Positions 1 to 36,716 of a stretch of 36,716 nt of DNA are shown here, piece by piece. Origin of the DNA: Anaerolinea sp. (GTDB lineage Bacteria > Chloroflexota > Anaerolineae > SpSt-313); NCBI GenBank assembly GCA_020725765.1, contig DYEI01000271.1:1-36716 (forward strand). The letters are read 5' to 3'. The translations under genes were made by a program, and so were the position numbers. How positions within the stretch are numbered: the stretch's first letter is position 1; every line of letters begins with the position of its first letter. The notes under the pieces were generated by a model. That model had not been told where the DNA came from, made no database searches, and saw only the letters and a list, made by a program, of their open reading frames with translations.

Positions 1-338
1 GGTAATGCGTAGCGCGGCGCGGGGGTGGGGTCAGGGGCTTAACCCCGCTTTGCCCAGCGGGCAAAGTGGGGAATGCCCCAGGGGTGGGGTGCCTCAACGG
101 GCCACGCCCTCGCTCTACGACCGAAGAAGGCTGTCCGCTCTTGAACCCGAGCGGGGACGGGATGCCCGCTCGAGACAAGAGAGCAGGGTGGGGGCGGCAC
201 GTGGCAGCCGGCGCTGCCAGGATACGAGTCTGAACAGCTGCCTCAGGCGGATGCCGCGCCCGCCTGAGGAGGAGAGAGGAGGGGGCGCACGGAGCGTGGC
301 CGGGCCCCGTCCCGGACCTGAACCGCTCGCCGGGCTCG
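1..338. other. Non-coding, hairpin-rich segment upstream of the GntR gene
   Basis: No reading frame here looks like protein. Three inverted repeats are visible. The first has arms 43-55 and 59-71 (13 bp, one G.T pair, 3-nt loop AGC). Its CCCC foot can instead pair with GGGG at 34-37, so two exclusive folds exist. The second has arms 148-155 and 165-172, with outer arms TCTTG at 139-143 and CAAGA at 176-180. The third has arms GGCAGC 203-208 and GCTGCC 213-218. A dispersed repeat copy occupies about 80-152. No T-tract follows any of these stems, so none is a convincing intrinsic terminator. Confidence 0.6.
80..152 (+). repeat. Dispersed ~75-bp repeat, copy 1
   Basis: This stretch is homologous to the reverse complement of 25801-25875, with about four of every five positions identical by eye and one single-base gap. 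The best conserved core is the 15-mer CTACGACCGAAGAAG at 116-130. Both copies lie in non-coding DNA beside the start of a gene or operon. The origin is unknown; it could be a miniature mobile or intergenic repeat. Confidence 0.6.
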
Positions 339-367
339 TTGACGAATTCGGCAGAATCCAGTATAAT
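339..367 (+). promoter_or_regulatory. Sigma-70-type promoter of the GntR operon
   Basis: TTGACG at 339-344 and a perfect TATAAT at 362-367 are separated by exactly 17 bp, one of the closest matches to consensus in the window. Transcription would begin near 374. That rules out the TTG at 367 as the GntR start and supports the ATG at 403. Confidence 0.85.
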
Positions 368-371
368 TGTA

Positions 372-385
372 TATGGTATACGATA
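372..385. promoter_or_regulatory. Probable GntR/FCD operator over the transcription start
   Basis: TATGGTATACGATA is an inverted repeat in which six of seven base pairs match, centred on a perfect GTATAC (376-381). FCD-subfamily GntR regulators commonly bind short palindromes of the TnGTnnnACnA type. The site begins 5 bp after the -10 box and covers the predicted transcription start, so a bound dimer would block initiation. Autorepression relieved by a small carboxylate ligand is the inferred mechanism. Confidence 0.6.
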
Positions 386-402
386 CGCCAAAGGGTGATG
401 GG

Positions 403-1086
403 ATGAGGGATTCGTACCAGCTCGACAGGCTCGATGGCGTCTCCTCGCTCAAGGACATGGCGCACCGGGCCATCAAGGAGGCCATCCTCACCCTCAGGCT
501 GGAGCCCGGCACGCTCCTGGTCGAGAGCGAGCTCGCGCAGCAGCTTGGCATCAGCAAGACTCCAGTCCGCGATGCGCTCCAGGAGCTGGAGCGCGAGGGC
601 TTTGTCACGCGCATCCTGTTCAAGGGAACCTACGTCACCGACGTGACCATGAAGGATGTCACGGAGGTCTTCCAGCTGAGGGCTGTGCTGGAGGGGCTGG
701 CGGCACGTCTTGCTGCTCCCGTCTTCACCCAGCAGGAGTTGGACGCGATCGCCTCGCGCCTGGATGCCGCGGAGCGTGCCTGGGCGGCGGGTGATGTGCC
801 AGCCTGCTCGCTGCACGGCCAGGCCCTGCACGAGGCGATCATCGGCAAGGCCGACAACCAGCGCCTTCTTCTCATCAACCGCAACCTTGACGAGCATGTG
901 CGCCGCTTCCGCGCCCTGTCGGACCGCATTGCGGGCAGGCTGGGCAAATCCATCGCCGAGCATCGGCGGGTCCTCGCCGCGCTCTATGATCGTGACGGAG
1001 AGCGCGCTGAGCAGGCCATGCGCCAGCATCTGGAGAGTGTACTGCAGGACCTGACCCATTCGGGAGGGCAGGCGCCTGCAGGATAG
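403..1086 (+). CDS. GntR-family (FadR/FCD subfamily) transcriptional regulator
   Basis: This is a 227-residue ligand-responsive DNA-binding protein. An N-terminal winged helix (about residues 15-80) carries the family signature around ELAQQLGISKTPVRDALQEL. An all-helical FCD ligand domain follows (about 85-220), with the usual spaced histidines (in LHGQALHEAI, AEHRRVL and MRQHLE) that bind a metal and a carboxylate effector in this family. The ATG at 403 is chosen because AAGGGTG lies 5 bp upstream and the promoter -10 box ends at 367, which excludes the longer TTG-started frame. It sits 27 bp upstream of the thiamine-diphosphate enzyme on the same strand, so it most likely controls that catabolic unit and itself. 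Effector identity is unknown. Confidence 0.9.
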   Translation: MRDSYQLDRLDGVSSLKDMAHRAIKEAILTLRLEPGTLLVESELAQQLGISKTPVRDALQELEREGFVTRILFKGTYVTDVTMKDVTEVFQLRAVLEGLAARLAAPVFTQQELDAIASRLDAAERAWAAGDVPACSLHGQALHEAIIGKADNQRLLLINRNLDEHVRRFRALSDRIAGRLGKSIAEHRRVLAALYDRDGERAEQAMRQHLESVLQDLTHSGGQAPAG

Positions 1087-1113
1087 GCCCGTGCCAATCG
1101 GAGGAGGGACGCC

Positions 1114-2841
1114 ATGCGTCTGAGTGGGGGACAGCTCGTCGCGCAGATGCTGAGGGCCTATCGAGTGGAGTATCTGTTTGGCGTCCCCGGCGAGACAAGT
1201 CTGGCCCTCTACGATGCGCTATACGAGCTGCGTGGCGAGATCACCCACGTGCTGGCGCGGGACGAGCGGGCGGCGGCTTTCATGGCTGACGCCTATGCCC
1301 GTGTGAGTTCGCGGCCGGGCGTCTGCGAGGCGCCGAGCGGCGCTGGAGCCACCTACCTGGTGCCTGGCCTGGCTGAGGCGCAGGCCTCATCCATCGCAGT
1401 GGTCGCTCTGATCTCCGACACGCCTCTGCGAGACGAGGGCCGGAATGTGCTGACCGCCCTCGACCAGCCTGCGCTGTTTGCCCCCGTTACCAAGTGGCGG
1501 ACCCTCGTCAAGCGCGTCGAGCAGATACCGGACGCCATGCGCCTCGCCTTCCGAATGGCCACGAGCGGCCGCCCGGGTGCCGTGCAGGTCACGCTCCCGG
1601 CGGACGTGCTGGCCGAAGAGGCGGATGTGCCTCTGCTGCACGCTGAGGCTCCATGTCGGGGCTTTCCCGCATACCGCACCCGGCCCGATCCTGCGGCTGT
1701 GGAGGAGGCGGCCGACCTGCTCACCCGTGCCGCGCGGCCGGTCATCGTCGCCGGGGGTGGTGCAGTCACTTCCGGGGCGCACGAGGAGCTGGCGATGCTG
1801 GCCGAGCTGTTGGGGGCTCCCGTTGGCACCTCCATCTGCGGCAAGGGGGCAATCTCAGAGCAGCATCCCCTGAGCCTCGGCGTCGTCGGCGGCAACGGGG
1901 GCAGGCCATACGCGAATGCGCTGCTGCGGGAGGCAGACCTCATCCTCTACGTGGGCTGCAAGACCGACTCGGTAACTACTGACGGCTGGGATCTTCCCCC
2001 CCGGGACAGCGGCCAGCTCATCCTCCATCTCGATGTGGACCCGGCCGAGATAGGGCGCAACTACCCCGTGGCCTTGGGGCTGGTGGGGGACGCGCGGCTT
2101 GGCCTTGCCGATCTCGTTGCAGCGGTGCGCAGGCGGGGCATTCCGCCACGGCCCAACCCGCTTGTCGAGCGGGCCGGCGAGGTTCTGGCCTTCTGGGCGG
2201 ACCTGGCGGCGAGAGCAGCCGCGAGCACAAGGCCCATCAAGCCACAGCGGGTGATCGAGGTGCTCTCGCGGCTCCTCCCGGAGGACTCGATCGTCATCGC
2301 CGATGCAGGCACTCCCACCCCGTTCACGGCTGCCTACTTCCGCACAGGCGCCGGCCGGCGGGTCATCATCCCTCGGGGCCATGGAGGCCTCGGCTTCGCC
2401 ATTCCCGGGGTGCTGGGGGCCAAGCTGGCCCGCCCACAGGCGACAGTCGTCGGGCTGATGGGTGACGGTAGCTTTGGCATGAGCGCGGGAGACCTCGAGA
2501 CCGTGGCACGCCTTGGGTTGCCGGTCACCATCGTTCAGTTCAGCAACGGATGTTTCGGCTGGATCAAGGTCAACCAGCAACTCTACCACGGCGGGCGCTA
2601 CTTCGCTGTTGACTTTACGGATGTGGACTATGCGTCCATCGCCCGGGGCTTTGGCCTGCGAGGGGTGCGGGTCGAGGACCCGGAGCAGGTGGAGCCGGTG
2701 CTGCGCGAGGCGCTGGTCGCCGACGTGCCGACCTTCGTGGACATCGTGACCGAGTGCGAGACCACGGAACTGCCGCCTGTTTCCAGGTGGCAGAAGGTAT
2801 GGCAGGAGAAAGGGGGCCAGACATGCCGCGGGTTGCCGTGA
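1114..2841 (+). CDS. Thiamine diphosphate-dependent enzyme, acetolactate synthase/decarboxylase-like
   Basis: A 575-residue member of the acetohydroxyacid synthase / 2-oxoacid decarboxylase superfamily with the usual three domains: PYR (about 1-170), central (about 190-325) and PP (about 360-550). The PYR-domain catalytic glutamate is visible as Glu51 in the motif RDERAAAF, and SGAGATYLVPG follows. The diphosphate/Mg motif is GDGSF at residues 450-454 with the distal Asn478. The start follows GGAGGAGGGA. There is no small regulatory IlvN subunit next door, and the neighbours are a GntR regulator, an FAD oxidoreductase and a transporter. A catabolic 2-oxoacid decarboxylase or lyase is therefore more likely than valine/isoleucine biosynthesis. 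The substrate cannot be read from sequence. The 3' end overlaps the next gene by 19 bp, implying translational coupling. Confidence 0.88.
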   Translation: MRLSGGQLVAQMLRAYRVEYLFGVPGETSLALYDALYELRGEITHVLARDERAAAFMADAYARVSSRPGVCEAPSGAGATYLVPGLAEAQASSIAVVALISDTPLRDEGRNVLTALDQPALFAPVTKWRTLVKRVEQIPDAMRLAFRMATSGRPGAVQVTLPADVLAEEADVPLLHAEAPCRGFPAYRTRPDPAAVEEAADLLTRAARPVIVAGGGAVTSGAHEELAMLAELLGAPVGTSICGKGAISEQHPLSLGVVGGNGGRPYANALLREADLILYVGCKTDSVTTDGWDLPPRDSGQLILHLDVDPAEIGRNYPVALGLVGDARLGLADLVAAVRRRGIPPRPNPLVERAGEVLAFWADLAARAAASTRPIKPQRVIEVLSRLLPEDSIVIADAGTPTPFTAAYFRTGAGRRVIIPRGHGGLGFAIPGVLGAKLARPQATVVGLMGDGSFGMSAGDLETVARLGLPVTIVQFSNGCFGWIKVNQQLYHGGRYFAVDFTDVDYASIARGFGLRGVRVEDPEQVEPVLREALVADVPTFVDIVTECETTELPPVSRWQKVWQEKGGQTCRGLP

Positions 2842-4103
2842 TCGGGGGCGGATGGGCGGGCTGCGCAGCTGCGCTGTCGGCACGCAAGGCGGGAGCCGAG
2901 GTCGTGCTGGTGGAGAGGACCGACTGCCTCCTTGGCACAGGGCTCGTGGGCGGCATCTTCCGCAACAACGGTCGCTACACTGCTGCCGAGGAGATGTTCG
3001 CCATGGGTGGGGGCGACCTGTTCCGCCTTGCCGATAGCGTTGCCCGACACACCAACGTCGAGTTCCCAGGACACAGGCATGCCAGCCTTTACGACGTGGC
3101 CCTGATTGAGCCAGCCGTACGCAGCTACCTGCTGGAGCAGGGCGTCCAGCTGCGGATGATGGCGAGGGCGTGTGACGTGCGGCTGCGGGAAAGCCGGCTT
3201 GAGGCGGTCGTCCTCGCAGGGGGCGAAGCTCTGGAGGCGGACGTTTTCGTGGAGGCGACGGGGACGGCAGGCCCCCAGGGCAACTGCGCCAAGTACGGCA
3301 ACGGCTGTGCCATGTGCATCCTGCGCTGCCCCAGCTGGGGTGGCCGGGTGAGCATCGCAGCGCGGGCCGGCGTCGCCGAGAGCATGGGGCGCCGCCCCGA
3401 CGGCTCGTATGGAGCCATGAGCGGCTCCTGCAAGCTGCACAAAGGATCGGTGGATCCGGCGATCGCCGCCGAGCTGGACCGCAACGGAGTGGTGGTCGTT
3501 CCCATCCCTCGCGAGCTCGTACATGCCGACAAGCTGGCCGCGAAGGCCTGCCAGCAGTACGCGTTGCCCGAGTATGCGGAGAACCTCGTCCTGCTGGACA
3601 CGGGGCACGTCAAGCTGATGACCTCATTCTTTCCCCTGGAGGAGCTCCGGCGCGTGCCGGGCATGGCCAACGCCCGCTACGAGGATCCCTATGCGGGCGG
3701 AAAGGGTAACTCGATCCGCTATCTCGCCCTCTCGCCCCGGGACGATACCCTCAAAGTGGAGGGTGTGGACAATCTGTTCTGTGCCGGGGAAAAGGCAGGG
3801 CTGCTCGTGGGGCATACCGAGGCCATCTGCACCGGTGTGCTTGCCGGGCACAACGCAGTAAGGCTGGCCTTGAGGCAGCCGACTGTGACCATCCCTCGCA
3901 CGACGGCAGTGGGTGACGCAATATCGTTCGTGCGCGAGCAGATGCAGACCGAAGAAGGGATGGCGCAGAAGTATACCTTCTCGGGTGCAGTCTATTTCCA
4001 ACGGATGAAGGCGCTGGGCCTCTACACCACCGATATTCCCACCATACAGCACAGGGTCGCTGCTGCCGGGTTTGCCGATTTCTTTGCCCGGAAGCTGGGC
4101 TAG
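2823..4103 (+). CDS. FAD-dependent oxidoreductase with an inserted cysteine cluster
   Basis: A 426-residue flavoprotein. The N-terminal dinucleotide fold is GGGWAGCAAALSARKAG (from residue 8), followed by the acidic end of beta-2 (VLVERTD). A second FAD contact is near the C-terminus (NLFCAGEKAGLLVGHTEAICTGVLAG), like the GidA/TrmFO-type fold. Residues 155-170 read CAKYGNGCAMCILRCP, that is C-x6-C-x2-C-x3-CP. This resembles an Fe-S ligand set and is not part of a standard FAD domain. The ATG at 2823 is chosen because the Rossmann motif follows directly and an AGGAGAAAGGGG site precedes it; the frame upstream of this ATG lies inside the preceding gene. Role: probably oxidises or reduces an intermediate of the adjacent catabolic pathway. 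Substrate unknown. Confidence 0.85.
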   Translation: MPRVAVIGGGWAGCAAALSARKAGAEVVLVERTDCLLGTGLVGGIFRNNGRYTAAEEMFAMGGGDLFRLADSVARHTNVEFPGHRHASLYDVALIEPAVRSYLLEQGVQLRMMARACDVRLRESRLEAVVLAGGEALEADVFVEATGTAGPQGNCAKYGNGCAMCILRCPSWGGRVSIAARAGVAESMGRRPDGSYGAMSGSCKLHKGSVDPAIAAELDRNGVVVVPIPRELVHADKLAAKACQQYALPEYAENLVLLDTGHVKLMTSFFPLEELRRVPGMANARYEDPYAGGKGNSIRYLALSPRDDTLKVEGVDNLFCAGEKAGLLVGHTEAICTGVLAGHNAVRLALRQPTVTIPRTTAVGDAISFVREQMQTEEGMAQKYTFSGAVYFQRMKALGLYTTDIPTIQHRVAAAGFADFFARKLG

Positions 4104-4331
4104 CTGTGGCGCGGCGACCTGCCGGGCCGCGCCGAGGCGGATGTCGGCAGGCGTCGGGGAACCCCTGTCCGCGCCACGTACTGTGAGAGAAAGGAGGTGC
4201 AGAAGGATACGGAGGTGGAAGAACCGCCGCGTTGGGTGCACGTCTGAGGCACGAGAGGGTCTGGCAGTAGGCAGAGCATGAGACACCGGCCAGCAGGCCG
4301 GTAGCCCCCACGCACAGGGAGGAGGTCCAAG
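4104..4331. other. Intergenic spacer with two hairpins and an unused-looking ribosome site
   Basis: A perfect 8-bp stem pairs GGCGCGGC (4108-4115) with GCCGCGCC (4126-4133) just after the oxidoreductase stop. A 7-bp stem pairs ACCGGCC (4285-4291) with GGCCGGT (4296-4302) just before the transporter's ribosome site. Neither is followed by a T-tract. AAAGGAGGTG at 4190-4199 is a strong Shine-Dalgarno sequence with only very short frames downstream. Confidence 0.5.
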
Positions 4332-5726
4332 ATGGGGGAGATAGTCCAACTGACCGCTGCCCACTGGGTCTATGCCCTTTTCGTGGTCCTGATCTTCGTC
4401 ACCCTCGCCCTCCGGAAGGATACCTCGATCGTAGCATTGGCAGGTATGTTCGTCCTGGGCTGCATCCTGTTGCGAAACCCGATCGGGGGGCTCCAGGCGA
4501 TCTTTAACGGCATGCTGCGGTCGGGCACGGTCCTCCTGGACATCGTGTTCATCATATCCATTGTCGTATCGCTGGCCAAGGGGCTGGAGGGGATGGGAGC
4601 GCTGTACCTGATGGTGCGACCTGCCCGGACCCTGATGCGCAGCCCGGCTCTGGCCTTCTGGATCATCGGCGTGGTGATGTACATCGCCGCGCTGTTCATC
4701 TGGCCTTCGCCAGCGACAGCCCTGGTAGGAGCCATCCTATTCCCCGCGGGGCAGGCTGTCGGGCTGCCGGCGATCTCGGCGGCGATGGCCATGAACCTCT
4801 TTGGGCATGGTGCGTGCCTGTCGACGGACTATGTTATCCAGGGTGCGCCCAAGCTGACGGCGGAGGCCGCCGGAGTGCCCGTCAGCGACATCATCGCCGC
4901 AAGCACCCCCCTGAACATTGTCGCCTCCGTGGTGGCGCTGGCGGTGGCCTGGTTCCTGGTGGTACGCAAGGACATCAAGGCGCACACGGTCACCGAGACG
5001 GAGTACCTGCGGCTCAAGGAGGAAGCGGCCGAAGCCGAGGTCCGCAAATACACGACCATGGCGAGGGTCGCCGCCTGGCTGGTGCCGCTGGTCTTCCTGG
5101 TGGACGTGATCCTTCTGGTCGCGCTCGGGATCCGTGGCGGCGACGCTACCGCGGTGCTGGGCGGGACCTCGCTCGTGCTGCTCGGGATCTTTTGCTTCTG
5201 GGAGCACGGCTGGAGCAAGGGGGCCGAGCAGATCACGAACTGCCTGCGCGAAGGCTTTATGTTCGGGATGAAGGTCTTTGCGCCGGTGTTCATCGTAGCC
5301 GGCTTTTACCTGATGGGTGTGCCCGGTCATGCTGAGGCGATCTTTGGTGATGCCGCCAGGCCGCTGATCATCGACATCATCCGCGCGCTGTCCAGCGCCA
5401 TTCCGGTAAACAAGGCGATCGTCGGGATCATGCATACGATCCTCTCTGGCATCACGGGGCTAGACGGCTCGGGCTTTAACGACCTGCCCCTGATGGGGGC
5501 GCTGGCCGCATCCTGGGGGCAGGCGCTGGGTCTGAAGACGGCAACACTGGCTGCCCTCGGCCAGATCTCGATGATCTGGATCGGCGGTGGAACGATCGTC
5601 CCCTGGGCGGTGCTCCCCGTCTCGGCCATCACCGGCGTCCCGGCGATCGACCTGTGCCGCAAGAACTTTTGGCCGTGCGTGGCGGGTGTAGGAGCGGCGA
5701 CGATTGTCGCCATCATTCTGATGTAG
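4332..5726 (+). CDS. Polytopic membrane transporter, ion-transporter (anion permease) type
   Basis: A 464-residue integral membrane protein with about ten to twelve hydrophobic helices. The first spans about residues 11-50. A helix-breaking, family-like stretch lies near WPSPATALVGAILFPAG. A charged cytoplasmic linker follows at about 215-245 (VRKDIKAHTVTETEYLRLKEE). The second half contains GITGLDGSGFNDLPLMG and QISMIWIGGGTIVPWAVLP, which look like the re-entrant hairpins of the IT superfamily (DcuC/GntP/CitMHS-like carriers). The start follows AGGGAGGAGG. Its position behind the decarboxylase and oxidoreductase suggests uptake of an organic anion, probably a carboxylate, for that pathway. 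The exact family and substrate are unassigned. Confidence 0.82.
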   Translation: MGEIVQLTAAHWVYALFVVLIFVTLALRKDTSIVALAGMFVLGCILLRNPIGGLQAIFNGMLRSGTVLLDIVFIISIVVSLAKGLEGMGALYLMVRPARTLMRSPALAFWIIGVVMYIAALFIWPSPATALVGAILFPAGQAVGLPAISAAMAMNLFGHGACLSTDYVIQGAPKLTAEAAGVPVSDIIAASTPLNIVASVVALAVAWFLVVRKDIKAHTVTETEYLRLKEEAAEAEVRKYTTMARVAAWLVPLVFLVDVILLVALGIRGGDATAVLGGTSLVLLGIFCFWEHGWSKGAEQITNCLREGFMFGMKVFAPVFIVAGFYLMGVPGHAEAIFGDAARPLIIDIIRALSSAIPVNKAIVGIMHTILSGITGLDGSGFNDLPLMGALAASWGQALGLKTATLAALGQISMIWIGGGTIVPWAVLPVSAITGVPAIDLCRKNFWPCVAGVGAATIVAIILM

Positions 5727-5751
5727 GGTCTCGCGGCGAGGTATAGCTCGC

Positions 5752-5787
5752 AGGGCGCTCCTGCAGGTGGACAGGCGGGAGCGCCCT
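5752..5787 (+). terminator. Stem-loop after the transporter gene, possible terminator
   Basis: AGGGCGCTCC (5752-5761) pairs perfectly with GGAGCGCCCT (5778-5787) across a 16-nt loop, 25 bp after the transporter stop. Only a weak U-containing tail (TGCTATCT) follows, so termination may be partial and leave readthrough into the zinc-ribbon gene. Confidence 0.45.
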
Positions 5788-5810
5788 TGCTATCTACAGG
5801 AGGTGCGTGG

Positions 5811-5996
5811 ATGCCTCTCTTCGGCAAGAAGAAACCGCAGGAGGACAAGGGCACCAAGGAGCCACGGGAGGAGTATGTGATCTGTCCGCACTGCTACCTT
5901 GATTTCTCGGTGCAGCAGGTCCAGCAGGCAGGTGGAATCTGTCCCTCCTGCAAGGCCAAGCTCGATCTGGACAGGCTCCCGCGGGCACGCCTCTGA
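5811..5996 (+). CDS. Small zinc-ribbon protein, function unknown
   Basis: A 61-residue protein with a lysine/glutamate-rich N-terminus (MPLFGKKKPQEDKG) and a classic four-cysteine zinc knuckle: C25-P-H-C28 and C44-P-S-C47. The start is decided by ACAGGAGGTG 6 bp upstream of the ATG. The knuckle and short length resemble the many stand-alone zinc-ribbon proteins predicted to bind nucleic acid or protein, but I recognise no specific family. It sits behind the transporter hairpin on the same strand, so it may be read through at low level or transcribed alone. Confidence 0.7.
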   Translation: MPLFGKKKPQEDKGTKEPREEYVICPHCYLDFSVQQVQQAGGICPSCKAKLDLDRLPRARL

Positions 5997-6569
5997 TGTG
6001 ATCCACATGTCCGTTGGGGACTGATGACCACGCGGGCCAGGCGCAGCGAAGCCGGCTACTGGAACCGCGTTGGGCGCGCTTCGCGCCAGAGGCTCCTGCA
6101 GCGCCAACCTCCCGCCTTCGCAGGCGCGGCCGTTCCCCATCGACGCAGGTCGACGGCCGGCCTCGAGTCTGGCCTTTTCGCGGTTGTGGTAAACCTCCGC
6201 CCTGTGGTGCGTCCAGGAAGGCTCTGGACCTGGGAGTCGCTGTGCGTTTTCCCTTCCGCATGTAGGGCGCTGCTCGAAAAGGCCAGACGCAAGGCCCCGA
6301 TAGCCCCGAATTCATTCGGGGGGTTGCGTCCGTCCCATGCCCCATATTCCGCAGAGCATCCAAAGGTGTCATCAGGCAAGAGGGCGGCCGCGGCACCAGG
6401 CTCCTGGCGACGTGCGCCGCTCTCAGCACCCTTCCTCTCCTGGCATGTTTGTTGCTAGCGCCCCCAAGAGGTCTGTGCCGGGCCCTGCGGCGGTGCCCGG
6501 AGGCTATGCGGCAGACCTGGCGATGCGTCATCTGACCTCTCGCCCCATCATGCGCGCTGCAGGGGATCG
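5997..6569. other. 573-bp non-coding leader before the polysaccharide locus, rich in inverted repeats
   Basis: Open frames here have no protein-like composition, and I found no clear sigma-70 promoter. Visible structures are GGCGCG/CGCGCC (6073-6087), the 14-bp inverted repeat 6167-6180/6275-6288, GTCCAG/CTGGAC inside it (from about 6211), GACGCAA 6286-6292 with TTGCGTC 6324-6330, and between those CCCCGAA 6304-6310 with TTCGGGG 6315-6321 (loop TTCA). The density of nested stems suggests a structured 5' leader for the downstream operon. Confidence 0.5.
6167..6288. repeat. 14-bp perfect inverted repeat enclosing 94 bp
   Basis: GTCTGGCCTTTTCG at 6167-6180 is the exact reverse complement of CGAAAAGGCCAGAC at 6275-6288. 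The enclosed 94 bp holds a further 6-bp stem. The right arm overlaps the foot of a second nested hairpin (6286-6330), so the two structures are mutually exclusive at 6286-6288. The outer 8 bp (GTCTGGCC/GGCCAGAC) also occur in the long stem of the repeat at 34295-34360, which may be chance. Confidence 0.6.
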
Positions 6570-7856
6570 ATGGAGAGAATCTGTGTTCTCGGCCTCGGGT
6601 ACGTTGGCCTGCCGACGGCGGCGATGCTGGCCACCCACGGCCATGAGGTGCTCGGCGTGGACGTCAGCCGGCAGGTGTTGGACAGGCTGCACAATGGCGA
6701 GGTCCACATCCACGAAGCCGGCTTGAGGAGCCTGGTGCGGGCGGCCCTCAAGAGCGGACACCTGCGGATCGCCGAGGGGCCGGAGCCGGCTGATGCTTTC
6801 ATCATCGCTGTTCCCACTCCCATCGTGCGCGAGGAACAGGCACTGGCGGAGGGCGCGCCTCAGGGGTCGCCTGTGGCCGATCTGAGCTATGTCATCTCCG
6901 CGGCAGAGGCGATCGTCCCCCACCTGCAGCCGGGCAACCTGGTCATCCTCGAGTCCACCGTCCCGCCCCGCACGACTGAGGATGTCGTGGCGCCGATCCT
7001 GCGGCGCTCAGGAGTCCGTGACCTCCTCGTGGCACACTGCCCGGAGCGGGTGCTTCCCGGGCGCATCCTGGCCGAGCTGGTGGGTAACAGCCGGGTGATC
7101 GGGGGCGTCGACCAGAGGTCGGCCGAGGCGGCAAGGGAGCTATACGCCTCGTTCGTCGAGGGGGAGATGCTGCTGACCGACGCCACGACTGCCGAACTGG
7201 TCAAGCTCATGGAGAACACCCACCGCGACGTCAACATCGCCCTCGCCAACGAGTTCGCCCTGGTCGCCGAGCGGGTGGGCGTCGACGTGTGGGAGGCGAT
7301 CGACCTTGCGAACCGGCACCCGCGGGTCAAGATGCTCCGCCCCGGCCCGGGCGTGGGAGGACACTGCATCGCCGTGGACCCCTGGTTCGTCGTCCAGGCC
7401 GCGCCCGACCTCACCCCACTGATCCAGACGGCCCGCCGCGTCAACGATGGGATGCCTGCACACGTCGTGGAGCTTGTCAGGCAGGCCGTGGCCGGGGTCG
7501 AGCGGCCGGTGATCGCCTGCCTGGGGCTGACCTACAAGGCCGATGTCGATGACGTCAGGGAGAGCCCGGCGCTCAGGGTCCTCGAGCTGCTCAAGGCCGA
7601 GGGCTTTGAGGTCCTCGCCTGTGATCCGCATGTGCGCGCCCTGCCCGAGGCCTACGGCCGGCTGCTGCCGGTCTCTGAGGCGCTGCGTCGGGCGGACTGT
7701 GCCGTCATCCTCACCGACCACGCCGAGTTCCGCGCGCTGAGCCCCGAGGACCTTCGGCTCATGCGGCGCCCCCTGGTGATCGACAGCCGATGTGCCCTCA
7801 AGGGCAGGCTGGGGACGCCGGACGCTGAGCACCGACTGTTGGGAAGCGGCCGTTGA
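6570..7856 (+). CDS. wecC: UDP-N-acetyl-hexosamine 6-dehydrogenase (WecC/WbpA type)
   Basis: A 428-residue NAD-dependent nucleotide-sugar dehydrogenase that oxidises C6 of a UDP-N-acetylhexosamine to the uronic acid in two steps. The NAD fold begins at residue 7 (LGLGYVGLPTA). The catalytic cysteine is Cys266 in GPGVGGHCIAVDPWF, a form characteristic of the ManNAc/GlcNAc dehydrogenase branch rather than of UDP-glucose dehydrogenase. The C-terminal UDP-binding segment contains LGLTYKADVDDVRESPA. Given the WlbA-B-C cassette 15 kb downstream, UDP-GlcNAc (WbpA activity) is an equally good substrate, and the two cannot be separated by eye. The symbol is given for the family. The ribosome site (GGGGATCG) is weak. 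A 157-bp spacer follows before the next gene. Confidence 0.85.
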   Translation: MERICVLGLGYVGLPTAAMLATHGHEVLGVDVSRQVLDRLHNGEVHIHEAGLRSLVRAALKSGHLRIAEGPEPADAFIIAVPTPIVREEQALAEGAPQGSPVADLSYVISAAEAIVPHLQPGNLVILESTVPPRTTEDVVAPILRRSGVRDLLVAHCPERVLPGRILAELVGNSRVIGGVDQRSAEAARELYASFVEGEMLLTDATTAELVKLMENTHRDVNIALANEFALVAERVGVDVWEAIDLANRHPRVKMLRPGPGVGGHCIAVDPWFVVQAAPDLTPLIQTARRVNDGMPAHVVELVRQAVAGVERPVIACLGLTYKADVDDVRESPALRVLELLKAEGFEVLACDPHVRALPEAYGRLLPVSEALRRADCAVILTDHAEFRALSPEDLRLMRRPLVIDSRCALKGRLGTPDAEHRLLGSGR

Positions 7857-8013
7857 GGTGTGATCGAGGGCCGGTTCTGGGGCGAAGAGGTCCCGAAGGG
7901 AGCCTGATGCGCGTGCCGGGCCCGCCGGGCTGGCTGCGGGCTCACGGCTCGCGGCCGACAGGGTTGGTCAAGGGCAAGCGGGTGCCCATCGAGCCTACCG
8001 GAGAGGAGGCGAC

Positions 8014-9420
8014 GTGCTGGATAGAGTGCGGCCCTGGATGATGTATGTGCCCCGGCCATTGGTCCTGGCCGTTCGCTACGCGTACTCCATGATCCCCCTC
8101 CGCTACCGGATGAACAGGGCCTACTTCGAGATGTCGGAGCTGCTGCAGGCCTCTCAGTGGTGGGAGGCGGGAGAGCTCGAGGCGTACCAGAATGCCGAGC
8201 TAGCCAGGCTGGTGAGGCACGCCTATGAGTACGTCCCCTACTATCGCGAGCTTTTCGATCGGTGCAACCTGAGACCCGACGAGATCAGGGACGCAGGGTC
8301 AATCCGCAGGCTACCCCTGCTGACGAGGGAGGTGATCAAGGGGCGCAGGGAGGATTTCCTGAGCAGGGCCCACCGGCGGCGTGACCTCGAGTCAGCCCGC
8401 ACCAGTGGCACCTCGGGAGCCCCGCTCCATTTCTGGCGGGAGCCGGGCAGGAGCGCGGCCATAGAGCGCGCCTTCTTCGAGCGCATGTGGGCATGGCACG
8501 GCTACCATAGGGGAGATCGGAGTATCTACATCACCGGAGTGCTGCGAGCGGGGGACCGATTCCAGTATGAGCCCTCGACCAGAACGCTGGTCCTGCAGAA
8601 CCCCGTGATCACGCCCGCGAAAGTCGCGGACTATATGGACGTCATCCGGCGCTTCCGGCCGAAGGCCATGCGTGGGTACCCGACCTTGATCTATGCGTTC
8701 GCTCGCCTGATCAACCGGTACGGTCCCGAGGCAGACTGCCCCTCTCTCGAGGTCATATTCACCAACTCGGAAAAGCTCTATGGCTACCAGCGCGACGAGA
8801 TCGTGGCCGCCTTTCGCTGCAGGGTGGTGGATAGCTATGGGCACGCCGAGCGGCTTGCTCTCATGCAGCAGTGCGAGGCCATGCAGGGCTATCATGTCAT
8901 TCAGGAGTACGGCCTGGTAGAGTTCATCGGGCGTGATGGTGAGCCTGTCAGCGAGGGGGAGGCTGAGGTCGTGGCAACCGGCTTTCACAGCAGGGCGTTT
9001 CCCATGATCCGCTATCGGACCGGAGACTGGGTGCGGCTGTCCGCCGCGCCGGGCCCTTGCCCGTGCGGGCGAAGCTACCCCCGCGTTGACGAGATCGTCG
9101 GGCGAGCGGGCGACTATGTCGTCGCGCCATCCGGCCGGCTCCTTTCGCCAACGGTGCTCGAGTTTGCCATGATGCGCAGCCCGAGCTGCCGGGACCTGCA
9201 GATCGTGCAGACCGACAGGGACGCGCTGGAGGTACTGATGGTACCCGACGAGGGCTTTGCGATGGAGGATGTGGACAGGTTCGTGGCGTTCCTGCACAGT
9301 CTCATTGGCGAGCCCATCACGGTGCGGCCTGTGCTTCTTGATGGGATCGAGCGGCCTGCGGGGGCCAAGCACAGCCTCGTCAGGTCGCTCATTGCCCGGG
9401 AGCACCTGGCACAGATGTAG
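8014..9420 (+). CDS. CapK/PaaK-like adenylate-forming enzyme
   Basis: A 468-residue member of the phenylacetate-CoA ligase / coenzyme F390 synthetase family. The AMP/phosphate loop TSGTSG is at residues 130-135. Later segments IFTNSEKLYGYQRD, EYGLVEFI and MIRYRTGDWVRLS are the expected nucleotide- and magnesium-binding motifs, and a small C-terminal domain starts after VDEIVGRAGDYV. Enzymes of this type are common in capsule loci, where the activated acid is usually unknown; transfer of an acyl or amino-acid group to the glycan is a reasonable inference. The GTG start follows GGAGAGGAGG. It heads the run of tightly packed polysaccharide genes. Confidence 0.85.
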   Translation: MLDRVRPWMMYVPRPLVLAVRYAYSMIPLRYRMNRAYFEMSELLQASQWWEAGELEAYQNAELARLVRHAYEYVPYYRELFDRCNLRPDEIRDAGSIRRLPLLTREVIKGRREDFLSRAHRRRDLESARTSGTSGAPLHFWREPGRSAAIERAFFERMWAWHGYHRGDRSIYITGVLRAGDRFQYEPSTRTLVLQNPVITPAKVADYMDVIRRFRPKAMRGYPTLIYAFARLINRYGPEADCPSLEVIFTNSEKLYGYQRDEIVAAFRCRVVDSYGHAERLALMQQCEAMQGYHVIQEYGLVEFIGRDGEPVSEGEAEVVATGFHSRAFPMIRYRTGDWVRLSAAPGPCPCGRSYPRVDEIVGRAGDYVVAPSGRLLSPTVLEFAMMRSPSCRDLQIVQTDRDALEVLMVPDEGFAMEDVDRFVAFLHSLIGEPITVRPVLLDGIERPAGAKHSLVRSLIAREHLAQM

Positions 9421-9475
9421 CAGGCCGGCCTCACCGCCGACTGGCGGCAACACGTGAGCAACGTGGGGTTTTCAG

Positions 9476-10561
9476 ATGCTACGGCTGACTGCCGTTGGGG
9501 ATATCGCCTTCGACGCGCCCCCCATGGGCAACCCCCTCGATAGCATTGCCAACATGCTGCGGGGCGGCGCGGTGGTCTTTGGTAACCTCGAGACGGTCCT
9601 GTCGGATCGTCAGGACGCTGTGCCTGCCGAAAAGCACTATGTGTTCCGGGCGCCTGCTTCCTATGCGGCCTTCCTGGCAGGTGCTGGCTTTGACGTGGTG
9701 AACCTGGCGAACAACCACATCCTTGATTTTGGCCCCGACTGCCTGCTGGGCACGGTCGCGGCGCTCGAGGCACGTGGGATTGCCCACATCGGGGCCGGCC
9801 GGACCTGTGGTGAGGCGCTGGCGCCGGCGATCCTGGAGCGGGATGGGGTGCGGATCGGCTTCCTGGGGTTCTCCTCGGCGGGGAATGTGCCTCCAGCCAC
9901 CGGCAAAGGCTCCGTGGCGGTGGCGCGCGACGATCCGCGGACCATCATCGGAAACGTCCGCCAGCTGAGCAGAGAAGTCGACATCGTCGCCGTCTCGCTG
10001 CACTGGGGGATCGAGGGGGCGCGCTGGCCGCTTCCCGAGCAGCAGGCGCTCGCGCGCAGGATCATTGACGCTGGGGCCCTTCTTGTGCTGGGGCACGGAC
10101 CCCATGTGGTGCAGGGAATCGAGAGCTACCGGGGCGGGCAGATCGTGTACTCGCTGGGGAACTGCCAGATAGCATGCAGGATGGAGGATAGCACATCGCG
10201 CGGGCTCGTAGCCTGCTTTGAGCTCAGAGGCGACGAGCTGCGCTGCGTGCCGGAGGCCATTCGGTTGGGACCCGACTATCGTCCTGCCCCGCTGACCGGG
10301 GCGGAGCGCGAGGCGTTCATGCAGGAGCTGGCGGAGCTATCTCGCCGGGTAGGGGAGGGCCTGAGATCGGGGTTTGTGATGGAGGAGATCGGCTGGACGT
10401 ATATCTCAGGAAACCTGGAAAGCTGGCGGGTACGCGTTGGGCGGTATGGCCTGCGCCACTTCCTGCAGTTCTGCAAGTGGCTCGTGAGCCCCTTTGTGCT
10501 CAGGTGCACCCTGGGAGCGGCCCGCAGGGGGCTTCGGAGGCTGGCCGGGTGGAGCCCATGA
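9476..10561 (+). CDS. CapA-family metallophosphatase-like protein
   Basis: A 361-residue protein of the PGA_cap (CapA) family, a calcineurin-like metallophosphatase fold. Metal-site motifs are visible in order: AVGDIAFD near the N-terminus, GNLETVLS, LANNHILDFG, SLHWGIEG and LGHGPHVVQGIE. CapA was defined in poly-gamma-glutamate capsule synthesis, and relatives occur widely in polysaccharide loci with unclear roles. No PgsB/PgsC-type ligase is present, so a poly-gamma-glutamate capsule is not supported. The last codons overlap the flippase gene by ATGA at 10558-10561. Confidence 0.85.
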   Translation: MLRLTAVGDIAFDAPPMGNPLDSIANMLRGGAVVFGNLETVLSDRQDAVPAEKHYVFRAPASYAAFLAGAGFDVVNLANNHILDFGPDCLLGTVAALEARGIAHIGAGRTCGEALAPAILERDGVRIGFLGFSSAGNVPPATGKGSVAVARDDPRTIIGNVRQLSREVDIVAVSLHWGIEGARWPLPEQQALARRIIDAGALLVLGHGPHVVQGIESYRGGQIVYSLGNCQIACRMEDSTSRGLVACFELRGDELRCVPEAIRLGPDYRPAPLTGAEREAFMQELAELSRRVGEGLRSGFVMEEIGWTYISGNLESWRVRVGRYGLRHFLQFCKWLVSPFVLRCTLGAARRGLRRLAGWSP

Positions 10562-11853
10562 GGCTGTTGCAGGAGAGGGCGGAGGGTGCCTTGCAGAGCC
10601 TGGCAACCGACCTCCGCCGCCTGTGGCGTGCCGGTGCAGTCCACATCGGGGTCTCGAGCTGGGTCGTCCGCCTGGCGCAGATGGCCCAGCGTGTACTCCT
10701 GGCCCGCATCCTTGGGGCCGAGGGCATCGGGCACGTGGCGGTAGTGACGTCGGTCCTCAACATTGTCCGCCTCCCGGCGGGTGTGGGGACCTTCACCGTC
10801 GTCAACAAGCTGGTGGCGGAGAGCACGGGCGATCCGGGTGCGCAGCGGCAGGTTGTTGGCACCTCTCTGTGGGTCAACAGCGGGACCACGGTGGTCGTTG
10901 GCGCCGTCGCCTGGGGCGTGCTGGCCCGCACGACCTGGATCAACAGCCCGGTCGCAACCCGGCTACTGCGCATGCTGTTGCCGCTGCTCCCACTGATGAT
11001 CTTCTCAGAGGTCCTGCACAATGCCCTCATGGGGCAGCGGCGGATGAGGGCGGCGGCGGGCGTGGACATGGCCCTGGCGGCTGCTGGGGTCGCCGTTGCC
11101 GTGCCGATGGCCTATCTCTGGGGCCTCAATGGCTGGCTCCTCAACCAGATGCTGGTGATCGTCGGCGGCTTTGCGGGGTACGCGTGGCTCCTTCGGCCGG
11201 TGCTGGGGCTGGACTGGAATCGGGGCATCGCCGTGAGGGTGGGGACGATCGGGAGCTTTGCCTTCCTGGCGCAGCTTGTCGGCACGCTGCTCCTGCAGTT
11301 CGATACGCTCTCGGTGAGCGGCATCCTGGGGGACGCGGCCGCGACCGGTGTGTACAACAGCGCTGCCCTGGTGGCGCAGCAGATGATGGCGGTGCCGGGT
11401 GCGGTGCTCACGGTCGTCTTCCCCTTTGTGGCGCAGAACCACCACGATCTGCCACGCCTGAGGCAGCGGTACTGGGAGCTTTTTCGCAAGATCGGCCTCA
11501 TGTCGGCAGGGATGAGCGCCGTTGCATGGTTCCTCTGCCCGTGGTTCTTTCCGCTGCTGGGCCACGAGTTCGCCGCATCGGTGCCCCCCTTCCGCGTGCT
11601 GCTGCTCGGCTTTCTGGCGCGCAGCCTGTACGTGCTGGACAACACCTACCTGGATGCTCTCGGGCGCACGGACCTCACTTTCGCATCAGGGTTGGTCGCG
11701 GCCGTCGTGACCGTGGCACTCAATCTGCTCTTCATCCGGCGCTGGGGCTTGATGGGGGCTGCCTGGGCTACAGCGGTGGCCATGGTCATCAGCCTGGTCG
11801 TCCGGCAGCTTGCGCTTCACCATTTCATCTTTGCCCGGCGGGAGGTGCGGTGA
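10558..11853 (+). CDS. wzx: Wzx-type polysaccharide flippase (MOP/PST family)
   Basis: A 431-residue membrane protein with about twelve to fourteen hydrophobic helices and the N-terminal amphipathic layout of oligosaccharide flippases (SSWVVRLAQMAQRVLLARILGAEGIGHVAVVTSV). It would move lipid-linked repeat units across the cytoplasmic membrane for polymerisation outside. The start at 10558 is chosen for GGTGGAG and the 4-bp overlap with the preceding stop; longer frames begin inside capA-like sequence. A C-terminal GAAWATAVAMVISLVVRQ segment ends the last helix. Confidence 0.88.
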   Translation: MRLLQERAEGALQSLATDLRRLWRAGAVHIGVSSWVVRLAQMAQRVLLARILGAEGIGHVAVVTSVLNIVRLPAGVGTFTVVNKLVAESTGDPGAQRQVVGTSLWVNSGTTVVVGAVAWGVLARTTWINSPVATRLLRMLLPLLPLMIFSEVLHNALMGQRRMRAAAGVDMALAAAGVAVAVPMAYLWGLNGWLLNQMLVIVGGFAGYAWLLRPVLGLDWNRGIAVRVGTIGSFAFLAQLVGTLLLQFDTLSVSGILGDAAATGVYNSAALVAQQMMAVPGAVLTVVFPFVAQNHHDLPRLRQRYWELFRKIGLMSAGMSAVAWFLCPWFFPLLGHEFAASVPPFRVLLLGFLARSLYVLDNTYLDALGRTDLTFASGLVAAVVTVALNLLFIRRWGLMGAAWATAVAMVISLVVRQLALHHFIFARREVR

Positions 11854-11890
11854 TGCGAAAGCCCTTCCCGGCCGATGGGTTGGGGCCGCC

Positions 11891-13969
11891 ATGGGGCTGA
11901 CGCGCGGCGTGGCGAGCAGAGCCAAGGCCATCCTGGCCGAGCCCCTGCGGGCCACGGCCTCGGCGCTCGCGTACGCGGTGTGGGCGGTGGGTCGCGGTGT
12001 GGCAACTGGGCTGGCGCGTGAGCTGCCGCACGGGGCCATGGAAGGGCACTTAGCGCTCGACAGGGCCGAGAGGGAGCAGGTCGTGGCAGCCCTGCGGCTG
12101 CTGGCGCCTGACATCCCGGCTCAGGTCGTGGCCGAGGCGCAGCGGATATGTCGGCACGAGGTCGACCTCCTCGGGTCAGGTCCAGTCGCGCTCGGCGCAC
12201 ACATCGACTGGCACCGGGATTTCAAGAGCGGACATCGCTGGCCCCAACGCAGGCTCTTCAGGTGGATACGGCCTGCGCCCTACCCGGGCGGGTACGACAT
12301 CAAGGTGCCCTGGGAGCTGAGCCGCTGTCAGCATCTGGTGCGCCTTGGTCAGGCCTGGTGGCTCACCGGGGACGAGGCCTACGCCCGCGAGTTCGTGGCG
12401 CAGGTGGAGGGATGGATGGCCGCCAATCCCCGACCATGGGGCGTCAACTGGGCCTGCGCCATGGAGTCTGCCATCCGGGCCGTCAACTGGCTGTGGGCGT
12501 TTCACCTGCTCAGGGGCGCGCGGGCTGTGAGTGGCCCCTTCACTCGCACGCTCTGCGCCAGCCTGCTTGAGCACGGGCGCCACATCTTGCAGAACCTGGA
12601 GAAGCAGGGTCGATTCTCCAACAACCACTATCTGGCCGATCTGATCGGCCTCCTGCATCTGGGGATGCTGTGTCCGTGGGCCGACGAGGCGGCTTCGTGG
12701 CGCGGCTTTGCCCTGCGCGAGCTGTGGGCGGCCATCGAGCGGCAGGTGTGGCCCGATGGGGTGTACTTTGAGGCCTCTACCGCGTATCACCGGCTCGCGA
12801 CCGAGATGGCCCTGTCGGCCGTTGCGCTCTGCCTGCGCCATGGGGTGGCCGTGCCCGACCCGGTGATAGGCAGGCTGGAGAGGATGCTCGAGTTCATCCT
12901 GTGGTGCACCAGGCCGGATGGGACAGTTCCGGCCTTTGGCGACGCGGACAACGGGCGGCTCCTGCGGCTCGCCGTGTGGCCGGATGCTGAACGGGAATGG
13001 ACGGATTACCGCCACCTGCTGGCCATCGGGGCGGTTGTGTTGGGTCGGGACGATCTGGCGCGGGCCGCCGGAGACCAGTGGCAGGAGGCCCTGTGGCTGC
13101 TCGGAACGCGGGCAACCCACGTCGCCAGGGCGCACCCGGTGCATTCAGCGGGGCTGAGCCTGCCCTCACGAGCCTTCCGGGATGGCGGCTTCTACATCCT
13201 GCGCAGTCGGGACCTCCACATGACTGTGCATGCGGGGCCCAACGGCCAGAACGGGTACGGAGGGCACGCGCACAACGACACGCTGAGCTTTGAACTCTTT
13301 GCTGGCGGGCGATCGTGGATCGTGGATCCCGGCACCTATGTCTACACGGCGGACTATTATGCGCGCGACCGCTTCCGCGGGACGGCCAGCCATAACGTCG
13401 TGCAGGTCGACGGGCAGGAGATCAATCGCTTCCGGCCGGGACCCTTTGGGCTCTGTGAAGACGCAATGCCCCGGGTGTATGACTGGAGAAGCACTGTGGG
13501 ATACGACCTGCTGGATGCCGGTCACACGGGGTACGCGCGTCTCAGGGAGCCGGTCCTGTGTCGGCGGCAGGTGTACCTGGACAAGGAACGGGGCCTCTGG
13601 GCGATCCGGGACGTCCTGACCGGCCGGGGCTCGCACCGGCTGACTCTGCGCCTGCACCTTGCTCCGGTGAGGACCAGCGCTGAGGCTGCCCGGCTTCCGG
13701 CGGGTGTGCGGCTTGAGGACGGTCACGGGGCGCTGGACGTCTTCTTCCTCGCTCCGGAAGGGGCAGGACTGGCGCTGGAGGAGGGAGAGATCTCGCCCTC
13801 CTATGGGGTGAGGCGGCGTGCACCGGTTGTCAGCGTATCGGTCTCGGCGACGCTGCCGGTCGAGTTCCTGATGGTTCTGGTGCCGTTGCGGGCCGGGGAG
13901 GCGAGGACATCACGGGACGCGGCGCAAGCCGTGGTCGCCACCGCTCGGTGGCCTGAGGTGAAGGATTGA
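11891..13969 (+). CDS. Heparinase II/III-like polysaccharide lyase
   Basis: A 692-residue protein with an alpha-helical toroid N-terminal region (about 75-380, including SNNHYLADLIGLLHLG and YFEASTAYHRLATEMAL) and a beta-sandwich Hepar_II_III region (about 420-660). The sandwich carries GGHAHNDTLSFEL with His459 and His461, then VDPGTYVYT and TASHNVVQVDG. Family members cleave uronic acid-containing polysaccharides by beta-elimination. No clear signal peptide is seen; the basic N-terminus with a modest hydrophobic stretch (LAYAVWAVGRGVATGLA) is ambiguous. The ATG at 11891 is the only ATG near the end of wzx, but its ribosome site is weak, so an upstream TTG cannot be excluded. In a Wzx/Wzy locus it probably trims or releases the polymer. 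Confidence 0.85.
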   Translation: MGLTRGVASRAKAILAEPLRATASALAYAVWAVGRGVATGLARELPHGAMEGHLALDRAEREQVVAALRLLAPDIPAQVVAEAQRICRHEVDLLGSGPVALGAHIDWHRDFKSGHRWPQRRLFRWIRPAPYPGGYDIKVPWELSRCQHLVRLGQAWWLTGDEAYAREFVAQVEGWMAANPRPWGVNWACAMESAIRAVNWLWAFHLLRGARAVSGPFTRTLCASLLEHGRHILQNLEKQGRFSNNHYLADLIGLLHLGMLCPWADEAASWRGFALRELWAAIERQVWPDGVYFEASTAYHRLATEMALSAVALCLRHGVAVPDPVIGRLERMLEFILWCTRPDGTVPAFGDADNGRLLRLAVWPDAEREWTDYRHLLAIGAVVLGRDDLARAAGDQWQEALWLLGTRATHVARAHPVHSAGLSLPSRAFRDGGFYILRSRDLHMTVHAGPNGQNGYGGHAHNDTLSFELFAGGRSWIVDPGTYVYTADYYARDRFRGTASHNVVQVDGQEINRFRPGPFGLCEDAMPRVYDWRSTVGYDLLDAGHTGYARLREPVLCRRQVYLDKERGLWAIRDVLTGRGSHRLTLRLHLAPVRTSAEAARLPAGVRLEDGHGALDVFFLAPEGAGLALEEGEISPSYGVRRRAPVVSVSVSATLPVEFLMVLVPLRAGEARTSRDAAQAVVATARWPEVKD

Positions 13970-14022
13970 CCGCGCCGGCAGGTCGGGGAAGCGGTGCGCC
14001 GCACACGCTCGATGAGGTGCAA

Positions 14023-15201
14023 ATGACCGCGAATCGGGATATCGTGTGCATCTCGACCCAGGCGTGGAGCTACCTCTGGACGCGCAAGCAACGCTTTATG
14101 GACCGCTTTGCGCATGCGGGCTATCGCGTCCTGTACGTAGAGCCGATCGAGCCCTTGTTGTGGCAGCTGAAAGGGCCGGGGTACAATCAGAGCCTTGGCC
14201 TCAGGGCGCGGCTCCGCGAGGTCAGGCCCAACCTGCACGTGCTATCCCTCCCCGTGATGCTGCCCTTCTCGCACCGCTTCAGTCTTCTCAACTGGCTCAA
14301 TCAGTGGTGGGCCGTCGCGATCATCAGGCGGCACATGGAGACCCTTGGTATGCGCGCGCCCATAGTCTGGACGTACACGCCCCTGGTCGGCAGCCGGATA
14401 TCCTCCCTCGGCGGTTGTCGGCTCGTGTACGACTGTGTCGATGCTCAAGGCCAGTATCCCGGCATGGGCAGGTATGTGGACGGCATGGAGGAAGACCTCC
14501 TGCGCAGGGCCGATGTGGTATTCGTAACCAGCGAGGCCCTGCTGGAGCGGGCAGGGCGTCTCGCGGCACGGGTGCACCTCGTGCCCAACGGGGTCGATGC
14601 GGAGCACCTGCGGCGGGCTACCCTTCCCGAGACCGAAGTGCCCGACGATGTGGCAGGGCTTTCCCGTCCGGTCATCGGCTTTGTTGGGGCGCTGGCCGAA
14701 TGGATCGACTTCGAGGCGATCCGCGCGCTGGCGGAGCGGCGCCCCTCATGGTCGATAGTGCTGATCGGGCCCGCAAAGCGTGCTGGGGAGGTCCACACCC
14801 TGGAGCGCTTTGGAAACGTGCGGCTCTTGGGCATGCGGCCCAAGGAGAGCCTGCCGGGCTACCTCAAAGCGTTCGACGCCTGCATCAGCCCCTTCCGGCC
14901 GGGCGAGCTGGCGACTGCTGCCGATCCCCTGAAGGTGTACGAGTACCTCGCGGCGGGCAGGCCGGTGGTGCTCTCGGGACTGCCGGCGATGGAGCGGCTG
15001 GCGGGTCTGGTCTATGTGGCTCGTGGCCCGGAGGACTATGTGTCGCAGGTGGAGAGGGCTCTCGAGGAGAACACGGAGGCAAGAGTGCAGCAGCGGCTCG
15101 CCTTCGCCGAGACCCGCTCGTGGGACAGGCTCTTTGCCGAGGTCCTTGCTGTGACTGAGGAGCTGGGCCGGGAGGATGCATGGCCCGGGAGGGAGGTGTA
15201 G
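14023..15201 (+). CDS. Glycosyltransferase, TuaH-like GT1/GT4 fold
   Basis: A 392-residue GT-B glycosyltransferase. The N-terminal half has the acceptor-side pattern of TuaH-like teichuronic-acid transferases (RFMDRFAHAGYRVLYVEPIEP, CRLVYDCVDAQGQYPG, ADVVFVTSEALLERAG, HLVPNGVDAEHL). The C-terminal donor domain has VIGFVGALAEWIDF and the glycan-donor loop region CISPFRPGELATAADPLKVYEYLAAGRPVV. The start at 14023 has GAGGTG just upstream; the open frame from 13966 lacks a better site. TuaH homologues add sugars to uronate-containing wall polymers, which fits the rest of the locus, but the donor sugar is unknown. Confidence 0.85.
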   Translation: MTANRDIVCISTQAWSYLWTRKQRFMDRFAHAGYRVLYVEPIEPLLWQLKGPGYNQSLGLRARLREVRPNLHVLSLPVMLPFSHRFSLLNWLNQWWAVAIIRRHMETLGMRAPIVWTYTPLVGSRISSLGGCRLVYDCVDAQGQYPGMGRYVDGMEEDLLRRADVVFVTSEALLERAGRLAARVHLVPNGVDAEHLRRATLPETEVPDDVAGLSRPVIGFVGALAEWIDFEAIRALAERRPSWSIVLIGPAKRAGEVHTLERFGNVRLLGMRPKESLPGYLKAFDACISPFRPGELATAADPLKVYEYLAAGRPVVLSGLPAMERLAGLVYVARGPEDYVSQVERALEENTEARVQQRLAFAETRSWDRLFAEVLAVTEELGREDAWPGREV

Positions 15202-15208
15202 GTCGGGC

Positions 15209-16582
15209 TTGCGCGAGCTTCACCTGGTGGGCCGCCGGCCACCTCTGGCAGCGATGTTTCTTTGCGCATGCGCCCTCACGGCGGCGGCGCTCGACGGCGC
15301 ACTCATCGCGAAGACGGGGCTGCCGGCCGTCAGCCTCTTGCTGGGGGGGTGCGCGGCGGCGCTCTTCATCCTCTGGCGGTCGGCGGCATTTGTGCTGGGG
15401 ATCATCTCCGTCAACGCGTTCATCAACGCTTTCTCACGGAGTGCGGCAGTCTCTGTCGGCTCTGTCGCGCTGAACCCGAGCGAGCTCCTGGGCCTGGTCA
15501 TCATCGCGCTCGGTGCCCTGGCGCTTCTGGGGCGCCCGCTGCCCATGGCTGCGCTGCGGCCGATCCTCGTCCCCCTGGTCGTGGGCAACGTGCTCCTCGC
15601 CGCAGCGTCGGTTGCTGCGGGGCGCCTGGGGACCGACAACATCGCCACCTGGGTTCGCAGTCTGGGCTTTCTGGTCCTCCTTCTCCTCGCCGCTGCCAGC
15701 TTTACGGAAGAGCGACAGGTTCGGTGGGCGGTGGCGCTCTTTTCCTGGGCATCGCTCATCCCCATCGGGGCAGGACTGTATCAGGCCGTCAGCGGCACGG
15801 GGAGCAGCGAGCTTGTCCGGGGAGACATAAGCCGCGTCTACGGCACGTGGAATCACCCGAATCCCTACAGCTTTTATCTGCTCATGGTCTTTTCCCTCGC
15901 TCTGGTGACGCTGCTCGATGCGCGCGCGTGGCGCGACAGGCTGCTGGGCGGGGCCTGGTGTGCACTGGTACTTGGGTGCCTCTTCCTGACGTACACGCGG
16001 ATCACCTGGCTTGGCCTGATCCCCGTCGTGCTGGTGATTTCCGCCCTGAGGAAGAACCCCTGGATATTGCTCGGGCTGGCGCTGGTGGCTGCGCTCGTGC
16101 TTGTGCTTGTGCCGACGGCATACAAGCGGCTGGCAGAAGTGCAGGCGGTCCGGTGGCAGGCGCCGGGGCTCGGTGGAAACTCGATCGAGTGGCGCCTGGC
16201 GGCGTGGCGCCAGAGTGCGAAGGCCCTCGAAGGGGGATTGCTCCTTGGGCATGGTGCAAACGCCGCCTCTGAGCTGCTGGGCTTCGATGCGCACAACGAC
16301 TACCTGGCTGCCCTGATCGACGGCGGGGTGCTGGGGCTGGCAACGCAGCTCTGGCTGCAGGCGGCCCTGATCGGCGCGAGCCTGCGAGCGTGGAGGAGGC
16401 TGCGTGCTCCTCTCTATCGCCGGGTTGCGCTTGCCCTGCTGGCCGTGCAGGTGGCTTTTGCACTCATGTCGCTCACCGACAACCTGATAGGCTACTTCCA
16501 GCTCTACGCGTACCACTGGATATTCGTGGGACTGCTGTGTGCGCTGCCGACCATCGAGCAGGCGGCGGAGGTTGGCGGATGA
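15209..16582 (+). CDS. wzy: Wzy/O-antigen-ligase-family polysaccharide polymerase
   Basis: About 457 residues with ten or more hydrophobic helices and one large extracytoplasmic loop. The loop contains the Wzy_C-type signature near YGTWNHPNPYSFYLLM, and the later GNSIEWRLAAW and LGFDAHNDYLAALIDGGVLG are typical of the O-antigen ligase/polymerase family. It would link repeat units on the outer face of the membrane. The start is uncertain. TTG at 15209 is placed 10 bp after GGGAGGTG; an ATG at 15176 would overlap the previous gene, and one at 15254 lacks a ribosome site. The end overlaps the next gene by ATGA. Confidence 0.85.
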   Translation: MRELHLVGRRPPLAAMFLCACALTAAALDGALIAKTGLPAVSLLLGGCAAALFILWRSAAFVLGIISVNAFINAFSRSAAVSVGSVALNPSELLGLVIIALGALALLGRPLPMAALRPILVPLVVGNVLLAAASVAAGRLGTDNIATWVRSLGFLVLLLLAAASFTEERQVRWAVALFSWASLIPIGAGLYQAVSGTGSSELVRGDISRVYGTWNHPNPYSFYLLMVFSLALVTLLDARAWRDRLLGGAWCALVLGCLFLTYTRITWLGLIPVVLVISALRKNPWILLGLALVAALVLVLVPTAYKRLAEVQAVRWQAPGLGGNSIEWRLAAWRQSAKALEGGLLLGHGANAASELLGFDAHNDYLAALIDGGVLGLATQLWLQAALIGASLRAWRRLRAPLYRRVALALLAVQVAFALMSLTDNLIGYFQLYAYHWIFVGLLCALPTIEQAAEVGG

Positions 16583-17523
16583 GGGTGCTTGTCTTCACGC
16601 ACATGTATCCTGTGCCACAGCATCCCGAGAATGGGGTGTTCGTGCAGCAGCAGGTGCTCTCGCTGCGGCGGGAGGGGGTCGACGTGGACGTCCTGCACGT
16701 CGACGTCAAGCGCTCCAAGTGGCGGTACCCGGCTAGCGTCGTGCCCCTGGTCGGCCAGGTGCTCAGGGAGCGCTACGATCTGGTACATGCGCACTATGTG
16801 TTCGCAGGCATAGTGGCGCGCATGCAGTTCCGGTACCCCCTGGTGATCACACACCATGGCGATGAGACCCTGCACGGCTGGCAGGCTCCCCTCTGCTGGG
16901 CGATATCGCGGTTGGCGAGCAGAACCATCGTGGTGAGCGAGCAGATGAAGCAGGCGATCGGCCTGGAGAGCGCGATGGTGGTGCCGTGCGGCGTCGACTT
17001 TGACCTGTTCAGGCCGATTCCCCAGGAGGAAGCCCGGGCACGGCTGGGCCTGTCGCCGCGGAAGGGTCTGGTCCTGTTTGTGGGTGACGTCTCCAAGCGT
17101 CTGAAGCGCTTCGACCTCGTGCAGGAGGCGGTCAGGCGCCTGCATGCGGGAGGGCTGGATGTGGACCTGGTGGTCGCTCACAAGCAGCCGTACGAGAGCA
17201 TTCCGCTGTACATGAACGCCTGTGACGTGCTGGTGCTCCCCTCCGAGTGGGAGGGGTCGCCGCAGGTCGTTAAGGAGGCCATGGCCTGCAATCTTCCCGT
17301 CGTCTGTACGGAGGTTGGCGACGTGGCCGAGGTGCTGGCGGGGGTCGCGGGGTGCCACATCTGCCGGCGGGATGCGGAGGATATCGCCGCGAAGGTGGCG
17401 CAGGTGCTCGAGCGCCGCGAGCGCACGAACGGGCGGGAGCGGACCCGAAGATATGACCTCCCGGCCATCGCCAGGCGCATCGTGCAGGTCTATGAGGATG
17501 TGATGGGGGAGCGGGCGCGATGA
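16579..17523 (+). CDS. Glycosyltransferase family 4, compact
   Basis: A 314-residue GT-B retaining glycosyltransferase. N-terminal motifs are FTHMYPVPQHPENGVFVQQQV and HYVFAGIVARMQFRYPLVITHHGDE. The donor-site E-x7-E motif is in LPSEWEGSPQVVKEAMACNLPVV. It is shorter than the usual 360-400 residues because the N-terminal domain is compact, but no motif is missing. The ATG at 16579 follows GGAGG and overlaps the wzy stop by 4 bp. It also overlaps the next glycosyltransferase by 4 bp. Confidence 0.87.
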   Translation: MRVLVFTHMYPVPQHPENGVFVQQQVLSLRREGVDVDVLHVDVKRSKWRYPASVVPLVGQVLRERYDLVHAHYVFAGIVARMQFRYPLVITHHGDETLHGWQAPLCWAISRLASRTIVVSEQMKQAIGLESAMVVPCGVDFDLFRPIPQEEARARLGLSPRKGLVLFVGDVSKRLKRFDLVQEAVRRLHAGGLDVDLVVAHKQPYESIPLYMNACDVLVLPSEWEGSPQVVKEAMACNLPVVCTEVGDVAEVLAGVAGCHICRRDAEDIAAKVAQVLERRERTNGRERTRRYDLPAIARRIVQVYEDVMGERAR

Positions 17524-18698
17524 CGAGGAAGCGGTGCTGCATCATCAGGCGCTCGTACTATCCGGCAGAGTCGCACCTTCGGCGCAACGCGGAGACCCTG
17601 GTCGAGGCTGGCTACGATGTGGACGTGGTGTGCCTCCGCGGGCCCGGGGAGCCGGCGCGGGAGGTCGTCGATGGTGTCGCCGTCTACCGTCTGCCCGTGA
17701 GGGCGCGGAGGGGAGGCCTGCCCCTGTACCTGGCGGAGTACGGAGGGTTCTTTCTCCTTGCCGCGGCCACCGTTGCCTGGCTGCATCTGCGCCATCCGTA
17801 CGCCGTGGTCGAGGCGGACTCTATGCCGGATGCGCTCGCCTTTGCCGGGCTCGTGCCGCGCCTCGCAGGGGCCCGGCTGATCCTCTACCTGTTTGAGAGC
17901 ATGCCCGAGCTGTGGGCCCAGAAGCAGGGCGTGCCGATGACCCACTGGATGGCGAGGCTACTGCGCTGGCAGGAGCGGGCCTCCTGCGCGGCAGCCGACG
18001 CGGTCATCTGCTGCCACGAGATGGCCCGAAATGTGCTGGTGCAGCACAGTGTGCCGGAACACAAGGTCACCGCGGTCCTGAATGTGCCGGATGAGCGCAT
18101 GTTTCACCGGGGATTGAGGACGCGTGAGCACAGTGGGCACGTGCTGCGGCTGGTGCAACACGGCACCATCACCGAGAACTATGGCATACAGGTGGTGCTC
18201 GAGGCGCTCAGGCGGCTCGGGCCGCGGCACAGAGTTCACTTCGACATCGTGGGGCAGGGCGAGTACCGGCCGGCTCTGGAGGCACTGGCCCGCCGGCTGG
18301 GTGTCGAGGAGCAGGTCGAGTTCCACGGTTTTGTGACCAGGGAGCGGCTTCTCGAGCTACTGGCTCAGGCGGACATAGGCCTCGTGCCGATGCTCTTCGA
18401 GTACCAGTCGCCGAACAAGATGTTCGAGTTTGTGGCCCTTGGGGTGCCGGTCATTGCTTCGGATCGGCAGACCTTTCGCCAGCATTTTGGCGACGATGAG
18501 GTGCTCTACTTTCGAACCGGTGATGCTGCTGATCTGGCCCGGGCCATCGCGTGGGCCATCGGCCATCCCCCAGAGATGCGAGAGCGGGCCGAGCGCGCCT
18601 GGGAGCGCTATCAGGAGTACCGGTGGCAGGTGATGAAGGAACGCTATCTCGGAGTATACGACCTGCTCGTCGGGCAGGCCGGGAGGCAAGTGGCATGA
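17520..18698 (+). CDS. Glycosyltransferase family 4
   Basis: A 392-residue GT-B enzyme. It starts RRSYYPAESHLRRNAETLVEAGYDVDVVCLR, a pattern common in capsule GT4 enzymes. A short hydrophobic segment at about 72-88 (YGGFFLLAAATVAWL) probably seats it on the membrane. The donor domain has LVQHGTITENYGIQVVLEAL, VEFHGFVTRERL, and the terminal segment LVPMLFEYQSPNKMFEFVALGVPVI. In that segment the usual second glutamate motif is replaced by the PNKMFEF variant seen in membrane-associated GT4 members. Translationally coupled on both sides by ATGA overlaps. Confidence 0.86.
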   Translation: MTRKRCCIIRRSYYPAESHLRRNAETLVEAGYDVDVVCLRGPGEPAREVVDGVAVYRLPVRARRGGLPLYLAEYGGFFLLAAATVAWLHLRHPYAVVEADSMPDALAFAGLVPRLAGARLILYLFESMPELWAQKQGVPMTHWMARLLRWQERASCAAADAVICCHEMARNVLVQHSVPEHKVTAVLNVPDERMFHRGLRTREHSGHVLRLVQHGTITENYGIQVVLEALRRLGPRHRVHFDIVGQGEYRPALEALARRLGVEEQVEFHGFVTRERLLELLAQADIGLVPMLFEYQSPNKMFEFVALGVPVIASDRQTFRQHFGDDEVLYFRTGDAADLARAIAWAIGHPPEMRERAERAWERYQEYRWQVMKERYLGVYDLLVGQAGRQVA

Positions 18699-19717
18699 TC
18701 GAGATGCCCATCGACTCGCCAGCCTGGGCAACCTTTGCCGGCGGCCATCCGTCTGCGACCCTCTTCCATCAGCCGGTCTGGGCGCAGCTCCTGGCAGAGT
18801 GCTACGGCCATCGGGCCTTTGCGCTTGTCCTCGCGGACCGCTCGGGCCGGATCGCAGCCGGCATGCCCATGATGGAGATGCGGAGCCGGCTGACGGGGCG
18901 GCGGTGGGTCTCGCTGCCGTTCACCGACCACTGTATTCCCCTCGCAAGCAGCGAAGGTGCTCTCGCCGACCTGATCGGCTGGCTGGTGGAGAGGCATGCA
19001 GCAGGGGCTATCCCGCCGGTCGAGGTTCGCTGGGCGCTCCCGGAGCGGCACGGCGTGCACGCGCGGCAACCCTACGTCATCCACACTCTGCCTCTGAGGG
19101 CGGATCCCCAGAGCCAGCTCATGGCCTTTGAGAGGACGACGCGCCAGAAGATCAAGCAGGCCGAGAAGCAGGGCGTGCACCTCGTCTCCTTTGGGGATCG
19201 CCGGGACGTGGAATGCCTCTACCGCCTGCAGGTCCTGACCCGGCGCAATCTGGGCGTGCCGGTGCAGCCGAGGCGGTTCTTCCTGAGGCTGTGGGAGCGG
19301 CTGATCCGACCCGGACAGGGGAACATCGTGCTCGCCGCCGAGGGAGATAGCGTGGTGGCCGGTGCACTGTCGCTGTATCACGGCCGCGCGGCGATGATCA
19401 AGTACGTGGCCTACGACCCTCGCTGCAAGGCCCTGCCGATCGTCCGGTTCGCCGTGTGGAAGGCGATCGAGTGGGCGTGTGAGCGGGGTTTTCCCGCGCT
19501 GGACTTTGGGCGGACCGATGCAAGCCAGCAGGGACTGCGGGAGTTCAAGCACCACTTTCGCCCGGTCGAGGAGCCCCTCACGTATTCGTGGATCGGGGGT
19601 GAGCCCTGGCACCCCACCCACACCTGGGCAGACCGTGCGCTGGGGACCCTGATCAGACGCTCCCCGGCCATTGTGTGCCGGGGCATGGGCGAGTTGCTCT
19701 ATGCGCACTTTGGCTGA
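18695..19717 (+). CDS. FemAB-like / GNAT-fold acyltransferase
   Basis: A 340-residue protein with two GNAT-like lobes of the FemAB type, often annotated as a BioF2-like acetyltransferase. Visible signatures are LFHQPVWAQLLAECYG, ERTTRQKIKQAEKQGVHLV (the basic lobe junction at about 150-168), GAMSLYHG-like VAGALSLYHGRAAMIKY, and LDFGRTDASQQGLREFKHHF near the end. Such proteins in exopolysaccharide loci are thought to transfer an aminoacyl or acyl group to the glycan or carrier. Together with the CapK-like enzyme this suggests acyl decoration. GGGAGG precedes the ATG, which overlaps the previous stop by 4 bp. Confidence 0.82.
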   Translation: MIEMPIDSPAWATFAGGHPSATLFHQPVWAQLLAECYGHRAFALVLADRSGRIAAGMPMMEMRSRLTGRRWVSLPFTDHCIPLASSEGALADLIGWLVERHAAGAIPPVEVRWALPERHGVHARQPYVIHTLPLRADPQSQLMAFERTTRQKIKQAEKQGVHLVSFGDRRDVECLYRLQVLTRRNLGVPVQPRRFFLRLWERLIRPGQGNIVLAAEGDSVVAGALSLYHGRAAMIKYVAYDPRCKALPIVRFAVWKAIEWACERGFPALDFGRTDASQQGLREFKHHFRPVEEPLTYSWIGGEPWHPTHTWADRALGTLIRRSPAIVCRGMGELLYAHFG

Positions 19718-20969
19718 CGATGGCTATCTGGCAGGGGGCAACACACCCTGGAGGCTGTGGGGCGTCCTGCAGCAGGGCCTCTCCGAGGCGGAGTGGGAGC
19801 TGGCAGCGCAGGAGGCGCGGAGCTGCCTGGAGGGGCTGCCCGCGGCCGGACTCCCGGACGCCGCCGGGATTGTGGGTTCGGTGCTGAGCGAGGAGCAGCT
19901 CGGCCCGGATCGCTGGCGGCTCGGGACCGGCGGCTGGGCCTACTATGCGCTGCGCCGGCTCATTCCCCGGCCGGCACGCATCGGGCTTCAGCGGCTGATG
20001 GCGGCCCGGGCACGGAAGGGGGCGCTCCTGCGCTGGCCGGTCGAGGATCGCTATGTGAGGTTCGTGGCCGAGGTGGTGTGCAGGCTGTGCCAGAAGCGGG
20101 GGCTGCGCTCGGTGCCGTATGTGCACTTTTGGCCTGGCGGCCGTCGCTTCGCCTTTGTGCTGACGCACGATGTCGAGACGGCTGAGGGAATGCGCTTTGT
20201 GCCGGCCCTCGCCGACCTGGAGGAGCGCTACGGCTTTCGTTCATCCTTCAACTTTGTGCCGGAAGGGTATGAGGTGGACGCCACCCTGCTCGCTGACCTG
20301 CGCCGGCGCGGCTTTGAGGTCGGCGTGCATGGGCTCAGGCACGACGGCCGGCTCTTTGCCTCGCGGGAGGTGTTCGAGAAGCGCGCGGTATCCATCAACC
20401 GCTACCTCCGGGCGTGGCAGGCGGTCGGCTTTCGCTCGCCGATGACGCACCGCAACCCGTACTGGATGCAGTCTCTCGAGATCGAGTACGACAGCTCGTT
20501 CTTCGACACCGATCCCTTCGAGCCCATGCCGGGCGGTACGATGAGCATCTGGCCCTTCATAATGGGGCGCTTTGTGGAGCTGCCCTACACCCTGGCGCAG
20601 GACCACACCCTTCTGAGGGTGCTCGGGCAGGTTACCCCTGAGCTGTGGCTGCGCAAGGTCGACTTCCTGCGCGAGCACTGCGGCATGGCCCTGATCGATA
20701 CCCATCCGGACTATCTGCGCCGGCCGGACTACCTGGCGGTGTATGAGCGGCTGCTGGCCGAGGTCAGGCGACAGGGAGATCTCTGGCATGCGCTCCCGGC
20801 CGAAGTAGCGCGCTGGTGGCGCACCCGGATGAGCTGGATTGCCGGTGCGGCGGGCCGTGTTGGAGAGGCAGCCGTGCCGGAAGGTGCGACGATTGGTCGG
20901 ATCACGGCAGCCGATGGCGAATGGGAGGCCGGGAGGCCCGTTCTGGAGCCCGCATACTATGTTTCGTAG
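19701..20969 (+). CDS. Polysaccharide deacetylase-family protein
   Basis: A 422-residue protein whose C-terminal two-thirds is a NodB-type deacetylase barrel. The metal and catalytic motif is LTHDVE with Asp157, and the second metal motif is H210-GLR-H214. It continues with SPMTHRNPYWMQ and DSSFFDTDPFEPMPGG. The N-terminal ~125 residues are an extra helical region. It probably removes N-acetyl groups from an amino sugar in the polymer or its precursor; no signal peptide is seen, so a cytoplasmic site is possible. The ATG at 19701 lies 17 bp inside the upstream gene, with GGGCGAG as a modest ribosome site. Confidence 0.85.
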   Translation: MRTLADDGYLAGGNTPWRLWGVLQQGLSEAEWELAAQEARSCLEGLPAAGLPDAAGIVGSVLSEEQLGPDRWRLGTGGWAYYALRRLIPRPARIGLQRLMAARARKGALLRWPVEDRYVRFVAEVVCRLCQKRGLRSVPYVHFWPGGRRFAFVLTHDVETAEGMRFVPALADLEERYGFRSSFNFVPEGYEVDATLLADLRRRGFEVGVHGLRHDGRLFASREVFEKRAVSINRYLRAWQAVGFRSPMTHRNPYWMQSLEIEYDSSFFDTDPFEPMPGGTMSIWPFIMGRFVELPYTLAQDHTLLRVLGQVTPELWLRKVDFLREHCGMALIDTHPDYLRRPDYLAVYERLLAEVRRQGDLWHALPAEVARWWRTRMSWIAGAAGRVGEAAVPEGATIGRITAADGEWEAGRPVLEPAYYVS

Positions 20970-20989
20970 CAAGCTGGCGGGATAGAGGT

Positions 20990-21799
20990 ATGCTGCACGG
21001 TCACCGCAAGCTGATGTGGGTCTGCTGCGTCATGGCAATGGCCGCAGCGGTCCTGCTCTTTCTGAACCATGGGGAGGGCCTGCCCTACAAGGCTTCTCTG
21101 GAGGTCTCTATCCTCTCTGGTGGCATTGCCGTGTTGGCGCTGAGCCGCCCGGCCGCTGGAGGCAGGCGGCGGCTCTGGAAGCGTCTGTTCGACGTCACGA
21201 TCAGCGCTCTGGCGCTGGTGGTGCTCGCTCCGCTCATGGCTGCGATAGCGGTGGCGGTCCGTCTGGACTCCCCGGGTCCGATCCTGTATCGGCAGGAGCG
21301 GGTTGGCGAGAACGGCAGACCGTTTGTGATGCTCAAGTTTCGCTCCATGCGAGTGGATGCCGACCCGGCCCTTCATATGGCACACGTGGCGAAGCTGATC
21401 GGAGGGAACCTGCGGCTGAATGAACCCGGCAATGGTTCAGGAGAGACACTGAAGATGCGCAACGACCCGCGGATCACCCGAGTCGGTCGGGTCCTGCGCA
21501 AGCTCAGCCTGGACGAGTTGCCGCAGTTGGTCAACGTACTGAGGGGAGAGATGAGCCTGGTGGGCCCGAGGCCGCCGCTGCCCTATGAGGTGGCGCTATA
21601 CAGGGACTGGCACCGCCGACGCCTGGAGGCGCTCCCGGGTATCACCGGGCTGTGGCAGGTCGAGGCGCGCAACCGGGTCAGCTTTGACGAGATGGTGCGC
21701 CTCGATCTGCGGTACATTGAGGAGCAGTCCTTCTGGCTGGACCTGAAGATCCTGGCGCGCACGCCCCTGGCCGTGCTGAGCGGTCGGGGGGCGGGCTGA
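20990..21799 (+). CDS. Initiating sugar-1-phosphate transferase (polyprenyl-phosphate, WbaP/PglC type)
   Basis: A 269-residue monotopic phosphoglycosyltransferase that starts repeat-unit assembly by moving a sugar-1-phosphate from UDP-sugar onto undecaprenyl phosphate. Two short N-terminal hydrophobic segments (about 8-25 and 37-50) precede the re-entrant helix [25 protein letters not shown]. The catalytic domain then shows [47 protein letters not shown] and [11 protein letters not shown], the full family signature. It lacks the large N-terminal domain of full-length WbaP/WcaJ. The ATG at 20990 is the first plausible start after the deacetylase stop. Confidence 0.9.
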
Positions 21800-21823
21800 G
21801 CCCGGGCTTGGGGAGGAGGTCTG

Positions 21824-22846
21824 GTGGGCGACAGAGTAACCGTGGGCGTGATCGGGTGTGGGTACTGGGGCCCGAAGCATGCGCGGAACTTTCACGAGTT
21901 GCCCGGGTCGCGGCTTGCCTGGCTCTGCGACCTCTGTCAGGAGCGGCTCGAGCACGTCAAGAGCCTGTATCCGGAGGCCGAGGCCACGCGGGACTACCGC
22001 GATGTCCTCAGCTCCGATGTCGATGCGGTCGTCGTGGCCACACCGGTCGCCACGCACTACGGGCTGGCGATGGAGGCGCTGGCCGCGGGCAAGCATGTGC
22101 TCGTCGAAAAGCCTCTGGCGGCCGACCTTGCGCAGGCCGAGGAGATGGTGGCCGAGGCGAGGCAGCAGGGGCGCGTGCTCATGGTCGGGCACACCTTTGA
22201 GTACAACCCGGCGGTCGAAGCGGTACGGGAGATCATCGAGAGGGGCGAGCTTGGCCGCATCTACTACGTCAATGCCACGCGCGTCAACCTGGGGGTCTTC
22301 CAGAGCGACATCAACGTCCTCTGGGACCTGGCGCCGCACGATGTGTCGATCCTGCGGTTCATTCTCGGCGCGGATCCGATCAGGGTAAGCGCATGGGGCA
22401 ACGCCTATGTGCAATGGCGTAAGGGAATCCACGACGTGGCCTATCTCGCGCTGTTCTTCCCCGAGGGCGTCCTGGCCGAGGTACACGTGAGCTGGCTTGA
22501 CCCGTGCAAGATCCGCCGCTACACCATCGTCGGCAGCCACAAGATGCTGGTCTATGACGACATCGCGCCGGACAAGATACTGATCTACGACAAGGGGGTT
22601 GATCTCCCCCCGTACTCGGACACGGAGGAAGAGTTTCACCTCTCTTACCGCTACGGAGAGGCGGTGCCCTACCCGGTCACATGGGTCGAGCCGCTGAAGG
22701 CAGAGTGCCAGCACTTCCTGCAGTGTATCCGGGAGGGCAGGGAGCCGCGGAGCAGTGGTGAGGTCGGTGCGAGGGTTGTCAGGGTCCTGCAGGCGGCCCA
22801 GCGATCACTCCACAACGGCCAGGTCTGGGAGGAGATCGAGTGGTAG
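21824..22846 (+). CDS. wlbA: Gfo/Idh/MocA-family sugar dehydrogenase, WlbA/WbpB-like
   Basis: A 340-residue NAD-dependent dehydrogenase. The Rossmann motif is GVIGCGYWGPKHARNF near the N-terminus, and the active-site lysine is in VEKPLA (Lys96). Then come GHTFEYNPAV and the substrate-proximal DLAPHDVSIL, features typical of the branch that oxidises C3 of UDP-GlcNAc-uronate. The next two genes are the acetyltransferase and aminotransferase of the same pathway, which makes UDP-GlcNAcA 3-dehydrogenase (WlbA/WbpB) the best call. The GTG start follows GGGGAGGAGGT. The stop overlaps the next gene by 7 bp. Confidence 0.82.
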   Translation: MGDRVTVGVIGCGYWGPKHARNFHELPGSRLAWLCDLCQERLEHVKSLYPEAEATRDYRDVLSSDVDAVVVATPVATHYGLAMEALAAGKHVLVEKPLAADLAQAEEMVAEARQQGRVLMVGHTFEYNPAVEAVREIIERGELGRIYYVNATRVNLGVFQSDINVLWDLAPHDVSILRFILGADPIRVSAWGNAYVQWRKGIHDVAYLALFFPEGVLAEVHVSWLDPCKIRRYTIVGSHKMLVYDDIAPDKILIYDKGVDLPPYSDTEEEFHLSYRYGEAVPYPVTWVEPLKAECQHFLQCIREGREPRSSGEVGARVVRVLQAAQRSLHNGQVWEEIEW

Positions 22847-23406
22847 TGGACGAGACCGCGCGGGTTGCGCCCGACGTCGCGCTCGGACGGGGCGTCGTCA
22901 TCCGTGCCTTCGCCAACCTCTATGGCTGTGAGATCGGCGACGGGACCCGCATCGGCACCTTTGTGGAGGTCCAGAAGGGTGCAAAGATCGGAAGGCGGGC
23001 CAAAGTGTCGAGTCACACGTTCATCTGCGAGGGTGTGACTATCGAGGATGAGGTGTTCATTGGCCATGGGGTGATGTTCACCAACGATCGCTATCCCCGG
23101 GCGACCACGGCAGAAGGCAACCTGCAGGGCGATGGCGACTGGACCTGCGTGCCGACGGTGGTTCGGAGGCGGGCGTCGATAGGCAGCAATGCCACCATCC
23201 TGTGCGGGGTGGAGATCGGCGAGGAGGCGATCGTGGGCGCGGGCAGCGTGGTGACGCACGACGTACCCCCAAGGGCGATCGTGGCCGGCGTGCCGGCCCG
23301 GGTCCTGCGCTACCTCGACGCCTCCTCCGAGGCCGGCTCGGCTGTTGAGGGCGTGGCTGCAGCAGGGACTTCCGCAGGCACTGCGGGAGCAGAGGAGGGG
23401 CAATGA
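22840..23406 (+). CDS. wlbB: Left-handed beta-helix N-acetyltransferase, WlbB/WbpD-like
   Basis: A 188-residue hexapeptide-repeat acetyltransferase. Repeats of the [IV]GxxxxI type run from about residue 10 to 150 (for example [20 protein letters not shown]). The loop [15 protein letters not shown] with its extended [13 protein letters not shown] arm matches enzymes that acetylate the C3 amine of UDP-GlcNAc(3N)A. A low-complexity Ala/Gly/Glu tail follows residue 165. It acts after the aminotransferase encoded next. The GTG start overlaps the dehydrogenase stop, with GGGAGGAG upstream. Confidence 0.85.
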
Positions 23407-24548
23407 GCATTCCGCTGGTGGATCTTGGGGCCCAGTACCGCCCGCTGAAGGCAGAGATACTGAGCCGCGTGGCCGAGGTCCTCGAAGGGATGCAGCTCTT
23501 TCTCGGGCCCAACGTGCAGGCGCTCGAGCGCGAGTTCGCGGCGCATGCCGGTACGGCGTATGCGGTGGGCGTCTCCGATGGTACGACGGCCCTGCAGATC
23601 GCGCTGATGGCCTGCGGGGTGGGCGCCGGGGATGAGGTGATCACGGTGGCTCACACCTTTGTCGCGACCGCGGAGGCCATCGTCCTCGTCGGGGCGCGGC
23701 CGGTCTTTGTCGATATCGATCCCGAGACATACACGATAGACGTATCAGGCGTCGAGGAGCAGATCACGCCCCGGACGCGCGCCATCATCCCCGTCCACCT
23801 GTACGGTCAGCCAGCGGACATGGACCCCATCATGGAGCTGGCGACCCGGCACGGACTCTGCGTGATCGAGGATGCCTGCCAGGCCCACGGGGCGCGGTAC
23901 AAGGGCCGGCTGGTCGGCAGCCTCGGCCACATGGCCGCCTTTAGCTTCTACTGCTCGAAAAACCTCGGTGCCTACGGCGAAGCCGGGATGCTCACCACCA
24001 ACGATGCCACCCTCGCCGAGCGTGCACGGATGCTGCGGGATCACGGCTCGCCAGAGCGATACCGCCACGAGCTGATCGGGCTCAATGGCCGGCTCGACGA
24101 GATACAGGCTGCGATACTCCGGGTGAAGCTGCCGCACATGCCGCAGTGGAACAGCCAGCGGCGCAGCCATGCAGCCCACTATGGTACACTCCTCGCGGGA
24201 AACCAGGCGGTCACTGTGCCGCGTGAGGCGAGCTACGCGGAGCACGTCTATCACCTCTACGTGGTGCGTGTGCCGCAGCGGGATGAGCTGCTGGCCTTCC
24301 TGCGCGAGCAGGGCGTTGGAGCGGGCGTGCACTATCCGGTGCCCTGCCACCTGCAGCCAGCCCTGCGACGGCTGGGCTACAGGAAAGGAGACTTGCCCGT
24401 GACTGAGCGGGTGGCCGCGGAGGTGCTCTCGCTGCCGATGTACCCGGAGCTGACGGCGGAGCAGCGCGCACGCGTGGTGGAGGCGGTCGAGGCCTTTTTC
24501 GAGCGCAGGCCCGAGGCCTTGGAGCTGGCTGGGATTCGCACAACCTGA
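23403..24548 (+). CDS. wlbC: DegT/DnrJ/EryC1 PLP aminotransferase, WlbC/WbpE-like
   Basis: A 381-residue fold-type I sugar aminotransferase. The PLP lysine is Lys186 in [17 protein letters not shown]. Other motifs are [17 protein letters not shown] at the N-terminus, [25 protein letters not shown] and [13 protein letters not shown]. In the Wlb/Wbp pathway this class transfers an amino group from glutamate to the 3-keto sugar made by WlbA. The ATG overlaps the acetyltransferase stop by 4 bp and follows AGAGGAGGGG. Confidence 0.87.
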
Positions 24549-24670
24549 GCAGACTGCTGCCAAAGATGGGGCGGATCGAGACCTGCCGCACTCTCGCGCC
24601 GCATGCCGGGTGCCACTTGTACTCGTGGCTCGCCTCTTGCTAAAGAGGCACCGGATGGTGACGAGTGGAT

Positions 24671-25744
24671 ATGAGCATGCTCATCGCCCGGGCGCCTGTG
24701 CGCATCAGCTTTGCCGGTGGAGGCACCGACCTGCCCGCATACTACGAACGATACGGTGGCATGGTGGTCAGTGCGGCCATCGACAAGTACTTCTACGTGT
24801 TTCTGAACGTCGGAGGGTATGAGGGGCTGCAGATCAGCTCCGCGGACTATCACACCTTTTACCGCCAGGGGCCGGATGCCGGGTTTATCTGGAATGGGGA
24901 CCTGGCACTTCCCAGGACGATACTCCACCACTTCGGCCTGGACCGTGGGCTCTCCGTCTTCCTGGCCTCCGAAGTGCCGCCGGGGACGGGTCTCGGCTCC
25001 TCAAGTACCGTGGCCGTCGCCATGATCACGGCGCTATCGGCGCTGCGAGGGTCGCCGCTCAGCCCACAAGAGGTCGCCGAGCTGGCGTGCACCGTGGAGA
25101 TCGAGAAGATGGGCATGCCCATCGGCAAGCAGGACCAGTACGCCGCGGCTTTCGGCGGGCTGAACGCCATCACCTTCAGCCGGCAGGGGGTGGTCGTGGA
25201 GCCGGTGAGGGCCAGGCTGGAGGTGATCCACACTCTGGAGCGCAACATCCTGCTCTTCTTCACCGGGACGGCGCGCAACTCGGCCGATATCCTCTCGCGG
25301 CAGCGGGATTCGAGCGCCCGCGACGAGCCGCGGGTGATCGAGTCGCTGCACGCCATCAAGGCGATGGCAAAGGAAACCCTCGTTTGCCTGGAGACGGGCG
25401 ACCTCGCCCGCTATGGGCGGCTGCTGCACGAGTCCTGGCAGCGGAAGAAGCAGCTTGCACCTGGGATCTCCAACCCGCTGATCGACGAATGCTATGAGGC
25501 GGCGCTGAGAGCTGGGGCTATCGGGGGCAAGATCACGGGCGCCGGTGGCGGAGGCTTCCTGATGGTGTACTGCGAGCCACCCTTCCAGGAGGCGGTGACG
25601 CACGCCCTGGAGGCGCGTGGCCTGAGGCGCATGGAGTTCCGCTTTGATTTCGAGGGGGCGCGCATCCTCGTGCACTCGGGTAAGCGCGCCCACCCGCGCG
25701 AACCCGCCCCACGCCCTGTGCCGACGCGGCGGACTCCCGTCTGA
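24671..25744 (+). CDS. GHMP-family sugar kinase, heptose-7-phosphate kinase-like
   Basis: A 357-residue GHMP kinase. Motif 1 is RAPVRISFAGGGTDLPAYY, the ATP loop is PPGTGLGSSSTVAVAMI, and motif 3 is KITGAGGGGFLMVYC. The GGGTDLP form is typical of D-glycero-D-manno-heptose 7-phosphate 1-kinases (HddA) and related capsule sugar kinases. No sedoheptulose isomerase, phosphatase or nucleotidyltransferase of the heptose route is in the window, so the substrate is unproven. The start is taken as the ATG at 24671 (GTG at 24665 is possible). A 122-bp gap separates it from the aminotransferase. Confidence 0.8.
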   Translation: MSMLIARAPVRISFAGGGTDLPAYYERYGGMVVSAAIDKYFYVFLNVGGYEGLQISSADYHTFYRQGPDAGFIWNGDLALPRTILHHFGLDRGLSVFLASEVPPGTGLGSSSTVAVAMITALSALRGSPLSPQEVAELACTVEIEKMGMPIGKQDQYAAAFGGLNAITFSRQGVVVEPVRARLEVIHTLERNILLFFTGTARNSADILSRQRDSSARDEPRVIESLHAIKAMAKETLVCLETGDLARYGRLLHESWQRKKQLAPGISNPLIDECYEAALRAGAIGGKITGAGGGGFLMVYCEPPFQEAVTHALEARGLRRMEFRFDFEGARILVHSGKRAHPREPAPRPVPTRRTPV

Positions 25745-26058
25745 GAGGGCCGTTGTCGGCCGGAACGGGTTGTGGGGCCGGCCGAATGAACGCCCTGTGC
25801 AGCAAGGGCTCAAGGGCGGCCAGTCTTCTTCGGTCGTAGGGCCAGGGCATGGCCCATCGAGGGCCCCCCACCCCTAACCTCGCCCCGCGCCGTGGGGGCG
25901 GGGAATCCAGAATGGCTCTCCACAGCATAGGACGCCCCCTTCGCCGCCGCCTCGGCGGCGAGGCAGGAGGACGGGGGGATGGGGTACCCCCGGCAAGGGC
26001 CGAGGAATGGCGGCTAGAGCAGCCTGTCCGCCCCTGAAGCAGCAAGGGAGAGGGGGAA
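25745..26058. other. 314-bp non-coding spacer with dispersed repeat and hairpins
   Basis: No protein-like frame is present. It holds dispersed repeat copy 2 (25801-25875, minus orientation) and a GC hairpin CGCCGCCG 25942-25949 with CGGCGGCG 25953-25960, extendable by three more pairs including a wobble. No T-tract or clear promoter was found, so transcription of the kinase gene from the upstream operon or from a non-consensus promoter both remain possible. Confidence 0.5.
25801..25875 (-). repeat. Dispersed ~75-bp repeat, copy 2 (inverted)
   Basis: The reverse complement of this stretch matches 80-152 over its full length with scattered substitutions and one single-base gap. The 15-base core CTACGACCGAAGAAG is identical. 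It lies between the sugar kinase and the Wzz-kinase gene. Confidence 0.6.
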
Positions 26059-27822
26059 GTGGAAGATCAGCAAACGGGAGCACTCGCTGTCAGGCAGCTA
26101 CTGGCCCTGCTGCGGCGCTGGGCATGGCTGGCGGTGCTGTGTGCGGCCCTCGGTGCGGGCGTGGCTTACGCAGTCAGCGCGCGGTCGACACCGGTCTACG
26201 AAGCGACGGCCTTGCTGCTCGTCCACGAGGGTCAGAAGCCGACCGGGCCAGACTATGACGCCGTCCTAGTGAGCGAGCGCCTGGTCACGACCTACGCCGA
26301 GCTGCTGAAGGGCGGGGCGGTGCTCTCTGAGGTCCGGGACCGGCTGGCCTTGACGGATGCAGCAGCGCTCAACCGAATGGTCGACGTCCAACCGGTGCGC
26401 GACACGCAGTTGCTCCGCCTCCGGGTGCGGTCCGCCAGCGCTGAGATGGCTGCGCGCCTCGCCAACACCATCTGCCAGGTCTTTATCGAGCAGAATGCGC
26501 GGAGGCAGGCGGCACGGCTGACGGCCGCCATGGAGGCCGTCTCGAGCCAGATGAGCTCCCTGCAGAAGGCTATGAGCGACACCGAGGCCCAGATCCAGAA
26601 GGTGCGCGGCACCCAGCCGACCGACAGTGCCGAGCTGGCGCGGCTGGAAGCGGTGCTCTCTCAGCACCGGACGAACTACAGCAGCCTGCTGCAGAGCTAT
26701 GAGGAACTGTCCATGGCGCGGGCCTCCGGCGGGCAGACGATCAGCGTGGTCGAGCCGGCGTCGCAGCCGGGGGCGCCGGTTGCTCCCCGGCCTGTGCTCA
26801 ACGCGGCAGCGGCCGGTCTGCTCGGCGTGGCGTTGGCGGCCGGTGCCGCCCTGCTGTCGGAGCACCTGAATGATACGGTCAGCTCGGCGCGCGATGTTGC
26901 GCGGGCCGTGCGGCTGCCTACTCTGGCGACGATTGGCAGCTCGCGCCTGGGCGAGGGGCCGGCGGGTCCGCTCATGGCGGTCTGTCCCGGCTCGCCGGAG
27001 GCCGAAGGCTATCGCCTGCTGCGGGCAGCCATCTCGGCGGCAGCCCCTCTGAGGGGCAAGGCTGGCAGAATCCTGCTGGTCACGAGCGCGATGCCCTGTG
27101 AGGGCAAGACCACGACCCTTGCCAACCTGGGAGTTGCTCTGGCCCAGAGCGGCAAGCGGGTGCTGCTGGTTGACGCGAACCTCCGCAACCCCGGCCTGCA
27201 TCAGACCTTTGGGCTCCCGCTTGAGCCCGGGCTGGTAACACTGCTCGGCTCGGATGGCGACGCGCTCCACGGTGATGTCGTGCGGGAGGCGTCGGTGCCG
27301 AGGCTGAGGGTGCTCACGGCTGGCCGCCCGCCCGCGAGTGTGGCGGAGTTACTGGACCGACCGGGGATAGGAGCGCTTCTGAGGGAGCTACGCTCGGAGG
27401 CCGACTATGTGCTGCTCGACAGCCCAGCGGTTCTGGGGGTGTCTGACGCAGTCATCCTGGCGCAATGCGCCGACGCTGTGCTCCTCGTCGTCGAGGCACG
27501 CGCTACGCGGTCGGAGGCGCTGGCGGAGGCCGTCACAGCGCTGCAGCCGGCTCGAGCGCAACTCCTCGGCGTCGCCCTAAACCGGGGGACCTCGCCCTGT
27601 GCCGGCGCGTACTACCAGCAGGGCCGCCCGATCAGCCGTTCCGTGCGTGAAAGGGCAGCGCGCGTCCTGGGACGGTTGGTGCGGGGGCGGCGCAGCACCC
27701 CCAAGGGGCCTCCGGAGCCTCCTATTGATCCCAGTCCGGGGGCAAAGGAAGGTCCCGCGCCAGAAGGTCTGGCGCTGTCTCGCGGCGCTGGAGGGAAAGA
27801 ACCTTCCCATCGCGGACAATGA
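26059..27822 (+). CDS. Wzz chain-length regulator fused to a BY-kinase (CpsD/CapB-like)
   Basis: A 587-residue fusion. The Wzz domain has a first membrane helix at about 19-38, a periplasmic/extracellular coiled region (about 50-235) and a second helix (about 245-265, AAAAGLLGVALAAGAALL). The cytoplasmic ATPase domain has Walker A SAMPCEGKTTT with Lys350, Walker A' LLVDANLRNPG, and Walker B YVLLDSPAVLG. It controls chain length and assembly of the Wzx/Wzy polymer. The usual C-terminal tyrosine cluster is absent: after residue 510 only one adjacent pair (GAYYQQ) is present. The last ~34 codons are antisense to the 3' end of lysA. The GTG start follows AGGGAGAGGGGG. Confidence 0.87.
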   Translation: MEDQQTGALAVRQLLALLRRWAWLAVLCAALGAGVAYAVSARSTPVYEATALLLVHEGQKPTGPDYDAVLVSERLVTTYAELLKGGAVLSEVRDRLALTDAAALNRMVDVQPVRDTQLLRLRVRSASAEMAARLANTICQVFIEQNARRQAARLTAAMEAVSSQMSSLQKAMSDTEAQIQKVRGTQPTDSAELARLEAVLSQHRTNYSSLLQSYEELSMARASGGQTISVVEPASQPGAPVAPRPVLNAAAAGLLGVALAAGAALLSEHLNDTVSSARDVARAVRLPTLATIGSSRLGEGPAGPLMAVCPGSPEAEGYRLLRAAISAAAPLRGKAGRILLVTSAMPCEGKTTTLANLGVALAQSGKRVLLVDANLRNPGLHQTFGLPLEPGLVTLLGSDGDALHGDVVREASVPRLRVLTAGRPPASVAELLDRPGIGALLRELRSEADYVLLDSPAVLGVSDAVILAQCADAVLLVVEARATRSEALAEAVTALQPARAQLLGVALNRGTSPCAGAYYQQGRPISRSVRERAARVLGRLVRGRRSTPKGPPEPPIDPSPGAKEGPAPEGLALSRGAGGKEPSHRGQ

Positions 27823-29044
27823 CGACGGCAGGTCGGGGGACCAGGTTATAGTTGGAGGACATGGCCAGGCAGTAGGCGCCGGCCCTCGGCACGGCTATCA
27901 GATCCTCAGGCTGGAGTCGGGGGAGGGGGACGTCCCGGGCGATGATGTCTCCGGACTCACAGTAGCGGCCGGCGAGGGTTACGATCTCCTCCGGGGGTGC
28001 GGAGGCCCGGTCGGCGGCGAGGGCGGTGTAGCGGGCGCCATAGAGCGCAGGGCGGATATTATCTCCCATGCCGCCGTCGAGGGCGAGGTATGTGCGCACC
28101 CCGGGTATCTCCTTGCGGCTTCCTACCCGATACAGGGCCACCCCCGCGGGGCCCACGATGGCCCGACCGAGCTCGATCACCAGCGTCGGCAGCGGAAAGC
28201 CGTGGCGTGTGCACCGCTCGACCGCGGTCCGGGCGATCGCCTCACCGTAGGCGGCGAGGGGGAGGTCGAGCTCGGCAGGCCCGGTGGCCGTGCCCCAGCC
28301 CCCGCCGGGGCTCAGCTCCTGCGGGGTGAAGCCGACGCTGGCCGCAAGGTCGAGGAGCAGGCCGGTCGCCCGGGCAAAGGGTTCCGGTTCAAAGACCTGC
28401 GAGCCGATGTGGGCGTGGAGCCCCGTAACCTGCAGGCCGGCCATGCGCTGGGCCTGCTCCAGGGCAGCCGCCGCCTCGCCCGTCTCAAGGGTAAGGCCGA
28501 ACTTGGAGTCGAGGAGCCCCGTCTTGCGATGTGGGTGCGTGTGGACGTCAATCCCCGGCGCCACGCGCAGCCATACCCTCTGCGGTGCCTGTCGGCCTGC
28601 CGTCAGCTGGCCGAGCAGCCTCAGCTCGTGCAAGTTGTCGACAACGATCGTGCCAATGCCCCACTCGAGGGCCGCAGTGAGCTCGGCCACGTTCTTGCTG
28701 TTGCCATGCAGGTGCACACGCTCCGGCGGAAAGCCGGCGGCTCGGGCAACGGCCATCTCACCGGCTGAGGTAACGTCGAGGTCGAGGCCCTCGCGCTGGA
28801 GTATCTGCGCCAGGCCGAGGCACAGAAACGCCTTGCCGGCATAGGCCAGGCGGTGGGGGCCGGGGTAAGCGTCCAGCGCCGAGCGGGCCTCGCGCGCGCG
28901 GGCGAGGAGGGTCTCTGCGTCGTAGACGTAGAGGGGCGTGCCGAACTCGCGTGCCAGGTCGCGGGCGAGGCAACCGCCAAGCCACAGCCGGCCGCCGCGA
29001 TCGATCCTGGCGGTGATCGGGAAGAGGTCGAGCGGAGCGGTCAC
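27722..29044 (-). CDS. lysA: Diaminopimelate decarboxylase
   Basis: A 440-residue PLP enzyme that converts meso-diaminopimelate to lysine, the last step of lysine synthesis. The PLP lysine is Lys71 in YAGKAF, and the barrel motifs HGNSKNVAEL, HAHIGSQ and SPGGGWG follow. The second active-site half has GRYCESGDIIA and GAYCLAMSSNYN. The usual EPGR is ELGR here (VIELGRAIVG). The GTG at 29044 is chosen over the far upstream GTG at 29089 because the typical N-terminus begins here and AGGGGG lies upstream. Its 3' end overlaps the Wzz-kinase gene by 101 bp tail-to-tail, and the C-terminal residues encoded there (SLQRRETAPDLL) are typical of LysA. It lies 72 bp downstream of the ANTAR regulator gene on the same strand. 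Confidence 0.92.
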   Translation of the reverse strand: MTAPLDLFPITARIDRGGRLWLGGCLARDLAREFGTPLYVYDAETLLARAREARSALDAYPGPHRLAYAGKAFLCLGLAQILQREGLDLDVTSAGEMAVARAAGFPPERVHLHGNSKNVAELTAALEWGIGTIVVDNLHELRLLGQLTAGRQAPQRVWLRVAPGIDVHTHPHRKTGLLDSKFGLTLETGEAAAALEQAQRMAGLQVTGLHAHIGSQVFEPEPFARATGLLLDLAASVGFTPQELSPGGGWGTATGPAELDLPLAAYGEAIARTAVERCTRHGFPLPTLVIELGRAIVGPAGVALYRVGSRKEIPGVRTYLALDGGMGDNIRPALYGARYTALAADRASAPPEEIVTLAGRYCESGDIIARDVPLPRLQPEDLIAVPRAGAYCLAMSSNYNLVPRPAVVIVRDGKVLSLQRRETAPDLLARDLPLPPDWDQ

Positions 29045-29116
29045 GCTCTGGAGCCCCCTGATAGAGCACTGTACATAAGCGCGGCACACCTTGGACGGGC
29101 GCTCACGGCGGAGCGG

Positions 29117-29686
29117 CTAGCTGCGGCCTTCGGTTCGCAGCACCTCCTCGCTGACATCGCGGATGGAGCGGCGCTCGCGCACTGCCTTGGCCTGGAGGTA
29201 GTGGGAGGCCTCCGCCTCGCGCCAGCCGTGCGTTTTCATGAGCACTCGTTTCGCCTCCTCGAGGACCTGCAGGATGCGCATCGCGGACTGCAGATCGGCA
29301 GCCTCGCGGCGGAGGGCCTGCGTCTCCTCGAAGCGGGCGAGGGCAATCTCGAGGGCGGGGGCGAGGTCGACCGGGCGCACCGGCTTGGCCAGGTAGGCGT
29401 GGACGGCGAGGCTCGCAGCGCGGGCGACAAGGTCGGGGCTAGAGTAGGCGGTGAGAATGATCACGGGCACTGGCCGCTCGGCGGTGATCGCCTCGGCGGC
29501 GTCGAGGCCGTCCATCTGCGGCATCTTGATGTCGAGGATCACCAGATCCGGCCGTGTGGCGCGCGCCATCTCGACCGCCTGCCTGCCATCGCTGACGGCG
29601 GCAACGACCTCGTGCCCCATCTCTTCGAGCGAAGCCGTGAGGCCGAGACGAATGATCCCCTCGTCGTCTGCAATCAGGATGCGCAC
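29117..29686 (-). CDS. ANTAR-domain response regulator (second of a pair)
   Basis: A 189-residue regulator. The receiver domain (1-115) has acidic Asp7/Asp8, phospho-acceptor Asp52 (VILDIKMPQMDG), Thr79 and Lys101. A short coiled linker leads to the C-terminal ANTAR RNA-binding domain (about 130-185, ILQVLEEAKRVLMKTHGWREAEASHYLQ). ANTAR proteins bind paired hairpins in nascent mRNA and prevent termination. The GTG start follows ACAGGAGGT at 6 bp; the longer frame into upstream DNA has no support. It is separated from its paralogue by an intrinsic terminator, so it may need its own promoter or readthrough. Sequence is close to the neighbour at 29911-30498. Confidence 0.9.
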   Translation of the reverse strand: MRILIADDEGIIRLGLTASLEEMGHEVVAAVSDGRQAVEMARATRPDLVILDIKMPQMDGLDAAEAITAERPVPVIILTAYSSPDLVARAASLAVHAYLAKPVRPVDLAPALEIALARFEETQALRREAADLQSAMRILQVLEEAKRVLMKTHGWREAEASHYLQAKAVRERRSIRDVSEEVLRTEGRS

Positions 29687-29767
29687 AGCCGACCTCCTGT
29701 AATGGTTCGGGTCTTCCCAGTCTCGCTGCCAGCCTGCCGGTACTCTGGTCGCAGCGCGTCGCGCACG

Positions 29768-29814
29768 AAAAAAAGCCCTCAGGGCGAGCCTGCCCGCTCG
29801 CGTCCAGGGGCTTC
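29768..29814 (-). terminator. Intrinsic terminator after the first ANTAR regulator
   Basis: Read on the minus strand, AAGCCC (29813-29808) and GGGCTT enclose an inner perfect stem GCGAGC/GCTCGC with a hexaloop, and the structure ends in a run of seven T (plus-strand A7 at 29768-29774). This is the only textbook Rho-independent terminator seen in the window. It lies between the two ANTAR regulator genes and points in their direction. Confidence 0.8.
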
Positions 29815-29910
29815 GTGGCCGAAAGCTCCATCGCTCCGCTGATGGTGGCTGGATTGGCGCCGCCGATGGTCCGGGGACCGCTCGTGCGGGCACTCTTTGC
29901 GGGGAGCATA

Positions 29911-30498
29911 CTACGCCGAGGGGGTATTGTCAAACGGTGGCATCCCTCGCAGTATCTCCTCGCTCACCTCGCGCATCGAGCGGCGGCCGCGGCGCGCCCG
30001 TGCCCGAAGCCAGCGCAGGGCCTCCTCTTCGCCCAGCCCGTGGACCTCCATCAGCCGCCGCTTGGCCTGCTGCACGAGGTCGCGACTGCGCAGCGCTTCC
30101 TGCAGGTCGGCCGCCTCCTGCCGCAGCGCCTGCTCCTCCTGAAACCGGCTGATGGCGATCTCGAGGGCGGGCCCCAGCTCTACCGGGCGGATCGGCTTGA
30201 CGAGGTAGGCGTGCACCCGCAGGCCGGCCGCTCTCTCCACGAGGTCGCGGCTAGAGTAGGCGGTCAGGATGACGATGGGCACCGGCCGTTCGCGGCTGAT
30301 CGCCTCGGCGGCCTCGAGGCCATCGATGCCGGGCATCTTGATATCAAGGATGACCAGGTCTGGGTGCGCCGTGCGCGCAAGCTCGACGGCCGAGAGGCCA
30401 TCAGCAGCAATGGCGACGACCTCGTGGCCCATGGCCTCAAGCGAGGCCCTCAACCCCAGGCGGATGATCGCCTCATCATCGGCGATGAGGATGCGCAT
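29911..30498 (-). CDS. ANTAR-domain response regulator (first of a pair)
   Basis: A 195-residue regulator. The receiver has Asp7/Asp8, phospho-acceptor Asp52 (VILDIKMPGIDG), Thr79 and Lys101. The ANTAR domain follows a helical linker (about 130-185, SRDLVQQAKRRLMEVHGLGEEEALRWL). The start is fixed by GAGGAGG 6 bp upstream of the ATG at 30498. It begins 48 bp after the histidine kinase stop, so kinase and regulator form one transcription unit. It likely acts as an RNA-binding antiterminator activated by the kinase. Its 3' end is followed by a strong terminator. Confidence 0.92.
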   Translation of the reverse strand: MRILIADDEAIIRLGLRASLEAMGHEVVAIAADGLSAVELARTAHPDLVILDIKMPGIDGLEAAEAISRERPVPIVILTAYSSRDLVERAAGLRVHAYLVKPIRPVELGPALEIAISRFQEEQALRQEAADLQEALRSRDLVQQAKRRLMEVHGLGEEEALRWLRARARRGRRSMREVSEEILRGMPPFDNTPSA

Positions 30499-30546
30499 GG
30501 CAGGCCTCCTCACCTGCAAGAACCGTCGCCAGCTCCAAGGCGGAGC

Positions 30547-32193
30547 TCAGGCCGCGCCAGAGAGCTGGCGCGGGATGCGTATCGTGGCCGTCGTGCCCTC
30601 CCGTCGCTCGAAGCGGAGCTCGCCGTGAAGGTCCTCGGCGACGAGGGTCTCGGCGATCTGCAGGCCGCTCTGGGGGGCAGAGGCATCCGGCAGTCCGACG
30701 CCGTCATCGCGGACGGCGATGCGCCAGTGGTCTTCCTCCTGCCCCAACTCGACCGATATCCGCCCGCGGTCGCGACCGACGAAGGCATGCTCCATGGCGT
30801 TCTGCACCAGCTCGTTGATCACTAGCGCCAGCGTAGTGGCCGGCCGCGACGGGAGGGCGAACGTCTCGCCCGCGATGGTCAGGTCGATCTGTGCGTCGGG
30901 TGGTGCCATGTTCTGGACGACGCCCCCGGCGACGCGCGCGAGCAGCTCCTTGACGTCGACCATCTGCAGGCCCCGATGGGAGAGGACCTCGTGGACGGCG
31001 GCGATGCTCTGGACGCGGTTGATCGCCTCCTGCAGCAGCTCCTCGGGCGGGACGTGCCGTCCCTCGGCCATCTGCAGACGGAGCAGCATGATCACGCTCT
31101 GGAGGTTGTTCTTGATGCGGTGGTGCATCTCGCGTACGACGGCTGCCGAGGTCGCGAGACGGGCGTTCTCGATGGCCAGCGCGGTCTGGTTGGCCAGGGT
31201 CGAGAAGAGGGCGATTTCCTCCCGGGTGAAGTGGTGGGGCTCGCCGGTGTAGCAGTTGAAGACGCCGATGACCCGCTCGCGGACGCGGAGCGGCACGCAC
31301 AAGAGCGAGCAAAGGCCCTCCTGCCGGGCGAAGGCGCGGTAGCGGTAGCGGCGGTCGCGGCGCACGTCGTCGACGGCGATGAGCTGGCCCGTCTCGGCGA
31401 CAAGGCCGGCGATGCCCTCGCCGACGCGGATTGGCTCCTGACTGCGGTAGGCGGGGTTCAGGCCGCGGATGGCGCGCGGGACGAGCTCGCCCCGCTCCTC
31501 GTCGAGGAGGAGCAGCGAGCAGGCCTTGGCATGCATCACGCGGGCGGCCATCTCCACGATCAGCTCGAGCATCTCATCAGGGTATAGAGGGGAGGTGACC
31601 GTCTCGCTCACCTCGGCGAGGGTCGAGAGCTCGGCGATCTGGCGCTGCATCTGATCGTAGAGCATGGCCTTCTCGAGGGCGCCGGCGGCGAGGTCGGCGA
31701 TAAGGGAGAGGAGCTCGACCTCGTCGGAGGTGTACTCGTGGTAGTTCCGCGTCTGGACGTTCACGGCGCCGATGACCCGGCCCTGATTGACCAGCGGCAC
31801 GGCGAGGAGCGAGCGGAAGAGGCGCTCGCCAGTCTCGGGCAGGTACTTGTAGCGCGGATCGCCCGCCGCATCGGCGACGGCGACCGCCTGCCCCTGCTGG
31901 GCGGCCCAGCCGGTGAGCCCTTCGCCAAGGCGCAGCCGGGCATGGCCGACGGCGGCGCCGGCCAGCCCGGTGGTGGCCTTGAGGACGAGGAACTGCCCGC
32001 TCTCGTCCAGGAGGTAGATCGAGCAGGAGTCCACGTCCATCACTTCGGCGGTGCGCCGGGTGATCAGGTCGAGGGTGGCCTTGAGCTCCCAGGCGGCGTT
32101 GATCGCCCGGCCGATCTCGCGCAGGGCGGCGAGCTGGGCGATCTTTTGTTGTAGTTCTCTCTCAAGCTCGTGCATCCGTTGGTCCGTACCCAT
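30547..32193 (-). CDS. GAF-GAF sensor histidine kinase, HisKA_2 type
   Basis: A 548-residue soluble kinase with no membrane helix. A short N-terminal coiled coil leads to GAF 1 (about 40-175, DVDSCSIYLLDESGQF) and GAF 2 (about 205-345, HAKACSLLLLDEERGELV). The HisKA_2 dimerisation/phosphoacceptor motif follows, REMHHRIKNNLQSV, with His357/His358. The HATPase domain has INELVQNAMEHAF and DDGVGLP. HisKA_2 kinases typically pair with ANTAR regulators, and two lie directly downstream. The GAF domains imply sensing of a cytoplasmic small molecule, redox state or gas; no ligand can be named. The ribosome site is weak (AGGAACAG at 12 bp). An ATG at 32175 is a possible alternative start. Confidence 0.9.
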   Translation of the reverse strand: MGTDQRMHELERELQQKIAQLAALREIGRAINAAWELKATLDLITRRTAEVMDVDSCSIYLLDESGQFLVLKATTGLAGAAVGHARLRLGEGLTGWAAQQGQAVAVADAAGDPRYKYLPETGERLFRSLLAVPLVNQGRVIGAVNVQTRNYHEYTSDEVELLSLIADLAAGALEKAMLYDQMQRQIAELSTLAEVSETVTSPLYPDEMLELIVEMAARVMHAKACSLLLLDEERGELVPRAIRGLNPAYRSQEPIRVGEGIAGLVAETGQLIAVDDVRRDRRYRYRAFARQEGLCSLLCVPLRVRERVIGVFNCYTGEPHHFTREEIALFSTLANQTALAIENARLATSAAVVREMHHRIKNNLQSVIMLLRLQMAEGRHVPPEELLQEAINRVQSIAAVHEVLSHRGLQMVDVKELLARVAGGVVQNMAPPDAQIDLTIAGETFALPSRPATTLALVINELVQNAMEHAFVGRDRGRISVELGQEEDHWRIAVRDDGVGLPDASAPQSGLQIAETLVAEDLHGELRFERREGTTATIRIPRQLSGAA

Positions 32194-32347
32194 CGAGAGT
32201 CTGTTCCTGTCGCGGCGATAAGCCCGCGTGGTGCGCTGCCTGCCTCAATGCAGGCTTCCCGTGGCGCGATGGTGCCCCTACCCCTGAGCCCTCCTCCCGG
32301 CGGGCGCGCCCTCCCAGGCCGGGCCCCGGTGAATGGCCCGATCGGGT

Positions 32348-32376
32348 TTGCCAGGCGACAGCGCCTTCAGTACATT
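32348..32376 (+). promoter_or_regulatory. Sigma-70-type promoter of the GH3-like gene
   Basis: TTGCCA at 32348-32353 and TACATT at 32371-32376 are 17 bp apart, with transcription expected near 32383. The gene starts 39 bp later. The promoter lies in the 228-bp divergent region between the kinase and this gene. Confidence 0.6.
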
Positions 32377-32421
32377 TACTTCGGCCCGGTACCGCACATC
32401 TGTCGGCCAGGAGGTGATCCT

Positions 32422-33570
32422 ATGGGCGCAAGCCATCCCGGTTCGCCTGCAGAGGCCCTGCAGGCCTATCTGACCCCCTGGCACCAGGCCGTCGCCGCGC
32501 CTGCGGCGGCCCAGGAGCAGACCCTGCGACGGCTGCTCGCGCTGTACGCGCAGACCGGCTATGGCCGTCAGCACGGGGCGGCGGCAGTCGGGAGCATCGC
32601 GGAGTACCGACGGGCCTTCCCGGTCATGACCTACGAGCAGTACGAGCCGCTCATCCGCCGGGTCATGGCGGGCGAGGTCGACCTCTTGCTCACCGAAGAC
32701 CCTATCGGCTGGGCGATCACCCGCGGTACGACGGGGGGCGAGTCCAAGTTCATCCCCATGACGCCGACGGACCTGCGCATGCGCGTGAGTGCCGCCCGGG
32801 CGATGCTCAACTATGTGCAGAGCACAGGCCGTTACGACCTCTTCCAGGGCGTGAACCTCAACCTGAACTTTCCGTCGGTCGTCGGCACGATACGCGTCGG
32901 CGAGCGCGAGGTCCAGTATGGCTACTCCTCGGGCATCTACACCCGGCACGTCTCGGCTTCAACGCCCATCCGCTCCCTCCCATCGCAGGAAGAGATCGAC
33001 TCTCTCGGCGGCGGCAAGACCATCCGCGACTGGGAGGCCCGCTTCGAGCTGGCCTACGAGCGTTGCCGGGGCGAGAATGTCACCCTCGTGGGTGGGGTGG
33101 CCCCGACGGCAATTCTGTTTGCGCGCTATCTCAAGCGCACGCATCGGGTCTATCCCAAGGACCTGTGGCAGACGCGTATCATGACGCTGGGTTCGGTCCC
33201 GGGCATCAACACACACTATGCCCCTGCCCTGCGGGCCCTCTATGGGCCGGTGGCCATCCGCGAGATCTATGGCACGACGGAAGGCATGTTCGGCCAGCAA
33301 CTGGATGAGAACCGGGCGTGGGTCCCCAACTATGACTTGTACTTTTTTGAGGTGCACACCCGCTCGGGCCTCAAGATGCTGCACGAGATGCGCCCCGGCG
33401 AGCTGGGCAGCCTGATCGTCTCGACGCCGGCGCTGGCGCGCTACCGGATCGGCGACCTGATCCTGGCGCTGCGCCCGCCCTACTTTCGCTGCATCGGCCG
33501 GGAGCGGTGGTGGACCGTGCTCCAGTACGCCTGGGGCGAGCTGGCAAGCCTCAACCTCGGGCGCCTGTAG
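32422..33570 (+). CDS. GH3-family (acyl-acid amido synthetase-like) protein, short form
   Basis: A 382-residue adenylate-forming enzyme resembling plant GH3 acyl-acid amido synthetases and bacterial relatives. The N-terminal region has YGRQHGAAAVGSIAEYRRAFPVMTYEQYEP. The phosphate loop is RGTTGGESKFIPMT. The central segment has VGGVAPTAILFARYLK, and the adenine-binding motif is YGTTEGMFGQQ. LSTPALARYRIGDL-like sequence (STPALARYRIGDLI) ends the large domain. Typical family members exceed 500 residues; here the protein stops about 30 residues after this motif, so the mobile C-terminal cap is largely missing. The ATG is fixed by AGGAGGTGAT. Substrates unknown; it could activate an acid without performing the usual amide transfer. 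Confidence 0.75.
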   Translation: MGASHPGSPAEALQAYLTPWHQAVAAPAAAQEQTLRRLLALYAQTGYGRQHGAAAVGSIAEYRRAFPVMTYEQYEPLIRRVMAGEVDLLLTEDPIGWAITRGTTGGESKFIPMTPTDLRMRVSAARAMLNYVQSTGRYDLFQGVNLNLNFPSVVGTIRVGEREVQYGYSSGIYTRHVSASTPIRSLPSQEEIDSLGGGKTIRDWEARFELAYERCRGENVTLVGGVAPTAILFARYLKRTHRVYPKDLWQTRIMTLGSVPGINTHYAPALRALYGPVAIREIYGTTEGMFGQQLDENRAWVPNYDLYFFEVHTRSGLKMLHEMRPGELGSLIVSTPALARYRIGDLILALRPPYFRCIGRERWWTVLQYAWGELASLNLGRL

Positions 33571-33637
33571 GGGCAGGGCTGCGTGCCCCTGCGGGCGTGC
33601 GGTCGAGCCGTGCGCGCCGCCCCGGCGAGGGCGGCGC
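33569..33637. terminator. Hairpins between convergent genes, possible bidirectional terminator
   Basis: AGGGGCA 33569-33575 pairs with TGCCCCT 33584-33590. GCGCCGCCC 33614-33622 pairs with GGGCGGCGC 33629-33637. They fill the gap between the ends of the GH3-like gene (+) and the membrane-protein gene (-). No T-tract follows on either strand, so they may only protect mRNA ends. Confidence 0.35.
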
Positions 33638-33639
33638 CG

Positions 33640-34062
33640 TCACCGCCCGGTCAGGCCTCGGATCAGCAGATAGAGGCCGATGATCACCAGGGCGAGCGGC
33701 AGGATGGTCAGGATGCCGAAGGCGCTGCTCAGCCCGATGGCGATCAGGATGATCGCCAGCACCACGATGCCACCGACGGGCCGCCGGTAGGCGGGCACCA
33801 GCAGGCGGAAGGCCGCCTCGAGGAGAAGGATCACCCCGGCACCGATCAGGATCACCGACCAGGCCGGCAGGGCCACAAGGGTTGCCAGCGTCCCGAGCGA
33901 GTCGGCGAGGAGGACCAGGCCGGCCCAGATCAGGATCAGCGCCCAGGCGATGGCGCTGATCGGGTCGCGGCGCCACTTTTCGCCCTGTCCTTTCTCGCGC
34001 CCCTTTTCTTCCTGCTTCTCCTCGGCCTTTTCGCTCTTTTCGTCACGTCGTTGCGCAGCCAT
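33640..34062 (-). CDS. Small four-helix membrane protein of unknown function
   Basis: A 140-residue protein with a highly charged Lys/Glu-rich N-terminus (about 1-38) followed by four hydrophobic helices: about 40-62 (AIAWALILIWAGLVLLADSL), 68-92, 96-114 and 117-136 (LPLALVIIGLYLLIRGL). The layout resembles LiaF/DUF5668-type small membrane proteins that often modulate stress or envelope regulation, but the match is only in layout. The start at 34062 is fixed by AAGGAG 6 bp upstream. A longer frame extends to 34500 through the structured repeat and is not coding. Confidence 0.75.
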   Translation of the reverse strand: MAAQRRDEKSEKAEEKQEEKGREKGQGEKWRRDPISAIAWALILIWAGLVLLADSLGTLATLVALPAWSVILIGAGVILLLEAAFRLLVPAYRRPVGGIVVLAIILIAIGLSSAFGILTILPLALVIIGLYLLIRGLTGR

Positions 34063-34100
34063 GGCCTGCTCCTTGAATGTGCTGCCCGGTGTGTGAGGAC

Positions 34101-34129
34101 ATTGTAGCACATAAATGAACGGAGGTGAA
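34101..34129 (-). promoter_or_regulatory. Promoter of the small membrane-protein gene
   Basis: On the minus strand TTCACC (34129-34124) and TACAAT (34106-34101) are separated by 17 bp. Transcription would start near 34094, about 30 bp before the ATG. Confidence 0.5.
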
Positions 34130-34217
34130 GACGGATGGAGCCCCGGCGAGGGGGTGGGCGCCTTCATCACCAGCACAGCTGAGCCTGCCCCCAGCATGCA
34201 CCACACCCGTCTTACCC

Positions 34218-34452
34218 GGGTGCGTCCAAGATGCGTCACTGCCTGGGCTGCAGCTGGGTGTTTTGCTAGGCTGCAGCCTGGCCCTGCCCAGGTAGGGGTT
34301 TGGCGGGTTGGCGCGTCTGGCCGCCCCGGGGCGGCCAGACGCGCCAACCCGCCAAACCCCCAACAAGAGGTCTTGCACCGGGCTTGTGCGACGCGTGAAG
34401 CCCGGTCGCTGGCAGAGCGCCCTCGGCAGGCTGCCCGACTGCCACTCTGCTG
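34218..34452 (+). repeat. ~235-bp structured repeat, copy A
   Basis: Direct copy of 36480-36716, with roughly four-fifths of positions identical by eye. Stems: P1 GCGTC 34222-34226 with GATGC 34230-34234; P3 CCTGG 34277-34281 with CCAGG 34288-34292; P4 a perfect 66-bp palindrome 34295-34360 (33-bp arms, no spacer); P5 ACCGGGCTT 34377-34385 with AAGCCCGGT 34398-34406. A weaker pairing of TTTTGCT 34261-34267 with AACAAGA 34362-34368 encloses P3 and P4. No open frame, transposase or T-tract is associated. The element could be a structured RNA gene, a structured UTR or a non-autonomous mobile element. Confidence 0.8.
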
Positions 34453-34486
34453 GCCGAGCCTGGTCGCACCCTCCCGCCACCCGACA

Positions 34487-34515
34487 TTGACGTCCCTCAC
34501 CTCCAGTGCTACGAT
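34487..34515 (+). promoter_or_regulatory. Sigma-70-type promoter of the isomerase-like gene
   Basis: TTGACG at 34487-34492 and TACGAT at 34510-34515 are 17 bp apart. Transcription would begin near 34522, giving a leader of about 67 nt. The promoter begins 35 bp after repeat copy A, so copy A is not in this transcript unless made from upstream. Confidence 0.65.
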
Positions 34516-34588
34516 TGCAGAGAACCTGCAGTCACCCTCGGTGCATAGCCATCACGGCGGCATCGCCCAACCTCAGAAAGGACAGACC

Positions 34589-35368
34589 ATGAAGCTCTCC
34601 TGCGTGACGGCAAGCTATGTGGCAGACCTTCTCGGCTACCCCGGCGCTATCGACTGGGGCGAGGCCAGCCAGAGGGCGGCCCAGGCGCCGCTTCTCGGCA
34701 CGATCGATGGGATGCTGGAGCGGCTCGCGCCGGCAAGGCTCGACGGCATCGAGCTGTGGTTCCCTCACGTGTGGCCGGCCAAGGTCACGCCCTCCCTCGC
34801 CAGCGTCGTACGTCGTCGCCTCGCCGCGCGGGGGATGGCCTGCTGCGCCTGTGCGGGTGGGCTGCCGGACCCGGCGATGGACCCGGACGGATGCGAGGAG
34901 CTCTTCCAGGTGACGCAGATGCTCCACGCGCCCCTCATCGCCGGGCATCTGCCGGCAGGTATCGTCCCACGGCTGGGCCCCTACTGCGAGCGGTACGGCG
35001 TGCGGCTGGGGTTCGAGAACGGGCACGAGAGGGACGTCTCGGAGATCATCGCGGTGATCCGCGAGGGCGGCCCCTGGCTGGGGGCAAACCTGGACACCGG
35101 GAACCTGGCGGCGCAGGGAGGAGACCCGGTCCGGGCGGTGCGAGAGCTGGCGGGAAGGCTCGTGCACGTGCATTTCAAGGATGTGCCGGCGGTCGGGGCG
35201 CATGACTGCGTGGCCCTCGGTAAGGGGATTGTGGACGTGAGGGGCGTGGTCCGCGAGCTAAAGGCCGTCGGGTACGACGGGTGGCTCTCGATTGAGATCG
35301 AAACGCCGGACCGCGACCCGACGGAGGAGATCATCGCCAGCGCCGAGCTGCTGCGGGCGCTGTGGTAG
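34589..35368 (+). CDS. Sugar phosphate isomerase/epimerase-like TIM barrel protein
   Basis: A 259-residue protein of the xylose isomerase-like (AP_endonuc_2) barrel family. Metal-ligand positions are visible as the Glu in LGFENGHE, the Asp in GANLDTGNLA, the histidines of LVHVHFKDV, and the Glu in LSIEIETPD. These proteins interconvert or dehydrate sugars, inositols or hydroxy-acids in catabolism; the substrate cannot be told. The ATG follows AGAAAGGA and has its own promoter. No transporter or partner gene is adjacent, so it appears to be a single-gene unit inside a repeat-flanked segment. Confidence 0.85.
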   Translation: MKLSCVTASYVADLLGYPGAIDWGEASQRAAQAPLLGTIDGMLERLAPARLDGIELWFPHVWPAKVTPSLASVVRRRLAARGMACCACAGGLPDPAMDPDGCEELFQVTQMLHAPLIAGHLPAGIVPRLGPYCERYGVRLGFENGHERDVSEIIAVIREGGPWLGANLDTGNLAAQGGDPVRAVRELAGRLVHVHFKDVPAVGAHDCVALGKGIVDVRGVVRELKAVGYDGWLSIEIETPDRDPTEEIIASAELLRALW

Positions 35369-36077
35369 CGGCAGGGCGGGATCGCTTCGGCGGCCCGTAG
35401 GGCCGGCTGGCAGTGACGGGTGGGGGACGGGCGGCGAGGTCGCGCGGGGCGGGAAGCCCCGCGCTGAAAAGCGGCCCAAGCCCTTGCGGGGCTGAGGCGG
35501 TTTCTCTGGTGCGGCCCGGGGCGCCCGTAGGCGCCGGTTGCGTTGCTGCGCGGCTGCGAAGAGACGCGGTGAGTGTGCACAGATGTGTCCTGGGCCCCAG
35601 GTCCGTATCACTGCAGGCGTCTGAGGAGGGCCTTTCGCCCGGGCAGCGCCATCGCGCCGCTACAAGCCTGGCGAGGCGGTGGTGGGCGCAGCTAGCGCTC
35701 TCTGGGCAGTCGTGGTACTCTTCGGCTTTGCCGGCGCCGCCATCGGCAGACAGCCGACGGAGGGTGTTCTCGTCGGCTGCGGCTACGATGATGTAGGGCT
35801 GTGGGCCCGGTCGGGCCGTCAGCAATCGATGCGCTTGCGGCCCCAAGTGAACGGGCACCGGGCAGGTCACCGCTCTTTCTGCATCCGGAGAGGTGCAACC
35901 CTTACGCATTCCCTGTGCACGGAGCGCCGGCCGATGTCAGCTCCGGTTGACTCCGCGGGCTGGGGCGCCCCGTCACCGTCATGCGGGACGAGGCACCCTC
36001 GTCGCACGACTGTCCCGAGGACCACGTTCTCGTTGCGATTGCCAGGCTTCAGACGCTGAGCGTCGGCTCTGGCCCGG
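35369..36077. other. 709-bp non-coding or degenerate region
   Basis: Open frames here lack protein-like composition and ribosome sites. A 9-bp perfect hairpin GCGCGGGGC 35442-35450 with GCCCCGCGC 35456-35464 lies downstream of the isomerase gene and may define its mRNA end. GACGAGG 35987-35993 pairs with CCTCGTC 35997-36003. I see no other recognisable element; decayed genes cannot be excluded. Confidence 0.5.
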
Positions 36078-36299
36078 ATGCAGTTGCCTAAGGAACTGCT
36101 TCTGCAGCATATAAGGGACTCGGGCCGTGGCGGGGCCAGCCTGTTCGAGCTGCAGCAGGTGTTGCCGGGATTGAGCCGCGGCCAGATTCAGACTCTGCTT
36201 CGCGAGCTCAGGCGTGAGGCCAAGATCCGGGTGGAAGGGGTGACCAAGGGCGCGCGCTGGTACGCGGGACCCGAAAAACGCAATTCGACGCAATTCTGA
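36078..36299 (+). CDS. Small winged-helix DNA-binding protein (possible gene remnant)
   Basis: A 73-residue frame with a clear winged-helix pattern: helix 1 (PKELLLQHIRDSG), helix 2 (SLFELQQVLP), recognition helix (SRGQIQTLLRELRREAKIRV) and a wing (EGVTKGARWYAG). Such domains occur alone or at the C-terminus of larger ATP-binding regulators and helicase-like proteins. No good ribosome site precedes the ATG, and no upstream coding sequence is evident, so it may be either a small regulator or the surviving end of a decayed gene. Its last codons are formed by the first GCAAT repeat units of the array that follows. Confidence 0.5.
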   Translation: MQLPKELLLQHIRDSGRGGASLFELQQVLPGLSRGQIQTLLRELRREAKIRVEGVTKGARWYAGPEKRNSTQF

Positions 36300-36394
36300 T
36301 GCAATCCGATGCAATCCAAAGCACGGCCCGGTCCTGCGCTGGTGAGTGGCGCGTCCGATAGAGCCCCAATTCGACCCAATTGCGACCTGATTGC
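36280..36394. repeat. Helically phased GCAAT repeats, direct then inverted
   Basis: Four direct units start at 36280 (GCAATTCGAC), 36290 (GCAATTCTGAT), 36301 (GCAATCCGAT) and 36311 (GCAATCCAAA), at 10- or 11-bp steps. After a 58-bp gap, ATTGC occurs at 36379-36383 and 36390-36394, the same motif on the other strand at an 11-bp step, with a degenerate third (ATTCG, 36369-36373). One-turn phasing suggests cooperative protein binding. The array overlaps the end of the winged-helix frame and is close to repeat copy B. Confidence 0.6.
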
Positions 36395-36479
36395 GGACGA
36401 AAGGGACTCCTGAGTGCTTCGGTTGCCGGGTAAGTGCCCAGCATCTTCCCACATATCAGTCCGGCTTCTTTCCCGGTCT
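36300..36479. other. Non-coding spacer between the winged-helix frame and repeat copy B
   Basis: It contains the second half of the GCAAT array up to 36394. After that I see no gene or recognisable element before copy B starts at 36480. Confidence 0.5.
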
Positions 36480-36716
36480 GGGTGCATCCAAGATGCGTCA
36501 CTGCCTGGGCTGCAGCCGGGTGTTTTGCTGGGCCACAGTCCGGCCCTATCCCGGGCCGGGGGTCTGGCGGTTGGCGCGCCTGGCCGCCCTCGGGGCGGCC
36601 AGGCGCGCCAACCGCCAGACCCCCAGCAAAAGGTCTCGCACCGGGCTTGTGCAAAGCGTAAGGCCCGGTCGCCGGCAGAGCGTCCCCGGCAGGCTGCCTG
36701 ACCGCGAATCTGCTGA
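36480..36716 (+). repeat. ~235-bp structured repeat, copy B (reaches window end)
   Basis: Homologous to 34218-34452 in the same orientation. Stems: P1 GCATC 36484-36488 with GATGC 36492-36496; P2 TTTTGCT 36523-36529 with AGCAAAA 36625-36631; P3 36539-36543 with 36551-36555; P4 32-bp perfect stem 36558-36589 with 36593-36624, loop TCG; P5 ACCGGGCTT 36640-36648 with 36661-36669 (one wobble). Compared with copy A, stem changes are paired. The last matching bases coincide with the window edge, so the true end may lie beyond. Confidence 0.8.

Follow-up and report, generated by a model that had tools for sequence, protein, structure and literature searches.

The window, that is, the whole stretch of 36,716 nucleotides analysed here, belongs to an Anaerolineae (Chloroflexota) metagenome-assembled genome of 4.58 Mb in 570 contigs (designated G000), and it carries two direct copies, A and B, of a repeat bounded by terminal inverted repeats (TIRs). 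Both copies had been recognised in a preliminary description of this DNA and are indeed present; the extent given there for copy B (36480-36716) stands, albeit for a copy truncated by the contig end, whereas copy A reaches 34471 rather than 34452. Being situated between divergent genes and upstream of the promoter of the right-hand one, copy A is not expected to be included in the transcripts of its neighbours. Its flanks contain no recognisable target-site duplication (TSD). The features of the locus are as follows:

33640..34062, minus strand: LiaF-TM-like host gene (slightly under the Pfam cut-off), divergent and to the left of copy A
34101-34106: possible -10 box of the LiaF-TM-like gene, reading ATTGTA on the plus strand
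34218..34471, plus strand: copy A, long form, 254 bp (BLAST family and copy alignment; ends set from the TIRs common to copies with an exact TSD)
34218..34232, plus strand: left TIR of copy A, GGGTGCGTCCAAGAT (near-GGGTGCATCCAAGAT matches number 73 in the genome, backward control 0)
34295..34360: central palindrome of copy A, 32-bp arms, an optional module (fold and pair counts; missing from 14/26 aligned copies)
34457..34471, minus strand: right TIR of copy A, equal to the left TIR at 12/15 positions (sequence and copy alignment)
34487..34492, plus strand: predicted host promoter, -35 box TTGACG, exactly 15 bp beyond the right end of copy A
34510..34515, plus strand: predicted host promoter, -10 box TACGAT, 17-bp spacer from TTGACG
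34589..35368, plus strand: host gene downstream of the copy A promoter, encoding a xylose-isomerase-like TIM barrel protein (PF01261)
36480..36716, plus strand: copy B, long form; the contig end precedes its right TIR
36480..36494, plus strand: left TIR of copy B, GGGTGCATCCAAGAT

The repeat family and its insertion sites

The repeat had been described as a pair, whereas the genome holds about 50 copies: copy A yields 58 BLAST matches in G000, and the terminus GGGTGCATCCAAGAT is matched 73 times with at most one mismatch, its reversed control not at all. Many copies are found at contig ends, since repeats break assemblies. Alignment of the copies revealed sharp ends and an inverted repeat of ~15 bp, GGGTGCATCCAAGAT...ATCTTGGATGCACCC. 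Among about 25 complete copies in G000 and a congener (G001, corresponding to Anaerolineae bacterium HOT.MB2.62), exact TSDs of 8 or 9 bp flank eight distinct copies, and two more show a duplication matching at 7/8 positions; the exact cases are exemplified by GTTGCCAA, TATACCCC, GCGGCCAA, CAATCGAG, CATGCGGC, GGACTGGT, GATATACC and CTGTTCAGT. Long copies, which contain the palindrome, measure 249-256 bp and short ones, which do not, 120-192 bp, while related elements range from 52 to about 480 bp. All are short, non-coding and dispersed, and no transposase gene is found within them. By its TIRs, TSDs and copy number, the repeat of the window is a MITE, the autonomous partner of which was not found, and it belongs to an element superfamily spread through the Anaerolineae, a class of uncultured bacteria. 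The suggestion of a mobile element in the preliminary description is thereby borne out.

Two loci deserve separate mention. A 52-bp element in G000 (L157, region of C163:21185-21218; GGGTATATCCCACAATGGTTG...CGACTCTGGGATACACCC, with the exact 9-bp duplication GAGAATGGC) is among the smallest elements with TIRs and a TSD that were seen, and it adjoins a TTGACA box. One insertion site is apparently filled in both G000 and G001 (L047 and L098, right flanks CATGCGGC...TTGCATAATCGC), which suggests that some of the insertions took place before the two species split.

The combination of TIRs with TSDs of 8-9 bp points to a DDE-type transposase. Searches of G000 with the profiles DDE_Tnp_1 (PF01609), ISL3 (PF01610) and IS1595 (PF12762) returned no transposase with matching TIRs; no TIR pair with a TSD enclosing a transposase was seen in 0.8 Mb of the closed genome G012 or in the stretches of G235 and G281 that were read, and an all-against-all comparison of the reading frames lying inward of TIRs yielded no autonomous partner. 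Three candidates were rejected: a 1.7-kb TIR pair (L205) encloses fragments of a histidine kinase and no transposase; a decayed ISAs1-like remnant near a superfamily TIR (L258, G281:C75) apparently has its own CAGGGC-type end and was judged to be a neighbour; and the repeated insertion sequences of G012 differ in their ends.

Distance and orientation relative to predicted promoters

Promoters were predicted from a TTGACA/TATAAT-like (sigma70-type) consensus at 62 right ends, gathered via element similarity or the TIR and not via the promoter. A strong predicted promoter lies within 80 bp of 45 of these ends, and at 40 of the 62, copy A included, it is directed away from the element, the -35 box starting at a distance of 13-17 bp; the mode, exactly 15 bp, accounts for 26, the expectation from shuffled flanks being 0.11% per right end. 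The same spacing was found at 7/40 left ends. The downstream reading frame runs in the direction of the promoter in 18 cases and against it in five, with 17 undecided. Some copies have no predicted promoter at either end, and a minority are inserted in the opposite orientation.

Sequence between the TIR and the -35 box, as well as within the promoter spacer, is unrelated between copies. The TSD is located between the TIR and the -35 box and its twin flanks the opposite end of the element, which makes the promoter part of the host sequence. At one locus (L115, G000:C551), a copy has cut into the TIR of another family's element exactly 15 bp from the -35 box. This locus and L057 (G000:C237) both have window-family copies lying within the terminal GGGATATACCC of the other family's element, at the same promoter.

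The arrangement recurs in families that differ from that of the window in interior and size and have the related TIR GGGTRYRTCCCA. GGGTRYATCC with an inverted -35 box at a distance of 14-16 bp occurs at 20 sites in G000, 4 in G001 and 10 in a relative of the same taxonomic family (G002, corresponding to Chloroflexota JPAS_maxbin.107), the backward control giving one match in all 60 genomes searched. The pattern TGTCAA-N14-16-GGGTRYRTCCCA is present in 30 of 298 genomes of the class (backward control 0), and in a phylum-wide sample the GGGTRYRTCCCA promoter pattern was found outside the class in only two genomes. G012 contains about 40 copies of an 80-bp element, mostly with exact TSDs, and G281 contains elements of 102 bp and ~450 bp; nearly all paired copies in these two genomes have a TSD. 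With the -35 box counted at 13-17 bp, and the promoter pattern having served to select a minority of loci in G281 and G000, preferred and other ends compare as 39/60 against 6/38 in G000/G001 (p=1.5e-6), 10/17 against 0/13 for the 102-bp element of G281 (p=0.001) and 10/44 against 3/44 for the 80-bp element of G012 (p=0.07). The 14-16 bp bin holds 67-82% in G000/G001 and G281, as against 2-5% in other 3-bp bins; the corresponding values in G012 are 30% and 1.9%. Among the exact TIRs that were read in G235, also a closed genome, several have predicted promoters scoring at least 8, with the -35 box at 15-17 bp. On contigs C57 and C9 of G281, a 102-bp element stands next to the promoter, in a row with an older one of ~450 bp, and in these stacked insertions nearly the same 8-bp sequence (GTAGAGTA, TCAGCACC) is met three times.

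The central palindrome and the competing readings

The preliminary description had proposed a conserved multi-stem fold with compensatory changes, to be read as either a structured non-coding RNA or a mobile element recognised by its structure. The double changes that it reported from T-A in copy A to C-G in copy B were verified, both in the long stem (34300/34355 versus 36564/36618 and 34316/34339 versus 36579/36603) and in the stem P3 (34279/34290 versus 36541/36553). Both copies also fold far more favourably than shuffled sequences (z -7.8 and -8.8), mostly owing to the central palindrome; outside the long stem their predicted folds disagree. The long stem is missing from 14/26 aligned copies through several different junctions, which marks the palindrome as an optional module. 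Exact TSDs are also found at copies lacking it, so that recognition of the structure by the mobilising enzyme is not supported.

Within the palindromes of the 12 long copies, 359 pairs are Watson-Crick, one is G-T, one A-C and one other, and the arms diverge by 18.6% between copies as against 0.8% within a copy; the long copies of G002 have different sequences with palindromes nearly as perfect. RNA helices tolerate G-U, and the near-absence of wobbles fits homogenisation of the palindrome arms at the DNA level by template switching. The covariation, which is almost entirely confined to this ~30-bp palindrome, looks like the product of this process rather than of a constrained RNA. The caution raised at the outset, that repair of a palindrome may mimic covariation, is in keeping with a single G-T and a single A-C among 362 pairs, and the case illustrates that homogenisation of a palindrome can pass for covariation in an RNA. 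Further copies, which the preliminary description proposed to seek in the host and related genomes, were found in number, but covariation outside the long stem proved weak: a double change of any kind affects 4/43 pairs of the consensus fold (26 copies), and the covariation term amounts to 0.24 of 44 kcal/mol.

A dispersed structured RNA or riboswitch-like element with its fold under selection would be in line with the strong predicted folding of both copies, the perfection of the long stem, the conserved unpaired stretches and, outside the palindrome, double changes in slight excess (9 cells versus 4.0 in shuffles, 1 of 500). This reading is nonetheless very unlikely, as half of the copies dispense with the stem, which itself does not tolerate G-U, the other stems covary only weakly, and the excess is of a size that relatedness alone can yield. 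The nearly invariant segments to which attention had been drawn include the TIRs, which are required by transposition. The elements are, moreover, positioned upstream of promoters, and comparison with Rfam gave no match at the gathering score; sub-threshold matches are hairpin look-alikes, the best reaching 37.7 bits against a cut-off of 90.5. Mobile promoters or regulatory cassettes bringing their own -35/-10 pair would account for a promoter at a fixed spacing from the element end, yet this reading can hardly be entertained when the -35 box lies beyond the TSD, outside the element, and the sequence up to and between the boxes is unrelated from copy to copy. More serious is a mobile element without target choice, its spacing reflecting the survivors of selection because insertion there is harmless or even useful, insulating or modulating the promoter. 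Intergenic insertion upstream of promoters is least harmful, and a number of copies lack a predicted promoter at both ends. Purging would, however, be expected to leave a minimum distance and not so narrow a peak, of one or two bases, as that in the 14-16 bp bin; recent copies with perfect TSDs already show the spacing, and fresh insertions are stacked between older copies and the promoter, so that the older ones end up at another distance. We therefore regard selection alone as an improbable source of the pattern.

Four loci of G002, which is of another genus (L073, L077, L083 and L159), have the central palindrome and neighbouring hairpins in common with the window's family and a different terminus, GGGTATATCCCA, as if module and ends evolve separately. 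One long-form copy in G000 (L118, C398) has an exact TSD and a largely different palindrome sequence with perfect arms; in this copy it is the left end, rather than the right, that has a TTGACT box 15 bp away.

Proposed promoter-targeted transposition

Any explanation has to accommodate mobility, a fixed distance, a preferred orientation, promoters hit more than once, also by nested insertion, and recurrence in diverged families, all of which are observed. In our judgement, they are probably the work of a MITE that is moved in trans by a machinery selecting sigma70-type promoters, with the preferred end placed ~15 bp upstream of the -35 box; it is with equal confidence, and as part of the same explanation, that the central palindrome is regarded as a DNA hairpin which is optional and homogenises itself, the functional core lying elsewhere. 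We infer that targeting stems from the transposase, which would read either the shape of promoter DNA or a complex bound to the promoter, and not from later selection. The transposase would act on the MITE in trans and produce the 8-9-bp target duplications, host sigma70-type promoters being picked as targets by the transposition machinery and one preferred element end facing the promoter, ~15 bp upstream of the -35 box. Given a 17-bp spacer, the element would end near -51, and the 8 bp that are duplicated would occupy about -50 to -43, across which strand joining would take place. This region is contacted by the alpha-CTD of RNA polymerase or by class I/II (upstream) activators. The transposition complex may dock either on the shape of the promoter DNA or on a complex bound to the promoter, one element end being held in a fixed geometry. 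That a class-wide system recognises promoters in general, through bound RNA polymerase or the DNA shape that it imposes, and integrates in a preferred orientation near -50 is the broader form of the proposal, towards which we lean only slightly.

Bacterial MITEs such as Correia/CREE, ERIC, RUP and Nezha are likewise short and non-coding, with TIRs, TSDs and many copies, and are mobilised in trans; the present elements differ from them in the fixed 15-bp distance and orientation to a -35 box and in the large, optional, self-homogenising palindrome. In yeast, the transcription apparatus steers the retroelements Ty1 and Ty3 to sites a short, defined distance upstream of transcription starts. A short fixed distance upstream of (predicted) starts is common to both systems, with steering inferred in the present case; Ty1/Ty3 are, however, retroelements directed to RNA polymerase III genes of a eukaryote, whereas a DNA element and bacterial sigma70-type promoters are concerned here. 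Tn7, through TnsD and attTn7, is similarly specific in site and orientation and keeps a constant distance from the sequence that is recognised, yet it uses one conserved gene end, a 5-bp TSD and TGT ends instead of many unrelated promoters, an 8-9-bp TSD and GGGT ends. REP/BIME palindromes with their RAYT transposases are also dispersed hairpin-rich repeats; to our knowledge, REPs are without a comparable TIR/TSD architecture, in contrast to the TIRs and 8-9-bp TSDs described here.

A search of the open literature, with most subscription journals outside its scope, gave no relevant match to the TIRs GGGTGCATCCAAGAT and GGGTRYRTCCCA and no precedent for bacterial MITEs targeting promoters. Judging from sequence, it is the target choice of a MITE, and not a class of RNA, that would be new. 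We know of few bacterial transposons in which target choice follows function instead of a single sequence or chance. Landing ~50 bp upstream of transcription starts and facing them spares the genes, yet promoter strength and regulation are set there, and such elements could rewire promoters genome-wide. Finding the mobilising enzyme would make clear by what means a bacterial transposase reads promoters, and the enzyme could serve as a tool to mark or map active ones; recognition of promoters across the class, if true, would be a bacterial counterpart of the Ty elements guided by RNA polymerase.

Elsewhere in the window (29117-32193, minus strand), two tandem response-regulator reading frames were noted by eye from their RILIADDE... 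starts and ANTAR-like C-termini; they adjoin a reading frame for a GAF-type sensor kinase, and the group may possibly represent an antitermination system.
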